DNA of 64,000 nucleotides. Origin: Paludibacteraceae bacterium (GTDB lineage: Bacteria > Bacteroidota > Bacteroidia > Bacteroidales > Paludibacteraceae). The notes below the pieces were generated by a model. That model saw nothing but the letters and a program-made list of their open reading frames with translations. It was not told the origin of the DNA and did not search any database. The stretch lies in NCBI GenBank assembly GCA_017551025.1, contig JAFZNG010000034.1, positions 1-64,000 on the forward strand, written 5' to 3'. Numbering within the stretch: position 1 is the first letter of the stretch; the number at the start of each line of letters is the position of its first letter. This document shows, piece by piece, positions 1 to 64,000 of this stretch. A program made the position numbers and the translations under genes.

Positions 1-303
1 AAGCACGAGAAGATGCTGCTTGGCACGCACCGCAAGGCTGCAACCAGCAACCCGAATTGTACGCGTGTTTACATGCGTGATCTGGTAGAGCGCTCGACCG
101 AGCCCACCCAACTGGAGCTCGCAGCTCGCACCCGCTTCACCGCTGTTCAGGCGGCAGTCAACACCCGTATGAAGAACCTCTCCACGATCGCAACTGATCG
201 CGAAGCCTTCGAGGCCCAGAAGGATCTTGCCGGTGGCAAGAAAACCCTGAAGGCGTATCTCTGGAAAGTATGTGGTGACACCTACGACGCCCAGAACGGC
301 TAA
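1..303 (+). CDS. Hypothetical protein, 5' end outside the window
   Basis: The frame is open from the first base, so the true start probably lies upstream; the last 100 residues are visible and end in TAA at 301-303. I do not recognise the family. The piece has no signal peptide or membrane segment, two cysteines (near residue 20 and near the C-terminus) and helical-looking charged stretches such as TQLELAARTRF and DREAFEAQKDL. An in-frame ATG at 13 would give a 96-residue protein if the gene is short. A good intrinsic terminator starts 4 bases after the stop, so it is the last gene of its transcript. Confidence 0.6.
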   Translation, partial: KHEKMLLGTHRKAATSNPNCTRVYMRDLVERSTEPTQLELAARTRFTAVQAAVNTRMKNLSTIATDREAFEAQKDLAGGKKTLKAYLWKVCGDTYDAQNG

Positions 304-307
304 TGTG

Positions 308-339
308 AAAAATCTCGCTCTTCGGGGCGGGATTTTTTT
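308..339 (+). terminator. Intrinsic terminator after the first gene
   Basis: Ten-base-pair stem AAAATCTCGC (309-318) with GCGGGATTTT (327-336), one U-G wobble, 8-base loop, then a T run. It ends transcription of the gene at 1-303. Confidence 0.85.
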
Positions 340-366
340 ACACCCTACACCCTACACTCTACACTA
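339..366 (+). repeat. Heptamer array, TACACCC type, 4 copies
   Basis: TACACCC, TACACCC, TACACTC, TACACTA in exact 7-base register, directly behind the terminator and before the tamL promoter. The same unit recurs as a ten-copy array at 29891-29960. Confidence 0.8.
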
Positions 367-389
367 TTTTTATGATTTTTCATAAAAAT

Positions 390-422
390 CTTGTGTATGT
401 CATTTTTTTTTTGTACCTTTGC
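390..422 (+). promoter_or_regulatory. Promoter of tamL, extended Bacteroidales type
   Basis: TTG at 391-393 and TACCTTTG at 414-421 with a 20-base spacer containing TATGTC and a long T run. The predicted transcription start is only a few bases before the ATG at 433, so the message is nearly leaderless. Confidence 0.75.
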
Positions 423-432
423 ACGCTGAATT

Positions 433-2703
433 ATGTTACGGGTAGTGTGGACATATAAAAACGGACTTTGGGCAGCACTTCTGGTGCTGGCTCTCTCGGC
501 ATGTAATACCACCAAATTCGTGCCCGAAGACCAGTACTTGCTCAACAAGGCCAAGGTGGAAATCACCGACACCAAAGACGTACCCGCCTCCGAGATGAGT
601 TCCTACCTGCGTCAGCGGCAGAATACCGAGATATTCGGTTTCTGGAAACTCCAGCTGCATGTCTACAACACCGCTCCGCGCGACACTACCAGCAAAGCCA
701 ACAAGTTCTTTGCCCGTAATGCCCATAAGATGGGTGAGGCGCCGGAGATATACGACGATGCACTCACCGAGGCATCGATGCGCCAAATCCAGCTGGCGAT
801 GAACAATCGCGGTTATTTCAATGCAGAGGTAGATACCCTGAAGACTTACGGCAAACGTAACCCGCAGAAGCTCAACCTCACCTACCGCGTCACTGCCCAT
901 ACCCCCTACCGTATCGCGGAATACATGACCCTCATCAATCACGCGGAGGTGGATAGTATCGCCAAGCGTGAGCAGTGTCTGGTGCATCCGGGAGATATCT
1001 ACAATACCGCCACCCTCGACGAGGAGCGCCAGCGTATCACATCCGCCATGCGTAATCGCGGTTATTACTACTACGACAAGTCGCTGCTCGCCTATGCCGC
1101 CGATAGCAGCCAGGGCAACCATACCCTGCGGCTGCAGCTCCACGAGACCCACTACCGCGGCATTATCCCCGACAGTATCCTGAGCAAGGTATATATCAAG
1201 CAGCGTATCCGTAAGGTCTATTTCCACGTGGACTACGACCCCAACCGCCTGCCCGAAGACCTCATCCTTCATGAGGATAGCGACCAGCAAGGATACGTCT
1301 ATTCCTATGTAGGCTATCCGCTGCTGCGCCAGCGTGTGCTGCGCCGTAAGTGTGCGATACGTCCCGGCGAACTGTTTAGCGAGCGCCGACTAGAACGCTC
1401 CTATACCAACCTCAACGCCCTCGGCCCGATCAAGTACGTTGATATCGCCTTCCATGCCGTGGACAGCAACCTGCTGGACTGCCATATTACCATCTCGCGT
1501 AGCAAGATCCATTCTGTCTCTGCCGAGGTGGAGGGTACTTTCTCAGCCGGAGATTGGGGTATAGCCGCCGGAGTAGGATACATGAACAAGAATATCTTCC
1601 GCGGTGCGGAGCAGTTCACGATCAACGGACGCGGTAGCTACGAGTGGCGCCAAAACGGCGGACGAGCTATCGAGGCGCGTGCCGATATGGGACTCCAGTT
1701 CCCCAATTCGCTCAAAATCAATATCGCCTACAACTACCAGCAACGGCCCGATGAATATACCCGCACCCTGGCTAGTGCCGGACTGTCATATACCGTACCT
1801 CGCAAACCGCGCTCACGCTGGACCCATCAGTTCAACCTCATCGATATCAACTATATCTACCTGCCTTGGATGTCCGACCGGTTCCGCCAGGACTTCATCG
1901 AAAAGGCCAGCGTACTGCGGGCGTCCTACGAGGACCATTTTATCCTCGACTGGCGCTACTCCGGCACGTATTCGGGTTACGACTCGCGGCATCCCTACCG
2001 CTCGTATCTCGACTTCCGCTATTCCGTCGAGACGGCAGGCAACTTCCTGTACGGACTGAGCAAAGTGGCTAAGTTTAGCCAGGACGCCAGCGGTTCGTAC
2101 GTGCTCTGGAATACCCCCTTCGCCCAGTATGCCAAGGGCGATGTTAACCTCACCTACCACCAGCTCTTCAACCCCAAGCACCAGTTGGTTTACCATGCAG
2201 CGCTGGGCGTCATCGTGCCGTATCTCAACGCCTCAATCGTGCCGTTTGAGAAACGTTACTTCGCGGGTGGTAGCAATAGTGTGCGCGGATGGCAGGCTCG
2301 TACCCTCGGACCGGGAACGTTCCGCGGTGACGGTAATACCCTCGTCTATGACCTACAGGCCGGCGATATACGTCTCGACCTCAACCTCGAATACCGATGG
2401 AAGGTATGGAAATACCTCGAACTGGCCGCCTTTACCGATGCGGGTAATATATGGACCATACGCGACTATGCCCAGCAACCCGGTGGCGTGTTCCGGTGGG
2501 ACTCGTTCTACAAGCAGATTGCCTGGAGCTACGGCGTAGGTGCACGTATCGACCTCAGCCTGTTTATCTTCCGTATCGACTTCGGCGTGAAACTCTACGA
2601 CCCGAGTTTGCTGTCCGCCGGTACGGCCTGGCGCACCGCCGGCAACGGACTGAACTGGAACGACGACATGACCTTCCACTTTGCAATAGGACATCCGTTC
2701 TAA
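433..2703 (+). CDS. tamL: TamL-like outer-membrane Omp85 lipoprotein
   Basis: A 756-residue Omp85 protein that starts with a lipoprotein signal (hydrophobic stretch ending LALSAC, Cys near residue 24). POTRA-like modules fill roughly residues 30-350. The C-terminal half is a beta-barrel with the loop-6 motif VRGW at 617-620 (SNSVRGW) and ends in an aromatic-type last strand (FAIGHPF). Lipid-anchored TamA homologues of Bacteroidetes are called TamL and take part in outer-membrane protein or envelope assembly. No tamB is adjacent, so a BamA paralogue is the alternative. The gene has its own promoter and heads the envelope gene run rnhB-sppA-lpxK-msbA. Its stop TAA overlaps an ATG by one base. 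Confidence 0.85.
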   Translation: MLRVVWTYKNGLWAALLVLALSACNTTKFVPEDQYLLNKAKVEITDTKDVPASEMSSYLRQRQNTEIFGFWKLQLHVYNTAPRDTTSKANKFFARNAHKMGEAPEIYDDALTEASMRQIQLAMNNRGYFNAEVDTLKTYGKRNPQKLNLTYRVTAHTPYRIAEYMTLINHAEVDSIAKREQCLVHPGDIYNTATLDEERQRITSAMRNRGYYYYDKSLLAYAADSSQGNHTLRLQLHETHYRGIIPDSILSKVYIKQRIRKVYFHVDYDPNRLPEDLILHEDSDQQGYVYSYVGYPLLRQRVLRRKCAIRPGELFSERRLERSYTNLNALGPIKYVDIAFHAVDSNLLDCHITISRSKIHSVSAEVEGTFSAGDWGIAAGVGYMNKNIFRGAEQFTINGRGSYEWRQNGGRAIEARADMGLQFPNSLKINIAYNYQQRPDEYTRTLASAGLSYTVPRKPRSRWTHQFNLIDINYIYLPWMSDRFRQDFIEKASVLRASYEDHFILDWRYSGTYSGYDSRHPYRSYLDFRYSVETAGNFLYGLSKVAKFSQDASGSYVLWNTPFAQYAKGDVNLTYHQLFNPKHQLVYHAALGVIVPYLNASIVPFEKRYFAGGSNSVRGWQARTLGPGTFRGDGNTLVYDLQAGDIRLDLNLEYRWKVWKYLELAAFTDAGNIWTIRDYAQQPGGVFRWDSFYKQIAWSYGVGARIDLSLFIFRIDFGVKLYDPSLLSAGTAWRTAGNGLNWNDDMTFHFAIGHPF

Positions 2704-2737
2704 TGGCGAATGGCGAAAGGTTAAGGGCTAAAGTAGA
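2703..2737 (+). repeat. Heptamer array, GGCGAAA/GGTTAAG type
   Basis: Units ATGGCGA, ATGGCGA, AAGGTTA, AGGGCTA fill the junction between tamL and rnhB, begin on the last base of the tamL stop codon and end just before the preferred rnhB start. Confidence 0.75.
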
Positions 2738-2738
2738 T

Positions 2739-3353
2739 ATGTTAGAAGCGCACATGATACCGCATGTCCTGGAGGCCGGATGCGACGAGGCCGGACGAGG
2801 ACCGCTCGCAGGCAGCGTATTTGCCGCCGCTGTGATCTTTGACCCCGAACGAACCGACTGGACGAGTCTCGAGGAGCTCAACGACTCCAAGCAACTGAGC
2901 GAACGGCAACGCCTGGCTCTGCGTACTGTGATCGAACGCGAAGCACTGGCATGGGCCGTCGTAGAGGTGACGCCCGCGGAGATCGATCGACTCAATATCC
3001 TATGGGCATCCATCACGGGTATGCAGCGTGCATTGGACCAACTCCGTGTCCGTCCGCAACATATCCTTGTCGATGGCAATAAATGGCGACCCTACGTGCC
3101 CGAGGGTGAACTGCTCGAAATACCCGCACGCACCGTCGTCAAGGGAGACGGAAAATATATGGCGATAGCCGCCGCCAGCGTACTGGCCAAGACCTATCGC
3201 GACGACTATATGCGACGACTCCACGAGGAGTACCCGCAGTACGGATGGAACAAAAATATGGGCTACCCCACCGCCGAACACTATGCCGCCCTCCGCAAGT
3301 TCGGTCCTACGCCCTACCACCGGATGACATTTAATTTAAAATGTAAAATATAA
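2739..3353 (+). CDS. rnhB: Ribonuclease HII
   Basis: RNase HII cleaves RNA in RNA-DNA hybrids and at misincorporated ribonucleotides. The N-terminal DEAGRG motif (in EAGCDEAGRGPLAGSV) carries the catalytic Asp and Glu; further family signatures are NDSKQLS, LVDGNK and ASVLAKTYRDDYM. I prefer the ATG at 2739 because the earlier in-frame ATG at 2703 would translate the heptamer array into 12 extra residues. The C-terminal tail NLKCKI and the stop at 3351-3353 come from the next array, so both ends of the gene abut repeats. It is cotranscribed with tamL and sppA. Confidence 0.93.
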   Translation: MLEAHMIPHVLEAGCDEAGRGPLAGSVFAAAVIFDPERTDWTSLEELNDSKQLSERQRLALRTVIEREALAWAVVEVTPAEIDRLNILWASITGMQRALDQLRVRPQHILVDGNKWRPYVPEGELLEIPARTVVKGDGKYMAIAAASVLAKTYRDDYMRRLHEEYPQYGWNKNMGYPTAEHYAALRKFGPTPYHRMTFNLKCKI

Positions 3354-3372
3354 AATATCAAATATCAAATTT
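3338..3372 (+). repeat. Heptamer array, AAAATAT/CAAATAT type, 5 copies
   Basis: AAAATGT, AAAATAT, AAAATAT, CAAATAT, CAAATTT. The first copies encode the last rnhB residues and its stop; the last copy ends 5 bases before the sppA ATG at 3378, giving that start an A-rich leader. Confidence 0.85.
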
Positions 3373-3377
3373 ATACT

Positions 3378-5186
3378 ATGTGTTTGCGAATTCGCCGTCT
3401 GTCTGCTGAAGAGGCACAGCAGTTAGAACAAGGCACTCCTCAGCCTCAGCAACCCGTACGCCGTCGTGGCTGTATGCGTGGATGTCTATGGGCAATGGTG
3501 ATCTATTTCGCCCTGACCGCCCTCTTCTCATGGCTGTTCGGTAGTATGTTCTCCTCTTCGGAAGTAAAACTCGAGGACAATACCGTCTATGTGCTCGATA
3601 TGAAGGGTACTGTCGTGGAGCAGGGTATGCCTGCCGACCCCTGGGCCGACCTGCTGTCGGAAGTGCCGGGTGGCTTTATGTCTGAGGATGAGACCGTAGG
3701 TCTCGATCAGCTGCTCAGCAATATCCGTCTCGCTAAGGAAGACGACCGTATCCTGGGTATCTACCTGCGTGGCGGTGAACTCGCTATCGGTCAGGCAGCA
3801 GCCAAAGAACTGCGCGAAGCCCTGCTCGACTTCAAGAAATCCGGCAAGTGGATCATCGCTTATGCGCACGCCTATAGCCAGATGAACTACTATATCGCCT
3901 CCGTGGCCGACCGCGTATGCCTCAACCCCGTGGGTGAGGTCAATTGGAACGGTCTCTCCGCCGAGCGGATGTATTATACCCGCCTGCTGGAGAAGATAGG
4001 CGTAGAGATGCAGATCCTGAAAGTCGGCACCTTCAAGTCGGCCGTAGAACCTTATTTCCGCACCAGTATGTCGGAGGCTGACCGACTCCAGACCCAACTC
4101 TACCTGAGCGGTATCTGGGACGAGATGGTACGTGGCGTAGCTGAGTCGCGCGGCCTCACCGCCGATACGCTCAACGCCTATGCCGACCGCTATATGGGGC
4201 TCCAGGACCAGCAGCGTTATCTCGACTGCCGGCTGGTGGACACCCTGCTGTATGACTTCCAGATGGATAGCCTCGTGCGTATCTATGCCGGCACAGAGGA
4301 TTATGAGAAGATCCGTACCGGCGAACTGGCCTCCGTCAAGCGCGACAAGTCCAAGGCTAAGGACGAGATAGCTGTCCTTTATGCCGAGGGCGAAATCACC
4401 GACGAGACGGGCAACGGCATCGTAGGCAAAGAGATGCTCAAGACCATCCGCAAGATCTCGAAGGACGATGACATCAAGGCCGTCGTACTGCGCGTCAACA
4501 GTCCGGGCGGTAGTGCCGATGCCAGCGAACAGATCTGGGGTGCACTCCAGCAGCTGCGCGAGAAGGGCATACCCGTTGTCGTATCTATGGGTGACCTGGC
4601 CGCTTCGGGTGGCTATTATATCTCCTGTGGCGCCGACTATATCGTAGCCGAACCCACGACGATCACCGGTTCGATCGGTATCTTCGGTATTATCCCCAAC
4701 GCCTCTAAGATTCGCGAGAAAATAGGTGTCGATATCGATGGTGTGACCACCAACCGCCACTCCGATCTCCAGACCAACAGCATCTTACGAGGCATGAACA
4801 CGGAGGAGCACCAACTGTATCAGACCATGGTAGAACGCGGTTATGAGCTCTTCACCCGCCGCTGCGCCGAAGGACGCCATATGCCGCAAGATTCGATCAA
4901 GGCTATCGGCGAGGGACGTGTATGGCTCGGCACCGACGCCAAGCGCCTGGGACTGGTGGACGAGATGGGTGATATCGACCGCGCCATCGAGAAAGCGGCC
5001 GAACTGGCCCACCTCGAGACCTATCGCCTCGACTACTATCCCGAGGTTAAGGACCCGATCGAGGAACTCGTGAACTCGCTGCTCGAGGGTAATCAGACGC
5101 CTGAGGAGAAACTCATCGCTAAGATGCGCGTCCTCTGCTCCAAACCCCGCATCATGGCCCTCATGCCCGAGGTTACGATTAAATAA
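3378..5186 (+). CDS. sppA: Signal peptide peptidase SppA, 67K type
   Basis: A 602-residue membrane-anchored serine protease of family S49 that degrades cleaved signal peptides. After a Pro/Arg-rich N-terminus a single membrane helix spans about residues 39-58. The long form has two S49 repeats: the catalytic Lys lies in the first (K220, GTFKSAVEP) and the catalytic Ser in the second (S410, DLAASGGYYI), close to the positions in E. coli SppA. The surrounding motifs LRVNSPGGSADASE and TTITGSIGIFG are typical. It belongs to the tamL-rnhB-sppA-lpxK-msbA run. Confidence 0.93.
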   Translation: MCLRIRRLSAEEAQQLEQGTPQPQQPVRRRGCMRGCLWAMVIYFALTALFSWLFGSMFSSSEVKLEDNTVYVLDMKGTVVEQGMPADPWADLLSEVPGGFMSEDETVGLDQLLSNIRLAKEDDRILGIYLRGGELAIGQAAAKELREALLDFKKSGKWIIAYAHAYSQMNYYIASVADRVCLNPVGEVNWNGLSAERMYYTRLLEKIGVEMQILKVGTFKSAVEPYFRTSMSEADRLQTQLYLSGIWDEMVRGVAESRGLTADTLNAYADRYMGLQDQQRYLDCRLVDTLLYDFQMDSLVRIYAGTEDYEKIRTGELASVKRDKSKAKDEIAVLYAEGEITDETGNGIVGKEMLKTIRKISKDDDIKAVVLRVNSPGGSADASEQIWGALQQLREKGIPVVVSMGDLAASGGYYISCGADYIVAEPTTITGSIGIFGIIPNASKIREKIGVDIDGVTTNRHSDLQTNSILRGMNTEEHQLYQTMVERGYELFTRRCAEGRHMPQDSIKAIGEGRVWLGTDAKRLGLVDEMGDIDRAIEKAAELAHLETYRLDYYPEVKDPIEELVNSLLEGNQTPEEKLIAKMRVLCSKPRIMALMPEVTIK

Positions 5187-5209
5187 TTTTTAATTTTTAA
5201 TTTTTAATT
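5185..5209 (+). repeat. Heptamer array, AATTTTT type
   Basis: Three full AATTTTT units plus AATT. It begins inside the sppA stop codon (5184-5186) and ends 4 bases before the lpxK ATG at 5214. Confidence 0.85.
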
Positions 5210-5213
5210 CGGC

Positions 5214-6239
5214 ATGTCTTGGACTGACCTCATAACCGCTCCGCTTAGCGGACTTTACGCCACCGCCGTTTGGTTGCGCCATGTGCTCTACGACGAACAT
5301 GCGCTACCTTCGCATACGATGGATGTACCTACCATCTGTGTGGGCAATCTCGCCGTAGGCGGTACGGGTAAGACACCGCATGTAGAGGCCCTCATCCGTA
5401 TGCTGTCGCCCCACTACCGCGTGGCGGTCCTCTCGCGCGGCTACCGTCGCCAGACACGCGGCTTCGTGCTGGCCGACGAGCATTCTACGGCTCGCACCAT
5501 AGGCGATGAGGCGATGCAGATATACCTGAAGTTCCCCGAGGTGAGGGTCGTCGTATGCGAAGATCGCGTACGGGGTATTCGTCAGTTGATGCGTCAGTGT
5601 CCCGATACGGAGGTCGTCCTGCTCGACGATGCCTTCCAGCATCGCCGTCTCAGGGCCGGATACAATATCATCCTTACCCCCTACGACCGGCTCTATAAGG
5701 ACGATCATATGTTGCCCTGGGGACGACTGCGCGATCTCAAGCAACGCGTACTCAAAGCGCATGCGATCATCGTGACCAACTGTCCCGAGGACATGCAACC
5801 GATCGACAAGCGCGTAGTGGACAACCACCTCCGACTGCCGGCATATATGCAGCTCTATTTCTCGCAGATACGCTATGGTCAGATCGGTATGACGGGTCGT
5901 CCGCTCGTACTGACCGGCATCGCTAACCCGCAATATATGATGCGGTATGTCCTGCGCCATTACCCCGGCGCGGAACTCATGGCCTTCCCCGATCACCATC
6001 GCTTCACGGCCGCCGATACCCAGCGTATTATCGCTCGTGCTGCGGCTTTTGACTTTGTGCTCACTACCGAGAAAGACCTGGTGCGTATGCAGGGAACCGA
6101 ACTCTACAACCGCCTCGCCAGCCGACTCCAGGCGCTCCCGATCGAAGTCGACCTGGGGGAGGATGCCGCTATGCTGGAACAACGACTCTGCTTATATATC
6201 AACGAAACCCGCAAACAATGCACTTCCTCCAACTCATAA
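5214..6239 (+). CDS. lpxK: Tetraacyldisaccharide 4'-kinase
   Basis: LpxK phosphorylates the 4' position of the lipid A disaccharide at the inner membrane. The 341-residue protein has the family N-terminus, an ATP-binding P-loop GGTGKTPH within NLAVGGTGKTP near residue 50, LSRGYRR, GDEAMQ, and VLLDDAFQHRR. The start ATG at 5214 is fixed by the preceding repeat array. The 3' end overlaps the next ORF by 22 bases, which suggests translational coupling with the lipid A exporter-like gene and fits a shared job in lipid A assembly and export. Confidence 0.93.
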   Translation: MSWTDLITAPLSGLYATAVWLRHVLYDEHALPSHTMDVPTICVGNLAVGGTGKTPHVEALIRMLSPHYRVAVLSRGYRRQTRGFVLADEHSTARTIGDEAMQIYLKFPEVRVVVCEDRVRGIRQLMRQCPDTEVVLLDDAFQHRRLRAGYNIILTPYDRLYKDDHMLPWGRLRDLKQRVLKAHAIIVTNCPEDMQPIDKRVVDNHLRLPAYMQLYFSQIRYGQIGMTGRPLVLTGIANPQYMMRYVLRHYPGAELMAFPDHHRFTAADTQRIIARAAAFDFVLTTEKDLVRMQGTELYNRLASRLQALPIEVDLGEDAAMLEQRLCLYINETRKQCTSSNS

Positions 6240-8083
6240 AACGCTTCGTGCCGCCGTATCGCGGACTCATGGGACTGAATATACTATTCAACCTCCTGAG
6301 TACCATCCTGTCGCTCTTCTCCTTTGCGGCGATTATTCCCGTACTCAAGATCCTGTTCGGCCTGAGCGAATCAGGCGTCAGTCATCATGTGCTCTCTGAG
6401 GCAGTCGGCATGGAACAATGGTTGCAGTTCGCCAAGGACAACCTCTACTACTGGCTCGAGCAGCAGACGGCTCTCCACGGCGGCGGATACGTGCTGTTTA
6501 TGCTGGGCCTGTTCCTGATCGTGATGACCGGACTGAAGTGCCTCACGGCCTGGCTCGCCAATTACTATATGGTGCCTATCCGTACGGGTGTGCTGCGTGA
6601 CCTCAGACGCCAACTCTACGATAAGATGGTCTCGCTGCCGATCGGTTATTTTACCGAGGAGCACCGCGGCGACGTTATGTCGCGCATGACCAACGATGTC
6701 AACGAAGTGGAAGCCAGTATCATGTCGGCGCTCGACGTACTGTTCAAGGACCCGATCATGATCCTCGTCTATCTGACGACGCTCTTCATTATCTCCTGGC
6801 AGTTGACGCTCTTCGTGATCATCCTGCTGCCCGTTGCCGGATTCTTCATCGGACGTATCGGCCGAAGCCTCAAGCGGGCTTCCCGTCGCGGCCAGGAACA
6901 GAATGCTGAGATACTCACCCAGATCGACGAGACCCTGGGTGGCCTGCGAGTGGTCAAAGCCTTCAATGCCGAACAGAAACTCCGGGAGCGTTTCCTGCGC
7001 CTCATCAACGACACCCGTCAGACCTTCAATCGTATCAACCGCCGCTACTACCTGGCGCACCCCGTATCCGAATTCCTCGGTACGGCCCTGATCGCCGTTA
7101 TCCTCTGGTTCGGCGGTGTACTCATCCTCCGAGGCACCAGCCTCATCGATGCCGCTACGTTTATCTACTATCTGGTCATCTTCTACTCGATCATCAATCC
7201 TGCCAAGGACCTGAGTAAAGCCGGTTATAGCGTGCGTCGCGGTATGGCTTCGCTGGAGCGTATCGACCGAATACTGAATACCCCTTCTACGATTCGTGAA
7301 CTGGCATCACCCAAACCGCTCGAGCGTTTCGCCGATGAGATACATTATGATCATGTCTTTTTCCATTACAGCGACGACCGTCCCGTACTCCGTGATATCG
7401 ACCTCACGATCCGCAAGGGGCAGATGATTGCCCTCGTCGGTCAGTCGGGTAGCGGTAAGACCACGATGGCCGACCTGCTGCCGCGTTTCTACGATGCTGT
7501 CAGCGGACGCATCACCATCGACGGCACCGACGTACGCGACGTACGCACCCGTGACTTACGTGCCCTCATGGGCATTGTCAACCAGGAGGCCATCCTCTTC
7601 AACGATACCTTCTATAATAATATCACTTTTGGCGTAGATACCACCCAACCGGCCCCCAACGGCATGACCTGGCCCGAGGCTGTCGAGCAGGCGGCACGTA
7701 TCGCGAATGCCCATGACTTTATCATGGCAACGCCCGAGGGTTACAATACCTCGATCGGTGACCGTGGCAGTCGCCTATCCGGCGGACAACGCCAGCGTAT
7801 CAGTATCGCCCGGGCGATACTGAAGAACCCGCCGATCCTCATCCTCGATGAGGCGACTTCAGCACTGGATACGGAATCTGAAAAACTGGTGCAGGAAGCC
7901 CTGGAACACCTGATGCGTGACCGCACGACACTCGTCGTGGCGCATCGCTTATCAACCATCCGCCATGCCGACCTGATCTGCGTCCTCCACGAGGGACGTA
8001 TCGTAGAGCAAGGACGTCATGACGAGCTTCTCGCTTTGAACGGCTACTACCGCCGCCTGGTCGATATGCAGTCAGCAAAGTAA
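6218..8083 (+). CDS. msbA: MsbA-like ABC transporter, probable lipid A flippase
   Basis: A 621-residue half transporter with an N-terminal six-helix ABC membrane domain (about residues 15-330) and a C-terminal ATPase domain. Visible are Walker A GQSGSGKTT, signature LSGGQRQR, Walker B ILILDEATSALD and the switch His in VVAHRLS. The substrate call rests on the overlap with lpxK and family resemblance; other exported lipids or drugs cannot be excluded. It converges with mutS, with only 3 bases between the stops and no visible terminator. Confidence 0.85.
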   Translation: MHFLQLIKRFVPPYRGLMGLNILFNLLSTILSLFSFAAIIPVLKILFGLSESGVSHHVLSEAVGMEQWLQFAKDNLYYWLEQQTALHGGGYVLFMLGLFLIVMTGLKCLTAWLANYYMVPIRTGVLRDLRRQLYDKMVSLPIGYFTEEHRGDVMSRMTNDVNEVEASIMSALDVLFKDPIMILVYLTTLFIISWQLTLFVIILLPVAGFFIGRIGRSLKRASRRGQEQNAEILTQIDETLGGLRVVKAFNAEQKLRERFLRLINDTRQTFNRINRRYYLAHPVSEFLGTALIAVILWFGGVLILRGTSLIDAATFIYYLVIFYSIINPAKDLSKAGYSVRRGMASLERIDRILNTPSTIRELASPKPLERFADEIHYDHVFFHYSDDRPVLRDIDLTIRKGQMIALVGQSGSGKTTMADLLPRFYDAVSGRITIDGTDVRDVRTRDLRALMGIVNQEAILFNDTFYNNITFGVDTTQPAPNGMTWPEAVEQAARIANAHDFIMATPEGYNTSIGDRGSRLSGGQRQRISIARAILKNPPILILDEATSALDTESEKLVQEALEHLMRDRTTLVVAHRLSTIRHADLICVLHEGRIVEQGRHDELLALNGYYRRLVDMQSAK

Positions 8084-8086
8084 AGG

Positions 8087-10717
8087 CTATTTTCCCCCGA
8101 CCAGGGTCTGGATCTCGTTGAGTTTATTGAGTGCCTCGAGTGGCGTGAGACTGTTGATGTCCAGTTGCTTGACTTGGTCGCGAATCTGCTCCAGCACAGG
8201 ATCGTCCAGTTGGAAGAAACTGAGTTGCATCCCTTCCCGGAGTTTGCCCACCTCGCTCTTGGTCTGGATCGTACCACTGTCGGGTGCACCGCTCTCCAGG
8301 TCGTGCAATACCTGCTCGGCCCGTTGGACGATCGACTGCGGCATACCGGCCAGTTTGGCGACATGAATACCGAAGCTGTGTGCCGAACCGCCGCGAACGA
8401 GTTTTCTCAGGAAGATAATCTTACCGCCGACCTCGCGCACCGATACGTTGTAGTTGCGGATGCGTTTGAAGCTCTTCTCCATCTCGTTGAGCTCATGATA
8501 ATGCGTGGCAAAGAGCGTCTTGGCATGCCCCTTATGCTCGTGGATATATTCTACGATCGCCCAGGCGATGGATATACCGTCAAAGGTGCTCGTGCCGCGG
8601 CCGAGTTCGTCAAAGAGCACCAGACTGCGCTCCGAGAGGTTGTTCAATATGCTGGCGGCTTCGTTCATCTCCACCATAAACGTAGATTCACCCATCGAGA
8701 GGTTGTCGCTCGCGCCGACACGCGTGAAGATCTTGTCCACTACGCCTATCTGCGCACTCTCGGCCGGTACAAACGATCCCATCTGGGCCATCAGAACGAT
8801 CAGGGCTGTCTGGCGCAGCAAGGCCGACTTACCCGCCATATTCGGACCGGTGATGATGATGATCTGCTGGCCGTTGTTGTCGAGCAGCACGTCGTTGGCT
8901 ACATACTGTTCGCCTAGGGGCAACTGCTTCTCGATCACGGGGTGACGCCCCTGGCGGATATCGATCGTGAGGCTGTCGTTTACGTCCGGACATACATAGT
9001 GGTTCTCCTGCGCCACGCGCGCAAAGCCCTGCAGACAGTCGAGTTGGGCAACGACCTGTGCATTGAGTTGCATCTGGGGTACCCATGACGAGAGGGCCAG
9101 CATGAGTTCCATATAGAGTCGATTCTCGATGACCTGGATCTGTTCCTCGGCGGTGAGAATCTTCTGCTCGTACTGCTTCAACTCTTCGGTAATATAGCGT
9201 TCGGCATTGACGAGTGTCTGCTTGCGAATCCACTCCGGCGGTACCTGGTCCTTGAAGGTATTACGCACCTCCAGGTAGTAACCGAAGACGTTATTATAAC
9301 CTATCTTGAGGCTTTGAATACCCGTCGCTTCTATCTCGCGCTGTTGGATACGCAGCAAGTAATCCTTGCCGTCGCGCTGGATGGCGCGCAGTTCGTCCAG
9401 TTCGCGGTCTACGCCGGCAGCAATGATATTCGGTCGTCCCTGTGCCAATGGCGGGTCGGGAACAATTTCCTTCTCGATACGCTGGCGCATCTCGTCGCAG
9501 GCGTCGAGTTGCTCACCGAGTAGCGTTAGGTATTTATTGTCTTCGCCCTCCTGGCAGACTTGTTTGATAGGCGCGATGGCTTTGAGTGCACGCGCCAACT
9601 GTACCATCTCTCTGGGACCGATACGCCCCGTACTGATCTTGCTCACGATGCGCTCCAGGTCACCTATCTCGGCGAGTTGGGTCTCTACGATGGTTCGTGC
9701 CTCGGGATGACGGAACAGGTGTTCTACCACGCTTTGGCGGTTGCGTATCGCCCGCACCTCACGCAGCGGAAAGGCCAGCCATCGATGGAGCAGACGTCCT
9801 CCCATAGGCGTCATCGTGCGATCGATGATCTCGTAGAGCGAATGACCTTCGTCCTGGTTGTGGTCCGAGAGTTCGAGGTTGCGCACCGTAAAGCGGTCGA
9901 GCCATACGTAGCGGTCCTCCTCGATACGGGCGAGGTGCTGGATATGTCCGGTTTGTAGGTGCTGGGTGGCATCCAGGTACATGAGAATACCTCCGGCGGC
10001 GGTGAGTCCGGCCGAGAGTTGGTCGATACCCAGACCCTTGAGCGACGAGACACCCCATAGCTTCATCAGTCGGTCGCGTGCGGTGGATTCTACGAGCATC
10101 CAGTCATCGAGTTCGAAGGTGAAATAGCCGCTGCCGAACTCCTGCTCGAGCAGTTGTTTCTTGCCGCGCATATAGAGCACCTCCTTCGGTGCGAAATTGG
10201 TGAGCAGCTTGTCGATCTGGGTGCTGTCGCCCTCGCCCGCCATGAACTCACCGGTGGAGATATCCAGAAATGCTACGCCGATTTTGTTGGTGGATGGTGT
10301 ATGGTGTATGGTGTCGAAGTGGATGCAGGCTACCCAGTTGTTCTCCTTCTGCGTAAGGGTGGTATCGGAATACGAGACACCGGGTGTCACCAGTTCGGTC
10401 ACACCGCGCTTGACGAGTTTCTTGGTTAGCTTCGGATCCTCCAGTTGGTCGCATATCGCTACGCGTAGTCCGGCCCGCACCAGTTTAGGCAGGTAGGTAT
10501 CCAGCGCATGGAACGGGAAACCCGCCATCTCCATCGACTGCTGCCCACCGTTGTTGCGGTGGGTGAGGGTGATATTCAGTATCTTGCTGGCACGAACGGC
10601 GTCCTCTGCGTATGTCTCGTAGAAGTCACCACAACGGAATAGCAACAAGGCGTCGGGATACTGCGTCTTAATCTCCCGAAACTGCTTCATCATCGGAGTT
10701 TCCATTTCCTTGCCCAT
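8087..10717 (-). CDS. mutS: DNA mismatch repair protein MutS
   Basis: An 876-residue MutS that recognises mispairs and recruits MutL. The mismatch-binding Phe-X-Glu is F32-Y-E34 in [11 protein letters not shown]. The ATPase has Walker [14 protein letters not shown] and Walker B/signature [17 protein letters not shown], followed by the helix-turn-helix end. The start ATG at 10717 is preceded within 3 bases by an A/T heptamer array. Between HFD and [12 protein letters not shown] in the connector domain there are about eight residues (IHHTPSTN) encoded by an in-frame heptamer array at 10286-10313. It is the last gene of the rubrerythrin-TonB-mutS run. Confidence 0.95.
10286..10313 (-). repeat. 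Heptamer array inside mutS, TATGGTG type, 4 copies
   Basis: On the plus strand GTTGGTG, GATGGTG, TATGGTG, TATGGTG. The mutS frame stays open through it and reads IHHTPSTN. Confidence 0.8.
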
Positions 10718-10719
10718 AT

Positions 10720-10751
10720 AATTCGTAATTTTTAATTTTTAATTTTTAATT
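10720..10751 (-). repeat. Heptamer array, AATTTTT type, 4-5 copies
   Basis: On the plus strand AATTCGT, AATTTTT, AATTTTT, AATTTTT, then AATTA. It spans the whole gap between the TonB receptor stop (10750-10752) and the mutS start (10717), so it forms the A-rich leader of mutS. Confidence 0.85.
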
Positions 10752-13224
10752 ACTGAAGGTCGACGGTGACCTTCAGGTTAAACCGGCGGCCGGTCAGGTA
10801 GTTCGGACTGGCCCACTGTTGGTTATACGCATCGCTTACCCAAAAATAGGAATTGACGTTCTTCCAGCCTACGAGGTTGAACACCTCGAACTGGATCGTC
10901 CACTGCTTGACGTGTTTGGCACTCTCGGCACGCATGAAACGGGCCGTCTTGCGGTTGAAGGCATAACTGGCACCCAGGTCGATACGCTTGTACATCGGCA
11001 TGCGTCCCCAGGACTGGTTGTTGCGCGGTGCGTAATACGGCATACCGTCCTGGAAGAGCATCTTCAGGTGGAACCGGAGCTGCGGCAGCTGTGGTAGATA
11101 ATCCTGGAAGAGCATGGAGAAGGCATACCGTTGCTCCTGCGGACTCGGAATCCATTCGCCCTTTAGCCCTTCACCATTCGCCATTAGCCTCTGACGGGCG
11201 CGCATGGCGGAGAACGAGATCCACGAGTCGACACCCGGCACGAGTTCGCCGTATAGCTTCAGGTCCAGGCCCGTAGCATAACCCTCCGAGTCGTTCTTGC
11301 CCGAATAACGCACCCGCACGTTATCGACGCTGTAACTCTCCATGCGGTCGATATACTTGTAGTAGGCCTCGGCGGTCAACTTAAACGGCCGTCCCCAGGC
11401 GCGGAAATAGTAGTCGCCACCCAGCACGACATGTACCGAACGCTGTGCCCTTAGGTCGCGGTTCAATCGAATACGCGTGATGCCCAACGCATCGGTTAGG
11501 GTGTCGCGCAGCTCTTTATAGAAAGGTGCCTGGTAATACAGTCCCGTAGCCAGGCGGAAGCTGAAGTCGTGTTTCCATCCCGGAAACCATACTACGCTGG
11601 CACGAGGGGAGGGGAGTACTTCGTTGTTCCAACTCCACCATTGCAATCGTCCGCCTACGGTGAGCGATACTTGTCCGTGGTCGGTGAGCCAGCGGTAGGT
11701 GTTCTGGACGTATCCTTGTACGCGTGCCGACTGCATCGCGCTGTCGCCGCGCATCGAGTAGTAGAGTTCCATGGCGGGTCCTGCCTGCGGTAGGCTGTAG
11801 CCCGCCGAGTCGCGCCATTGCCACTCGCTAATATGGTCGCGTATTAGTTCGGCCTGTCCGCTCACGCCCCAACGCAATCGGTTGCGGCCGTGTGTCCACT
11901 CGCCGTGGTGGGCCAATGTGATGACGCCCGCCCGGAGCAGGTTGCGGGCATGCTGGTGGAAGATACCCGTACCGAGTACTTGGCTCTGCCCTGCGGCAGG
12001 ATCTACTTCCGCCGTATGGGTATTGCTCTGCTCGCTGTCTTCGCCGCCGGCGGAGAGCACATATTCGCCGGTGATATCAAAATTCTCCTGTTCGTGGGTA
12101 TAGAAGCCGCTGAGATCGAAGCCCAGCTCTACTTCCCGGCTCACCTTGCCTCGGGCACTCAGAGCGGCAAAACCTGTGAGGAAACGGTCTTTTTCCTGAC
12201 CTTCGTACCATATATTGAGGCTGCGGGCATTCTGACCACCGAAACTCTCGCTCAGCGAGTCGGGACGGAAACGGTAGTCGTTCATCGAGAAATTCCCCAG
12301 AAAACTCATCGTCCAAGGGTTAGTCTTTTGTCTTTGAGCGAAGCGGTCTTTTGTCTTTTGTCTACCTACCTGCCAAGTCAGGTAGGTCTGATAATCCACG
12401 AAATTAGGCTGATAATTACCTGCCGTACTAAGGCCGCCCAGCATATATTGGCTGGTCTTGTAGCGGATGCCGTGCATCTGAGAGTAGGTGCTGTCGCCGT
12501 GCCCGACATACAGGTTCGCGCCCAGCAGGCTGGCACTGAGGCTGGCCTCGAAGCGGTCGGGTTGCTTATATTCGATATCCAGCACCGAGGCCATCTTATC
12601 GCCGTACTTGGCATCGAAGCCTCCGGCAGAGAACTGCACGTTCTGCACCATCTCGGGGTTGACGAAACTGAGTCCCTCTTGCTGACCGCTGCGGATGAGC
12701 AGGGGGCGGTGCACCTCAATACCGTTGACGTACACCTCGTTCTCGTCAAACGAACCGCCGCGTACGTTGTACTGCGAACTGAGTTCGTTATTCTGGTTGA
12801 CGCCGGCAAAGGTGATCAGTATGCTCTCGATCGAACCGCCTGTAGCGTCCGGCATGACGCGTGCGGCGGAGGCGTCGATCTGGTCGAGTGTGCCTGTCTG
12901 GTGCTGGATGCCGCGCACCTCCACTTCCTGGAGCCACTCGGTCTCGGTGGTCAGTTCGACATTTATGTTGACCACTTCGTTCGGCCGGATCAGTCGTTGG
13001 CGCACCGTGGCATAGCCCAGCATGGAGAACTCCAGTTGGACGGTGTCCTGGCATTCGATCATCAGTTCGTAGAAGCCGTTGCGGTTGGTGCTGGTGCCTT
13101 CCTGTTGTTCGCATCGCGCGAAGACATTCACCAGTTCGATGCCGCGGTTGTCGCTATCGGTCACATAGCCATATATGCGAGTATGCCGCGCGAACACACT
13201 TGTCGCGCAGCATACTAGGATCAT
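10750..13224 (-). CDS. TonB-dependent outer-membrane receptor with carboxypeptidase-regulatory-like domain
   Basis: An 824-residue TonB-dependent receptor: N-terminal CarboxypepD_reg-like domain (RIYGYVTDSDNRGIELVNVF to about residue 100), plug domain (about 110-225, LITFAGVNQNNELSSQYNVRGGSFDENEVYVNGI), then a beta-barrel ending in a typical terminal strand. The substrate is unknown and no SusD partner is present. The first ATG leaves only a 12-residue signal (MILVCCATSVFA) with no positive charges, while in-frame codons just upstream encode IRRLSYIV without a standard start codon. Two heptamer-derived inserts lie in the barrel region (11154-11189 and 12321-12362). It lies 23 bases behind rubrerythrin, probably cotranscribed. 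Confidence 0.88.
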   Translation of the reverse strand: MILVCCATSVFARHTRIYGYVTDSDNRGIELVNVFARCEQQEGTSTNRNGFYELMIECQDTVQLEFSMLGYATVRQRLIRPNEVVNINVELTTETEWLQEVEVRGIQHQTGTLDQIDASAARVMPDATGGSIESILITFAGVNQNNELSSQYNVRGGSFDENEVYVNGIEVHRPLLIRSGQQEGLSFVNPEMVQNVQFSAGGFDAKYGDKMASVLDIEYKQPDRFEASLSASLLGANLYVGHGDSTYSQMHGIRYKTSQYMLGGLSTAGNYQPNFVDYQTYLTWQVGRQKTKDRFAQRQKTNPWTMSFLGNFSMNDYRFRPDSLSESFGGQNARSLNIWYEGQEKDRFLTGFAALSARGKVSREVELGFDLSGFYTHEQENFDITGEYVLSAGGEDSEQSNTHTAEVDPAAGQSQVLGTGIFHQHARNLLRAGVITLAHHGEWTHGRNRLRWGVSGQAELIRDHISEWQWRDSAGYSLPQAGPAMELYYSMRGDSAMQSARVQGYVQNTYRWLTDHGQVSLTVGGRLQWWSWNNEVLPSPRASVVWFPGWKHDFSFRLATGLYYQAPFYKELRDTLTDALGITRIRLNRDLRAQRSVHVVLGGDYYFRAWGRPFKLTAEAYYKYIDRMESYSVDNVRVRYSGKNDSEGYATGLDLKLYGELVPGVDSWISFSAMRARQRLMANGEGLKGEWIPSPQEQRYAFSMLFQDYLPQLPQLRFHLKMLFQDGMPYYAPRNNQSWGRMPMYKRIDLGASYAFNRKTARFMRAESAKHVKQWTIQFEVFNLVGWKNVNSYFWVSDAYNQQWASPNYLTGRRFNLKVTVDLQ
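11154..11189 (-). repeat. Heptamer array inside the TonB receptor gene, TTCGCC/TTAGCC type
   Basis: About five 7-8 base units (ATTCGCC, CTTTAGCC, CTTCACC, ATTCGCC, ATTAGCC on the plus strand). In the gene frame it reads LMANGEGLKGEW, avoiding the TAA that the unit holds in another frame. Confidence 0.75.
12321..12362 (-). repeat. GTCTTTT-type repeat inside the TonB receptor gene
   Basis: Two pairs of GTCTTTT units flank a 14-base segment. The gene frame reads RQKTKDRFAQRQKTN, a basic insert between WQVG and PWTMSFLGNFS. A perfect 9-base inverted repeat (ACCTACCTG at 12364-12372, CAGGTAGGT at 12379-12387) follows immediately. Confidence 0.7.
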
Positions 13225-13247
13225 TACTATGTAAGATAGCCGTCTGA

Positions 13248-13793
13248 TTACTTGAAGTAGCGATTATACAATCCCTCGAAGCCACGACCGTGACGAGCCT
13301 CGTCGCGAGCCATTTCGTGCACAGCGTCGTGGATAGGATCCAGGTTCAGTTCTTTGGCACGCTTAGCGATATTGAGTTTGTCCTCGCAAGCACCTGCCTC
13401 AGCCATCATACGCTTCTCCAGGTTGGTCTTGGTGTCCCAAACCAGTTCGCCGAGCAGCTCAGCAAACAGCGATGCGTGGTCAGCCTCTTCGTATGCATAT
13501 TTACGGAAAGCGGCAGCAATCTCGGGATAACCCTCGCGATCAGCTTGACGAGCCATAGCCAGGTACTGACCAACCTCGGTGCACTCACCCATGAAGTGGG
13601 CACGCAGACCATCGTGGATAATCGGGTCTTTCTCGTCCTTAGCTACACCTACTATATGCTCGCAGGCAAAGTTCAACTTGCCGGCCTCAGCTACTTTCCA
13701 TTCAACGATTTGTTTGCATTGCGGGCAACGCTCGGGTGCCTCTGCGCCCTCGTGTACATAACCACAGATCGGGCAGATAAATTTCTTGTTCAT
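13248..13793 (-). CDS. rbr: Reverse rubrerythrin (N-terminal rubredoxin domain)
   Basis: A 181-residue peroxide-scavenging diiron protein. The rubredoxin iron site is at the N-terminus (CPICGY and CPQC within the first 26 residues) and the ferritin-like four-helix domain follows, with EXXH-type ligands in [10 protein letters not shown] and RDEARHG. Classical rubrerythrin has the opposite order, so this is the reverse type first described in clostridia. It probably uses NAD(P)H-derived electrons to reduce H2O2 in the cytoplasm of an anaerobe. It has its own promoter at 13851-13883 and heads a run with the TonB receptor and mutS. Confidence 0.93.
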
Positions 13794-13850
13794 GATTGTT
13801 TTAGGGTTTTATTAAAAAGGTTAATAAATAGGCTGTTTTACTTTTCGGGT

Positions 13851-13883
13851 ACAAAATTACTACAAAAAATTGGAATATGCAAG
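13851..13883 (-). promoter_or_regulatory. Promoter of rubrerythrin
   Basis: Read on the minus strand: TTG (CAA at 13880-13882), 20-base spacer, TAATTTTG (13852-13859). The predicted start of transcription leaves a leader of about 50 bases before the ATG at 13793. Confidence 0.75.
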
Positions 13884-13913
13884 TATTTGGGCTTAAAAAT
13901 CAAATTTATTTGA

Positions 13914-14078
13914 ATTTTTAGGGACAAAGACTTGCGATGTTCGCATAATCGTGCGAACGTAAATTCGGAGGGTGAAGAAGCCAATTGACTTTTGGCTTCG
14001 AAAGGGAAGGCTGTCGGGGAGACAAAGCCGACCGAGAACAAATAAGCAGTCAAGGGGCGTGCCGAAGTTACGATTCCA
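13914..14078. other. Structured intergenic segment, possible small RNA or dispersed repeat
   Basis: This fills most of the space between the CHAT gene end (14096) and the rubrerythrin promoter. It holds a row of perfect short hairpins: GTTCGCA/TGCGAAC (13939-13945 with 13952-13958), GAAGCCAA/TTGGCTTC (13977-13984 with 13992-13999) and GTCGG/CCGAC (14013-14017 with 14028-14032). Base composition is balanced, unlike the A/T-rich spacers elsewhere. Two short overlapping minus-strand frames (71 and 62 codons) run through it but have no signal or recognised domain, and I do not call them genes. A weak TATTTTTG at 14079-14086 (minus) lacks a matching -33 element. Confidence 0.4.
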
Positions 14079-14095
14079 CAAAAATAATTCTTGTT

Positions 14096-16321
14096 TTATA
14101 GCGCATCGATGAGGATGAAGGCATCGGCGTACTGCGGGGCGCGGAATTTATCGTGGCGCAGCAGTTGGTCGCGCGAACGCATAAAGGCCGTATGGATATC
14201 CATACCTGCCTGCAGGTTGCGCAGCAGGCCGCGCATCAAGATTGAGGACGACTCGTCTTCTACGCTCCACAGACTGACGATCATCGTCTGTACGCCCGCT
14301 AGCTTCAATGCCCGCTGGATACCGTATACGCCGTCGGCTGTCACGTAGCCCAAACCCGTCTGGCAGGCTGAGAGCACCATGAGTTGGCAAGGCAGGCTGA
14401 GGCGCGACAACTCCTTAGCCGACAGGATGCCGTCGGGACGAGAGGCCGGGTGGGTGTCGTCGGTTAGCGCCTGCTGCGCACCCGCCAGGGCGATGCCACT
14501 CTGGGACAATGCTTGGTCGGAATAGAGCGGACGCAGGTCGGTGCCGTCGTCCATGGTGCCGACAAAGAAGCCGTGGGTAGAGACGAGGATAAAGGGGAAA
14601 GCCGGAGCCTGTTCCGCAAAGGCGGCATCCGTAGCTCGGGTGCGGGTGAGCACCAAGTCCTCGGTATTGTGACCGCGATAGGTAGTGAAAGAGTCGATCT
14701 CGGTGCGCGCATTCGGTAGCACCTTCAGGCCGTTGGCATAGGGCCGTAGGAAATGGTAGGCCGAGGCGTCGTTGTCCGAACCGTCGGCATCGGAGGGCGT
14801 CGTATAATCGATATCGCCGACGATGAGCATACGGCTCGTATCGAGCGCACGGCGGTCGCGGGTGAGCAGACGCGTGGAGGTGAGCCGGCGGCACGTACGG
14901 GTGGTGTCGGGCAGCAGGTACTCCACGGCCAGCTGCTGGAGCAGTCCGTCGGCGGCAAAGTAGATCGTACGCGCCTGACCGATAGCCTGCATGAGCCGGG
15001 AGGTCCATATGCGCGAGGGTAGGACCGAATCCGTATAGAGGTACTCCTTGTCGTAATGGTGGTCGGAGGTGATGGCCCGCTCCAGGCTGACACGGCCGCT
15101 GAGACGCATACGGCGCAGGCTGTCGAGATCGGCAAGACGGATAAATTCGGGTGCTCGGCATCCGGGCGTGAGGACGAGAGCACCCAAGAGATTGCGTTCG
15201 TCGCGTCCGTGGTACTGCACAAACTCCACGGCGCAGGCGTCCTGCGATAAGTGGTCGCGCACCTCGGTCCAGGTGACGGGACGGGCATTCGGTTGACGGT
15301 ATTCGAGCAGATACCCCTTGCTGAGCAGGGCCAGGTCGTAGAGCATCTCAGGGGCAGCCTGCTCAAGCCGGTAGCAGTCGAACAGGAAATCATGCATGCT
15401 GAGCCAGTACTGCTCGCGTTGGTGCTCGGTCATGCGGCCGAGATTGGTCTGCAGTTCACGCCGGAGCGTATCGAGGTAGCAGGCGTAGTAATGCTTGGCG
15501 GAATCGATAGGTTGCGACGGATCCAGGTCATGACGGAGCAGCAGGATCTTGGCCTTGGTGCGCAGCACCTCCGGCGTACGCTCGCATCCCTCGGGCATCA
15601 TGCCGAGTGTCTCCGTGGCCGAGTCGAAGTCCTGCAAGCGTGCTTGCACGATGGCGAGCGAGAGAAAGGCATCGATGATGCGGCGGTTGCGCTGGCTATC
15701 TTCCGCTGTAGCGGGACAGGGAAGGTAAGTCTGGTTGGCATAGTGGTCGAAGACGGTATAGGCCTCCTCGAGCGCTTCTTTATAGCGCTTGTGCTTATAG
15801 CTTAGACTGAGCAGTTCGCGATGGATAGTGGCAGGCAGTTCGGGGGCATCCATAGTGTCGCAGACGGCCTTCATCGAATCGATAAGCAGAAGACACTCCT
15901 CATAGGATGCACGGGCTTTGGCGTAAGCCTCCTTCTGCTGACCGGAGAGGCTGTAGTAGTACGAGCCGCGCAGCTTACAGATCGCTTCTCGCCACGCGAG
16001 GCGGGTGTTTGTGTCGGCCTCGGCGGCATAGGTCTGGTAGGCCTGGTCGGAGAGTTGGAGCGCCGATTCTACCTGGGTGAGGATCTGGAGCATATAGTAG
16101 CACTCACCCTCGGCGGTCAGGCTGCGGATGAGCAGGTCACCCTGTTTGGCCTGGCGGGCCATGTTGGCTGCCTGGTGGAAGCGTTCGGCGGCTTGGATAT
16201 ACTGCTCCTGTTGGTTGAGCACACGGGCTTGGTCGAAGACGGCTTGGATATCCTCGGCTGAGTAACACGAGCAGGCTACGAGTAGCGGCAAGGCGAGCAA
16301 GAGGAGGCAGAGACGTTTCAT
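14096..16321 (-). CDS. TPR-CHAT protein, caspase-like protease, predicted lipoprotein
   Basis: A 741-residue protein with a lipoprotein-type signal (MKRLCLLLLALPLLVACSC, lipidated Cys at about 17). TPR-like helical pairs fill about residues 22-330, and a C-terminal CHAT domain lies at about 430-741. The caspase-type dyad is intact: His583 in LVSTHGFF and Cys653 in VLSACQTG, with the following ADGVYGIQRALKLAGVQTMIVSLW block typical of CHAT. CHAT proteases act in separase-, caspase- and Craspase-like systems. It is the last gene of the nine-gene unit; its ATG overlaps the stop of the pseudokinase gene (ATGA). The substrate is unknown; partner proteins of the operon are obvious candidates. Confidence 0.88.
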   Translation of the reverse strand: MKRLCLLLLALPLLVACSCYSAEDIQAVFDQARVLNQQEQYIQAAERFHQAANMARQAKQGDLLIRSLTAEGECYYMLQILTQVESALQLSDQAYQTYAAEADTNTRLAWREAICKLRGSYYYSLSGQQKEAYAKARASYEECLLLIDSMKAVCDTMDAPELPATIHRELLSLSYKHKRYKEALEEAYTVFDHYANQTYLPCPATAEDSQRNRRIIDAFLSLAIVQARLQDFDSATETLGMMPEGCERTPEVLRTKAKILLLRHDLDPSQPIDSAKHYYACYLDTLRRELQTNLGRMTEHQREQYWLSMHDFLFDCYRLEQAAPEMLYDLALLSKGYLLEYRQPNARPVTWTEVRDHLSQDACAVEFVQYHGRDERNLLGALVLTPGCRAPEFIRLADLDSLRRMRLSGRVSLERAITSDHHYDKEYLYTDSVLPSRIWTSRLMQAIGQARTIYFAADGLLQQLAVEYLLPDTTRTCRRLTSTRLLTRDRRALDTSRMLIVGDIDYTTPSDADGSDNDASAYHFLRPYANGLKVLPNARTEIDSFTTYRGHNTEDLVLTRTRATDAAFAEQAPAFPFILVSTHGFFVGTMDDGTDLRPLYSDQALSQSGIALAGAQQALTDDTHPASRPDGILSAKELSRLSLPCQLMVLSACQTGLGYVTADGVYGIQRALKLAGVQTMIVSLWSVEDESSSILMRGLLRNLQAGMDIHTAFMRSRDQLLRHDKFRAPQYADAFILIDAL

Positions 16322-17517
16322 CGGGTCTGGCGGTAGTTGTGGTTGATAATGACAAAGGAGGCATTCTCCTTGCTCGAGCGGTTGGTCAGCTTCATAGTCA
16401 GCGTCTCGCCCCGTTTAGGGGCGTGGGCGGCATCGATGATAAAGTAGGTCACGCCGTCGCGATCTTTACCCGTAGGCGGAATCACCGTGCCGTTGGCGCG
16501 AACGAGGGTGACGCTATAGGCCTGGTCGGCCTTATGGGGGACGATGAGGAAGACCTGTTTGCCGTATCGCTCGCGCATGGTATAGGTGGCGGTGCGTCCG
16601 GCACGAACACCTTTCTCGTAGATGGAGTAACTGAAGCGGCTGTCGGAGCCGTCGAGCAGGCGTTGTCCGCTGTTCTGGACGGTGCGGTTGCTGCGGTCCT
16701 TGAGGGCGGTGATGATACGGTTGACACCAAAGGTGCGTATGCCGTTACCGGCCAGCGGGTAGTCGTTGGCGCGATCGCGCAGTTCGTCCATGAGGGTGAA
16801 CTGGGCAAGCCGTTTCTCGAACTCGCTACGGGCACGCGTCCAGTGCTGCTGGTCGGCCTGGCGCAGCAGGAGCGTAGCGTCCAGCAGTTTACGGGTGAGC
16901 TCTTCTTGCTTGGGGTCCAGACGAGGTTGTGCAAAGCTGAGCGTAGCTACCAGCAGCAACGGCAGCAGCAGGAGCAGGGGTTTGACCGATGCCAGCATGC
17001 TCTCCGGCCACTGGCGGTCGATAGCCTGCGTCGTGGTCTCGGCAGCCGTAGCCAGCGACGGACGTAAGGGACGCTTGGTCGGCGGCAGTTGTAGGGCTAC
17101 CTGACGGGCAGCTTGGAGTACTTGGTCGGCTGCGGGACGCTTGGTGGGGTCGTGGTGCAGACATTGCTGCAGCAGTAGGTTGAGCCGTTCGGCCTCCGCT
17201 TGCGGCAGGGTAGGGATAGGTGTGTGAGCCGTCTGGGCTTGCTCGCCACGGCCGTTGAAGAGAGGCGTGCCGAGCAGCAGTTCCATCGTGGAGGCCGCCA
17301 GTTGCCATACGTCGCCGGCCGCCGTACCTAAGGAAGAGACGGGAGCAGAGAGGATGAAACGATCGTCCTCGATAAGCACATGGCGCAGGTCGACCGCACC
17401 GTGGTATTGCTGCTGCGCATGCAGCACGGCCAGTTGCTCGGCTACTTGTTGGAGGTACTGTACGGCGAGAGGCAACGAACAGTAACCGCGAAGAGAAAGC
17501 GCATAGTTCGTATCCAT
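16318..17517 (-). CDS. Pseudokinase-TM protein
   Basis: A 399-residue protein whose first 140 residues resemble only the C-lobe of a Ser/Thr kinase: a catalytic-loop-like HGAVDLRHVLI (H39, with Ala41 where HGD has Asp), GDVWQLA (subdomain IX) and DPTKRPAADQVLQ (subdomain XI). The N-lobe, VAIK lysine and DFG are absent, so catalysis is not expected. A membrane helix (about 183-198, KPLLLLLPLLLVATLSF) precedes a roughly 200-residue C-terminal domain, predicted periplasmic, of no family I recognise. It lies 1 base behind the FHA-protease gene and overlaps the CHAT gene by 4 bases, indicating tight coupling. Confidence 0.75.
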   Translation of the reverse strand: MDTNYALSLRGYCSLPLAVQYLQQVAEQLAVLHAQQQYHGAVDLRHVLIEDDRFILSAPVSSLGTAAGDVWQLAASTMELLLGTPLFNGRGEQAQTAHTPIPTLPQAEAERLNLLLQQCLHHDPTKRPAADQVLQAARQVALQLPPTKRPLRPSLATAAETTTQAIDRQWPESMLASVKPLLLLLPLLLVATLSFAQPRLDPKQEELTRKLLDATLLLRQADQQHWTRARSEFEKRLAQFTLMDELRDRANDYPLAGNGIRTFGVNRIITALKDRSNRTVQNSGQRLLDGSDSRFSYSIYEKGVRAGRTATYTMRERYGKQVFLIVPHKADQAYSVTLVRANGTVIPPTGKDRDGVTYFIIDAAHAPKRGETLTMKLTNRSSKENASFVIINHNYRQTR

Positions 17518-17518
17518 A

Positions 17519-18793
17519 TTACTGCGGCTGTTGGTTGAGTTCGTGAATGAGTTGACGAATACGAGCGGCGGGCACCAAGGCGGTGCGTTTGCCTGCCGAA
17601 CGGGATACCAGACCTACGACGCGCTTGCCGGGAACATCGGAGAATACCGGTCCGCCGGAGAATCCCGGATCGCAGTCGAGGTCTGCGGTAAACCAGCAAT
17701 CGGGCGTAGGGGGCAGTTGGAGTATCTTGCCCTCGAGCGAGGTGAACTCGGCCTGCTGACTGCTCTCGTTCTGGGGGAAGCCGAAGCAGAAGATCGACTG
17801 ATGCTTCCCGAGCGGCTGATCCGCCTCGGCCAATCGGATAGTACCTTTGCCTTCAGGCCAGCGCATGACGGCTATGTCGCCCAGTTCGCAATCCCGCTTC
17901 TCGTAGCGGCTGATGACGCTGCGCCAGAGATAGGCACTCTGCATGTCGCCCAGGTCATAGACGCCGTCGTGGCTGCGGTCGATGAGGAAATCATCGGAGG
18001 TGAAGACCCAGGACTTCTCGTCCTTGTAGCTGGTGATCCGGACGGGTACGACGAGATGAAGGGTCGTGTCTTCCTCGGCGAGGATGGCCTGGCGCACGAT
18101 ATCCGACCCGATATCCGAGAGCGAGGGACACAGCTGATCTTCCATGCCGAGCCAGAATTCCAGGCAGTGGCGGGCGGTGACGAAATAGCCGTCTTCGGTA
18201 AGGAAACCCGTACCTATCAGCGGTCGGTCTACGCCGTAGCGGCCCAGCGTATCGCCGGTGGCGGTAGCGAGGACGAAGAGCGAGTCGGCCTGGATACGGT
18301 AGATTGACTGTATCTCCTGACGGAACTTAGCCTCGGGTGTGCTGCGGTCGATGAGCAGGTACGCTACGACGCCTGCCACCACCAGCGCCAGGAGCGTCAT
18401 CGCGATACGCATCGGCCAGGAGGGACGATTAGGTACGTACTGCGTGGTAGGCAGCGCACCTTGCTCCAGGGTGAAGCGCACGACGGTGCGATCGAACTGG
18501 AGGATATCGCCATCGTGGAGGTTCCGGACGAGCGGTAGGGGCTGACCGTTTACTGAGACGGCAGCCTCCGGGTCCTGGCGTAGCAATTGCCATCCTTCGC
18601 CTTGCGGCGAGAGAACGATAACGGCGTAGCAGGTATCGGCATAGTCGGTATGGGGCACCAATCTTAGACCGCATTCGGGTGTCTGACCTATATAGAGTGC
18701 CTCCCCGGTACCGTAACAGATATCGCCTCGGCGGTGGCGATCGTCGGTGCTGCGAAATCGCAGGGCGTAGTAGGTATCTATCGTGGGCTTCAT
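17519..18793 (-). CDS. FHA-TM-trypsin-like serine protease
   Basis: A 424-residue fusion. Residues about 30-108 form an FHA-like fold (YIGQTPECGLRL, VNGQPLP, LHDGDILQF), but the phosphothreonine-binding pattern is weak: Gln replaces the usual Arg after Gly, and no Ser-X-X-His follows. A membrane helix lies at 129-148. The C-terminal domain is a trypsin/HtrA-like protease with the triad His209 (VTARHC), probable Asp306 (LGDIAVM) and Ser379 (DPGFSGGP). The predicted topology is cytoplasmic FHA and periplasmic protease. It overlaps the RyR gene by 4 bases. In this operon it may cleave or be activated with the CHAT proteins. Confidence 0.82.
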   Translation of the reverse strand: MKPTIDTYYALRFRSTDDRHRRGDICYGTGEALYIGQTPECGLRLVPHTDYADTCYAVIVLSPQGEGWQLLRQDPEAAVSVNGQPLPLVRNLHDGDILQFDRTVVRFTLEQGALPTTQYVPNRPSWPMRIAMTLLALVVAGVVAYLLIDRSTPEAKFRQEIQSIYRIQADSLFVLATATGDTLGRYGVDRPLIGTGFLTEDGYFVTARHCLEFWLGMEDQLCPSLSDIGSDIVRQAILAEEDTTLHLVVPVRITSYKDEKSWVFTSDDFLIDRSHDGVYDLGDMQSAYLWRSVISRYEKRDCELGDIAVMRWPEGKGTIRLAEADQPLGKHQSIFCFGFPQNESSQQAEFTSLEGKILQLPPTPDCWFTADLDCDPGFSGGPVFSDVPGKRVVGLVSRSAGKRTALVPAARIRQLIHELNQQPQ

Positions 18794-20226
18794 GCGTCGG
18801 GGTTGTTTAGGTGGTAGTACGTATAGGCGATGAGCGGCAGGGTGCGGGTGAGGGCGAGGTCGTAGCGGGCTACGTTCTTGCCGGTCTCATCGACACCCAG
18901 CTCGTGGTAGCTGCGCAGGTCATCGTGGATGAGGCGACTCTTGAGTAGGCCGCGCTGATGTATGTCGCGCAGAATAGCGAGGTGCTCCTCATCGGTGGTG
19001 GGACGATAGCCCAGGATGAGTTCTTCTACGCTCCAGCGGTTGTGCTCGGCTTCAGAGAGCAGATCGGCCTCTTTCTCGCTGATAGCGAACAGGGTGCGCC
19101 AGGTCTCGGGCGCATGGCCGAGGGAGTGCATCTTCGAGGTGAGCGTGAAGGCGTGGTAGATATTCGACCAGCGCTTGGGCATCGTCAGTCGCGGGTTGAG
19201 CCATAGTTGGTCGAGTTGCTGCTGCGAGGGCACTTCGGTAGCGATAGCCATGGCGTTCTGGCCTTGCCGTTGCTCTTCGTCGCTGGTCTCGCGCAACTGG
19301 TGGTAGGCGTAGTTGACGCACTGCGCCATATGGATGAACCGACGCATGTCGGGTAGGGGTGCGTGGTCCATACCGAAGGGGATGAGCTGCGCGTACTGTC
19401 CCGACTGCTTGACCAGGCGAAGCGAACTGTCGTCATCGAGGCGCACCCAACACGGGATATCCTGCAGGTGCTGCGGCAGGCTGAGCGCTTCGTTGAGGTT
19501 GCGCGACGCGTCCGTATAGCAGAAGGCGACGGTCAGTTGTTGGCTAGGGTCTTGTGCCCATTTCTGCAACTTGTAGCTGAGGCTGTCGTCATCGCTGTGT
19601 GCGTTGACGAATTCAAACTCGATATCTACGAAGTCCTGACGCAGGCCTTGGTATTTAGGCGTTTGCGTGAGGCACTCCACCTCTTCGCCGCCCGTGAGGA
19701 CGGTGCGCCGGTAGCTGTGTGTGAGCAGGTTCTGGTAGTGCTGGCGGAAGGCTCGGAAGTCCTCCTGCGAGTCGGCCACCAGGGTGATGCGCGTGCGCAA
19801 GGTATGATCCAGACTGTAGTTGGGATAATGGGCGATGAGCGCGGTATGGATAGCCAGGCTCTCCGTCTGCGGGCTCATGCCAAAGACGACGAGATGGACG
19901 ATCTGTCGGCTCTCGGGCGTGATAGGCTGTCGGTCGAGCCGGGTAGGACTGTCGGGACTGATGCCCAGCAGCTGCATCGACCAGAGGTCTTCACGGGTGT
20001 AGGCATACAGTTCGATCCGTTCGCTCATTTCTGCCGATAGCGGTGTACGACGCAGTATGTCCGCCAGTCGCTGACTGCGCAGGATGAGGTGCAAGCGTTG
20101 GTGCTGTCCGTTAGTCGTTTGCTGCATGATCGCTTCGATCTGTGCCTCCATCTCGCGTATCACCGCATTGTCGGCCTCCGCCGCCGTCCCGTCAGGTCGG
20201 GATTGTATGTAGATGTCTTGAGTCAT
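18790..20226 (-). CDS. Rossmann-like and RyR-domain protein
   Basis: A 478-residue soluble protein. Around residues 107-190, VHLVVFGMSPQTESLAIHTAL resembles a TrkA-type Rossmann NAD-binding fold with a changed glycine pattern. The C-terminal 110 residues carry AEHNRWSVEELILGYRP, the hallmark of bacterial RyR (ryanodine-receptor repeat-like) domains, followed by HDDLRSYHELG. Such domains are thought to bind nucleotide-like ligands in bacterial signalling or conflict systems. No signal peptide or membrane helix is visible, so it would be the cytoplasmic member of the unit. Start ATG at 20226 lies 12 bases behind the TIR-FGE gene. Confidence 0.72.
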   Translation of the reverse strand: MTQDIYIQSRPDGTAAEADNAVIREMEAQIEAIMQQTTNGQHQRLHLILRSQRLADILRRTPLSAEMSERIELYAYTREDLWSMQLLGISPDSPTRLDRQPITPESRQIVHLVVFGMSPQTESLAIHTALIAHYPNYSLDHTLRTRITLVADSQEDFRAFRQHYQNLLTHSYRRTVLTGGEEVECLTQTPKYQGLRQDFVDIEFEFVNAHSDDDSLSYKLQKWAQDPSQQLTVAFCYTDASRNLNEALSLPQHLQDIPCWVRLDDDSSLRLVKQSGQYAQLIPFGMDHAPLPDMRRFIHMAQCVNYAYHQLRETSDEEQRQGQNAMAIATEVPSQQQLDQLWLNPRLTMPKRWSNIYHAFTLTSKMHSLGHAPETWRTLFAISEKEADLLSEAEHNRWSVEELILGYRPTTDEEHLAILRDIHQRGLLKSRLIHDDLRSYHELGVDETGKNVARYDLALTRTLPLIAYTYYHLNNPDA

Positions 20227-20238
20227 AAGCGTGTGTGA

Positions 20239-21483
20239 TTAGTTTTCGTCGATAGCGAGACGCAGTCCTATATCCTGGCGCGGTAGGCCGCCTTCTTCGC
20301 GTGTACCGCGGAAGGTGACGGTGAGGGTGCGCAATTCGCTGTTATACCAACTGCCGCCACGCATGATACGTCGTTTCGATTCATCGTCGCCATGCGGGTT
20401 GATGATGAGCCCTTTCGGGTAAAGGCAGTAGCCGTCGGAACACCATTCAAATACGTTGCCGGTCATGTCGTACAGTCCCAGGTAGTTGGGTTTGCCGGCT
20501 GTGCGGACCGGAAGAACGTATCGTTTCTCTTCCGGATGGTAGAGCGTCACTTCGGAAATATCGTTGCTACCTGCATAGAGTGTGTCTTGCCCGTGTTCTC
20601 CACCGCGTGCGGCGTATTCCCACTGCGCCTCGGTAGGCATGCGGAAGCTCTCACCGGTCAGCAGATTGAGTTGCTCGATAAATTGTCGGCAGTCCTCCCA
20701 CGAGACGTTATCTACCGGCAGATTCTGCATGTTGCGGTTCTTGCTGGGGTTGTTACCCATGACGGTTTCCCATAGCTCCTGGGTGATTTCGGTCTCGGAG
20801 AGATAGTAGTCGTAGAGCTGCACCTGGTGCGCCGGTTGCTGGTCATCGTCGCGCGTATTACTGCCCATCATAAATGTGCCGCCTTTGATTTGAATCATCT
20901 TGAGATGGACGGTATCGATGGTGAAGACAATATCGCCGTTAGGTAGCGTCGTCTTTTCTACGCTAGGTTTGATAAAGCGGGGGATGCATACGATAGCGGC
21001 TGCTATGACCAGCAGCGCGAGTAGCGTCCATAGGACGGGTTTCCATACCGAGCGTTTTGTCTTCCGCTCGGCCGGCGCCATGTTGAGCACTCCTTGCAGT
21101 GTTTGCACCAATTTGTCCAGTCCGGGCTTCATCTTGGTGATGCCACTCAGGTCTACGTAGTCCAGACAGCCTATGTCGAATAGTATCGAGTCGTTGTATG
21201 GCGTGTTATCCAACCTGACCGGCACGATAGGTTTACCGAGATGAACGGCGGTATTGATCTCCTTGATCGTCCATGGCGAGGTGTTCGCATCCGCCGAGGA
21301 GAAGAACAGGAATACGTCGCATTGCTTGATAGCCTTAACGATGACGGTCTTGAATTGCTCGCCACTCTTGATACTCTCGTCGGCCATCCAACACGGAATA
21401 CCTGCTTCCTCGAGGTGTTGCTTCACCTTGCGCACCTTCTGCTGATCGCGGGTACTATAACTGATAAATACTTGTTTGGGCAT
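20239..21483 (-). CDS. TIR-TM-FGE (formylglycine-generating-enzyme-like) fusion
   Basis: A 414-residue protein. Residues 1-130 are a TIR domain (QVFISYSTRDQQKV, CWMADESIKSGE) with the NADase-type glutamate in place (W71-T-I-K-E75). A membrane helix covers about 150-168. The remainder is an FGE/sulfatase-modifying-like domain: GGTFMMGSN, EITQELWETVMGNNPS, PVDNVSWEDCRQF, RMPTEAQWEYAARGG, GNVFEWCSDGY, MRGGSWYN and GLRLAI. The catalytic cysteine pair of true FGEs is not seen at the C-terminal end, so ligand binding or sensing is more likely than formylglycine formation. It is preceded by a 57-base gap, the widest in the nine-gene unit. Confidence 0.85.
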   Translation of the reverse strand: MPKQVFISYSTRDQQKVRKVKQHLEEAGIPCWMADESIKSGEQFKTVIVKAIKQCDVFLFFSSADANTSPWTIKEINTAVHLGKPIVPVRLDNTPYNDSILFDIGCLDYVDLSGITKMKPGLDKLVQTLQGVLNMAPAERKTKRSVWKPVLWTLLALLVIAAAIVCIPRFIKPSVEKTTLPNGDIVFTIDTVHLKMIQIKGGTFMMGSNTRDDDQQPAHQVQLYDYYLSETEITQELWETVMGNNPSKNRNMQNLPVDNVSWEDCRQFIEQLNLLTGESFRMPTEAQWEYAARGGEHGQDTLYAGSNDISEVTLYHPEEKRYVLPVRTAGKPNYLGLYDMTGNVFEWCSDGYCLYPKGLIINPHGDDESKRRIMRGGSWYNSELRTLTVTFRGTREEGGLPRQDIGLRLAIDEN

Positions 21484-21540
21484 AGGATTAAGCTTTTTTC
21501 TTGCTCATTTATGTAGTAATATATAATTAGGCATGGTAAA

Positions 21541-24500
21541 TTAGTCTAGTAATATGAATGCTGCCCAGTAAATGGGGTCTTTGTATTTGGCTCTGACAGT
21601 GTTTTGCGCGTTGTGGAATGCCACGCGTTTGGTTTGCTTGTTTGTTATCCAATTACGATAAAACGTGGTCATGAGTAGTTGGGTTGCGTTATCATTTACA
21701 GGCCAAAGCGACATGATGATAGTCTGTGCGCCCGCCATTTTAAAGGCACGTTGCAAACCAAATACGCCATCACCCGTAATCTCTCCGCTTCCTGTTTCGC
21801 AGGCAGATAATACGACTAAGTCGGCATCACGTAAATCGAGCAGAGATATTTCTTTGGCTGTCAGGATCCCGTCTTGTACTCCTTCCGGAAGATCTGCGCT
21901 ATGACCCTGCAGCGCTATATTAGCTCCGGCGAATAATAGACCGCTTCTATATAGCGGGTCAATCATTGTCGATGAGGCAGAAGTTTTGTTCGCGTTGGTT
22001 GTGCGCTGGGCAAAGTAGTCTGTTTGATGTGCTGTGGAGTCCGTCCTGAAGAATCCGTGCGTAGCGATGTGCAAAATGTTTTGGCGTTGACCATGAAGCG
22101 ATTTGAATGACTCTTCGTTGGCGGCTGAAGCGGCGTATAATTTAACATTGATATGAGCTCGTTGAAGTAGGTCGTGTATCTGCTTTGTTTCTGTTTCTGT
22201 ACCCGGTAAGGCATCAACATGGCTACGGTAAATACCTTCTAGTGTGCGGCTACCGTTTATGGGCGGGTATTTAATACTCTCACTCGTAAGTGTTTGTGTG
22301 TCTGTGTCGTAATCTATGCCGCCGTAGAGTATCGCGGTGGAATAAGAAGGCGTGGTATGGTGTTGCGCTATTTCACGCGTCGAAGATAAACGCGCAAAAT
22401 GGAATACATCGCTCATCGTATGTTGCGCATCATAGGGCAAATATTCGATGGCTAGTTGGTAGAGTAGACCGGTCGGTGCGAAACATATAGTCTCTCCGGC
22501 ATGAATATGAGGTAGTATGTGTCGCCACACCAGGGATGATAAATCTTCTCCATTTTCATAGTAACTATAGGTCTCTCCCGGATCGCGACTGATGAGGCGT
22601 TTCAATTCTTTTTCTTCGAATAGCGGTATCATTAGCGGGTAGGAACTCGTGTCGCGTAAGAGTATGGCACAATACATGGTGCTGTCATCGTTGAGCGGTG
22701 CTGTCATAAATTCGATAGCCACTTGTCCCGGTACGAGGTGATTACGTACGCTATCCCATGAGATTTGCCAAATAGACATATTCTCACGGTATGCAGCACT
22801 GGATTTGGTGATATCTTTTTCGAGTTGTTCGGCTTGTATTTCCTTTGTGCTAATCTCGGCAATTGAAGCATTGTTCTCTCGAAGATAGACGATTGTGCGT
22901 TTAAGAGCGGCCAAATCCTGCCATTTCCGTATAAGCGCTGTGTCGCCGCTTCGCAGTACGGATTGCAGAACGAGTTCGCTTGAGTTAAGTAAGAATCCCT
23001 TCCGGAAGAGCTCGTTGTTGTATGACATGGTTGTGAGTGTGTCAGCCAACATGGCAGCACGATAAGCATATCGCGGGATAAATTCTTCCAGTGCGATTTT
23101 ATATTCAGACCAATAGGCTTCTCGTTGTTGCTCCGTCATGAAGTTGATGGTAGATGTGATGTTTCGCTTGATGATCGGGGCATAGATTTTTACGTATTGT
23201 GTTGCATTTAGCGGATTTTGGTGATGCACGTTTATTTCGCCGAGCAACATGCAATAGTATAGGAATTGATGGGTGGAATTTCCTCCCATTACATTGGCCA
23301 TCATCAGACGAGAATTGACGATAGCATCCATTATATCATGATAGAAATCGTAATCGCGCTTATGGTAATAGTAAGTTCGGAGAATCTCTTCGAGGTCTTT
23401 TGGGTCGTTGAAGTCTCCGGTTCGGTTAAAACGCGCAACCATGTTTTCTAGATCGTTGCTTTGACCGATAGTTGCGTATATGTGCGTGGCTGTTCCGATA
23501 TGACGATAAGCGACCTCTTCGCTGCCGGTAAGCATGTAGTAAATAGCAAGCGCGTTTTGGCAATGAGCGTATTGTTCACTCTGCTCGCCCCAGGTCCGTA
23601 ATGCGATACTGTCCGCTCTAAGAAGGCATTGCTCCGCATCACCGGTATGTCCTTGTTTGAGAGCTGCCATACCTTGGGCAATGATATACTTGATGTACGT
23701 GGTGTCATTCTCACCCAGTTCTTCATATATGATATTCGCCGCCTGTTTGATGTGTTTCTCTGCGTAGGTATACATGCCTGCCTCGAAACAAGCATCAGAC
23801 AGTTGATAGAGTTCTTCGGCGTATTCTATACTTTCTTGCCCATAGTACCCCATGACGGCGAGGGCTTTTTTACGCATGTATTCGCGTTGCTTAGTGCCAT
23901 TGTTGATGGTTCGGTAGAATGCAATAATCTCTTCTAACGCATATATGTGATTAAGAGATTCTTCTCCGCTAATACGGATGCATACGTCGATGGCTTGTAG
24001 ATAGTAGTCTTCTGCTTTAGTATAATTATGACGACGGGTATAATATGCTGCTATATTTAGTAACGCCGCTGCATAACTCGGATCTCGCCCTTGGTCTATT
24101 TTTTGTCTGAGCCGAAGTGCTTCCTGAAAGTAGTTCTCAGTCTTGATCGTGTCACTCATTTGTTCGTATAGCGTCGCCAGACTGAGAAGTGTGCTCGTGT
24201 AAGAACGATGTTTTTTTCCGTATAGGCTCTTCTTGGCTTTTAGCGCCAGCAGATAATATTTTTCTGCCTTTGGATAGTCTTCTAATTTGGTGTATAGCAG
24301 GCCCATGTCGTGCAAGATGGATGCGTAGTCATCCTTTGCTTTGTGCTTGAGAGGCTGTATTAAGTCGAGCGACTCTATATAGTATGGCGTAGCTTTTGTG
24401 GTGCTATCCATGTCGAGGTAGAAGGCTCCTAGTGCTGCCAACGCATTGATATATACTAGATGCTGCTTGCCATACATATTACGTATGATGCGCAGTCTTT

Positions 24501-25110
24501 TTAGGTAATACTTCTCGGCTTCTTCATACTCATGAATATTCTCGTAAAGGATACCTAAGTTTTTAAGCGATCTAACATAATCTTGACTATTCTCGCCCAA
24601 TAGTTCATATTGGAGTTTTAGCGCTTTTAGATAACAAATTTCCGCCTTGTCGTATTTTTCAATTTCGTCATAGATAATACCCATGTTTCCCAGCAACTTT
24701 GCGTTGGTGACGGTGTGCTCTTGTTTCGTTACACGAATAAAACTCTGGGCTATTTCACAATAATTTATAGCAATCTCGTATTCATCGTCATGGTATTGCT
24801 CCATAGCCATGCTGTTGAGGTCGTTAGCCAAATAGAGCGCCAAGCTATCGAAAGAAGTATGGTCAAAAGGAATGGAATCCTGGAGTGAATAATCAAACGC
24901 GATATTATAAAATACAGTTATGGCGCTACTTATGTCTATCTTTTTTTGCGAGATGCTCCAGTCTTGAATAAGTGGTAGTTCGTTAACAACGCATGCGGTA
25001 TTTTCTTCGTTGAGACAGTCGATCATACGTGAAAGGTGCGTATCATTGTTTTTTGCTGACAATGATACGACCCATACGAGGACTATCAGGAGAATTCGCA
25101 TGCGTTCCAT
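21541..25110 (-). CDS. Large TPR-CHAT protein, caspase-like protease
   Basis: An 1189-residue protein with a signal peptide (MRILLIVLVWVVSLSA) and at least ten consecutive TPRs at about 115-560 of the kinesin-light-chain type, with repeated motifs such as YDKAEICYLKALKLQYELLG and YPKAEKYYLLALKAKK. After a helical linker comes a CHAT domain with intact His1018 (LHIATHGFF) and Cys1104 (VLSACETG) and the GDGVFGLQRAFKMAGAQTII block. Its base composition is visibly lower in G+C than its neighbours, suggesting separate acquisition. It lies 14 bases behind the TPR-retropepsin gene. The TPR array probably binds the activating partner or substrate in the periplasm. Confidence 0.88.
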   Translation of the reverse strand: MERMRILLIVLVWVVSLSAKNNDTHLSRMIDCLNEENTACVVNELPLIQDWSISQKKIDISSAITVFYNIAFDYSLQDSIPFDHTSFDSLALYLANDLNSMAMEQYHDDEYEIAINYCEIAQSFIRVTKQEHTVTNAKLLGNMGIIYDEIEKYDKAEICYLKALKLQYELLGENSQDYVRSLKNLGILYENIHEYEEAEKYYLKRLRIIRNMYGKQHLVYINALAALGAFYLDMDSTTKATPYYIESLDLIQPLKHKAKDDYASILHDMGLLYTKLEDYPKAEKYYLLALKAKKSLYGKKHRSYTSTLLSLATLYEQMSDTIKTENYFQEALRLRQKIDQGRDPSYAAALLNIAAYYTRRHNYTKAEDYYLQAIDVCIRISGEESLNHIYALEEIIAFYRTINNGTKQREYMRKKALAVMGYYGQESIEYAEELYQLSDACFEAGMYTYAEKHIKQAANIIYEELGENDTTYIKYIIAQGMAALKQGHTGDAEQCLLRADSIALRTWGEQSEQYAHCQNALAIYYMLTGSEEVAYRHIGTATHIYATIGQSNDLENMVARFNRTGDFNDPKDLEEILRTYYYHKRDYDFYHDIMDAIVNSRLMMANVMGGNSTHQFLYYCMLLGEINVHHQNPLNATQYVKIYAPIIKRNITSTINFMTEQQREAYWSEYKIALEEFIPRYAYRAAMLADTLTTMSYNNELFRKGFLLNSSELVLQSVLRSGDTALIRKWQDLAALKRTIVYLRENNASIAEISTKEIQAEQLEKDITKSSAAYRENMSIWQISWDSVRNHLVPGQVAIEFMTAPLNDDSTMYCAILLRDTSSYPLMIPLFEEKELKRLISRDPGETYSYYENGEDLSSLVWRHILPHIHAGETICFAPTGLLYQLAIEYLPYDAQHTMSDVFHFARLSSTREIAQHHTTPSYSTAILYGGIDYDTDTQTLTSESIKYPPINGSRTLEGIYRSHVDALPGTETETKQIHDLLQRAHINVKLYAASAANEESFKSLHGQRQNILHIATHGFFRTDSTAHQTDYFAQRTTNANKTSASSTMIDPLYRSGLLFAGANIALQGHSADLPEGVQDGILTAKEISLLDLRDADLVVLSACETGSGEITGDGVFGLQRAFKMAGAQTIIMSLWPVNDNATQLLMTTFYRNWITNKQTKRVAFHNAQNTVRAKYKDPIYWAAFILLD

Positions 25111-25124
25111 AGACTGGCCAGAAC

Positions 25125-27194
25125 TTATTTTCTAAACCGAATGATAGAGGCGTTGTTGTCCACCTCGAGGGTGCCGAAGCGGCGGAAGACCGTCTGGCCG
25201 AGTAGCAGCGGCGCATGCTGGCTCTTGACCACCGAGGCCTTGACGTCACGCAGCACGACTTCGCCGACGCGTACCTCGCGCAGGTTGATGATCGTGCCCT
25301 CGTGGATCTCGCCCGTAGCGGTCACGTAGTTCTGCTTGCCCAGGAAATCGGCTTCACTCAGGTAACCCTCCTTGAGCATGAAGTTAGCCTCCACGCTGGA
25401 GATCGTCACGTCCGACGCACCCGTATCAAAGACAAAATAGAGCGGCAGGCCGTTGATCGTGCACTTGACCTTGCAGACCCCTCCCTCGCGGGTAAAGGGC
25501 AGTTCGGTGACGCCCTGCTCGTTCTGTTCGCCGCGCGTCATGTCCTCGGCACGTTTCAGATCGGCCAGGCGTACCGCTTCCCAACGGTCGAGCAGTGCCA
25601 GCCAGTCCGGATCGTCGCGGAGCCAGTCGAAGCGGAAGAACGAACGCAACTGGATGAGGTTGCGGTAACCGAGCCGGAAGTGCAGTTCCGCCAGTTGCAG
25701 CAAACGTTCTTTATCGCGCAGCAGCGCATAGCAGCCCATCAGATCGAGCATCGCATCGTAGCGATTAACGAGCGACTGGAGCGAGAGGATAGAGTCGGTA
25801 TAGTGGTCGAGCTGCTCACGCTGACCAAGGATAGCCTCGGCGAAGAGGAAGGTGACGCGGTCCTGGTTGGCACGGTTGCGATAGCGCAGCGCCTCCTCGC
25901 AGTCTTGACGAGCAGCCTCTTCGTTCCCCATACGGCGGTGAACCTCGGCGCGGTTGAACAGGCAGGTCGGCAGGTCTTTCTCCTCGGCTACCATCACGGC
26001 GCTATCCATATATACGAGCGCACCTTCCAGGTCGCTCAACATGATCTTGCAGCGACCGATCATACGGTACGTATCGCCGTCCTCGGGATCGGCGGCAAGG
26101 TCCTGGAGCGAGTGGTGGATTGCCAGCTCGGCCTGATCGCAGTCGCGATAGAGCGAGGCAAGCGCATTATGGAAGAAGGCTTTATGCTCCTCCTTGAGCG
26201 AGTCTGTGGCCATCCACTCCTGCATGTACTGTAGCGCACGGTCGTAGTCGCCGAGTTGGCGGTAGGCGAGCGAATAGGCGCTATATAGGTCGCTATGCTC
26301 CGTGCCGTAGCGTTCGGCCTGCTGCATATGATAGAGCATCCGTCCGTAGTCCTTCGAAGCGAAGAAATAGTTGGCGGCATGGATATGCGCTTCGGCATCG
26401 GTGACGGTCTTCTGCAATTCGTTGAGCACGGCGGCGTCCATCAGTTCGTGGCAGAGGTAGAAGAGCGTATCGGTCACGCCCGTACCGGCCTCATCCTCCA
26501 GGGCCAAAGCATGGGCTTCCTCGCGGCATGCCTCGTGGAGTCGTCCCTCGCGGATAGCGATGAGCGCCAGGAGGTGGTGCGCCTTGTAGTTCTCGTCGTC
26601 GGTGAGCAGGATGGCCATGCGGCAGGCTGTCTTCGCCTCCTCTATCCGACCGAGATGATAGTAGCCCTCCGCCAGTTCGGCATAGCCGTATGCGGGCGTG
26701 CCCTTGTCGTCTACGAGCTGCTTATAGATACGAATACCCTCTTCGTACTCGCCTAGCGCGTAGCATACATCGGCATAACTGATCCGATATTCGTCGCGCT
26801 CCTTGTCCAGCTGCATGGCACGGCTGTAAGCCTGCTTGGAGGCTTGGAAATCCTCCACCTTATAATATACATCCCCCAGGATACTGTTCATGAAGGCCTG
26901 CCAGGTCACGTCTTTCTTCGGAATATATTTCAGTGCTTTCTCGGCCGCCTCGAGCGACTCGGCATAGCGGGCATACGCGCGCTTGGAGTATATCTCGGCC
27001 AGCATCGCCCAGCAGTAGCCGTCCTTGGGGTTGGCTTCCACGCCGAGCAGGCTGATACGTATCGACTCGTCATAGTCTTCCTGTTGGTAGGCTTCTTCGG
27101 CCCGCTGGAAATAGTAGGACTGGTTGTTCTTAGCTTGCAGACTTGTCACGATCAGCGACAAGAGGAGCATACAAATGATTCTATGTAGTTTCAT
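25125..27194 (-). CDS. TPR protein with C-terminal retropepsin-like aspartic protease
   Basis: A 689-residue protein: signal peptide (MKLHRIICMLLLSLIVTSLQA), many TPR units over residues about 25-480, and a C-terminal single-chain retropepsin-like domain. The active site is Asp590 in VFDTGASDVTIS, followed by the downstream hydrophobic-Gly element LLGQTVFRRF and a closing strand. Such domains work as dimers, so the protein probably homodimerises or pairs with its paralogue at 28887-29816. It lies between two other TPR genes, 13 bases behind the upstream one. The substrate is unknown. Confidence 0.85.
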   Translation of the reverse strand: MKLHRIICMLLLSLIVTSLQAKNNQSYYFQRAEEAYQQEDYDESIRISLLGVEANPKDGYCWAMLAEIYSKRAYARYAESLEAAEKALKYIPKKDVTWQAFMNSILGDVYYKVEDFQASKQAYSRAMQLDKERDEYRISYADVCYALGEYEEGIRIYKQLVDDKGTPAYGYAELAEGYYHLGRIEEAKTACRMAILLTDDENYKAHHLLALIAIREGRLHEACREEAHALALEDEAGTGVTDTLFYLCHELMDAAVLNELQKTVTDAEAHIHAANYFFASKDYGRMLYHMQQAERYGTEHSDLYSAYSLAYRQLGDYDRALQYMQEWMATDSLKEEHKAFFHNALASLYRDCDQAELAIHHSLQDLAADPEDGDTYRMIGRCKIMLSDLEGALVYMDSAVMVAEEKDLPTCLFNRAEVHRRMGNEEAARQDCEEALRYRNRANQDRVTFLFAEAILGQREQLDHYTDSILSLQSLVNRYDAMLDLMGCYALLRDKERLLQLAELHFRLGYRNLIQLRSFFRFDWLRDDPDWLALLDRWEAVRLADLKRAEDMTRGEQNEQGVTELPFTREGGVCKVKCTINGLPLYFVFDTGASDVTISSVEANFMLKEGYLSEADFLGKQNYVTATGEIHEGTIINLREVRVGEVVLRDVKASVVKSQHAPLLLGQTVFRRFGTLEVDNNASIIRFRK

Positions 27195-27207
27195 GACGGT
27201 AGCGGTT

Positions 27208-28866
27208 TTATAGGGTTTCTAACAAGCGTTTCAGTTCGGCAATCTCCTGTCGTTGCAGGGCCTTGTATTCCTCGATGAGGGCCGTGAACTCGGGCAGTTG
27301 GCGAATCGAGTCCAGGTCGTCGTCCCAGGCGATATGATGGAAGATACGGAAGCCGTACTCGAAGGCTTTGCGCAGCTCCAGGAGGGCTTCGTCCGACATG
27401 TTCATTCTAGCATACATACAGGCGGCATTGTAGTGGTCGCCGGCACTGTTCTCACGGCGCACCATCTTATCGCTCAGTTGGCGGGCACGAACCGTGTCGC
27501 CCAGGGCGAGCAGCATGTCCATGGCCGTATCGTTGCGCATGGTCTGCAGACCTTGCTCCAGCACGCGACGGGCGGCCGCCTCGTCACCCATCCGTCGATA
27601 GACTTCGGCGAGGGCGGTCCAGGTATCACGGTCGTGTTCCGCTACGAGCGAACGGCGGTATTCCTCCACGGCCCGCGGATAGTTGTGCTGGTCGCGATAG
27701 ATACGTCCGCGAAGCGAATAGATGAAGTGTACCTTCTGCAGTTCCGGATCCAGACGCAGCGCCTCATCCAGGGCACGCAGCGCTTCATCGTAGCGTCCGA
27801 GGTCGTAGTACAGGTCAGCCAGATGACCCCATGCCTCGGCGGAGGTGGAGTCGATGGTCATCGACTTGCGATACAGCTCTTCCGCCAACTCGGCATCACC
27901 TATGTAGTTCTGTACGTACGATCCGGCCATGCGGTAGCTGTCGGCATCGTCGCCCGTCTTGGCGCCACGCAGCAGGTGGTAGATGGCGGGGATATACTGG
28001 TTGTGACGCGCATAGACATCACTCATCGCGCAGGGCCACAGCATCTCGTTCGGTTCGCGACTGAAGGCCGTCTCCATCGAGTCGAGCACGGGTTGTATGT
28101 CGCTGCTGTCGGCAATCAAGACCATGAGTTTCAGTCCGCGACGGGCGTGGAGCTTCTCGGTCGCCATGGCTTCGGTGAGGGCTTCGGGATAAAGCTTCAG
28201 TCCTATGAGTGCCTGGCCGCGCAAGTAATGCAGGGTAGCCTGCTCGTTCTTGGACGCATCGCCAATCATGACCCCCAGGTCGGCAGCACGCAGGGCTTCG
28301 TCGTAGCGGTGCAGACTGTTGAGCGAGGAGATATAGACGATATAACTCATAGCGTTCGAACCGAGTCCCTTGGTGCGGTGGAGCATGCGGTCACCCATCT
28401 CGTAGAGCGCCTGATAATCTTCCTGCTCGTCCAGCACGTTGGCCAGAGGACCGTAGAAATCCGACTCGCTCGGGTTGTAACTGATGGCGCGGTTCCAGCG
28501 TTCTATGGCCTGCACCGTGTCGCCCGCCTGAAGCACGAGTTCGGCCTGCAGGCTCTCCATGTTGGCCTTCAGGTAGGTCGCACTCTTGGGCAGCAGTTTC
28601 AGTGCCTGCTTGGCAAAGCGGAACGTGGCGCCGTCGTAACCGCTCATCTGGTCGCAGATAATAGCCAGATAGGCGTAGGCGATGCCGTTGGTGGGGTTCT
28701 CCTGTACTTCCTGCACCAGGTACTTGATGCCGGTTTGGTAGTCTTGCGACAACATGACGGCCTCCAGGGCACGCTTCATGTTGTAACTTTCGGTCGTGTT
28801 GCCGGCCAGTACTACTCCCGAGACGAGGAGCAGCACAGCAATCATGGCATGTCGGAAAAGTTTCAT
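27208..28866 (-). CDS. Periplasmic TPR protein
   Basis: I start at the ATG at 28866 (MKLFRHAMIAVLLLVSGVVLA), because it gives a clean signal peptide and the longer in-frame extension runs back into the preceding gene. The resulting 552-residue protein consists almost wholly of TPR-like helix pairs, clearest at AEAWGHLADLYYDLGRYDEA and DTWTALAEVYRRMGDEAAA. No catalytic domain is visible. It sits 20 bases behind the degenerate retropepsin gene and 13 before the active one, and the N-terminal halves of all three look alike (signal, YxxxRAEEA-like first TPR), so they are probably paralogues. A scaffold or adaptor role is inferred from context. Confidence 0.8.
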   Translation of the reverse strand: MKLFRHAMIAVLLLVSGVVLAGNTTESYNMKRALEAVMLSQDYQTGIKYLVQEVQENPTNGIAYAYLAIICDQMSGYDGATFRFAKQALKLLPKSATYLKANMESLQAELVLQAGDTVQAIERWNRAISYNPSESDFYGPLANVLDEQEDYQALYEMGDRMLHRTKGLGSNAMSYIVYISSLNSLHRYDEALRAADLGVMIGDASKNEQATLHYLRGQALIGLKLYPEALTEAMATEKLHARRGLKLMVLIADSSDIQPVLDSMETAFSREPNEMLWPCAMSDVYARHNQYIPAIYHLLRGAKTGDDADSYRMAGSYVQNYIGDAELAEELYRKSMTIDSTSAEAWGHLADLYYDLGRYDEALRALDEALRLDPELQKVHFIYSLRGRIYRDQHNYPRAVEEYRRSLVAEHDRDTWTALAEVYRRMGDEAAARRVLEQGLQTMRNDTAMDMLLALGDTVRARQLSDKMVRRENSAGDHYNAACMYARMNMSDEALLELRKAFEYGFRIFHHIAWDDDLDSIRQLPEFTALIEEYKALQRQEIAELKRLLETL

Positions 28867-28886
28867 ATGTTTGTAAATACGTTTGT

Positions 28887-29816
28887 TTATCTTCGGATCT
28901 CGAGCACTTTCTCCCGCTCGTTGATGACCACGCGGCCGAGTCGCCTCAGATCCGCGAGGCATAGGATCAGCGGACTCTCCTGGGTGCGCCGGTAGCGCAA
29001 CCGTACGTCACGCATCACCAGCCCCTCACCCATCTTCATCTCGCGCACCACGATCACGCGGTTGTCGATGATATCCTGGCGCGAGACGTAATCGTTCTTC
29101 AGGATAAAACTGGTCTCTACACCGGATATACTGCTCTCGGTGGCGGTAGTATCTATTTCGGCTTTGATGCGCAGGCCGTTGAGGTGGCAGGTGAGTTCTA
29201 TTTTGTCGCCCGTGCGGGTAAAAGGAATACGTGCTACGACCGTGTCTTCCGTTTGCAGTTGCAACGGCCGGAGACTGTCGATGAGGCTGATGAGAGTGGT
29301 GTCGCCGCGTCGGTAAGCTTCCTGGTAATAGGTGAGTGCGGCGGCGGTGTCGCCCTGATGGATGCGCAGTTGCCCCAGCGCACGTAGGGCGTTGGTGTTG
29401 GCTTTCGAGGCCTTGGCTGTTTTGTCGAGTCGCGTCGCTACACCGCCGCGGGTGAGACTGTCCACGTGCATGATAAGCGGTTCGTCATCGGGTAGGGTGC
29501 CCGTGTTGACGGCCGAGGCACAGAAGAGCGCCGCATGGGCGGTGTTGCCGCGACTGAGGGCGATGCGGGCACGATGGAGATACATACATCCGGCTTCGCC
29601 CAGACGCTCACCGTAGTCCAGGGTCTCTTCGGCCTGCACGGTGTCACCCAACTGGAGCAGCATACCCACGTATTCGCAGCGCAGCGTCATGTCGCCCGGG
29701 GTCTTGCGGAGGCGTTGCTCCAGCTTGCGGGCAGCCTTCTGATCGGCTTGGTTGGCGCGCAAGAAACCACTGCCGCAGAGCAGTATCAAACACAGTATCC
29801 AATAGGTCTTTTTCAT
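28887..29816 (-). CDS. TPR protein with degenerate retropepsin-like domain
   Basis: The first gene of the nine-gene unit. The start at 29816 (MKKTYWILCLILLCGSGFLRA) is chosen because the promoter at 29836-29868 lies upstream of it and a longer frame would begin inside or before that promoter. The 309-residue product has a signal peptide, a short TPR region (about 25-170) and a C-terminal domain that aligns by eye with the retropepsin domain of the 25125-27194 product. The DTGA motif is changed to DTTA (AEIDTTATESSIS), and the second Gly element reads LILCLADLRRLG. Loss of the Gly suggests an inactive partner or regulatory subunit. Confidence 0.78.
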   Translation of the reverse strand: MKKTYWILCLILLCGSGFLRANQADQKAARKLEQRLRKTPGDMTLRCEYVGMLLQLGDTVQAEETLDYGERLGEAGCMYLHRARIALSRGNTAHAALFCASAVNTGTLPDDEPLIMHVDSLTRGGVATRLDKTAKASKANTNALRALGQLRIHQGDTAAALTYYQEAYRRGDTTLISLIDSLRPLQLQTEDTVVARIPFTRTGDKIELTCHLNGLRIKAEIDTTATESSISGVETSFILKNDYVSRQDIIDNRVIVVREMKMGEGLVMRDVRLRYRRTQESPLILCLADLRRLGRVVINEREKVLEIRR

Positions 29817-29835
29817 ACGCGCATAGAATTTCGGC

Positions 29836-29868
29836 ACAAAAGTACAAAAAAAAACGCACATATGCAAA
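29836..29868 (-). promoter_or_regulatory. Promoter of the nine-gene CHAT/TIR unit
   Basis: Minus strand: TTG (CAA at 29865-29867), 20-base spacer, TACTTTTG (29837-29844). The leader to the ATG at 29816 is about 14 bases. The spacer is formed by the T run of the hairpin at 29846-29887, so it is superimposed on a terminator. Confidence 0.75.
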
Positions 29869-29887
29869 TTTTTGTGCGTTTTTTTTT
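29846..29887 (-). terminator. Terminator after the AraC gene, overlapping the next promoter
   Basis: Stem of A-run plus ACGCACA (29846-29860) with TGTGCGT plus T-run (29873-29887), 12-base loop. It can terminate in either direction; on the minus strand it follows the serS-AraC transcript. Confidence 0.75.
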
Positions 29888-29890
29888 ATT

Positions 29891-29960
29891 CTACCCCCTA
29901 CACTCTACACTCTACACCCTACACTCTACACTCTACACCCTACACCATACACCCTACACT
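29891..29960 (-). repeat. Heptamer array, CTACACC/CTACACT type, 10 copies
   Basis: Ten units in perfect 7-base register (CTACCCC, then CTACACT or CTACACC, with one ATACACC). The 3' end of the AraC-type gene runs into it: the stop (29926-29928) and about the last ten residues are array-encoded. Confidence 0.9.
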
Positions 29961-31101
29961 TCATCCACTCCGTCGGTGTACAGCCTTCTTCTTTGGCGAA
30001 GGTGCGAGAGAACGTAGTCGCGGAGGAGAAGCCGCTCTGCTCGGCTATGTCCTGCATCTTGCGATCCGGATGCTCGCCCATCAGGCGCTTGGCCTCCGCG
30101 ATGCGGTAACGGATAACGTACTGGTAGAACGAGCAGCCGTACTCACCGTTGATGAAATTCGACAGGTAGGTGCGGTTCATCGGTAGTACTTCCTTGAGGT
30201 CCAGCAATCGGAAATTCGGATTCGTGTACGGACGTTCGTCGGCCATCCATGCCTCCAGGTCCTCGCGGTACTTGCGGCGTACCGGGTCTTCTTTCTCTGC
30301 TTCCGGCTCCGTCTCTTCTGTTTCTGTTTTTTCTTCCAACCACGGCTTCTCGCGCAGAATGATCTGCGCCGTGTTGGCAATCAGTAGATACAGTACGAGC
30401 AGTTCCTGGGTGAAGGCACGCGTGGGATGATGACCGGCGCATATATAGAAATACGAGAGTCCCATCACCAGCAGCGTCATCAGGTAGTTGCGCACCCATA
30501 CGATACCGGTGTTCTCCAGCGTAGATAAGTTTTCCTCACAGCGTTTACGGTAGGTATATACCATGATAAACAGCCATAGCGAGAGAATCAGCGGATAGAG
30601 GATCAGCAGGATACGCAGGTCGGTATGGGTGAAATGGTCCACGATACCGATGATGAGCGAGGGCAGAACGATCAGGAACCCCTTGCGCCAGTTGAGCCAA
30701 CGAGGCCGTAGCACCTCCAGCGGGTAGGCCAGGAATAGGAAGGCCAACAGATCGCGTGAGACCAGGTCGTCGGACGTGAGCGTATGATCAAAGATCATCG
30801 TCGGTATGCCGAATCCCCACTGTAGTGCGAACATGTTGATCTCTACCAATGCCCACACGATGAGGATGATCTGCCAGGTCCGACGCGCCACGATGCCCTG
30901 CGTGTGCCAGTGGAGCAGCACCGCACCCACGATGGCTACCAAGGCGATACTGCCGTGCAGCACAGGGCAGAGCGTCTGCTCAAACAGGCCGATCGGTAGA
31001 TAGCGCGACACAACATGGCTCAAAAGCACGCATGCAATCAAGCCAAGTGTGTACCAAAATGTCTCGTAGTAGTCGTAAAAAAGGTTCCTGATGCTTTTCA
31101 T
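29926..31101 (-). CDS. Membrane-anchored AraC-family transcription regulator
   Basis: A 391-residue protein with about seven N-terminal membrane helices (residues 15-255), a charged linker (EEKTETEETEPEAEKE) and a C-terminal AraC-type double helix-turn-helix: LLDLKEVLPMNRTYLSNFIN, then MQDIAEQSGFSSATTFSRTFAKEEGCTPTEW. Bacteroidales often carry such membrane AraC regulators with no attached sensor kinase. The normal end of the domain is followed by CRVYGVGCRV, which is encoded by the heptamer array. It starts 6 bases behind serS and lies directly upstream of the CHAT/TIR promoter, so control of that unit is a reasonable but untested idea. Confidence 0.88.
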   Translation of the reverse strand: MKSIRNLFYDYYETFWYTLGLIACVLLSHVVSRYLPIGLFEQTLCPVLHGSIALVAIVGAVLLHWHTQGIVARRTWQIILIVWALVEINMFALQWGFGIPTMIFDHTLTSDDLVSRDLLAFLFLAYPLEVLRPRWLNWRKGFLIVLPSLIIGIVDHFTHTDLRILLILYPLILSLWLFIMVYTYRKRCEENLSTLENTGIVWVRNYLMTLLVMGLSYFYICAGHHPTRAFTQELLVLYLLIANTAQIILREKPWLEEKTETEETEPEAEKEDPVRRKYREDLEAWMADERPYTNPNFRLLDLKEVLPMNRTYLSNFINGEYGCSFYQYVIRYRIAEAKRLMGEHPDRKMQDIAEQSGFSSATTFSRTFAKEEGCTPTEWMKCRVYGVGCRV

Positions 31102-31107
31102 CTTCTA

Positions 31108-32421
31108 TTAGCGAATCATGTCGTCGCCGAAGAAGGGTTGCAAGGCTTTCGGGATGCGAATACCTTCAGGGGTTTGGTTGTTCTCAAGCAATGCGGCCAC
31201 GATACGCGGCAGGGCAAGTGCCGAACCGTTCAGCGTGTGGCAGAGCGTCACCTTCTTGTCCTCCGCACGGCGGTAACGACACTTCAGACGGTTGGCCTGG
31301 TAGGTGTCGAAATTCGACGTGCTGGATACCTCCAACCAACGGTGCTGGGCCTCGCTATATACCTCAAAGTCGTAGCAGAGGGCTGCGGTGAACGACATGT
31401 CGCCACCCGAGAGACGCAGAATACGGTAGGGCAGTTCCAGTTTCTGGAGGAGTCCCTCTACGTGCTCCAGCATCTCCTTATGCGATGCGTCGGAGTGCTC
31501 CGGCGTATCGATACGTACGATCTCGATCTTGCTGAACTCGTGCAGACGGTTCAGTCCGCGTACGTCCTTGCCGTACGAGCCTGCCTCGCGGCGGAAACAC
31601 TCGGTATAGGCGCAGTTCTTGATCGGCAGTTGTGCCTCGTCCAGGATCACGTCGCGGTAGAGGTTCGTCACGGGTACCTCGGCGGTCGGAATCAGATACA
31701 GATCATCCACCTCGCAGTGGTACATCTGACCTTCCTTATCCGGCAACTGACCCGTACCGTAACCCGATGCGGCATTCACTACCGTCGGCGGCATGATTTC
31801 CGTATAACCGGCTTTGTTAGCCTCGGCCAGGAAGAAATTGATCAACGCACGCTGCAGACGCGCACCCTGACCGATATATACAGGGAATCCTGCTCCCGAG
31901 ATCTTCACACCCAGGTCAAAATCAATCAGGTTGTATTTCTTCGCCAGTTCCCAGTGCGGGAGCTTGGCTTCGTCGTTGTTCACCTCACCTACCCAGGTAC
32001 CTACGGTGTCACCACCGTGGTGGGGTACGTTGCTCTTCACGACGATATTGTCCTCGGCGGCAGCGCCTTCAGGTACGATATCATACGGTACGTTCGGAAT
32101 CGTGAGCAACAACTTGGTCTGTGCCTCCTCAGCCTCAGACATTTTTAATTCGTAATTTTGAATTTTTAATTTCAAATCACCTGTCTGCGCCTTAGCGGCT
32201 TCGGCCTCGTCACGTTTACCCTGCGCCATGAGCATGCCGATCGACTTGCTGATCTTATTCATTTCAGCCGCCGCGGCGTCTTTCTGTTGCTGAGCGGTCT
32301 TGCGCTCGGTATCCAGACGAAGTACTTCATCGATAGCCTCTGCGGCACCCTTGAAATGCTTCTTCTCCAGTCCGGCGATCACCCGCTCTTTATTGTCGTA
32401 AATTTGTTTGAGTGTTAACAT
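31108..32421 (-). CDS. serS: Serine-tRNA ligase
   Basis: A 437-residue class II aminoacyl-tRNA synthetase. The N-terminal antiparallel coiled-coil arm (about 1-110) binds the long variable arm of tRNA-Ser. The catalytic domain has motif 2 (NCAYTECFRREAGSYGKDVRGLNRLHEFSKIE) and motif 3 (NGSALALPRIVAALLENNQ). In the returning helix of the arm, LKLKIQNYELKM is encoded by a heptamer array at 32141-32174, and three units equal one coiled-coil heptad. It is followed after 6 bases by the AraC gene. No clear promoter was found between it and the rpmA terminator. Confidence 0.95.
   Translation of the reverse strand: MLTLKQIYDNKERVIAGLEKKHFKGAAEAIDEVLRLDTERKTAQQQKDAAAAEMNKISKSIGMLMAQGKRDEAEAAKAQTGDLKLKIQNYELKMSEAEEAQTKLLLTIPNVPYDIVPEGAAAEDNIVVKSNVPHHGGDTVGTWVGEVNNDEAKLPHWELAKKYNLIDFDLGVKISGAGFPVYIGQGARLQRALINFFLAEANKAGYTEIMPPTVVNAASGYGTGQLPDKEGQMYHCEVDDLYLIPTAEVPVTNLYRDVILDEAQLPIKNCAYTECFRREAGSYGKDVRGLNRLHEFSKIEIVRIDTPEHSDASHKEMLEHVEGLLQKLELPYRILRLSGGDMSFTAALCYDFEVYSEAQHRWLEVSSTSNFDTYQANRLKCRYRRAEDKKVTLCHTLNGSALALPRIVAALLENNQTPEGIRIPKALQPFFGDDMIR
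32141..32174 (-). repeat. Heptamer array inside serS, AATTTTT type
   Basis: Plus strand ATTTTT, AATTCGT, AATTTTG, AATTTTT, AATTTCA. It is the same unit as the intergenic arrays at 5185-5209 and 10720-10751, here translated without a stop. Confidence 0.8.
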
Positions 32422-32441
32422 TGGATTTAATTATTTTTTTT

Positions 32442-32475
32442 CGTTATATCGTTATAACGTTATAACGTTATATCG
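32442..32475. repeat. Octamer array CGTTATAW, 4 copies
   Basis: CGTTATAT, CGTTATAA, CGTTATAA, CGTTATAT, CG between the rpmA terminator and the serS start. Its core is self-complementary (TTATAACGTTATAA), so it may also serve as an operator. Confidence 0.75.
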
Positions 32476-32489
32476 ACCGATTTTTTCTA

Positions 32490-32535
32490 AACAAAAATCT
32501 CCCACCTGACGCCGAAGCCTCGGTAGGAGATTTGC
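32490..32535 (-). terminator. Intrinsic terminator after rpmA
   Basis: Minus-strand stem AAATCTCCTACC with GGTGGGAGATTT (one wobble), an inner CCGA/TCGG extension, followed by a T run. Confidence 0.85.
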
Positions 32536-32556
32536 TGTCTGTTCTCTCGAACCGAT

Positions 32557-32823
32557 TTAAGCCTCGGCTGCTACCGGTTGGATCGAGACGTACGACTTGT
32601 TGTTGTGACGTTTGCGGAAGGTTACGATACCATCGCAAAGTGCGAACAGTGTGTGGTCAGAACCCATACCCATGTTTTCACCCGGGTTGTGAACCGTACC
32701 ACGTTGACGTACGATAATGTTACCTGCCTTTGCGAATTGACCACCAAAGATCTTCACGCCAAGACGTTTGCTTTCTGATTCACGGCCGTTCTTCGAACTA
32801 CCGACACCTTTCTTGTGTGCCAT
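32557..32823 (-). CDS. rpmA: 50S ribosomal protein L27
   Basis: An 88-residue L27 of the large subunit near the peptidyl transferase centre. The N-terminus [24 protein letters not shown] and the block [19 protein letters not shown] are diagnostic. There is no N-terminal cleavage extension of the Firmicutes type. It lies 18 bases behind rplU and is closed by the terminator at 32490-32535. Confidence 0.97.
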
Positions 32824-32841
32824 ACTCTGTTGTCCTTTCTT

Positions 32842-33162
32842 TTAAGCAATAACAATTTCTTTAACTACGACGTTCGTCAGGTCCTGACGGTGGCCGTTCA
32901 GCTTGCGATAACCTTTGCGACGTTTCTTGTGGAAGACCAGGATCTTCTCGCCACGGCACTCGTTGTCGAGTACTTCGCAAACTACCTTTGCGCCCTTGAT
33001 GTACGGTGCGCCAACTTTTACTTTACCCTCGTTGTCGAGCAGCAGCACGTTCTCAAATTCAACGGTTGCGCCCTTCTCGAGCTCGTTCATACGATTGATG
33101 AACAGTTTTTTGCCAGCTTCTACTTTAAACTGCTGGCCCTTCATTTCTACAATTGCGTACAT
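32842..33162 (-). CDS. rplU: 50S ribosomal protein L21
   Basis: A 106-residue L21. [22 protein letters not shown] at the N-terminus and [17 protein letters not shown] near the C-terminus are typical. It forms the usual rplU-rpmA pair. The promoter is at 33310-33342, leaving a leader of roughly 140 bases that contains an eight-copy heptamer array. L21 leaders in other bacteria carry regulatory RNA structures, but I could not recognise one here. Confidence 0.97.
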
Positions 33163-33177
33163 TGTATTTAATTTTTG

Positions 33178-33233
33178 CTTTCGTCTTCCATCTTTTGTCT
33201 TTTGTCTTTCGACTTTCGACTTTTGACTTTCGA
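33178..33233 (-). repeat. Heptamer array in the rplU leader, CTTTTGT/CTTTCGA type, 8 copies
   Basis: CTTTCGT, CTTCCAT, CTTTTGT, CTTTTGT, CTTTCGA, CTTTCGA, CTTTTGA, CTTTCGA on the plus strand, all in register. It ends about 15 bases from the rplU start and lies inside its untranslated leader. Confidence 0.85.
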
Positions 33234-33309
33234 CTAATCGCTGTTACGGCGGTGCGGCGGTTATTATACTAAATAACACTTACTCGAGCCTATTCCGCAG
33301 AAAAAGCGT
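33234..33309 (-). other. Upstream half of the rplU leader
   Basis: Untranslated leader between the promoter and the heptamer array. I see no convincing hairpin or conserved L21-leader motif in it. Confidence 0.4.
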
Positions 33310-33342
33310 GCAAAATTACTGCTTTTTTCTGACATACGCAAA
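33310..33342 (-). promoter_or_regulatory. Promoter of rplU-rpmA
   Basis: Minus strand TTG (CAA at 33339-33341), 20-base spacer with TATGTCAG and an A run, TAATTTTG (33311-33318). Confidence 0.78.
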
Positions 33343-33519
33343 TTTTTCGGTGATTTTTTTAGATTTTTTTTCAATTGCTGCTAGTTGTTAAAAATATGTT
33401 GAAAAATTCCCCACCTCTCACCACTTTGTTAATAACCTTTATAATCGGCAATAAATCAGCCAAATAAGATTTTGCAAAAATGTTAATAAGCTGTTGAAAA
33501 CATTTTTTATAAATTTTTT
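33343..33519. other. A/T-rich divergent spacer with repeated TGTTRAWAA boxes
   Basis: Lies between the divergent rplU and mraZ promoters. It holds TGTTGAAAA at 33397-33405 and 33492-33500 and TGTTAATAA at 33427-33435 and 33481-33489, each close to a DnaA box (TGTGNATAA) but none exact. A further pair of MraZ-like boxes in reverse orientation (CCCAC at 33410-33414, ACCAC at 33420-33424) also lies here. Confidence 0.4.
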
Positions 33520-33539
33520 GTGGGGAAAAGTGGGGAAAT
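33520..33539 (+). promoter_or_regulatory. Probable MraZ operator
   Basis: Two direct GTGGGG repeats (33520 and 33530) with a 10-base period, the spacing known for MraZ autoregulatory boxes (TGGGN with 5-base spacers). They overlap the -33 region of the mraZ promoter, as expected for repression. Confidence 0.7.
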
Positions 33540-33563
33540 ATCAAAAATTTTTTGTAACTTTGC
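33532..33563 (+). promoter_or_regulatory. Promoter of the dcw cluster
   Basis: TAACTTTG at 33555-33562 after a T run. The -33 position reads GGG rather than TTG, which suggests a weaker or regulated promoter. The mraZ ATG follows at 33592. Confidence 0.6.
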
Positions 33564-33591
33564 ACCCGATTTCGAAATTATAGCTATAACG

Positions 33592-34050
33592 ATGCGAACA
33601 TTTATTGGAAATATTGACGCGAAATTCGACGAGAAAGGGCGTGTTTTCATCCCCGCGAGTTATCGGAAGATACTCTCGGACGAAGAATCGCTCCGTCTGG
33701 TGATGCGTCGCGATGCGGATAACTCCTGCCTCGTCTTCTACCCCGAGCGGGTATGGAATACGCGACTCGAGCAGTTGCACGAGGCGCTGGACGACTGGAA
33801 TCCCGAGGACGAGATGCTGCTCATGCAGTATGTCTCCGAAGCCGAACTGCTCGAACCCGACAATCAGGGGCGCGTGCTGATCAACCGCAAGAACATGGAG
33901 CACCTCTCGGCCAAGCAGGACTTGGTATTCGTAGGTATGCTGGATCGGTTTGCCCTCTGGAGCCGCGAGCAGTACGACGAACGTCGTCTGGATCAACGCG
34001 AACTCTCGGAGCGGATCCGCACGAAAATGGCGAAGAAGGCGAATGGCTAA
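33592..34050 (+). CDS. mraZ: Transcriptional regulator MraZ
   Basis: A 152-residue MraZ, a DNA-binding ring protein that controls the dcw cluster. Start ATG 33592 gives the conserved MRTFIGNIDAKFDEKGRVFIPASYR; a longer in-frame start at 33520 would lie before the promoter. The second SpoVT/AbrB-like half has EPDNQGRVLINRKNMEHL. The last residues KKANG and the TAA stop are encoded by a heptamer array, and the next gene starts at the end of that array. An operator pair sits at its own promoter. Confidence 0.93.
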   Translation: MRTFIGNIDAKFDEKGRVFIPASYRKILSDEESLRLVMRRDADNSCLVFYPERVWNTRLEQLHEALDDWNPEDEMLLMQYVSEAELLEPDNQGRVLINRKNMEHLSAKQDLVFVGMLDRFALWSREQYDERRLDQRELSERIRTKMAKKANG

Positions 34051-34079
34051 AGGTTAGAGGCTAAAGGCTAAAGGTTAAT
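34038..34079 (+). repeat. Heptamer array, GGCTAAA type, 6 copies
   Basis: GGCGAAT, GGCTAAA, GGTTAGA, GGCTAAA, GGCTAAA, GGTTAAT. The mraZ stop (34048-34050) lies in copy 2 and the rsmH ATG (34078) begins within the last copy. Confidence 0.9.
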
Positions 34080-35019
34080 GGAGGAAGTTTATCACATACC
34101 GGCAATGCTGGAGCCGACGCTCGACGGACTGAATATACAGCCCGGCGGCGTGTATGTCGATGTCACCTTCGGTGGCGGCGGCCACTCGCGGGCGATCATG
34201 CAGCGTCTGGGTATGGAGGGCCATCTGTACTCCTTCGACCAGGATATCGAGGCTTATCAGAATCGCATCGATGATAAGCGCTGGACCTTTGTGCATAGCA
34301 ATTTCCGCTACCTGGACAACTGGCTCGACTACTACGGCATCGACCAAGTGGACGGTATACTCGCCGACCTGGGAGTTAGTTTTCATCATTTCGACTGCGT
34401 AGAACGCGGCTTCAGTTTTCGCTTTGCCGCGCCGCTGGATATGCGCCTCAACCAGCAGCAAGGTCGTACGGCGGCGGATCTGTTGGCAGCTACGGACGAA
34501 GAGTCCCTCGCGCGCGTACTATATTTATATGGTGAACTCAAGAACGGTCGCAAACTCGCCGGCCGTATCTGTCGCGCCTGTCAGAACCGACCGATACGCA
34601 CGACGGATCAACTGGTGAGCGTGGTGCTGAACGGTGGAGAGACACCCGAACCGCTACCGACAGGTACGCCTATCGACGTGCAACCCGCCCAGAAGAAAGA
34701 CCTGGCACGACTGTTCCAAGCACTCCGTATCGAACTCAACGACGAGATGGGTGCGCTGCGCGAACTGCTCATCGCCTCGCGCGATCGGTTGCGCCCCGGC
34801 GGACGTATCGCCGTACTGACCTACCACTCGCTGGAGGACCGACTGGTCAAGAACTTCCTGCGTGCCGGTAATATAGAGGGCGAGATAGAAAAGGACTTCT
34901 ACGGCAATATCGTGAGTCCGTTCCGCCTACTGGAGAAAGGCCGCGTAGCGGATCAGGAGGAAGTGGCACGCAACCCGCGAAGCCGCTCTGCCAAGCTCCG
35001 CGTAGCAGAGAGGAATTAA
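34078..35019 (+). CDS. rsmH: 16S rRNA m4C1402 methyltransferase RsmH
   Basis: A 313-residue SAM-dependent methyltransferase (formerly MraW) acting on C1402 of 16S rRNA. It has the N-terminal MEEVYHIPAMLEPTLDGL, SAM motif DVTFGGGGHSRAI, DGILADLGVSFHHFD, the LDMRLNQQQGRTA block and the C-terminal VLTYHSLEDRLVKNF. Second gene of the dcw cluster. Its stop codon lies at the start of the following heptamer array. Confidence 0.96.
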   Translation: MEEVYHIPAMLEPTLDGLNIQPGGVYVDVTFGGGGHSRAIMQRLGMEGHLYSFDQDIEAYQNRIDDKRWTFVHSNFRYLDNWLDYYGIDQVDGILADLGVSFHHFDCVERGFSFRFAAPLDMRLNQQQGRTAADLLAATDEESLARVLYLYGELKNGRKLAGRICRACQNRPIRTTDQLVSVVLNGGETPEPLPTGTPIDVQPAQKKDLARLFQALRIELNDEMGALRELLIASRDRLRPGGRIAVLTYHSLEDRLVKNFLRAGNIEGEIEKDFYGNIVSPFRLLEKGRVADQEEVARNPRSRSAKLRVAERN

Positions 35020-35076
35020 AAATTAAAAATTAAGAATTAAAAATTACCAATCACCAATTACCAATCACCAATAACC
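35014..35076 (+). repeat. Chimeric heptamer array, AATTAAA changing to AATYACC, 9 copies
   Basis: AATTAAA, AATTAAA, AATTAAG, AATTAAA, AATTACC, AATCACC, AATTACC, AATCACC, AATAACC. The unit changes midway while the 7-base register is kept. The rsmH stop lies in the first copy. Confidence 0.9.
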
Positions 35077-35086
35077 ACTCAAGCCC

Positions 35087-35407
35087 ATGGCGAAGCCCAA
35101 AATATCCACGGTTAAGCGATTCCTGAACGGCGATATCTTCCGTTCGGAGCCCTTGCGTAAGCAGTACCCGCTACTGCTGCTCGTGTTTGTGCTCATCATC
35201 GTCTATATCATGGCAGGCTATCAGGCTATGGACCAGCAGAACGAGATATACCGACTGCGTCAGGAGGTGAAGACAGCTCGTTTTCAGTACCTCAGCGCCT
35301 ATACCGAATATGCCGGACTAACGCGTCAGACGGCTATCATGACGCGGCTCGAAGAACAGCAGAGTACCCTCAAAATCAATCTCCAACCCTTGCGCCAAAT
35401 CGAATAA
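35087..35407 (+). CDS. ftsL: FtsL-like cell division protein
   Basis: A 106-residue bitopic protein in the ftsL position between rsmH and ftsI. It has a basic cytoplasmic N-terminus, one membrane helix (about 27-43, YPLLLLVFVLIIVYIMAGY) and a C-terminal coiled-coil stretch (QQNEIYRLRQEVKTARF). Size, topology and position match FtsL-like proteins of Bacteroidetes, which join the FtsW-FtsI septal complex. Sequence conservation in this family is low, so the call rests mainly on context. Confidence 0.8.
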   Translation: MAKPKISTVKRFLNGDIFRSEPLRKQYPLLLLVFVLIIVYIMAGYQAMDQQNEIYRLRQEVKTARFQYLSAYTEYAGLTRQTAIMTRLEEQQSTLKINLQPLRQIE

Positions 35408-35413
35408 TACACT

Positions 35414-37294
35414 ATGAATACCGACCATAAATCCACCATCCTGCGCTTTGCCATCATCTTCCTGATCATGGTATGCGGTTTTCTGGCCGTACTGGTGAAG
35501 ATCATCCTGGTGCAGACCAAGGAGAGCGACCACTGGCGCCTGGCCGAGGAGGTGCAGGAGACCCACGTGGTATCCGTACCGCCTACGCGAGGCAATATAT
35601 ACGACTGCAACGGTCAACTCATGGCCAGTTCGATACCCCGTTTCCGTCTGCATATGGACCCGATGGCGGGTGGATTGGTCAATAAGCAGGATACCATCAA
35701 GAAGGGCAAGAAGCAGGGCACTATTATCCCCGCCGACACGGCTTTCTGGAACAATATAGACACCCTTTCGGCCTCGCTCAGCCGCGTGCTGGGCGACAAG
35801 ACCAAGCAGGAATACCGCGCCATGATCGTGGACGCCAAGCAGAAACGTAAGCACTACCTGCTGCTCACCCAGGATACGATCAGTTTTCTGCAATATACCC
35901 GCCTGATGGACGTGCCGTTTATCGCCCGCGGACGTGAGAATAGCAATCGCAACGGCCTCATATGGGATACAATCAAGGTGCGTACCCGTCCCTTTGGCAA
36001 CCTCGCCAGCCGTACAGTCGGTACGACGGGTAGTACGCGAGGGCACGGACTGACGGGACTCGAGTGTCAGTACGACAGCCTGCTGGTCGGTCAGCCGGGC
36101 GTGGGCGTCGTTCGCCGCGTAGCCGGACGCGATAAGACGATTATCCAGCAAGAACCGGTCAACGGCGTAGATATCGTGACGACCATCGATGCCAATATAC
36201 AGGACCTGGTGGAGAAAGAGCTCCGCGGTCCGGTGGAGACCTACGGCGCCAAGTGGGGATGCTGCGTGCTGATGGATGTGCATACGGGTGAAATCAAAGC
36301 CGTAGCCAACCTCAGTCGCGATAAAAACGGTACGTATCGCGAGACGGAAGACCGTGCCTTCATGCGTGCCGAACCGGGATCAACCTTCAAGACCGTAGCT
36401 ATGCTGGCGGCGCTGGACGATAAGAAGATTACGCTCAACACCCCCGTGGAGGTCACGGCCGCACCCTGGAAATACAAAGGCGTGCTCGAGCACGTAGATG
36501 CGCATAAGATGAACGCCACGCTCACGATGCTTCAGGTGCTGGCCGTCAGTAGCAATATCGGTATGGCCAAGATCATACCCGCTGCGTATGACGGTAGTGC
36601 GACGAAGTTTATCGACAAATTGGACCGTATGGGTGTCATAGATACCCTGCCGTATGATATCCCGCGCGCACAACGAGCGCTTATCCGCCGACCCAACAAG
36701 GGTGACTACGTGACGATCTCCAAAATGGTGTACGGCTACTCGGTAGAGCTCACGCCCGTACAGATCGCCATGATCTACTCCGCCATCGCTAACGGCGGAC
36801 GGCTGATCCATCCGAGCCTGGTGCGTGAACTCCAGCAGGACGGCGAAGTCATCTACCGTGCACCGCAACAGGTCATCCGTGAGCAGTTCTGCTCGCCCGA
36901 AGCCATCGCGGATATCCGCAAAGCCCTGCACGCTGTCGTATGGGACAACGAACACGGAACGGCCGCGCTGTCCAACGGTTGGCAGCAAGCCCAGAGCGAA
37001 CTGGTACATATCGCGGGTAAGACCGGTACGGCCCAGATGATCATCGGCGGCCTGCACAACCGTGACCACCACCGTATCAGTTTTGTCGGTTACTTCCCCG
37101 AGGAGGATCCGCAATATACCTGTATCTGCGTCATCGAGGATGCACAGCGCCGCGAGGACCAGAACCCGCCGACGATCAATGCCGGTCGCGGTTGCGGTGC
37201 TATCGTACGCCGTATCGCCGAGAAAGTGATGGCCTATACCGGTTGCTACGTAGAGCACGACGGTCAACTCAAACTACAACAACGAATCCAATAA
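35414..37294 (+). CDS. ftsI: Division-specific transpeptidase (penicillin-binding protein FtsI)
   Basis: A 626-residue class B PBP that crosslinks septal peptidoglycan. It has an N-terminal membrane anchor (about 10-33), a dimerisation/pedestal domain and a transpeptidase domain with the three active motifs SxxK (S323-T-F-K326), SxN (S379-S-N381) and KTG (K536-T-G). The frame ends soon after the transpeptidase domain, so no C-terminal PASTA domain is present. It starts 6 bases after ftsL. Confidence 0.94.
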   Translation: MNTDHKSTILRFAIIFLIMVCGFLAVLVKIILVQTKESDHWRLAEEVQETHVVSVPPTRGNIYDCNGQLMASSIPRFRLHMDPMAGGLVNKQDTIKKGKKQGTIIPADTAFWNNIDTLSASLSRVLGDKTKQEYRAMIVDAKQKRKHYLLLTQDTISFLQYTRLMDVPFIARGRENSNRNGLIWDTIKVRTRPFGNLASRTVGTTGSTRGHGLTGLECQYDSLLVGQPGVGVVRRVAGRDKTIIQQEPVNGVDIVTTIDANIQDLVEKELRGPVETYGAKWGCCVLMDVHTGEIKAVANLSRDKNGTYRETEDRAFMRAEPGSTFKTVAMLAALDDKKITLNTPVEVTAAPWKYKGVLEHVDAHKMNATLTMLQVLAVSSNIGMAKIIPAAYDGSATKFIDKLDRMGVIDTLPYDIPRAQRALIRRPNKGDYVTISKMVYGYSVELTPVQIAMIYSAIANGGRLIHPSLVRELQQDGEVIYRAPQQVIREQFCSPEAIADIRKALHAVVWDNEHGTAALSNGWQQAQSELVHIAGKTGTAQMIIGGLHNRDHHRISFVGYFPEEDPQYTCICVIEDAQRREDQNPPTINAGRGCGAIVRRIAEKVMAYTGCYVEHDGQLKLQQRIQ

Positions 37295-37306
37295 ACACCT
37301 ATCGAT

Positions 37307-38785
37307 ATGAAACTCCAAGAGCTACTCACCTCCATCTCGCCGCTCAGCGTCATAGGCGCTACCGATTGCGAGATACACGCTATCCATTTCGACTCGCGTA
37401 AGGTAGCACATGGCGACTTGTTCGTCGCCCAGGCCGGTACGGCCGTTGACGGTCATCAGTTTATCGCGCAGTGCGTCGAGAAAGGTGCACGGGCCGTCGT
37501 ACTGAGCAACGCCGCCTATATGCCGGCTAAGGAAGACGGATGCACGTATATCCTTGTGGACGACACCGACCGTGCACTCGGTCTCATGGCCGATACCTGG
37601 TACGGTCATCCCTCGCGCCAACTGACCCTCGTGGGCGTGACGGGCACCAACGGTAAGACCACGATCGCTACGCTGCTCTATAAACTCGTGCGTGCCTTAG
37701 GCCATAAAGCCGGACTGCTCTCCACGGTATGCAACTATATCGAGGACGAAGCCGTACCCGCTACGCATACGACGCCCGACGCACTGGAGCTGAACGGCCT
37801 GCTTGCCCGTATGGTAGAGGCCGGATGCACGTACGCCTTCATGGAGGTCTCGAGCCACGCTATCGCCCAGCAACGTATCGCCGGACTGGACTTCAACGGC
37901 GGCTTGTTTACGAATCTCACGCGCGATCATATCGACTATCATAAGACCTTTGACAACTACCGCGACACCAAGAAGCACTTCTTTGACCTGCTGCCCAAGA
38001 CGGCTTTTGCCGTGACCAACCTCGACGATAAGAACGGCACAGTGATGACCCAGAATACCCGTGCACACGTGACGACCTATTCTACGCGTGCGCTGGCTGA
38101 CTACCGTGCACAGATCCTGGAGGAAGGTTTCGATGGCATGCTGCTACAGGTGAACGGCCAGGAGGTGTTTGTGCCGCTGGTAGGACGATTCAACGTGAGC
38201 AACCTGCTCTGTATCTACGGTGCCGCCCTCTCGCTGGGCTTCGACCGCACCGAAGTGCTGCGTGTGCTCTCAACCCTGACACCCGTAAACGGACGCTTCG
38301 AGACCATCCATAGCCCGAAGGGCTGGACAGCCATCGTGGATTATGCCCATACGCCCGATGCCGTAGATAACGTCATTCAGACGATACGCGAGATTCTTAA
38401 CAGCAAAGCGATAAACCCGCAAAGCGGTCAAACAGCGAAGTTAATAACCGTTATTGGCTGCGGAGGTAATCGCGACAAGGGCAAACGCCCCATGATGGCG
38501 CAGATTGCCAAGCGCGGTAGCGAACAACTGATCCTCACCTCCGATAACCCGCGCGACGAAGAACCGATGGCTATCCTGGAGGATATGAAGGCCGGACTGA
38601 CGCAGGATGAACTGCTTCAGACGCTCGTCATCCCGGATCGCGAGGCGGCTATCCAGACTGCCTGCACGCTGGCCCAACCGGGTGACGTCATCCTCGTAGC
38701 CGGTAAAGGACACGAAGACTATCAAATCATCCGTGGCGTAAAGCACCACTTTGATGATCACGAAATAATACGTAAATACAGTTAA
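37307..38785 (+). CDS. murE: UDP-MurNAc-tripeptide synthetase MurE (meso-DAP type)
   Basis: A 492-residue Mur ligase adding the third stem-peptide residue. The ATP site is GVTGTNGKTTIATLLYKL, with HTTPDALELN and EVSSHAIAQQRIAGL. The substrate motif DNPRDEEP indicates meso-diaminopimelate rather than lysine. A run of about ten extra-looking residues (SKAINPQSGQTA) precedes LITVIGCGGNRDKG where relatives tend to be shorter; its DNA has near-repeats of CAAAGCG but no clear 7-base period. Confidence 0.96.
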   Translation: MKLQELLTSISPLSVIGATDCEIHAIHFDSRKVAHGDLFVAQAGTAVDGHQFIAQCVEKGARAVVLSNAAYMPAKEDGCTYILVDDTDRALGLMADTWYGHPSRQLTLVGVTGTNGKTTIATLLYKLVRALGHKAGLLSTVCNYIEDEAVPATHTTPDALELNGLLARMVEAGCTYAFMEVSSHAIAQQRIAGLDFNGGLFTNLTRDHIDYHKTFDNYRDTKKHFFDLLPKTAFAVTNLDDKNGTVMTQNTRAHVTTYSTRALADYRAQILEEGFDGMLLQVNGQEVFVPLVGRFNVSNLLCIYGAALSLGFDRTEVLRVLSTLTPVNGRFETIHSPKGWTAIVDYAHTPDAVDNVIQTIREILNSKAINPQSGQTAKLITVIGCGGNRDKGKRPMMAQIAKRGSEQLILTSDNPRDEEPMAILEDMKAGLTQDELLQTLVIPDREAAIQTACTLAQPGDVILVAGKGHEDYQIIRGVKHHFDDHEIIRKYS

Positions 38786-38786
38786 T

Positions 38787-40061
38787 ATGTTTTATCAACT
38801 AAACACTCTCTTGCAGGGACTGCCGGGTGCGCGACTGATGACCTATATCTCGTTTCGCGCCATACTGGCTGCCGTGCTGGCTATGCTCATCAGTATATTG
38901 CTCGGTGAGTATTTTATCAATTTCATGAAGCGTCACCAGTTCTTTGAGCAGCAGCGTGACGAACGTCTTGACCCCTTCAACGTAGCTAAGAAAGGGGTGC
39001 CGACCATGGGGGGTGTCGTGGTGCTGACCGCGATACTGGTGCCCTGTTTTCTGATCGGTCGTCTGAGCAATATCTACATGTTGCTCATGATCGCTACGAC
39101 CCTGATCCTGGGCTCGCTCGGTTTTGCGGACGACTATATCAAGACCTTCCGCAAGAACAAAGACGGCCTGAACGGTTGGATTAAGATTGCGGGTCAGGTG
39201 CTGGTAGGTCTGCTGGTAGGACTGACGCTGCGCTACAGCCCCGTGACGACGATGAATGAGACCGTCAACAACCACGTAGAGAACGGCGTAACCTACGTTG
39301 TCAAGAGTCCGTCGGTCAAGTCCACGCGTACCACCATCCCCTTCTTCAAAGGCCATAACTTCAACTATGCCGATATGTTCTCCTTCCTCGGCGAAGAGAA
39401 TAAGTACCGTGCCGGATGGATATTCTTCGTACTGCTGACCGTCTTCGTGGTAGCCGCCGTGAGCAACGGTGCGAACCTCAACGACGGCATGGACGGTATG
39501 TGTGCCGGCAACTCAGCGATAATAGGCCTCGCGCTCATTGTGCTGGCTTACATCAGCGGTAGCGTGGTGTGGGCAAATTACTTTGACGTGATGTATATCC
39601 CGCATAGCGAAGAACTCGTCGTCTTCCTGGCGGCTTTTGTGGGCGCGCTGGTCGGTTATCTCTGGTGGAACGGTTTCCCGGCACAGATCTTCCTGGGCGA
39701 CACGGGTAGCCTGGCTATCGGAGGTATCATCGGTGTAGGTGCCGTACTGATCCATAAGGAACTGCTCATACCGATCCTGTGCGGTGTGTTCCTCATGGAG
39801 AGCGTATCGGTCATCCTGCAGACCCAGGTATATAAATTCCACAAGAAACGCAACGGCAGCCATGTACGCCTATGGAAGCGTACGCCGATACATGATCATT
39901 TCCGCACCTCGATGGAGCAGGTACTGAAGGTAGATCCTACCTGCGTGGTACGCTTCAAGGGGCGCAAGAACCTGGACCACGAATCGAAGATCGTGCTCCG
40001 CTTCTGTATCGTGACCCTGATCCTGGCCGCCTTTACGATACTAACCCTTAAGATACGATAA
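38787..40061 (+). CDS. mraY: Phospho-MurNAc-pentapeptide transferase
   Basis: A 424-residue integral membrane enzyme that makes lipid I from UDP-MurNAc-pentapeptide and undecaprenyl phosphate. About ten membrane helices are visible, together with GVPTMGGVV, LGFADDYIK (catalytic Asp pair), NLNDGMDGM and FLGDTGSLAIG. The length suits Bacteroidetes MraY, which carries a longer loop after helix 4. It starts a single base after the murE stop. Confidence 0.96.
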   Translation: MFYQLNTLLQGLPGARLMTYISFRAILAAVLAMLISILLGEYFINFMKRHQFFEQQRDERLDPFNVAKKGVPTMGGVVVLTAILVPCFLIGRLSNIYMLLMIATTLILGSLGFADDYIKTFRKNKDGLNGWIKIAGQVLVGLLVGLTLRYSPVTTMNETVNNHVENGVTYVVKSPSVKSTRTTIPFFKGHNFNYADMFSFLGEENKYRAGWIFFVLLTVFVVAAVSNGANLNDGMDGMCAGNSAIIGLALIVLAYISGSVVWANYFDVMYIPHSEELVVFLAAFVGALVGYLWWNGFPAQIFLGDTGSLAIGGIIGVGAVLIHKELLIPILCGVFLMESVSVILQTQVYKFHKKRNGSHVRLWKRTPIHDHFRTSMEQVLKVDPTCVVRFKGRKNLDHESKIVLRFCIVTLILAAFTILTLKIR

Positions 40062-40067
40062 ACGGCA

Positions 40068-41348
40068 ATGGAGAAATTGGTTGTATTAGGAGCCGGAGAG
40101 AGCGGCACGGGTGCTGCTATACTGGGTAAGACGAAGGGCTATGAAGTCTTCGTGAGCGATGCAGGTACCATCAAGGAGCCTTATCGCGCCATGCTGGACC
40201 AGAACGGTATAGCCTGGGAGGACGGTCATCATAGCGAGGAACGTGTGCTGGCAGCCGACCTGGTGGTCAAGAGTCCGGGCATACCGAACAACGCACCGCT
40301 CGTAGCGCAACTCGTAGAGAAGGGTACACCCGTGATCTCGGAGATCGAGTTTGCGTCGCGTTATACCTCGGCTAAGATGATCTGTATCACGGGTTCGAAC
40401 GGCAAGACCACGACTACCTCGCTCGTGTTTGACATGCTTCGCCGTGCCGGCCTGAACGTAGGTCTGGCGGGCAATATCGGTAACTCGCTCGCCCTGCAAG
40501 TGGCGCGTGAGGACCACGAGTACTACGTGATTGAGCTCAGTTCGTTCCAGTTGGACAACATGTATGACTTCAAGGCCGATATAGCTATTTTGCTCAATAT
40601 CACGCCCGACCATCTGGACCGCTATGACTTCTGCTTCCAGAATTACGTGGACGCCAAGTTCCGCATCGCGCGCAACCAGACGGCCGATGACGCCTTTATC
40701 TACTGGGCGGAAGATCCGGTCATCAGTCGCGAGATGGAAAAACTGAAACTGGGGGCTACGCTGTATCCCTTCGGCTTTGAACTGCCTTCACCCCTGCCTG
40801 TAGGCGTGGACGAACTGGCGCTGCGCGGAAAGCATAACCAACTCAACTCGATGGCGGCAACCTTAGCTGCCCGGGTAGTAGGGATCCGCAACGAGGTGAT
40901 ACGCGAGAGCCTCACTACGTTCGGCGGCGTAGAACACCGCCTGCAGTACGTAGCTACGGTGCGTGGCGTACGCTTTATCAACGACTCGAAGGCTACGAAT
41001 GTCAACTCGTGTTGGTATGCGTTGGAGTCGATGAATACGCCTACGGTGCTGATCCTGGGCGGTAAGGACAAAGGCAACGATTATTCGGAGATCGACGAAC
41101 TGGTGCGCGAGAAGTGCCATACGCTGGTCTTCATGGGATTGCATAACGAGAAACTGCGTGAGCACTTCGCCGATTTCGGCCTGAACATCATCGATACGGA
41201 CAACCTGCACGATGCCGTACAGGGAGCGTACGAAGCCGCTCATGAGGGCGATACGGTACTGCTCTCGCCTTGCTGCGCGAGCTTCGATCTGTTCCGCTCG
41301 TACGAAGACCGCGGTGAGCAGTTTATGGAGGCTGTGAGAAAACTATAA
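40068..41348 (+). CDS. murD: UDP-MurNAc-L-alanine:D-glutamate ligase
   Basis: A 426-residue Mur ligase that adds D-Glu. It has an N-terminal Rossmann domain (LVVLGAGESGTGAA), ATP P-loop ITGSNGKTTTTSLVFDML, ELSSFQLD, LLNITPDHLDRYD, GVEHRLQYV, NDSKATNVNS and the C-terminal SPCCASFDLFRSYEDRGEQF. It is part of the dcw run, 6 bases behind mraY. Confidence 0.96.
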   Translation: MEKLVVLGAGESGTGAAILGKTKGYEVFVSDAGTIKEPYRAMLDQNGIAWEDGHHSEERVLAADLVVKSPGIPNNAPLVAQLVEKGTPVISEIEFASRYTSAKMICITGSNGKTTTTSLVFDMLRRAGLNVGLAGNIGNSLALQVAREDHEYYVIELSSFQLDNMYDFKADIAILLNITPDHLDRYDFCFQNYVDAKFRIARNQTADDAFIYWAEDPVISREMEKLKLGATLYPFGFELPSPLPVGVDELALRGKHNQLNSMAATLAARVVGIRNEVIRESLTTFGGVEHRLQYVATVRGVRFINDSKATNVNSCWYALESMNTPTVLILGGKDKGNDYSEIDELVREKCHTLVFMGLHNEKLREHFADFGLNIIDTDNLHDAVQGAYEAAHEGDTVLLSPCCASFDLFRSYEDRGEQFMEAVRKL

Positions 41349-41355
41349 GACAGTT

Positions 41356-42726
41356 ATGGATCGTAAATCGGGAATAGATAGGACCTTCTGGGTGCTGTAC
41401 GGCGCACTGCTGTTTGTAGCGGTGATCGCCCTGTTCTCTGCCAGCAGTACGCTGGTGTATAAGAACAGTTCGGTGTTCGGCACGGTAGGTCAGCAGTTGG
41501 TCTTCCTGGCGCTGGGAGGACTGGTGGCGTATGTGACCCAGTTCATGCCGACACGGTTAATACGTCGTATCAGCTATGTGTTGCTGGCCTTCTCGATACT
41601 GATGTGTCTGTGTACGATGTTCCCGAGCCTGCCTATCGTGGAGAGCAAGAACGATGCTGCCCGGTGGGTAAGAATATGGAAGATCTCGTTCCAACCCTCC
41701 GAGTTGGCGAAACTGTCGATGGTGATTGTCATCGCCGATCTGCTCTCGCGCGCCAAGACCGTGGAGGAAAAACGGAAGTATTTCTTCTGGACGGCCTGCA
41801 TTGCCGTGATGACCACCGCGCCGATCATGCTCGGTAACCTCTCTACGGCGGTGCTGATCTGGACGATATTCCTAGCGCTGCTGTTCCTGGCACGTATCCC
41901 GTGGCAGTATATCGCGGCTTGCGTGGTAGTACCGATGACGCTACTCGTGATCATCCTCGCCGTCGCTAAGTTCGCGTACGTCGATAAGGGGATTCATATG
42001 TCGGGTCCGCTGGAGCGTGCCGAGACCTGGGTGAGCCGTATCGATGAGTTCGGCAAGAAGATAAGCGGTCCGTCAGAAGAAGAACGACAGGCACTGGCCC
42101 GTCTCACACCCGAACAGAAACGCGCGCGAGAGAAAAAGCAGATCAGTCAGGACATGAAGAACAAAAACGCTCAGCGTACCTTCTCGCTGCTCGCCATCTG
42201 GCGTGGCGGTAAGACGCCGCTGGGAGTACTCCCGGGCAACAGCAAGGAGCGTGACTTCCTGCCGTATGCCTACTCGGATTATATCTTCGCCATCATCGTG
42301 GAGGAATCGGGTGTACTGGGAGCCGCTTTCCTGATATTCGTCTTCCTGGCGATCCTCTTCCGCGCCTGCTATGCCTCGAGCCGGTATGACGACTATGGGG
42401 CTACGCTGATGATGATGGGTTTGGCACTGATGCTGACCTGTCAGGCACTGATATCCATGGGCGTGGTAGTAGGCTTAGGTCCCGTGACCGGACAACCCTT
42501 GCCGCTCATCACGCGTGGCGGTACGAGTGCGGTAGTGACGAGCCTGTATTTCGGTATTATGATGTGCGTAAGCCGTGAGCAGGAGTTGCTGCGCAACCGC
42601 GTCAAAGGCACCGAGAAAGAGAGCGAAAACGATATTCCGGAACTGCTCATCATGGAGTCGGAAAAGAAAGAACCGGAACCCGAACCCGTAGCCCTCGAGA
42701 TAGAAGAACAGCCCATAGAGGCATAA
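41356..42726 (+). CDS. ftsW: Septal peptidoglycan polymerase FtsW
   Basis: A 456-residue SEDS glycosyltransferase with about ten membrane helices. Family marks are RWVRIWKISFQPSELAKL and MGVVVGLGPVTGQPLPLITRGGTS. The loop between the middle helices is long and highly charged (TPEQKRAREKKQ), and the C-terminus is a cytoplasmic acidic tail. Works with the FtsI and FtsL products of the same cluster. Confidence 0.95.
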   Translation: MDRKSGIDRTFWVLYGALLFVAVIALFSASSTLVYKNSSVFGTVGQQLVFLALGGLVAYVTQFMPTRLIRRISYVLLAFSILMCLCTMFPSLPIVESKNDAARWVRIWKISFQPSELAKLSMVIVIADLLSRAKTVEEKRKYFFWTACIAVMTTAPIMLGNLSTAVLIWTIFLALLFLARIPWQYIAACVVVPMTLLVIILAVAKFAYVDKGIHMSGPLERAETWVSRIDEFGKKISGPSEEERQALARLTPEQKRAREKKQISQDMKNKNAQRTFSLLAIWRGGKTPLGVLPGNSKERDFLPYAYSDYIFAIIVEESGVLGAAFLIFVFLAILFRACYASSRYDDYGATLMMMGLALMLTCQALISMGVVVGLGPVTGQPLPLITRGGTSAVVTSLYFGIMMCVSREQELLRNRVKGTEKESENDIPELLIMESEKKEPEPEPVALEIEEQPIEA

Positions 42727-42736
42727 CGACTATAGT

Positions 42737-43810
42737 ATGAAGTACCTGATTTCCGGAGGGGGAACCGGAGGACATATTTTCCCCGCAGTAAGTATCGCGA
42801 ATGCTCTGCGCGAACTGGATGAGCAGGCCGAGATACTGTTTGTAGGTGCGCTTGGTCGCATGGAAATGGAGCGTGTACCCGAAGCCGGGTATAAGATCAT
42901 CGGACTACCCGTACGCGGTTTCAACCGTGCGCAGCCCTGGAAGAATATATCGGTCGTGATCGACCTGCTGCGCTCGATGCGTCAGGCACGTCGTATCGTG
43001 CGCGAATTCCGTCCCGATGCAGGCGTAGGCGTAGGCGGTTATGCCTCCGGCGCAGCGATGAAAGTGGCTGCCCGTATGGGCGTGCCTATCCTGCTGCAAG
43101 AGCAGAACGGCTTTGCCGGCGTGACCAATAAACTGCTCAAGAACGACGCTAAGAAGATATGCGTGGCCTATCCCGAGATGGAGCGCTTCTTCCCCAAAGA
43201 GAAAATCATACTAACCGGCAACCCGGTACGCCAGAACCTGCTTAAGGGCGAAAGGCGAGAGGTGAAAGGCGAAAGGAATCTGCTGGTCATTGGCGGTAGC
43301 CTCGGTGCACGTACGATCAATGAAGCCGTCAAGGCAGCCTTGCCGGAACTTAGTAAGGCCGGACTGCATGTCGTTTGGCAGACGGGTAAGGGCTATTACG
43401 AGAAGTGTCATGCCGCCTGGGAGGCTGCAGGCAGTCCGAAGAATATCGAGTGTCTGGCCTTCTTGAACGACATGCCGGATAGGTACGCGACGGCAGACTT
43501 GGTGATCTCGCGTGCGGGAGCCAGTTCGATTAGCGAACTCTGCCTGCTGGGTAAGCCGGCTGTGCTGGTTCCTTCGCCTAACGTAGCCGAAGATCATCAG
43601 ACCCATAATGCCATGGCGCTCGTGCGCCGCGATGCCGCCGTACTGATCAAGGATGCCGAGGCTGCAGAAAAACTAATCCCTACCGCACTGGCACTTATCG
43701 CCGACGACAAGCGGCTCAAGACCCTCCACGACAATGTACTTAAATTAGCCGAACCCGACTCTGCAAAGCGCATTGCCGAAGAGGTAATCAAACTCGCTAC
43801 TGGAAGATAA
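42737..43810 (+). CDS. murG: UDP-GlcNAc:lipid I GlcNAc transferase MurG
   Basis: A 357-residue GT-B enzyme making lipid II. The N-terminal loop is ISGGGTGGHIFPAVSIA, with LLQEQNGFAGVTNKLL, GNPVRQ, and the C-terminal GASSISELCLLGKPAVLVPSP and EDHQTHNA. The linker between GNPVRQNL and LLVIGGSLGA is encoded by a heptamer array (43247-43274) and reads GERREVKGERN. It is the last dcw gene here; the stop overlaps by 14 bases the end of a convergent protease gene, so murC, ftsQ, ftsA and ftsZ must lie elsewhere. Confidence 0.96.
   Translation: MKYLISGGGTGGHIFPAVSIANALRELDEQAEILFVGALGRMEMERVPEAGYKIIGLPVRGFNRAQPWKNISVVIDLLRSMRQARRIVREFRPDAGVGVGGYASGAAMKVAARMGVPILLQEQNGFAGVTNKLLKNDAKKICVAYPEMERFFPKEKIILTGNPVRQNLLKGERREVKGERNLLVIGGSLGARTINEAVKAALPELSKAGLHVVWQTGKGYYEKCHAAWEAAGSPKNIECLAFLNDMPDRYATADLVISRAGASSISELCLLGKPAVLVPSPNVAEDHQTHNAMALVRRDAAVLIKDAEAAEKLIPTALALIADDKRLKTLHDNVLKLAEPDSAKRIAEEVIKLATGR
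43247..43274 (+). repeat. Heptamer array inside murG, GGCGAAA type, 4 copies
   Basis: GGCGAAA, GGCGAGA, GGTGAAA, GGCGAAA. Only stop-free variants are used; the related intergenic unit GGCTAAA contains TAA. Confidence 0.88.
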
Positions 43811-46592
43811 TCTTTATCCACGGACTCTTGCGATTCATCTTGTCCTCCGGCATGTACTTGAGCAAGTAGAGTGCACCGCGGGTGAGTTGATCATCGGGCA
43901 GCACGACGATATTATTGGTCGGGCTGACCGGAATACGCGTGATCAGTTCGCCATCCGGGTTGTAGATACACAGGCTACCCTTGCTTAGCGACTGCGGCAG
44001 ATAAACCACGTGGGTGGCCGGATTATAGTTGATCGAGTCGTAGTCTACGGTTAGGTGGCGCGAGTCGGCAGGTTCGCCCTGCTTGGTATCCACAAAGTAT
44101 GCCTGGCTCAGCGGACTGATATGCTCGGAGCAACCCTTCTCTTCGGAACATTGCATACGTACGTAGTAGGTCGTATTCGGCATGAGGTCCGAAACGTAGC
44201 AGATAGCGTAGTCCTCAGCCAGATCACCTTCTTGGGCCTGGATCTGTTTCTCACGACCCTTGTAGGTATAGACGGTCTTCTGGTTGAAGGTGGTGCGGAA
44301 CGCATCGAGGCATACACCCTCACCGCCCAGCGAGGTATATTCCAGACGGAAGCGGCGGTAGCCCTTGTCCAGATCCAGCGCCTTCTCGTAGGTATATTTC
44401 TTGGTGCTCTTGGTCACGGAGATAATATCGAGCGTATCGATATCTACCTCGCCCATACCGATGAGCGTAATGAAGCCAACTTCCGTATCGGTTGTAGCCG
44501 GAGCACTAAGCCAGAAACTGAGTTTCGTTACAGGTAGATGATAGATCGGCGAAAGGAGTATTTCGTTGTTCTCCTTGAACCACATAGATACCGATCCGTC
44601 CTCTTTAGCCTTGGAGGTGGTACGATAGAAATTGGTGTACCAGTCAGCCTCGCGTACGGTCACCTCATCATCAAAGCCCTCGAAACTCTCCATCGTGGTC
44701 TCGTTGCCGTCCTCCATGTGATAGAGGGTCACGTAGTAGTACTCGGCATCGGCCTCCGGCGTCCAATGGATCTTAAAGGTAGTAGGTGTTACCTCGCTGA
44801 TGGTGCTGATCTGCGGTGCTTCGATGAGCGTGGGGCGCGGACTGGTGCCGCGGACGGTATAAGAACCTACCTTAGTGCCCTGGCGCACGGTAATCGTACC
44901 GCGCTCAATATCGCAGACTTGCTTGCTGGGGCGATAGCGTACGAACAGATCCTGATCCATCGTAGAGTCAGCCGCTACGGCTGCCGTGAGCGAGGTAGTC
45001 CAGTTGACGCTATCGAGCGAGATCTGGAAGCCCTTGCCGGCAATCGTGATCGTAGCTGTCTGGTTGGGGTCGAGTCCTTCGCCTACTACTTTGAGTCGGC
45101 TGGCAGGTGTCTCGGCTTTCTTGGTGTCGGGGTTATACGTGCTCTCAATGACGGGCAGGTCGGTCGGCAGCACCATAAAGTCGCTCGACTTGAAGGTGAA
45201 GGTGATGGTCGTGCCGCTCTGGGCGATGTCATAGAGCGGTTGCTCTACGATTTCGCCGCTATGTAGCATCGGCGTGAACTGGGTCACGTTGAACGAACCC
45301 GGGTAGCAGTCGCCCTGACCGGAGTAGCCTTTCTGGCCACCGGCTTCCTCTATATCGTAGCGGAGCGGGTCGCCGTTGTTGGGCGTATTCGAACCCCAGG
45401 AACCGCTATTATAGGTAATATGGAAGATGAGCATACCCGTACCCGGCAGTGCGCTGGCAGGAGCATCCCAACCGAGGTGCTGACGGTTCTCGAGCAACCA
45501 GTACTCATAGGGGCTGGCATCGGCGAAATGGAGGTTGTGGTCGGTCTTGGCAATGAGGTATGCCTGGTTGTGGGTCTCCAGAGGCTCCAGGGAATAGGAA
45601 CCTGCATCCTTGAGCTGGACGGGCTTAAGCCAACCGAGTTGGAAACGCTCACCGGCGGTATAGCTGGGCGGCGTCTTACCGTTGCCGTTGTAGCTACCGG
45701 AGCACATGATATCCCAAGTACCTACGGTATAGTTGCTGGACTGGTCGGTATCGTAATAGTCGGGCAGGCCGAGTACGTGACCGAACTCGTGGCAGAACGT
45801 ACCGATACCGCACATGGCGTTGCCGGACGAACCGCGCATCTCGGACGTACAAGCGTAGTCGTAGATGAGTTTGCCCTCTACGCGGTCGCCGGAGGTGACG
45901 ATACTGCGGTGCGGCCAAATGGTGCTGCTCGGTCCTCCCTCAGCTTCGTTATGACCGGCGTAATACACGAATACGTTATCCAGACGGCCGTCGTTGTCGG
46001 TATCGTACTGGGTCATATCGACGCCCTGGTCGGCTACGAGGTTGCAGGCCTCCACAATCATGGAAGCCGTATGGGAATCATAGTAGGCCATCTTCTGGCT
46101 CAGCGTCACGGGACCGTAGCAGTCGAACTGCGGCGAGAAGATACTATCCGAGCAGGCGATGAAATAGTCGCGTGCGGAACCTACGCCGCCGTTCTGGCTA
46201 TAACCCGACTCGTTGAGCATGCTCTGGTATTCGGCCAAGGTATGCGTGAACTTTAGATCCGCGAAATTGACCAGGATGACCAGACTGCGGGGCGAACCCG
46301 TCAGCGGATAAGAACCGCTAATCTGGGTCTGCTGGGCAGCACGGCGTGCCTGACGGGCAGCCTGCGGCATGACGGCAACAGACTTGTCGGGCACAAAAGT
46401 ACCTTGCTCGGTACGGCGCACAGGCGTGCCGTCGAGTAGGGTATAGTAGTTGTGAAACTCGTCACCCGTAAGCTTTACGGTAACGACGCTGCCGTCCGGT
46501 TGGGTTACCTCGATAGGCTCCGGCGTAGCAATGACTGCCCAGACTGCGCTGCTCATAAGACAGGCGCAAAAAATACCAAGTATCTTCTTCAT
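43797..46592 (-). CDS. Secreted M6-family metalloprotease with T9SS-type C-terminus
   Basis: I start at 46592 (MKKILGIFCACLMSSAVWA) because the promoter lies at 46619-46651 and the upstream in-frame codons would begin on it. The 931-residue product has a signal peptide, a propeptide, an M6 peptidase domain with zinc motif H268-E-F-G-H272 followed by GLPDYYD, fibronectin/Ig-like segments in the second half, and a C-terminal beta-domain (GSLCIYNPDGELITRIPVS to IIFQ) of the type that directs secretion and anchoring by the type IX system. Probably an exported protease; its substrate is unknown. Confidence 0.88.
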   Translation of the reverse strand: MKKILGIFCACLMSSAVWAVIATPEPIEVTQPDGSVVTVKLTGDEFHNYYTLLDGTPVRRTEQGTFVPDKSVAVMPQAARQARRAAQQTQISGSYPLTGSPRSLVILVNFADLKFTHTLAEYQSMLNESGYSQNGGVGSARDYFIACSDSIFSPQFDCYGPVTLSQKMAYYDSHTASMIVEACNLVADQGVDMTQYDTDNDGRLDNVFVYYAGHNEAEGGPSSTIWPHRSIVTSGDRVEGKLIYDYACTSEMRGSSGNAMCGIGTFCHEFGHVLGLPDYYDTDQSSNYTVGTWDIMCSGSYNGNGKTPPSYTAGERFQLGWLKPVQLKDAGSYSLEPLETHNQAYLIAKTDHNLHFADASPYEYWLLENRQHLGWDAPASALPGTGMLIFHITYNSGSWGSNTPNNGDPLRYDIEEAGGQKGYSGQGDCYPGSFNVTQFTPMLHSGEIVEQPLYDIAQSGTTITFTFKSSDFMVLPTDLPVIESTYNPDTKKAETPASRLKVVGEGLDPNQTATITIAGKGFQISLDSVNWTTSLTAAVAADSTMDQDLFVRYRPSKQVCDIERGTITVRQGTKVGSYTVRGTSPRPTLIEAPQISTISEVTPTTFKIHWTPEADAEYYYVTLYHMEDGNETTMESFEGFDDEVTVREADWYTNFYRTTSKAKEDGSVSMWFKENNEILLSPIYHLPVTKLSFWLSAPATTDTEVGFITLIGMGEVDIDTLDIISVTKSTKKYTYEKALDLDKGYRRFRLEYTSLGGEGVCLDAFRTTFNQKTVYTYKGREKQIQAQEGDLAEDYAICYVSDLMPNTTYYVRMQCSEEKGCSEHISPLSQAYFVDTKQGEPADSRHLTVDYDSINYNPATHVVYLPQSLSKGSLCIYNPDGELITRIPVSPTNNIVVLPDDQLTRGALYLLKYMPEDKMNRKSPWIKIIFQ

Positions 46593-46618
46593 ATGTATAG
46601 ATTTTTCCAAATTACGCG

Positions 46619-46651
46619 GCAAAGGTACAAAAAAAATCCCACATACGCAAG
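46619..46651 (-). promoter_or_regulatory. Promoter of the M6 protease
   Basis: Minus strand TTG (CAA at 46648-46650), 20-base spacer, TACCTTTG (46620-46627). The TTG lies in the loop and the spacer in the T run of the terminator at 46629-46669. Confidence 0.75.
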
Positions 46652-46669
46652 CGTACGCGGGATTTTTTT
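46629..46669 (-). terminator. Terminator of the SusC/SusD operon
   Basis: Minus-strand stem of about 19 base pairs (arms 46629-46648 and 46651-46669) with two G-U pairs that form only in the minus transcript, a 2-base loop and a T run. This identifies the intended direction. Confidence 0.85.
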
Positions 46670-46689
46670 AAAGATTTAATCGTAATTGA

Positions 46690-47766
46690 TTACTTTTTCA
46701 GAACCAATTTGTCGCTAGTCTTGAATACGCGGTTCGGCATAGCGGCTTTCTTGAGGTTCTTGGTGTTGATCTTACGAGCTGCTTTAGCCTTAGGAGCTGC
46801 ACTCGGCTCGAGCACGTAGTCGCAGGTAATGGTAGCCCACTGGTAGGGCTCTACCAATGCCTCGCCGGTCTCGTCGATAGCCAGACCATAGTAGCCGTCA
46901 GCCCAGGTTACAGAGAAGTTGTAAGCACCCATCATCTGGTAGTTGCCATAGATATATCCCTTGTTGAGGATGCCCGGCCATGAAGGATAGTAGAAACCAC
47001 CTTCGCCGTCTGCGTCAGAGAAGATGAGGCACTCCGGTCCTTTCCAACAGTCGTACATATCAACCTCTGAATCTTGGTTCGTTAACCAGTCTGCCCAGTT
47101 GTTTACGTCGCCCAGCGAACCAGCTTGTACACAGTATGCGTAAGCGGTGTCAGCGGGGTTGAACTCCTGGTCGAGGATATAAATCGGGCTGCCTACACCG
47201 TAGCCTTCGTATTCGCCCTCAGCGATTACAAAGCAAGGCACGTCCAAAGCGTATATATAGCCCTCACCGGCGAGCGAGTTGCCATTGATATATATGCCGT
47301 CATCCCAGAAATAATAGGTGGCCAGACCATATTTACATTTGTAAACTCCGTCGCTCAGAGGTACGTCAATGACTGCCAGCTCTTGGCCTTCTACAAACGG
47401 CTTGAGGTCGGAGAAACGGGTTACGCCGCCCCAGTTATAGAGCGTTCGCGGGTCTGCAACAGTAACTTTACATACAGCGGTCAGGTTGCCATACTTGGCG
47501 GTGATGTTCGCTTCACCGGTAGCTACAGCGGTAACGACACCGTTGTCAACGGTAGCAACTTCAGCATTGCTGGTGCTCCACTCGCATACCGGAGCGTCGA
47601 GGCTGGTAGGCTCGTAGATGACATTGAGCTTTTGGGTCTCACCAATGCCGAGGGAGATCTCGGTCTGCTTGAGTGCAAGCTTGGTGTACTCAGAAGTTTC
47701 TTCCGTGGGTTTACAGCCTGCAAATACGAGTGCCAGAGCTGCAAATACAACTAGATACTTTTTCAT
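46690..47766 (-). CDS. SusE-position surface lipoprotein with BIG2-like domain
   Basis: A 358-residue predicted lipoprotein (MKKYLVVFAALALVFAGC). Residues about 30-105 form an Ig-like BIG2 domain (LGIGETQKLNVIYEPTSLDA, VVTAVATGEANITAKYG). The rest is rich in Trp, Tyr and Gly, as in SusE/SusF-like glycan-binding or surface proteins, but I do not recognise a family. It ends in a basic tail. It is the third gene of the SusC/SusD operon, before the terminator, so it is probably exposed at the outer membrane and binds the same ligand. Confidence 0.75.
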   Translation of the reverse strand: MKKYLVVFAALALVFAGCKPTEETSEYTKLALKQTEISLGIGETQKLNVIYEPTSLDAPVCEWSTSNAEVATVDNGVVTAVATGEANITAKYGNLTAVCKVTVADPRTLYNWGGVTRFSDLKPFVEGQELAVIDVPLSDGVYKCKYGLATYYFWDDGIYINGNSLAGEGYIYALDVPCFVIAEGEYEGYGVGSPIYILDQEFNPADTAYAYCVQAGSLGDVNNWADWLTNQDSEVDMYDCWKGPECLIFSDADGEGGFYYPSWPGILNKGYIYGNYQMMGAYNFSVTWADGYYGLAIDETGEALVEPYQWATITCDYVLEPSAAPKAKAARKINTKNLKKAAMPNRVFKTSDKLVLKK

Positions 47767-47822
47767 AATTGTTTGTTGTTTTAGTGAATAAATTTATTTA
47801 ACATTTGACTTTTCTTACAGAA

Positions 47823-49436
47823 TTAGTCGTTGCTTTGTGTCAGTACGGTCGTTGCCAGATACGGGTTGTAGCGGGTCTCGGAAGTCGGGATCTCGCACTG
47901 GAACTGGATGTACGACGAGCCGTCTACGGTTGCGTTTTGGTCGGAGCGACTAATGTGATTGCTACCGAGAGCGTTGGTTTTGCTCAGACGGCGCAGGGTC
48001 TGCAGGCCGTAGCCCTCACCCCACATTTCAACACGCCAGTTGTAGATCAATGCATCCTTCACCGGAGTGGCGGCCAGCCAAGCGTCGAAGTCTGCGGTGG
48101 TCTTGTCGTCGAGGATACGCTCGTAGCAGAGTTGCTTGAGGTAATTCTGTGCGGTAGCGTCATCACCGTTGGCCCATGCAGCTTCGGCAGCAATCAGGTA
48201 AGCCACCTCAATGCGCATGAATACGTTGTCGCAAAGCCAGTTACGATCCACCTTGCTGAGTGCGGTCTCGTTCTTTGTGCCGGGGTTGTAAAATTTACCA
48301 TCCGGGCAATAGGGGAACTTCTCGCTACCCGAACGGAACCAGTCCTTACGGGCATCCCAACCGGTAGCTACGATCTCGTCATACAGTTTGCTGTCGATGC
48401 CTTTGGTATCGCCGGCAGCGGCATAACTGTAAGTGTGGATGTCCACCTGACCGAAGAATGAACCGAGCGCCGTGGTGGTCTCAACGGTTACATCCTGACC
48501 CCAGAGCCAGTTCTTGGCATTTACGTCCGAGAAACCGGTAGTGAGCAGGTCTTTCTGCTGAAGCATCGGGTACTTGCCGCCGTCGATAACAGCCTTGGCT
48601 TGCTCGAGTGCAATCTCGTAAGCGTTCTTGCCGTCAGCAATGATGGTACCCTCCTTGTTGCCATGGTTGAGCATGGCGTAAGCCAACATGATGCGAGCTA
48701 TGTCGGCATTAACCTCGAGCTTGGAGGCACGCTGGTTGAACTGACTGTAGTAGTCGAGTACATCGATCGCGGTAGAGAGGTCCTCATATACGCGCTCATA
48801 AACTTCTGTTACCGAGGAGAGCGGAGCACCGAGTGCGCCATTCTTTACTTCCGTCTCGGTGTATACGGGCACAGCCGGCTGGTCATCCATCGGGTTGTCG
48901 AGTGCGTCCATCGGGTTGCAGTAGTAGTTGAGCAGGTTGGCATATGCCCAGCCACGGAGAGCCAGGAGTTGGCCGTAGTAGTAGCCCTGGAGCTTAATGG
49001 TCTCGTTGGGTTCGTCACCCGAAGCTATGGCGCTCATGATCTCCGGTGTGTTAGACTCGACAGCCATCGTGCCAAGGTTCGTCAGATTGATAATGTCGTA
49101 GTAGAACGACCACAGGTAGCTGCGAGCGTAAGCATAGAAGTATCCGCGCTCGTAGTTTTCGAACCATCCGTAGCTACTCTTACTCATTGCCATGTCACCG
49201 GACTGGATATCGCCGTACATGTCGATAGAACGAAGGCCGAACGTAGAGTGACCTCCATATTCATACAGTTTGGAGTAAATACCCAGGATAGAACCTTTTA
49301 GGTTATCGGGCAGGTTGGCAAACTGATCCTCCAAGAGCACACCGCCCTCAGGATATTGAGTCAGGAACGAATCACCACAAGAGGTGAGTGCAAGACCCAA
49401 CACGATAGTTGCAAATAAATACTTTACACGTTTCAT
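47823..49436 (-). CDS. SusD/RagB-family outer-membrane lipoprotein
   Basis: A 537-residue lipoprotein (MKRVKYLFATIVLGLALTSC) of the SusD fold, with the N-terminal FLTQYPEGG segment, TPR-like helices and the RVEMWGEGYGLQTLRRLSK block typical of SusD C-terminal halves. SusD proteins act as the lid of the SusC channel and bind the incoming oligosaccharide or peptide. It is 19 bases behind the SusC gene. The absence of any glycoside hydrolase in this operon leaves the substrate open. Confidence 0.95.
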   Translation of the reverse strand: MKRVKYLFATIVLGLALTSCGDSFLTQYPEGGVLLEDQFANLPDNLKGSILGIYSKLYEYGGHSTFGLRSIDMYGDIQSGDMAMSKSSYGWFENYERGYFYAYARSYLWSFYYDIINLTNLGTMAVESNTPEIMSAIASGDEPNETIKLQGYYYGQLLALRGWAYANLLNYYCNPMDALDNPMDDQPAVPVYTETEVKNGALGAPLSSVTEVYERVYEDLSTAIDVLDYYSQFNQRASKLEVNADIARIMLAYAMLNHGNKEGTIIADGKNAYEIALEQAKAVIDGGKYPMLQQKDLLTTGFSDVNAKNWLWGQDVTVETTTALGSFFGQVDIHTYSYAAAGDTKGIDSKLYDEIVATGWDARKDWFRSGSEKFPYCPDGKFYNPGTKNETALSKVDRNWLCDNVFMRIEVAYLIAAEAAWANGDDATAQNYLKQLCYERILDDKTTADFDAWLAATPVKDALIYNWRVEMWGEGYGLQTLRRLSKTNALGSNHISRSDQNATVDGSSYIQFQCEIPTSETRYNPYLATTVLTQSND

Positions 49437-49455
49437 AATCGTAATCTCCTATGGT

Positions 49456-52400
49456 TTAGAATTGAACTTTAATACCACCCATGATGGTCGACAGCGGGCT
49501 ATAGTCGTTATAGCCATTGGTACCGCTGGCAGACATCATCGGGTTGTAACCCTTACGTGCGGTAGCGATGCAGAGGTTGTCGGCTGCTACCCACAATTGC
49601 AGACTATTGAGTTTGATCTTCTCAATGAGTTTCTTCGGGAACTTGTAACCGAGGTTGATGTTATTCAAGCTCAGGTACGAGTTGCTGGTCAGGAAGCGGT
49701 CGCTGGCAGCGTTAGCGTACTGGTCAGTACCGTTGCTCAGACGCGGAGCGAGGGTCATGCGGTTCTCGTCGGTAACCACGGTACCCGGTGTCCAAGCGTT
49801 GGCGATGTCTTTGTGCCAGTTCATGCTACCGATCTTGTCGCTATGCATGAGCGATGCGTACATGTTATCGTAGCCGTAACCACCGATACGGTAGGAGCAG
49901 CTGATGCTCAGCGTAACACCGTAAGCCTCGAAGTCGATACCGAAACCACCGTCGAGGTCAGGCATAGCCGATTTGCCTACGTAGTTGCTACCGGCATAGG
50001 TATAGTCGTCACCGGTAACGGTCGTAGAACGTACGTCGGTCTCTACACCGGCTTCCTTGTTCTTGAGAATATACTCGTAAACGGATGCAATGTAGTTGTC
50101 GCCCGTTTCGCCTGCACCGATCAGGTCGGCAGAAGTCTTACCGAAACCACCCTTCTTAGCATCGTAGTATGCGGTATACATAGCCTCGCCGTTATCGCTG
50201 ACACCCTCATAGTGTACCATGTACCAGTCGTACGTGGAGTGACCTACAGACATACCGCCCGACATAACCATACGCTTCTCCGAACCGTCGGCATTGTAGC
50301 CGTCAATAGGCATTTCGAGCATCTTGTTGCGATAGTAACCACCGTTGAGACGGAAGTCCAACTTAATGTTACGCTCGTCTACCAAGTGGGCCTTCAGGTC
50401 GAACTCGACACCCTGGTTCTCCATAGCTGCGTCGTTGACATAGTAGCCACCGTAACCCAGCGAAGGAGCTACGTAACGCGGGAAGAGCATGTTGTCGGTC
50501 TTCTTGTAGAAGTAGTCGAACTCAATGTCCAAGTACTTGTTGAGCGAGAACTCGAGACCGAGGTCGATGGTACTGGTGCGCTCCCAAGTCAGGTTGGGGT
50601 TGCCCTTGTAGGACCATACATAACCCTTATTGCCATCCACGTTGGTCACTTCGTACTGGTCGGTGTACATCATGTCGCCGATTTCCTGGTTACCCAGCAC
50701 ACCCCAGCTCAGACGCAGCTTACCGTTCTTGAGCCACTCCTTAGCAGGATCCATGAAGGCCTCGTTGGTGAAGCTCCAAGCGGCACCCACCGATCCGAAG
50801 TGACCCCAGCGGTGCTCCTTGGAGAACTTGCTGGAACCGTCGGCACGGTAGTTGGCGGTGAGGTGGTAGCGGTTGTCGTACTCGTAGGTAACGGTAGCCA
50901 ATGCCGACTCGAGGGTGCTGGTACGAGCATATCCCTCAACACCGTCCATGGCAACACCGTTGCTCAGCTCGTTGACGTTATCCTCTACGATGTTCTTCTT
51001 ATAACCGTACTGCATGTTGTAGGTGAAGTACGTGGTCTCGTGACCGGCCATCAAGCGGATGGTATGCTCGCTGAAGGTCTTGTTGTACTCAAGCAACTGG
51101 TTGCTGGTAACGGCGAGGTAGTTGTACTGGGTGTTCGCCACACGACCTACACCGGCAGCGTCGCCGTAGTACTTATTGGTGAGCGAGTTGATGCGGTTGT
51201 TGAGATATTGTGCACCCAGGTTGATCGTAAACTTCAGACCCTCGTAGAGCTTGAACTCGAGAAAGGCGTTTGCTACGGTCTGGTGGCGAACAATGCGCTG
51301 CTTGTCCCATTCCAGGGCGCCGGCAGGGTTGATGCCGAACGAATACGGACGACCACCTTCTTCGCCAATGTTGGCGTTACCGTTGTCACCGTAGTCGTAC
51401 ATCTTACCACCTGTTATGGGGTCGGTCATGATCTTGCCCGTCACAGGGTCGTAAACGTATACCGGGTAGATAGCCGGGATCTGGTTGACGAACAAGAAAC
51501 CGTTGTTGGCGGCATTGTCGTCCTGTACCGGGTTGCTCATCGTAGCGTAGGAGTACTGGATATTCAATCCACCCTTGAGCCACTTCTTAGCCTGGTAGTT
51601 GATGTTTGCACGCGTGTTGAAACGCTGGAAGTCGGATGCGGTATAGTAACCTTCGTCCTTGAGGTAACCGAAGCTGGTATAGTAGTTCAGCTTATCGTTA
51701 CCGCCGCTGATCTTTGCCGTAGCTTCGAGCTTGAGACCGTTGTGGAAGAGGGTGTTGTACCAGCTATCCATGTTCTGGAACTGCGCGAGACGCTTAGCAT
51801 CGGAACTGAAGGTGGGACGTACGTTACCGGCTGCATCGTAGGGGTTTATGAGCAGGTTACCTGCTTGATCCCATAAGTTGTAGATAGTAGGAATACCCTT
51901 TGAGCCATAGAGGTTGGCGTTGGCGAAGTTGACAGACTTCGTTTCATCGCCGTTGGTGGCAGCGTAGCGCTGGTTGTACAAGCTCTGCCAGCAGAGGGTT
52001 ACGTAGTCCTCGGGGCTGCTGATTACGTCGTACATCGGCAGAAGGCGCATGTTAGCACCACCCTTGACGTCAATCTCGATCTTGGCATCGTCACCGTGGG
52101 AGCTACCTTTCTTGGTGGTAATCACCACAACGCCGTTTGCACCGCGGCTACCGTACAGCGAGGTAGCAGTAGCGTCCTTGAGGACGGTGAGGCTGGCGAT
52201 ATCGCCCGGGTCGATGGAGCTGATAGAACCGGCGTCCAATGGAATACCGTCGACTACGTAGAGCGGTTCGCTACTTGCGGAAATAGAACCGATACCACGG
52301 ATGCGGATACCGGCTACCGAACCCGGCTGACCGCTGGAGTTGATGACCTGTACACCGGCTACCTCACCCGCAAGGGCTTTGGTCACTTCGGAGGGGTTCT

Positions 52401-52782
52401 TCTTCTCCAATTCCTCGGCTTTTACGGCCTGGGCAGAACCGGCATAGGAGCCCTTGCTCACGGTACCATAACCCGTGACCATGACTTCTTCGAGTTGCTC
52501 GGTGCTTTCCTCAAGCACGACTTTGATGTTCTTTCCGGCAGGTACTTCTTTTTGCGACATACCGAGGTAGGAAACGATAAGCGTCTTCACGGTGGTGGGG
52601 ACGTTCATCTCGAACTTACCGTCGATGTCAGAAACCGTACCTTGTGTAGTTCCCTTAGCCACGATACTGGCGCCGATAACCGGATCACCGTTCGTGTCCA
52701 CAACTACACCGCTTACTTGCTTTTGGGCATACATGGTCAATGTAGCCACAACGAGCAATAAGAGGGTAAAAACTTTCTTCAT
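49456..52782 (-). CDS. SusC/RagA-family TonB-linked outer-membrane protein
   Basis: An 1108-residue SusC-like transporter. It has a signal peptide, a carboxypeptidase-regulatory-like domain (VSGVVVDTNGDPVIGASIVAKGT), the TonB-box region and plug (EEVMVTGYGT, VAGIRIRGIGSISASSEPLYVVDGIPL, DIASLTVLKDATATSLYGSRGANGV), then a 22-strand barrel. It imports ligands captured by the SusD partner. The promoter at 52831-52863 leaves a leader of about 40 bases. First gene of a three-gene operon that ends at the terminator at 46629-46669. Confidence 0.96.
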   Translation of the reverse strand: MKKVFTLLLLVVATLTMYAQKQVSGVVVDTNGDPVIGASIVAKGTTQGTVSDIDGKFEMNVPTTVKTLIVSYLGMSQKEVPAGKNIKVVLEESTEQLEEVMVTGYGTVSKGSYAGSAQAVKAEELEKKNPSEVTKALAGEVAGVQVINSSGQPGSVAGIRIRGIGSISASSEPLYVVDGIPLDAGSISSIDPGDIASLTVLKDATATSLYGSRGANGVVVITTKKGSSHGDDAKIEIDVKGGANMRLLPMYDVISSPEDYVTLCWQSLYNQRYAATNGDETKSVNFANANLYGSKGIPTIYNLWDQAGNLLINPYDAAGNVRPTFSSDAKRLAQFQNMDSWYNTLFHNGLKLEATAKISGGNDKLNYYTSFGYLKDEGYYTASDFQRFNTRANINYQAKKWLKGGLNIQYSYATMSNPVQDDNAANNGFLFVNQIPAIYPVYVYDPVTGKIMTDPITGGKMYDYGDNGNANIGEEGGRPYSFGINPAGALEWDKQRIVRHQTVANAFLEFKLYEGLKFTINLGAQYLNNRINSLTNKYYGDAAGVGRVANTQYNYLAVTSNQLLEYNKTFSEHTIRLMAGHETTYFTYNMQYGYKKNIVEDNVNELSNGVAMDGVEGYARTSTLESALATVTYEYDNRYHLTANYRADGSSKFSKEHRWGHFGSVGAAWSFTNEAFMDPAKEWLKNGKLRLSWGVLGNQEIGDMMYTDQYEVTNVDGNKGYVWSYKGNPNLTWERTSTIDLGLEFSLNKYLDIEFDYFYKKTDNMLFPRYVAPSLGYGGYYVNDAAMENQGVEFDLKAHLVDERNIKLDFRLNGGYYRNKMLEMPIDGYNADGSEKRMVMSGGMSVGHSTYDWYMVHYEGVSDNGEAMYTAYYDAKKGGFGKTSADLIGAGETGDNYIASVYEYILKNKEAGVETDVRSTTVTGDDYTYAGSNYVGKSAMPDLDGGFGIDFEAYGVTLSISCSYRIGGYGYDNMYASLMHSDKIGSMNWHKDIANAWTPGTVVTDENRMTLAPRLSNGTDQYANAASDRFLTSNSYLSLNNINLGYKFPKKLIEKIKLNSLQLWVAADNLCIATARKGYNPMMSASGTNGYNDYSPLSTIMGGIKVQF

Positions 52783-52830
52783 AATTTTGTTATTTAGTAT
52801 TGATTATTGTATATAATATGCAAAATCGCC

Positions 52831-52863
52831 GCAAAATTACAAAAAAAATCTGACATAAGCAAG
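52831..52863 (-). promoter_or_regulatory. Promoter of the SusC/SusD operon
   Basis: Minus strand TTG (CAA at 52860-52862), 20-base spacer with TATGTCAGA and a T run, TAATTTTG (52832-52839). Confidence 0.78.
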
Positions 52864-52965
52864 TATTTGTGCAAAAAAATGACGTTTTTAGCACAAATTG
52901 CGTGTTTTTTGGGCTGAATGGTGTAAAATGTTCGAAAAACTACCGAAAAACCGACAAAATGTATA

Positions 52966-54216
52966 TTATTCGTAACGAAGAGTGAGCAGGTTGTCACAAT
53001 TTAGCACCTCTTGACTGATCTGAAGGAGCTGTTCGGGGGTAGTTTTTGCGATTTTTTGGTAGGTTTGTTGCCATGTTGGGGCTGTGCTGAAATACAACAT
53101 GGACTTTGCCATGGAGAGGGCGTTGCTCTCCTGATTTTGGGCGGCGATAGCCATTTGTCCACGGAGTTGGCGCAGGGCGGCACGGAGGTTAGCTTCGGAG
53201 AGGGGATGGTCCTGGAGGCGTTGGAGTTCGTGTCGGAAAATTTGAACACAACGGTCGGTATGTTCGGGTTCGCAAGCGAAGTAAGTGGCCCAATAACCGG
53301 TGTCGCTGAGCGGGGTGTAGGTGGACTCGACCTGATAGACGAGGCCGTGGGTCTCGCGAAGGCTTAGGTTGAGGCGGCTGTTGAGGCTGCCTCCGCCGAG
53401 GATATTATTGAGCAGGTAGAGCGGGAGTTGGCAGTCGTGGCCGAGCGGGTAGGCGCGGCTACCAATCATGACGTGTGTCTGGTGGGTGCGCTTGTGGTAG
53501 ACGGCGGTGCGAGGACTCGGAGTAATCGGAATAATCGGAGTAATCCGAGTATTCGGAGCGGGCAGACTAGATGGTATTTCTCCGAATAGTTGTTCGGCGA
53601 GGCGGAAGATGGTATCGGGACGAATGTCGCCCTGGCAGAAGACGACCATGCGTGAGGGGGTGTAGTGTTGGTTGAGCCAGTTAAAGGCATAGTCGGGCTT
53701 GGCGGATATATGCCGGAGGGTGCGCTTGGTGCCGAGGATAGGCAGGGCGAGCGGGTGTCCGGAGAAGACGAGTGATTCGAAGTCGTCGTAGATGAGTTCG
53801 CTGGGCGAGTCGTTGTAGGACTCGATCTCGTCGTAGATGACGGTGCGCTCTTTGTCGGTCTCATGCCGCGGGAAGGTGGGGGAGGTGACGAGTTCGGCGA
53901 GAAGGCGCAGGGTAAGCCGGACATGTTCTACGGGCGTGGCGGCATAGAAGGTGGTCTCCTCCTTGGTAGTGTAGGCGTTGATCTCGCCACCGATGCCTTC
54001 GACGGAGCGGATGATCTGGCGGGCGGTATGGCGTTGGGTGCCCTTGAAGACGCAGTGCTCGATATAATGGGCCATGCCGTTCTCATCGGGCAGTTCGTCG
54101 CGGGTGCCGGCACCTACCATAACACCGACGTAAGCCACGGGTGAGGTGGTCTGTCGGTGCACAATTTTGAGCCCATTTGAAAGAATATGATAAAAAGTTT
54201 GCGTATTTTCTTGCAT
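52966..54216 (-). CDS. M16-family zinc metallopeptidase
   Basis: A 416-residue peptidase of the pitrilysin/processing-peptidase family. The inverted zinc motif HxxEH is present near residue 50 (MAHYIEHCVFKGT) with the distal glutamate region ERTVIYDEIESYND about 75 residues later. No signal peptide is visible, so it is probably cytoplasmic. A five-copy 9-base repeat (53517-53561) encodes the Pro/Thr/Ile-rich linker RITPIIPITPS between the two halves. It starts divergently from the tRNA-Leu promoter; no exact -7 element for it was found. Confidence 0.9.
   Translation of the reverse strand: MQENTQTFYHILSNGLKIVHRQTTSPVAYVGVMVGAGTRDELPDENGMAHYIEHCVFKGTQRHTARQIIRSVEGIGGEINAYTTKEETTFYAATPVEHVRLTLRLLAELVTSPTFPRHETDKERTVIYDEIESYNDSPSELIYDDFESLVFSGHPLALPILGTKRTLRHISAKPDYAFNWLNQHYTPSRMVVFCQGDIRPDTIFRLAEQLFGEIPSSLPAPNTRITPIIPITPSPRTAVYHKRTHQTHVMIGSRAYPLGHDCQLPLYLLNNILGGGSLNSRLNLSLRETHGLVYQVESTYTPLSDTGYWATYFACEPEHTDRCVQIFRHELQRLQDHPLSEANLRAALRQLRGQMAIAAQNQESNALSMAKSMLYFSTAPTWQQTYQKIAKTTPEQLLQISQEVLNCDNLLTLRYE
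53517..53561 (-). repeat. Nonamer array inside the M16 peptidase gene, 5 copies
   Basis: TCGGAGTAA, TCGGAATAA, TCGGAGTAA, TCCGAGTAT, TCGGAGCGG on the plus strand. The 9-base period gives a tripeptide-period, Pro-rich linker. Confidence 0.85.
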
Positions 54217-54242
54217 AATTCAAAAAAAAGCAGTAATTTTGC
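54210..54242 (+). promoter_or_regulatory. Promoter of tRNA-Leu
   Basis: TTG at 54211-54213, 20-base spacer, TAATTTTG at 54234-54241. The expected start leaves a tRNA leader of about 65 bases filled by two hairpins. Confidence 0.75.
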
Positions 54243-54252
54243 ACCCGCTTTC

Positions 54253-54304
54253 AGAATTCTCCATCGGCATCGATGGGAATTCTAAATCTCGAGCATCGAG
54301 ATTT
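54253..54304 (+). other. Two adjacent perfect hairpins in the tRNA-Leu leader
   Basis: Hairpin 1: AGAATTC (54253-54259) and CCATCG (54261-54266) pair with CGATGG (54271-54276) and GAATTCT (54277-54283), with one bulged T and loop GCAT. Hairpin 2: AAATCTCGA (54284-54292) pairs with TCGAGATTT (54296-54304), loop GCA. They abut each other. There is no T run after either, so they do not look like terminators. Confidence 0.7.
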
Positions 54305-54313
54305 GCGATTTCC

Positions 54314-54395
54314 GCGGCATTGGCGGAATTGGTAGACGCGCCAGACTTAGGATCTGGTTCCGAGAGGAGTGAAAGTTCGAGTCTTTTATGCCGCA
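54314..54395 (+). tRNA. tRNA-Leu(TAG)
   Basis: An 82-base class II tRNA. The acceptor stem GCGGCAT pairs with ATGCCGC, discriminator A at 54395. The anticodon stem CCAGA/TCTGG holds loop CTTAGGA with anticodon TAG at 54348-54350, reading CTA. There is a stem-forming long variable arm (TCC GAGA GGA) and a T-arm GAAAG-TTCGAGT-CTTTT. The 3' CCA is not encoded. Confidence 0.95.
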
Positions 54396-54399
54396 CACT

Positions 54400-54879
54400 A
54401 TGAAACGTATTTTCTTCTATATCGCATTGGCGATTACGTCTGTTATGTTGAGTTCGTGTCTCACGAGTGACGACCATTCTACCCCCATTATCCGTGCTGC
54501 CTATCTGTATCATGATACCCCTGCGGGCGTGCATGATTCTATTAATTATGGTGATACCGTGCATGTAGGTGATACCTTGCGCGGCCCGATCCTGCTGCTG
54601 GGCGGTTATAACAACCTCACGGAGCTGAAGGTCTCGTACGACACGGCCGAGGTGGATTTTCGTTTGCTCATCGACTCGGGGTATACGCGCCATCTGACGG
54701 ACGCTTCGATGCCGGAGACCGGTTATTTGCGCTTTATAGACAACGTATATGTCTATCCGACGACCTTGTGGTTTGTGCCGAAGAAGACGGGTGATCTGAA
54801 GATCAGTATGCGTCTCTCGTCGACGGCCGGCGAGAAGTACTCGCCGCTGAGTGCATGGTTTATTATGCCGGTGCGTTAG
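54400..54879 (+). CDS. Small predicted lipoprotein directly behind tRNA-Leu
   Basis: A 159-residue protein with lipoprotein signal MKRIFFYIALAITSVMLSSC. The ATG at 54400 is chosen; an earlier in-frame ATG at 54388 lies inside the tRNA acceptor stem. Only 4 bases separate the tRNA end from this ATG, so the message must be cotranscribed with the tRNA and would be almost leaderless after 3' processing. The mature part is beta-rich (YHDTPAGVHDSINYGDTVHVGDTLRGPILLLGGYNN) and of no family I recognise. The stop is in the first copy of a heptamer array. Confidence 0.75.
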   Translation: MKRIFFYIALAITSVMLSSCLTSDDHSTPIIRAAYLYHDTPAGVHDSINYGDTVHVGDTLRGPILLLGGYNNLTELKVSYDTAEVDFRLLIDSGYTRHLTDASMPETGYLRFIDNVYVYPTTLWFVPKKTGDLKISMRLSSTAGEKYSPLSAWFIMPVR

Positions 54880-54930
54880 CCTTTCGCCTTTAGCCTTTAG
54901 CCATTAGCCATTAGCCTTTCGCCTTTACCT
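54875..54930. repeat. Heptamer array, TTTAGCC/TTTCGCC type, 8 copies
   Basis: GTTAGCC, TTTCGCC, TTTAGCC, TTTAGCC, ATTAGCC, ATTAGCC, TTTCGCC, TTTACCT. It carries the stop codons of both convergent genes (54877-54879 plus, 54911-54913 minus) and encodes the last mazG residues. Confidence 0.9.
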
Positions 54931-55696
54931 TGGCTTCCTGCCAGAGGGCTTCCATCTGCTCGAGGTTCATGTCCTTGAGTGCGTATCCTTGTTCTTTTGC
55001 GCGGGCTTCTACGTAATTAAAGCGGCGGATGAACTTGAGGTTGGTTTGCTCGAGGGCATTGTCGGGGCGTATCTTGTAGAGCCGTGCGGCATTGATCATG
55101 GCGAAGAGCAAGTCGCCGAATTCGGCTTCTTTATCACCATCCGGTTTGGATAGTTCGGCCTGGAGTTCGTCGAGTTCTTCGTGGACTTTGTCCCAGACGT
55201 CTTCGCGTTGTTTCCAGTCGAAGCCTACGTTCGCCACTTTATCCTGGATACGGTACGCCTTGACGAGGCTGGGCAGGCTGTCGGGTATGCCACCGAGGAC
55301 GGTTTTGTTGCCGTCTTTCTCTTTGAGTTTGACTTGTTCCCAGAGGCGGCTTACATCTTCGGCATTCTTAGCGGCCTGGTCACCATATACATGCGGATGG
55401 CGGAAGATAAGTTTGTCGCAGATCCGGTTGCAGACGTCACAGATATCGAAATCGCCTGTCTCGGAACCCATTTTGGCATAGAAGACAACGTGCAGGAGGA
55501 CGTCTCCGAGTTCTTTGCTGATTTCGTTGAGGTCGTGGCGCGAGATAGCGGTGGCGAGTTCGTAGGTCTCCTCGATGGTATTCTCGCGCAGCGAGTCGAA
55601 GGTCTGCTTATGATCCCACGGGCATTTTTCCCGCAGGTCGTCCATGATATCCAGCAGTCGGCCAAAGGCCGCCAGTTTTTCTTCCCGGGTGTGCAT
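54911..55696 (-). CDS. mazG: Nucleoside triphosphate pyrophosphohydrolase MazG
   Basis: MazG hydrolyses (d)NTPs to monophosphates as house cleaning. The tandem-domain form is seen: MDDLREKCPWDHKQTFDSLRENTIEETYELATAI, then EISKELGDVLLHVVFYA (EExxE and ExxD metal motifs), and a second copy later (KVHEELDELQAELSK, EFGDLLFAMINAARL). I use the ATG at 55696 (MHTREEKLAAF); a TTG six codons upstream lies in the heptamer array. The C-terminal KVKAKG and stop are array-encoded. Third gene behind sufT-like and lpxH. Confidence 0.94.
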   Translation of the reverse strand: MHTREEKLAAFGRLLDIMDDLREKCPWDHKQTFDSLRENTIEETYELATAISRHDLNEISKELGDVLLHVVFYAKMGSETGDFDICDVCNRICDKLIFRHPHVYGDQAAKNAEDVSRLWEQVKLKEKDGNKTVLGGIPDSLPSLVKAYRIQDKVANVGFDWKQREDVWDKVHEELDELQAELSKPDGDKEAEFGDLLFAMINAARLYKIRPDNALEQTNLKFIRRFNYVEARAKEQGYALKDMNLEQMEALWQEAKVKAKG

Positions 55697-55697
55697 C

Positions 55698-55732
55698 TTT
55701 TCAGTTTTCAGCAATCAGCTTTCAGTTTTCAG
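55698..55732 (-). repeat. Heptamer array, TTTTCAG type, 5 copies
   Basis: TTTTCAG, TTTTCAG, CAATCAG, CTTTCAG, TTTTCAG. It contains the lpxH stop (55722-55724) and ends one base from the mazG ATG (55696), so it fills the whole junction. Confidence 0.9.
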
Positions 55733-56537
55733 ATTTACTGTTGGGTGTCCACTCCCAGTTATGGAGCTGCATTTCGCCGTGCGGGTTGAGCGAGGCGTAG
55801 GTCCACTGGCGGAAGCAGTCGCCGAGGATGATGACGCGGCTACCGGTCTCGAGCTGGAGGTCGAGTTCTATGTGTCGATGACCGAAGACATAGAAGTCGC
55901 GGTGGTTGCCGAGTTTCTCCTGTTCCTTGGCAAAGAGCACGAGTTCCTCCTGCTTCTCACCCTTGAAGGGGCAAGGGTTGTCGAGTTCTTTCTGGCGACT
56001 ACGTGCCGCCCAGCCGTAACCGATCTTATTGCCGATATGCGGCGGCAGGCAGCGGTAGCAGAACTGCAGGAACTCGTTGTGGAAGATCTTGCGCAGGGTC
56101 TGGAAGCGCTGGATCTGGCGGCGTGCCTCGGGTGTATAGATGGAGGACTCGATATCGAAGGGAACGAGTCCGTCACCGTGGGCGAGGTAGAGCGTCTTAC
56201 CGTAGCGCTTGATCGTGCAGGGATCGAAATGTACCTCCATGCCGGTGAGGGCGGCCAGTCCGCCGAAGGTCCACAGGTCGTGGTTGCCCGTGAAATAATG
56301 GACATGAATACCACTCTTGACGATCCGGCGTATGGTGCGGAAGAGCGGAGAGTACTCCTTCTTTGACTTGTCGCGGGTGTAGTACTCGAACCAGAAATCG
56401 AACATATCGCCCAGCATATAGATGCTGACAGCGTCTTCGCTCAGTTTTTCCAAGAGGTGGATGAGTTTGTTCTGTTGTGCCCAACCGCGGTTGATGGCCT
56501 TGGAGCCCAAGTGGGCGTCGCTAAGAAAATAGATCAT
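55722..56537 (-). CDS. lpxH: UDP-2,3-diacylglucosamine diphosphatase LpxH
   Basis: A 271-residue calcineurin-like metallophosphatase of lipid A synthesis that makes lipid X. Metal-binding motifs are SDAHLG at the N-terminus, GDMFDFWFEY, TGNHD and LAHGD, with the later GHRH (VFGHRHIELD). The start ATG at 56537 (MIYFLSDAHLG) lies 2 bases behind the sufT-like stop; the longer frame would overlap it. The last residues SKSEN and the TGA stop come from the heptamer array. It complements lpxK and the MsbA-like gene at 5-8 kb. Confidence 0.93.
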   Translation of the reverse strand: MIYFLSDAHLGSKAINRGWAQQNKLIHLLEKLSEDAVSIYMLGDMFDFWFEYYTRDKSKKEYSPLFRTIRRIVKSGIHVHYFTGNHDLWTFGGLAALTGMEVHFDPCTIKRYGKTLYLAHGDGLVPFDIESSIYTPEARRQIQRFQTLRKIFHNEFLQFCYRCLPPHIGNKIGYGWAARSRQKELDNPCPFKGEKQEELVLFAKEQEKLGNHRDFYVFGHRHIELDLQLETGSRVIILGDCFRQWTYASLNPHGEMQLHNWEWTPNSKSEN

Positions 56538-56539
56538 AT

Positions 56540-56851
56540 TTATAAAAATCCTAATTCGAGTTTTGCTTCTTCGGACATCATGTCTTTGGTCCATTCGGGT
56601 TCGAAGACGATTTGTACGTTGACTTCGTCAATGCCGTCTACGGAGCCTACTTTCTGGCGAATGTCCTCTACGATGAAGTCGCCTGCCGGACAACTGGGGG
56701 CGGTGAGCGTCATGGTTATGTCGCATTTCGATCCGTTGATATCCACGCCGTAGATGAGTCCGAGGTCATATACGTTGACGGGAATTTCGGGATCGAATAC
56801 CGTCTTGAGCATCCGAAGTACTTCTTCCTCTATTTCCAAAAATTCGTTCAT
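56540..56851 (-). CDS. MIP18/DUF59 family protein, SufT-like Fe-S assembly factor
   Basis: A 103-residue protein of the DUF59 (MIP18/SufT) family, which helps mature iron-sulfur proteins. It shows VLRMLKTVFDPEIPVNVYDLGLIYGV, the TLTAPSCPAGDFI block with the conserved Cys, and IVFEPEWTKDMMSEEAKLELG. It is the first gene of the operon with lpxH and mazG. The promoter at 56865-56897 leaves a leader of about 8 bases. Confidence 0.9.
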   Translation of the reverse strand: MNEFLEIEEEVLRMLKTVFDPEIPVNVYDLGLIYGVDINGSKCDITMTLTAPSCPAGDFIVEDIRQKVGSVDGIDEVNVQIVFEPEWTKDMMSEEAKLELGFL

Positions 56852-56864
56852 ACTGATTCAGCCT

Positions 56865-56897
56865 GCAAAATTACTGCTTTTTTTTGACATGTGCAAA
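56865..56897 (-). promoter_or_regulatory. Promoter of sufT-like-lpxH-mazG
   Basis: Minus strand TTG (CAA at 56894-56896), 20-base spacer with CATGTCA and an A run, TAATTTTG (56866-56873). Confidence 0.78.
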
Positions 56898-56919
56898 TAA
56901 AAAAAGAGGTGTCGAAAAG

Positions 56920-56944
56920 TATATATATACGTAGTATATATATA
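56920..56944. repeat. Perfect A/T palindrome upstream of htpG
   Basis: TATATATATAC (56920-56930), loop GTA, GTATATATATA (56934-56944). It lies between the divergent sufT-like and htpG genes. An imperfect -7 element (TA, three bases, TTTG) follows at 56943-56951. Confidence 0.6.
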
Positions 56945-56978
56945 GTATTTGTTGGTAGAAGTGTAGATTTCGGGGCAA

Positions 56979-57022
56979 GTATCCTACGGTTATCTTACGG
57001 GTATCCTACGGTTATCCTACGG
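56979..57022 (+). repeat. 11-base tandem array, 4 copies
   Basis: GTATCCTACGG, TTATCTTACGG, GTATCCTACGG, TTATCCTACGG. The only 11-base array in the window; it sits beside two heptamer arrays in the htpG upstream region. Confidence 0.85.
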
Positions 57023-57031
57023 TGAGGGACC

Positions 57032-57066
57032 GGTTGTGGGTTGTGGGTTACGGGTTACGGGTTATG
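57032..57066 (+). repeat. Heptamer array, GGTTACG type, 5 copies
   Basis: GGTTGTG, GGTTGTG, GGTTACG, GGTTACG, GGTTATG. Followed at 57076-57090 by a small CTGCCA/TGGCAG hairpin. Confidence 0.85.
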
Positions 57067-57107
57067 GGTGGGGACTGCCAATTTGGCAGAGAAGGGGATT
57101 GCGGCAC

Positions 57108-57149
57108 GGTTATTGGTTATTGGTCATTTGACATTTGAGATTTGACATT
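57108..57149 (+). repeat. Chimeric heptamer array, GGTTATT changing to TGACATT, 6 copies
   Basis: GGTTATT, GGTTATT, GGTCATT, TGACATT, TGAGATT, TGACATT in register, ending 17 bases before the htpG ATG, so it forms its leader. Confidence 0.85.
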
Positions 57150-57166
57150 TAAAATAGATTATCGAC

Positions 57167-59146
57167 ATGAATAAAGGAAACATTGGCGTGACTTCGGATA
57201 ATATATTTCCGGTCATCAAGAAATTTTTGTACTCAGATCACGAGATCTTCTTGCGTGAGTTGATAAGTAATGCAGTAGATGCGACCCAAAAACTGAAGAC
57301 GCTGTCGTCGGTAGGTGAAGCGAAAGGCGACCTGGGTGATTTGCGAGTACGTGTGACGATCGATAAGGCTAAGAAGACCTTGACGGTCTCGGATCATGGT
57401 ATCGGCATGACGGCCGAGGAGGTGGACAAGTTTATCAACCAGATTGCTTTCTCGGGTGCGGAGGAGTTTGTGAACCAGTATAAAGATAAGGCGGAAGCCA
57501 TCATCGGTCATTTTGGTCTGGGATTCTACAGTTCGTTTATGGTAGCCGACAAGGTGGAGATCTTTTCACTGAGCTACAAGGAGGACGCGAAGGCCGTTCA
57601 CTGGTCGTGCGAGGGTAATCCGGAATACCAGATGGAGGAGACCATCAAGTCGGAACGCGGTACGGATATCGTGCTGCATATCAACGATGAGTTCAGTCAG
57701 TATCTGGAGGAGGCGACGATTGAGGGATTGCTGAAGAAATACTGCAAGTTCCTGCCTGTAGAGATTGCGTTCGGCAAGAAAAAGGAGTGGAAAGACGGCA
57801 AACAGGAAGTAGTAAAGGACGAAGCCGGTAATGAGGTGGAGAATATCATCAACAACACGAAGCCGGCATGGACGATTAAGCCGAGTGAACTGAAGGATGA
57901 GGATTACGACAAGTTCTACCATGAGTTGTATCCGATGCAGATGGATGAACCGCTGTTCCATATTCACCTGAACGTAGATTATCCCTTCCACCTGACGGGT
58001 ATTTTGTACTTCCCCAAGATCAAGAGTAATCTGGACGTGAAGCGCAACAAGATCCAGTTGTACTGCAACCAGGTGTTTGTGACCGACGAGGTGGAGAATA
58101 TCGTGCCGGAGTACCTGACCCTGTTGCACGGCGTGATCGACAGTCCGGATATCCCGCTGAACGTGAGCCGTAGTTACCTGCAGAGCGACAATAACGTCAA
58201 GAAGATAAGCGGTTATATCACGAAGAAAGTGGCTGACAAATTGGCAGAATTGTACAAGGCCGACAAGGAGGACTTTGCCAAGAAGTGGGATGATATCAAG
58301 TTGTTTATCCAGTTTGGTATGCTGACCGACGAGAAGTTCTATGACAAGGCGGTAGGATTTGCGTTGCTGAAGAATATCGCGGGTGAGTACAACACGCTGG
58401 CGGAATATAAAGACAAGGTCAAGGAGGCGCAGACGGATAAGGACGGCAACCTGGTGCTGCTCTATACGAACGACAAGGATGCGCATTATACGTATATCGA
58501 GCGGGCAAAACAGAAAGGCTATGACGTGTTGCTCATGGATGGCGAATTGGATGTGCATCAGATGAGCCAGTATGAAAGTAAGGCGAATGGTGAAGGGACG
58601 AATGGCGAAAGTCTGCGTTTCGTGCGTATCGACAGCGACACGATTGAAAACCTGATTAAGAAAGAAGATGCGGAAAAGGACACGTACTCCGATGAGCAGA
58701 AAGAAGGACTACGGAAGGCCGTTGAGGCCGTTCTGCCCGCGAACGAAAAGTTGCGTTACTACGTAAGCTGCGAAGCGGCTGCCAAGGATGCCCTGCCGAT
58801 ATTCCTGACGCAAAATGAGTTCATGCGCCGTATGAAGGAAATGTCGGCGCACCAACAAGGTATGTCGTTCTACGGAAATATGCCGGACCAATATAATCTG
58901 GTGGTGAATACCTCGCACCCGTTGATCCAGGAACTGGTGGGCAAAGAGACTTCGGAAGAGATAGACGAGGTGCCGGAGACCAAGGAAGGTGAAGAACCCA
59001 AAGAGGCTGTCAAGAAGACCGTCTATACGCTTAGCGGCGAGGATGAGCGACTGAAACAATTGATCGATATTGGCCTGCTGGCTAGCGGTCAGCTGAAAGG
59101 TGAAGCCTTGGCGAAGTTTGTCAACCGATCGGTAGAACTACTATAA
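57167..59146 (+). CDS. htpG: Molecular chaperone HtpG (Hsp90)
   Basis: A 659-residue Hsp90. The N-terminal GHKL ATPase has FLRELISNAVDAT, VSDHGIGMTAEEV and GHFGLGFYSSFMVAD; the middle domain has LYFPKIKSNLDVKRNKIQLYCNQVFVTD and GVIDSPDIPLNVSRSYLQSD. A segment KANGEGTNGES in the late middle domain is encoded by a heptamer array (58582-58610). No standard heat-shock promoter was identified; the 315-base upstream region is mostly repeats. The stop lies beside another array. Confidence 0.96.
   Translation: MNKGNIGVTSDNIFPVIKKFLYSDHEIFLRELISNAVDATQKLKTLSSVGEAKGDLGDLRVRVTIDKAKKTLTVSDHGIGMTAEEVDKFINQIAFSGAEEFVNQYKDKAEAIIGHFGLGFYSSFMVADKVEIFSLSYKEDAKAVHWSCEGNPEYQMEETIKSERGTDIVLHINDEFSQYLEEATIEGLLKKYCKFLPVEIAFGKKKEWKDGKQEVVKDEAGNEVENIINNTKPAWTIKPSELKDEDYDKFYHELYPMQMDEPLFHIHLNVDYPFHLTGILYFPKIKSNLDVKRNKIQLYCNQVFVTDEVENIVPEYLTLLHGVIDSPDIPLNVSRSYLQSDNNVKKISGYITKKVADKLAELYKADKEDFAKKWDDIKLFIQFGMLTDEKFYDKAVGFALLKNIAGEYNTLAEYKDKVKEAQTDKDGNLVLLYTNDKDAHYTYIERAKQKGYDVLLMDGELDVHQMSQYESKANGEGTNGESLRFVRIDSDTIENLIKKEDAEKDTYSDEQKEGLRKAVEAVLPANEKLRYYVSCEAAAKDALPIFLTQNEFMRRMKEMSAHQQGMSFYGNMPDQYNLVVNTSHPLIQELVGKETSEEIDEVPETKEGEEPKEAVKKTVYTLSGEDERLKQLIDIGLLASGQLKGEALAKFVNRSVELL
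58582..58610 (+). repeat. Heptamer array inside htpG, GGCGAAT type, 4 copies
   Basis: GGCGAAT, GGTGAAG, GGACGAAT (8 bases), GGCGAAA. The extra base restores the reading frame across the insert. Confidence 0.8.
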
Positions 59147-59147
59147 A

Positions 59148-59175
59148 GGCGAAAGGCGAAGGGCTATAGGCTAAT
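59148..59175. repeat. Heptamer array, GGCGAAA/GGCTAAT type, 4 copies
   Basis: GGCGAAA, GGCGAAG, GGCTATA, GGCTAAT between convergent htpG and the DUF4861-like gene. The latter's stop (59171-59173) lies in the last copy. Confidence 0.88.
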
Positions 59176-60118
59176 GGAGCTTTTTAACCCAACGGCGAAG
59201 ATAACGGAACCACTCCTCGGCAGAAGTTGCCACGGGGTGGTTTTCTTTTGTAGCGCCGCAACAAGTGAGGTAGAAATGAATATTGGTGTTTGGTGATTGG
59301 AGCAGGCAGAGGTTGTTGCGCTTGTCGCGAACGAGAGAGCCGGCATATTCACGGGGGATAAAGACGGCGAGACCGACGGTTTGCTTGGCATATTTGACCG
59401 TGTCGTTGACGGGCCAGTCGGTGCCCCAGGAGGCAAGGAGGATGCCGCCGGGCAGTTCTTCGGCCAAGTACTGACCGTCGGGCAGGATTTGTACGCCGGT
59501 GCAGAGCCCCTCGACCGGTTGGCTGAGTTGTACGTCGCACCGCATATCACGATGCCCGGCACGCAGGGTGTATTGTACGGCCATCTGTACCGTTTTGCCC
59601 TCTACGAGCCAGTCGCTGACGGCCACCTCGACAGTAGCCTGGTTGCGGTTTTGGTTCACGATACGTTGCGAGCGTCGGTTGACGGGTTCGATATGTACCT
59701 GTTTTTGGCCGTTCCAGTATTTGACGCTGCCCACACCTACCGTGCCGCTGACGCGGAGGATATCGTCGCCGTAACCGGCAGCGAGCAGAGAGTCGTTGGG
59801 ATACCAGTGGCTTTCCATAAGTTCCAGACGCGGCGTACGCTTGCAATAGACATCGATGGTCTGCTTTCGGTCAAAGTAGATGCGGTAGGCCATCTTTTTC
59901 GATTCGACGGCTACACCGTGATGGTGCAACTGATGGTACGTATCTATATCTGCCGCGTCTTCCCATTTGGTAATCGGATAACAATGACGCACCTTCTGGC
60001 CCTCGTGCAGCACAGCGTACCCCGGACGGATGGAGTCGGCCGGCGTACCGATACGCCAGAAAGAAGTAGCTACTCGCGGACTGCAGGCCGTGAGTAGCAT
60101 ACTATAGAGCAGGAGCAT
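59171..60118 (-). CDS. DUF4861-like lipoprotein, probable pectin utilisation
   Basis: A 315-residue predicted lipoprotein (MLLLYSMLLTAC from the ATG at 60118; an ATG at 60136 overlaps the GH28 gene and is less likely). The body resembles the DUF4861 family, which in Bacteroidetes accompanies GH28 and unsaturated-galacturonyl enzymes of pectin loci: KVRHCYPITKWEDAADIDTYHQLHHHG, YRIYFDRKQTIDVYCKR, GILLASWGTDWPVNDTVKYAK. The biochemical role is not established. It is coupled to the GH28 gene, with its ATG lying 2 bases beyond that stop. Confidence 0.7.
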   Translation of the reverse strand: MLLLYSMLLTACSPRVATSFWRIGTPADSIRPGYAVLHEGQKVRHCYPITKWEDAADIDTYHQLHHHGVAVESKKMAYRIYFDRKQTIDVYCKRTPRLELMESHWYPNDSLLAAGYGDDILRVSGTVGVGSVKYWNGQKQVHIEPVNRRSQRIVNQNRNQATVEVAVSDWLVEGKTVQMAVQYTLRAGHRDMRCDVQLSQPVEGLCTGVQILPDGQYLAEELPGGILLASWGTDWPVNDTVKYAKQTVGLAVFIPREYAGSLVRDKRNNLCLLQSPNTNIHFYLTCCGATKENHPVATSAEEWFRYLRRWVKKLH

Positions 60119-60119
60119 T

Positions 60120-61664
60120 TTACTTCCACGTAACATTGGTTACTGTCGGTGCAAAGATAAAGGCGTTGCCGTTGGCGGGCGTGATCTGTACGTTATCGAT
60201 ATGCAGTCCGTCGGTCTGACGCAGCAGAGCGCCTTCCTGGCCTTGCATCTTGATGTTTTTGAGTTGAACGTTCTGGATCTTCATCTCCGGCAGGCCGTTG
60301 AAGTACATACAGCGCTTCACGTTGGTGGCGATACAGTCGGAGATATAGATGTTACGGAACTGCGGTGTCTCTTCGCTGGCAGGGGGTGCATCGGCATTCA
60401 TGCGTGCAGCGAGTTCTTCCTCGGTTTCTTCACCGGCACCTTTGCCGCCGTAGAAGAGGTCGAATAGGAGGGCCTCGTTGGGAATATTGCACATGATGAC
60501 ATTCTTGATAAAGATATTCTCGACGATGCCGCCTCGTCCGCGGGTGGACTTAAAGCGCAGGCCAACATCGGTGCCGATATACAGGTTGTTGGTTACCTGG
60601 ATGTTACGGATGCCACCTGACATCTCTGAACCAACCACAAAACCGCCGTGACCGTGATAGACGACGCATTGGTCAACGATGACGTTCTCGGTAGGTACGC
60701 CGCGGTCGCGACCGGGTTTGTTCTTACCGGACTTCATGCAGATAGCGTCGTCTCCAACATCGAACTGGCAACGCTGGATAAGCACGTTCTTGCACGACTC
60801 AACATCTACTCCGTCGCCGTTTTGGCTGTACCATGGGTTGCGCACGTTGAGATCGGAGAGGATGAGGTTGTCGCAGAGCATCGGGTGGAGGTTCCAGGCG
60901 GGCGAGTTCTCAAAGGTGACGCCCTCGAGCAGGATGTTTCGGCAGCCTACGAAATGGAGCATTACCGGACGCAGGAAAGACTTGATGCGATTCCAGTCCT
61001 CGGGGTTGGCAACGACGGGTACGTTTTGGTCCTCGCAGAGCGTTTGCGCATAGACCGAACCGCTATCGGGATACCAAATATCGTTGACGACGATGCCGCC
61101 TTTCTCACGGAGGTGTTTCTTCCACTGTGCGGCGGTCATCTTCGATTTCTTGAGCGGACGCCACCAGTCGCCGTTACCGTTGAAGACACCGTGACCGGTG
61201 ATGGCTATATTGGTCTGCATGAAGGCAGAGATCGGCGAGGTGCAACGCTTGGTGGGGATGCCCTCGAACCAGGAGTCGTAGATGCTATACAGGTTCATGT
61301 CGTGGGAGAACGAGATGAAGCTGTTGGGCTCGGTATAGAGGCGTACGTTGGAGCGCAACTGGATGGGACCGGTGGTATACATGCCGGCAGGGATGATGAC
61401 CGTACCGCCACCTTCGCGGTTACAAAGGTCGATGGCCTCTTGAATGGCGCTGGTGGAGAGTTCCTGACCCGTCGGGTCGGCACCGAAATGGAGGACGTTA
61501 TAGGTCTTCTTGCCGAATTCGGGAACCGGCAGTTTGGGCATTTTGAATTCGGCGGTGCGGCAGAGCGCATTCGCCTCTTTCTGGGTCATGTTCTGATACG
61601 ACGGCCGTGCGTAGACTACCATCGTAGCACATAGAATAGCCAGGGAAAGTGCAAGTCTTCTCAT
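60120..61664 (-). CDS. GH28 polygalacturonase
   Basis: A 514-residue exported (MRRLALSLAILCATMVVYA) right-handed beta-helix pectinase. GH28 motifs appear in order: NGDGVDVES (NTD-type), VGDDAICMKSG (catalytic DD), HGHGGFVVGSEMSGG (GHG) and LRFKSTRGRGG (RxK). It hydrolyses homogalacturonan or rhamnogalacturonan ends, probably in the periplasm. A -7 element lies at 61694-61701. No transporter or other pectin enzyme is next to the pair, so this is a small two-gene locus. Confidence 0.93.
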   Translation of the reverse strand: MRRLALSLAILCATMVVYARPSYQNMTQKEANALCRTAEFKMPKLPVPEFGKKTYNVLHFGADPTGQELSTSAIQEAIDLCNREGGGTVIIPAGMYTTGPIQLRSNVRLYTEPNSFISFSHDMNLYSIYDSWFEGIPTKRCTSPISAFMQTNIAITGHGVFNGNGDWWRPLKKSKMTAAQWKKHLREKGGIVVNDIWYPDSGSVYAQTLCEDQNVPVVANPEDWNRIKSFLRPVMLHFVGCRNILLEGVTFENSPAWNLHPMLCDNLILSDLNVRNPWYSQNGDGVDVESCKNVLIQRCQFDVGDDAICMKSGKNKPGRDRGVPTENVIVDQCVVYHGHGGFVVGSEMSGGIRNIQVTNNLYIGTDVGLRFKSTRGRGGIVENIFIKNVIMCNIPNEALLFDLFYGGKGAGEETEEELAARMNADAPPASEETPQFRNIYISDCIATNVKRCMYFNGLPEMKIQNVQLKNIKMQGQEGALLRQTDGLHIDNVQITPANGNAFIFAPTVTNVTWK

Positions 61665-61692
61665 GATATGTGTGCGTTATTCGTTTTCTGCT

Positions 61693-61701
61693 GCAAAGGT
61701 A
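61693..61701 (-). promoter_or_regulatory. Possible -7 element before the GH28 gene
   Basis: TACCTTTG on the minus strand at 61694-61701 (followed by C), about 30 bases before the ATG. No TTG stands at the usual -33 spacing, so an activator may be needed. Confidence 0.45.
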
Positions 61702-61735
61702 CAGCATTTTCTTCAAACGCGTGTGCACTAATTGG

Positions 61736-62485
61736 TTAAAATGGTGCAAAAATTGTTGCAGGGTAAGTAATTTGCTCCAAAAAGAGTCCTTTTGCGTCGG
61801 CCGACTGGCCTGCGCAGGGTCGGGATTGCGACTGTATGACTTCGGCGAACTGCTCGACGGTGCGTTTGCCTCGTCCGACTTCGAAGAGCGTACCTACGAC
61901 GGCGCGTACCATATTACGCAGGAAGCGGTCGGCGGTGATGGTGAAGTAGGCTTCGTATTCGTTCTCCCGGGTCCAGTAGGCTTCGCGTACGTCGCAGATC
62001 GTGGTCTTGACATCTGTATGGGTGCGACAGAAAGCGGCAAAGTCCTGACGGCCGAGCAGCAGTTGGGCGGCACGGTTCATCTGCTCGAAGTCCAGTCCGC
62101 CGGCGACGCGGGTGCGCAGATCGGCGGCAAAGGGGTCTTTGCGGGTGGTGATATAGTAGCGGTAGGTGCGGGCGGTGGCATCAAAGCGTGCGTGTGCGTC
62201 CGCGCATACGCGTTCTATAGAATATACAGCGATGCTATCGGGTAGCAGGGCGTTGAGTCGTCCGACGAAGTTGTCGGGTAGGTCGTGCGCCAGATCAAAG
62301 TGGGCTATCATCTCTCGGGCATGTACACCGGCGTCAGTGCGCCCGGCAAAGGTGAGCGGCGTTGGGGTGCGCAGGATCGTGGCAAACGCTTCTTCGAGCG
62401 TCTGCTGCACGGTGATACCGTTGGGTTGGGTCTGTGAACCATGAAAATCAGTGCCGCGGTAAGCGAATCGAATGAAGTAGCGCAT
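61736..62485 (-). CDS. truA: tRNA pseudouridine(38-40) synthase TruA
   Basis: A 249-residue pseudouridine synthase acting on the anticodon arm. It has MRYFIRFAYRGTDFHGSQTQPNGITVQ, the catalytic-Asp block FAGRTDAGVHAREM and ADRFLRNMVRAVVGTL near the C-terminus. Its 5' end overlaps the end of the flippase gene by 38 bases, so it is probably translationally coupled to it. Confidence 0.96.
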   Translation of the reverse strand: MRYFIRFAYRGTDFHGSQTQPNGITVQQTLEEAFATILRTPTPLTFAGRTDAGVHAREMIAHFDLAHDLPDNFVGRLNALLPDSIAVYSIERVCADAHARFDATARTYRYYITTRKDPFAADLRTRVAGGLDFEQMNRAAQLLLGRQDFAAFCRTHTDVKTTICDVREAYWTRENEYEAYFTITADRFLRNMVRAVVGTLFEVGRGKRTVEQFAEVIQSQSRPCAGQSADAKGLFLEQITYPATIFAPF

Positions 62486-63944
62486 TTAGTTCGGGAGATA
62501 ATTGGGCACGGTAGGCGACCAGGAGTCCGCCACCGAGTAGGATGAGGCTGCGCAGGATACTGCTCCACCAGATGTTTTGGATAGGCAGGAAGCGAACGCA
62601 GAGCATATTCAGAAGGAAGATGAGGACGAGCAAGGCGAGCGTCAAGTACCAGCGGCGCTCTACGATACGTATGCCAAACCATCGCACCGTGAGGAGTATC
62701 AGGGCGAAATACAGGGCGTATGCCAGCAGGTTGCTCCAGGCGGCACCTTCCATGCCGTAGCGCGGTATGAGCCAACTATTGAGCATCATCGCCGTCAGGG
62801 TCAGCACAAAGGAATAGACCATCGAGAGGGCGTACAGACGCGAGTAGTTGAGCGTGGTCAGGCAGACGGAGAAAGTAGCCAGGATCAGTTGTGAGAGGCT
62901 GAGGATGAGTACCACTTCCCGTGCGGTGGCGTATGTCTGGCCGTTGGGTAGAATATGGAAGATCAGATCTATGTTGATCCAGATAGCCAGCAGGATAAAG
63001 CCGCCGATGAGCAGCAGGTTGCTCGTGACTTGCTGCACGAGGTGCGAGCACTCGTTTTTTTGATCCTCCTTGAGGGCCTGGGCTATTTGGGGTGAGGCGA
63101 TAGCCGTGACGGAGCGGTAGGGGATGCTGACCATGACGGCCATATAGGTGACGATAGCAAAGATACCGGTGCTGTCGAGTCCCATCTTCGCCGTGATGAA
63201 GAACGATGAGAGGATAGGTGCGAGCGTGCCCGCCAGGGCGGAGACGATCAGAAAACCGGTGTAGGTCAGGTAGCGTCGTACCAGTCCCGGGTTACGGCGC
63301 AGGAAGTCGAAGTCGGGACGGAAACGAATATGTCCGAGGCTGAACAGGTAGATGATATTGATGAGTGCGGCTACGCCGTAGTTGAGGCATATACCGATCA
63401 TCAGGCCGTTGAGCGAGAGGACATGAAAGGCGTAGAGCAGGTAGAGGATGAGCAGGCCGACGCGGATGATGAGTTCGCGCACCGTACGCGGCAGCACGAT
63501 ATGCATGAGCACGTTGGCGCAGGTCTCGAAGACGACCTGGTAGAGCATGAAGAAGGCCAGTGGTAGTACCAGGTAGTAGTAATCTACGAAGCGCGGTGAT
63601 TTCTCACCAAACCACGCTGCCAAGGGAGCATGACAGGCGCAGTAGATGGCGGTGAATACCAGAAATCCGATCAGCGGCACTACGATGGCCCAGAAGAAAA
63701 AGCCGTGGGAGAGGCTACCGTCTTCCGTACGGAAATAGGGCGAGAAGCGGATGAGCGAACTGCTGGTACCCAGTTGGGCGAGTCCGATAAACAGCGTGGC
63801 GGCATCGATGAAGACACGTGCCAACCCGACTTCCTCGGTAGTGAGGAAGCGGGTCAACACGAAGAATGTCGTCACGAATCCGACCGCGATACCCAGGTAG
63901 GTCACGATCGTGCCGCGCAGTGACTGTTTAGCGATGACGCCCAT
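62448..63944 (-). CDS. Polysaccharide/lipid flippase of the MATE/MOP superfamily
   Basis: A 498-residue integral membrane protein with about 14 helices, of the Wzx/MATE-like (MOP) type: MGVIAKQSLRGTIVTYLGIAVGF at the N-terminus, GLARVFIDAATLFIGLAQLG, and paired helices throughout. Bacteroidetes encode an oligosaccharide flippase of this kind next to truA. The substrate (O-antigen, capsule or lipid-linked sugar) is unknown. It lies 9 bases behind a probable FKBP gene. Confidence 0.85.
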   Translation of the reverse strand: MGVIAKQSLRGTIVTYLGIAVGFVTTFFVLTRFLTTEEVGLARVFIDAATLFIGLAQLGTSSSLIRFSPYFRTEDGSLSHGFFFWAIVVPLIGFLVFTAIYCACHAPLAAWFGEKSPRFVDYYYLVLPLAFFMLYQVVFETCANVLMHIVLPRTVRELIIRVGLLILYLLYAFHVLSLNGLMIGICLNYGVAALINIIYLFSLGHIRFRPDFDFLRRNPGLVRRYLTYTGFLIVSALAGTLAPILSSFFITAKMGLDSTGIFAIVTYMAVMVSIPYRSVTAIASPQIAQALKEDQKNECSHLVQQVTSNLLLIGGFILLAIWINIDLIFHILPNGQTYATAREVVLILSLSQLILATFSVCLTTLNYSRLYALSMVYSFVLTLTAMMLNSWLIPRYGMEGAAWSNLLAYALYFALILLTVRWFGIRIVERRWYLTLALLVLIFLLNMLCVRFLPIQNIWWSSILRSLILLGGGLLVAYRAQLSPELNALLHSIRLPRH

Positions 63945-63953
63945 GATTAAACT

Positions 63954-64000
63954 TTACTTTACCTCGATTAGTTCGACGGTGAAGATGAGCGTAGCGTAGG
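63954..64000 (-). CDS. C-terminal tail of a probable FKBP-type peptidylprolyl isomerase
   Basis: Only the last 15 codons are inside the window: YATLIFTVELIEVK then TAA (63954-63956). The ending F-x-V-E-L-x-E/D-V is that of FKBP domains. The call depends on this short motif alone. Confidence 0.45.
   Translation of the reverse strand, partial: YATLIFTVELIEVK

Follow-up and report, generated by a model that had tools for sequence, protein, structure and literature searches.

In type IV Thoeris, a TIR protein is reported to make N7-cADPR, which activates a caspase-like protease (PMC12847820). TIR-made cADPR is bound with four residues by the phage anti-Thoeris protein RyDEP (PMC13232231); its contacts with 3'cADPR are H75, W78, H100, and D117 (PMC13232231, preprint). 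CASTOR is described as a Ca2+-gated channel (PMC6697748).

The nine-gene operon studied here (genes A to I, Table 1) lies in a 64,000-nucleotide stretch of Paludibacteraceae DNA (hereafter the window). The proposed logic of its core, genes F to I, is also TIR-signal-activated proteolysis, but the receptor would be of the RCK/RyR type, the trypsin and CHAT proteases are predicted to be periplasmic, and TIR is not always adjacent. Nor is the proposed receptor itself a caspase-like protease: Pfam finds no protease domain in window F, and the trypsin is separate or fused. Like RyDEP, F has a RyR domain in which the same four types of ligand-contact residue occur; RyDEP serves phages in counter-defence, as a sponge or glycosidase, whereas F is cellular and tied to membrane outputs (PMC13232231). 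Long F relatives resemble CASTOR/POLLUX/DMI1 and GsuK RCK channels in their two TMs and RCK1 homology, but F carries a RyR domain, and short F is poreless and accompanied by a protease. Components of the trypsin, caspase-like, TIR, and FGE/CLec kinds recall the VMAP/iSTAND ternary and FGS/CLec conflict systems; however, none of the nine genes has a MoxR or vWA Pfam match, and RyR is not mentioned in the passages searched of two papers on such systems. Gene I shares the TPR-CHAT architecture of Craspase but has a hydrophobic, secretion-type N-terminus, and neither Pfam nor PADLOC found a CRISPR protein in the operon, TPR cross-hits aside; PADLOC gave partial domain matches only. No system with this gene set or with a RyR effector was among the literature matches listed.

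The operon and its conserved core

Nine intact ORFs, all ATG-initiated, span 29816 to 14096 on the minus strand, with junctions of 20, 13, 14, 57, 12, -4, 1, and -4 bases in order. The motif TTTG-N20-TACTTTTG, which we take to be the Bacteroidota-type promoter, has three matches in the window against 0.32 expected, one of them ahead of gene A. The one-strand operon with tight junctions and one promoter match described in a sequence-only reading was therefore confirmed. Judged by eye, the neighbours of the operon resemble housekeeping genes.

Table 1. Features of the nine-gene operon (window coordinates).
Feature	Description	Position	Strand	Basis
Promoter match	Bacteroidota-type (presumed), TTTG-N20-TACTTTTG, before gene A	29837..29868	-	motif match
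Gene A	TPR and degenerate aspartyl-protease-like domain (DTTA); A-B-C cassette	28887..29816	-	
Gene B	TPR protein, hydrophobic N-terminus; A-B-C cassette	27208..28866	-	
Gene C	TPR and retropepsin (DTGA); A-B-C cassette	25125..27194	-	
Gene D	TPR-CHAT, hydrophobic N-terminus; not regularly found with core	21541..25110	-	
Gene E	TIR - TM - FGE/C-type-lectin-like	20239..21483	-	
Gene F (core)	soluble, kin to cytosolic part of 2-TM RCK proteins, RyR-like C-terminus	18790..20226	-	
RyR-like region of F	with H395, W398, H434, D456	18817..19074	-	family profile
Gene G (core)	pseudo-FHA - TM - trypsin	17519..18793	-	
Gene H (core)	kinase-like C-lobe - TM - new periplasmic domain	16318..17517	-	
Periplasmic domain of H	conserved, no Pfam family	16321..16938	-	
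Gene I (core)	TPR-CHAT protease, hydrophobic N-terminus	14096..16321	-	

The operon is composite. A-B-C is a TPR/aspartyl-protease cassette that occurs alone elsewhere: in the neighbourhoods of 16 of the gene C matches listed, it stands without D to I in 14, and the remaining two end at contig edges. D-like genes were found in the flanks of only two loci (L078 and L133) among the top matches, and an E-type TIR-FGE directly adjoins the core only in the window and in two further loci (L073 and L133). In contrast, F-G-H-I is a conserved unit and a conserved gut-bacterial gene set: F occurs with trypsin in at least 31 other Bacteroidales loci, labelled with several families, and most of these also carry the remaining genes of the unit. 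Scattered homologues, which the earlier reading had named as evidence against itself, are therefore found for A to D and not for F to I. A single functional cascade made up of the whole operon is very improbable: the single strand, the short junctions, and the single promoter match ahead of A speak for it, but A-B-C recurs without D to I, D and E are rare with the core, and F opens its operon in 13/31 loci. The nine-gene unit was rejected on the solitary A-B-C cassette and on F opening its own operon.

A scan with an alignment found 84 relatives, spread over 94 stretches; of these, the best 80, from 79 loci, were kept. In a first scan with a single sequence, none of 25 candidates was confirmed. 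The upstream-gene scan took in 10 of 59 genes under 1300 aa (61 in all). Viral contigs yielded 18 pattern matches, none encoding a relative, and, regarding an empty insertion site, TF391 relatives in two genomes (G222 and G154) had no shared neighbours.

Gene F, its RCK relatives, and the RyR-like region

Window F has no TM, and its long relatives are 2-TM CASTOR-like RCK proteins. A mixed alignment, A2 (18 rows, window F included: 13 long F and five short or fused F), matches CASTOR 6o6j at 1.3e-4 in its RCK1 columns, and also GsuK; in the same alignment, short F is without most of RCK1. A two-TM pore with an RCK gating ring is accordingly a feature of the long relatives and not of window F. 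Among the 24 of 45 TM1-TM2 segments of long F listed, none has TVGYG and one has GYG. Short and fused F form one group in a quick tree (SH-aLRT 100), with one contig-edge row (L132) outside.

Leaving out four unclassed F ORFs, trypsin is adjacent or fused in 30/40 short or fused F versus 0/45 long F (Fisher p 1e-14, not corrected for relatedness). In three loci (L096, L104, and L145) F is fused via a TM to trypsin, and neither FHA nor kinase was found there. MscS-type channels neighbour F-like proteins in three loci, namely beside three of the ten short or fused F without adjoining trypsin. The trypsin contrast and these MscS neighbours make it probable that F is a sensor whose membrane outputs can be exchanged.

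The sequence-only reading had placed a RyR module in the operon, which is upheld at the family level, although not by Pfam in the window proteins. A profile of 41 C-termini (40 of 89 F C-termini plus one other RyR protein, from L098; one interrupted F ORF lacking the motif, L143, was dropped) matched RyR 6uhi at 2.2e-4. PF02026 matches 12 of these 41 C-termini and, in a separate scan, 2/18 F; Pfam detects no RyR domain in window F taken by itself, and PF02026 has no match in the window's own genome. The motif EHNRW was fixed by the search pattern in the relatives set (best 80 of 84). Alignment A2, found without a motif pattern, has H395, W398, H434, and D456 invariant in all 18 rows, and we propose them as equivalents of the RyDEP/RyR ligand residues. 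By profile homology and conserved ligand residues together, the F family belongs with RyR domains.

Proteases and degenerate adaptors

Most of the catalytic assignments made earlier were borne out. CHAT was recovered by Pfam in both D (1.1e-52) and I (6.8e-37), and direct reading of the translations gave THG and SAC motifs in both; the dyad of I, H583/C653, is present in 28/28 copies, and no CHAT was found in 4/32 modules, of which one lies at a contig edge. Gene I has no PDB match at 0.01. The retropepsin assignment holds for C (Pfam 1.6e-14, DTGA by direct reading), but A carries DTTA instead. The full triad reported for the trypsin-like protease stands: G matches Trypsin_2 at 1.7e-10, its ARHC, LGDIA, and GFSGGP motifs can be read directly, and H209/D306/S379 are intact in 32/32 copies.

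FHA and kinase domains had also been put forward as sensors, a role that was not confirmed. FHA phosphopeptide readers have a conserved Arg after the first Gly, and protein kinases the catalytic motifs HRD and DFG. No window protein has an FHA Pfam match, and the presumed arginine position holds Q, E, D, S, or F in the 29 rows that have a residue there, with Arg in 0/29. Gene H gives two weak kinase matches, both under Pfam cut-offs; its kinase-like part is a C-lobe without HRD, and the kinase-like rows have HRD in 0/27 and D[FL]G in 2/27. By these motif rules, phospho-sensing was rejected, and both domains look like degenerate adaptors. In most relatives the parts of H are two separate genes. 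Its periplasmic domain has no PDB match below 0.2 and no Pfam family (best match 0.018 in one member, at chance level), and occurs in 6/358 family and 2/393 order genomes, its own genome counted. Most copies of H and I have hydrophobic N-termini. The positive-inside rule agrees with the proposed orientation of G in only 19/31.

A candidate signal-gated protease module

We propose that F-G-H-I spans the inner membrane as a signal-gated protease module, in which an ADPR-family messenger bound by F would lead to periplasmic trypsin/CHAT proteolysis, and give this reading a probability of roughly 0.45. Going by sequence, a cytosolic sensor appears to activate proteases that act beyond the inner membrane, and its trigger is possibly an immune alarm molecule. 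F, with its CASTOR-like RCK gating apparatus and RyR domain, would be the cytosolic receptor, and the candidate ligand, bound by the RyR domain, an ADP-ribose-family messenger from a TIR protein, which in the window may be E and otherwise one whose gene lies elsewhere. The signal would then pass outward to the membrane-anchored trypsin G, directly if fused, otherwise via the pseudo-FHA and kinase-like adaptors; the trypsin would activate or cooperate with the secreted TPR-CHAT protease I, in that presumed order, with H as an accessory. The substrates would be envelope proteins, cut probably for conflict defence or self-killing. Of the trans-envelope protease cascade suggested earlier, the module itself is retained, given the single TMs, the hydrophobic N-terminus that most copies of H and of I have, and the F-TM-trypsin fusions, but not its extension to nine genes.

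TIR genes are present in 17/19 F-bearing genomes versus 41/181 others (one of the 17, G170, below the Pfam cut-off), and lie within 12 kb of F in 13/19 (one of the 13, G169, below it). Part of this link reflects general defence richness, because the control AbiEii is enriched too (18/19 versus 108/181); within AbiEii-positive genomes, TIR is found in 17/18 with F and 24/108 without. TIR occurs in the available flanks of 15/31 module loci and at +1 beside 8/42 long F, an excess chosen post hoc; the three loci with a fused F have none in their flanks. STAND-like, TIR, and caspase genes lie beside some modules.

RCK domains are often gated by cytosolic ligands such as Ca2+, NAD(H), K+, or other nucleotides. 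One of these might gate F, making the module an ion- or redox-responsive periplasmic quality-control protease, as its matches to CASTOR and GsuK and the recurring RCK-type outputs could suggest; we consider this unlikely, given that short F keeps its RyR part though most of RCK1 is lost, that the RyR ligand-type residues are conserved, and that TIR co-occurs. Lower still we place a role outside immunity, in envelope stress or in the processing of surface proteins, by a logic like that of DegS or LapG and with incidental TIR neighbours. Its periplasmic TPR/protease content, the housekeeping-looking surroundings in the window, and full-flank TIR frequencies about equal with the module (12/18) and without it (11/21) fit such a role, but the patchy spread of the H domain and the conflict-type genes beside some modules argue against it.

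Extending the messenger-gated reading, we tentatively suggest, with a probability of about one in three, a bacterial TIR-to-RyR axis in which RCK/RyR receptors would read TIR-made ADP-ribose messengers and drive interchangeable membrane outputs, whether the 2-TM pore of CASTOR-like type, a channel of the MscS type, or the trans-envelope trypsin/CHAT pair. If true, bacterial RyR-RCK proteins would gain a function, and TIR signalling would reach ion channels as well as proteolysis beyond the inner membrane. The axis would be a prokaryotic counterpart of the animal cADPR-RyR link, its proteolysis taking place on the far side of that membrane, and would bear on how cADPR acts on animal ryanodine receptors.

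In the window, the TIR gene adjoins F. The TIR with its NADase glutamate noted earlier in gene E was verified by Pfam (2.6e-25) and by direct reading of WTIKE. The same protein matches FGE at 1.8e-39. Formylglycine-generating enzymes have a catalytic cysteine pair in their C-terminal region; gene E, in its own numbering, reads without a cysteine beyond C353. The FGE region of E is most similar to the Treponema variable protein 2y3c and so may serve for binding instead of catalysis.

Operon layout and the recurring core

The proposed nine-gene operon was borne out, with A to I intact on one strand behind a match to a Bacteroidota-type promoter (see table). Tandem repeats of about 10 bases (gtgtag units) can be seen by eye just upstream of this promoter. 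Most domain assignments of the sequence-only reading were recovered by Pfam and motif reading; among the exceptions were FHA and RyR, for which no Pfam match was obtained in the window proteins. An NCBIfam search with F, G and I found no match up to E 0.01, and PADLOC returned only partial domain matches for the nine genes, for example H to mad6 (2e-12), G to RT-Protease (2.8e-10) and E to ThsB (3e-8).

Of 200 family genomes, 19 encode a homologue of F, the soluble RyR-like protein; the window's own genome is one of them. In genome G021 the order I, H, G, F, E is kept, with other genes in place of A-D; in G154 and G097, F is joined via one transmembrane segment (TM) to a trypsin, and a short H domain and then a TPR-CHAT protein come after this fusion. 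An alignment-based scan of named genomes (best 80 of 84 relatives) yielded 79 loci, Bacteroidota by titles and tree labels and many carrying rumen or gut sample titles; among them G021, G154, G333 and G097 reappear as L073, L104, L096 and L145. The nine genes had been read as one system, and recurrence of neighbours upholds this for F with trypsin, adjacent or fused in 31 of the 79 loci (30 in the count of adjacent or fused cases, plus L143, whose F is interrupted), but separates A-B-C from D-I. In the window and these 31 loci taken together, H was found in 30/32, the kinase-like gene in 27/32 and TPR-CHAT in 28/32. The kinase-like gene was not found in the three fused loci; it is also present in L133 (2e-5) and L143. 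Each residue of the trypsin triad is kept in 32/32 and the CHAT dyad in 28/28. F starts the operon in 13 of the 31 loci (no gene on its strand in the 150 bases before it), and another two loci begin at an edge of the available sequence. The H domain was detected in 6/358 family and 2/393 order genomes, own genome in both counts, and the distribution of the module is patchy. In G097, whose module is fused, a caspase-domain gene (PF00656, 1.1e-18) adjoins the module's CHAT gene.

Protein C has matches in 198/358 family genomes, many weak or partial. A-B-C lie together in 14 of 16 fetched C loci, the other two being contig-end truncations, and no D to I homologue was found at 1e-5 among the remaining ORFs of these 16 loci; in G154 and G021, A-B-C and F-I are on different contigs. 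A-B-C (aspartyl-like/TPR, TPR, TPR-retropepsin) form a conserved three-gene cassette (L167-L182, e.g. G154:C49 and G021:C33). Among the top 14 matches, L078 and L133 have D-like genes in their flanks. E-type TIR-TM-FGE genes are immediate neighbours of the core in three cases (window, L073, L133) and lie farther from it in L093 and L095; the C-terminal region of E best matches the Treponema variable protein 2y3c (2.7e-25), above true FGEs.

Coordinates of the features (window positions or locus:positions)
Feature	Location	Detail
Operon, A to I	29816 down to 14096	minus strand
A-I junctions, in order		20, 13, 14, 57, 12, -4, 1, -4 bases; minus strand
Bacteroidota-type promoter match	29837-29868	
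Tandem repeats	29880-29960	
Long two-TM F of the window's genome	L034:8184-11820	G000:C35
Caspase-domain gene	L042:2608-3525	
Exchanger and RyR-domain protein	L098:5539-9912	
MscS-type channel gene directly before F-like protein	L088:8001-10315	
MscS-type channel gene directly before F-like protein	L091:145-2407	
MscS-type channel gene directly before F-like protein	L133:3776-6040	

RCK relatives and RyR-like region of F

Long relatives of F carry two N-terminal TMs and RCK1. A mixed alignment of 13 long and 5 short or fused F (A2) matches CASTOR 6o6j (1.3e-4 for the full sequence and 0.0069 for its best stretch) in the RCK1 columns, where it also matches GsuK, and Pfam finds Slo-like RCK in 5/18 of its members. 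In short F the pore and the greater part of RCK1 are missing. The C-terminus common to the family is RyR-like: a 41-row profile, one row of which is a non-F protein, the RyR protein of L098, matches RyR structures (6uhi, 2.2e-4), and PF02026 is found in 12/41 C-termini and 2/18 F. In L098 this separate RyR-domain protein and a Na+/H+ exchanger with TrkA_C lie directly upstream of a short-F module.

In the RyR profile alignment, H434 of F falls on the histidine of HPxLVPY and D456 on the aspartate of yDR; the H..W pair is placed solely via the L098 protein, in which EHIRW lines up with the R12 H..W pair. RyDEP residues H75, W78, H100 and D117 contact 3'cADPR, according to a preprint (PMC13232231). 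Their four proposed equivalents in F are invariant in 18/18 rows of A2, window included, an alignment built without a motif pattern. In an 89-row set, where EHNRW was imposed by the search pattern, H434 is kept in 89/89 and D456 in 85/89.

The window's own genome also encodes a long F. The gene after it, like the counterpart of that gene in L052, opens with an IFIAG.KSF domain and has a TM later; this domain looks TIR- or DUF4062-like by eye, and these genes gave no convincing Pfam match.

Candidate exchangeable membrane outputs of F

Trypsin is adjacent or fused to 30/40 short or fused F, versus 0/45 long F. Ten short F go without it: L074, L132 and L151 lie at the edge of a contig or locus, that of L143 is interrupted, three come after an MscS-type channel gene (L088, L091, L133; PF00924, 9e-10 to 5e-8), and the last three lack a trypsin ORF in the next position (L086, L088 for its second F, and L134, where the next gene encodes a 926-aa multi-TM protein). 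A TIR-TM gene follows the MscS-type/F-like pair of L091. A quick midpoint-rooted tree places the short and the fused F together in a single group (33 short, 3 fused, SH-aLRT 100), with L132 outside.

Where F and trypsin are encoded by separate genes, FHA and the kinase-like part accompany them; neither was found in the three F-trypsin fusions, and they would therefore be adaptors. At the C-terminus of separate kinase-like genes there is a WPE.M motif, seen in 19/27 kinase-like proteins, where others run on into the TM and H domain.

TIR association and a proposed signal path

TIR_2 was found in 17/19 genomes with F, one of them weak (G170), versus 41/181 without (Fisher p 1e-8). AbiEii, taken as control, is also commoner with F (18/19 versus 108/181, p 0.002), so genomes with F are defence-rich; within AbiEii-positive genomes TIR remains at 17/18 versus 24/108. 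All these counts assume the same 200-genome draw, and the tests ignore phylogeny. In 13/19 genomes, one of them with a weak match, F has a TIR no more than 12 kb away on its contig, and among the places listed no AbiEii was this near. TIR is present in the available flanks of 15/31 module loci; with full flanks only, in 12/18 module loci versus 11/21 loci without the module. None was found in the flanks of the three fused loci, two of which have short flanks, and G154 and G097 carry TIR elsewhere in the genome.

We infer a defence role in which a TIR signal, the presumed ligand, would reach the RyR domain of F, F would act across the membrane on the trypsin of G, and the CHAT protease I would follow together with H. 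The nearest described logic is type IV Thoeris (PMC12847820); among the literature matches listed there was no receptor derived from a gating ring that controls a protease predicted to be periplasmic. The positive-inside bias agrees with the orientation of G presumed here in only 19/31. A hydrophobic N-terminus was found in 25/30 H rows, where in rows joined to the kinase-like part it is the TM after the chosen cut and not a signal peptide, and in 25/28 I rows.
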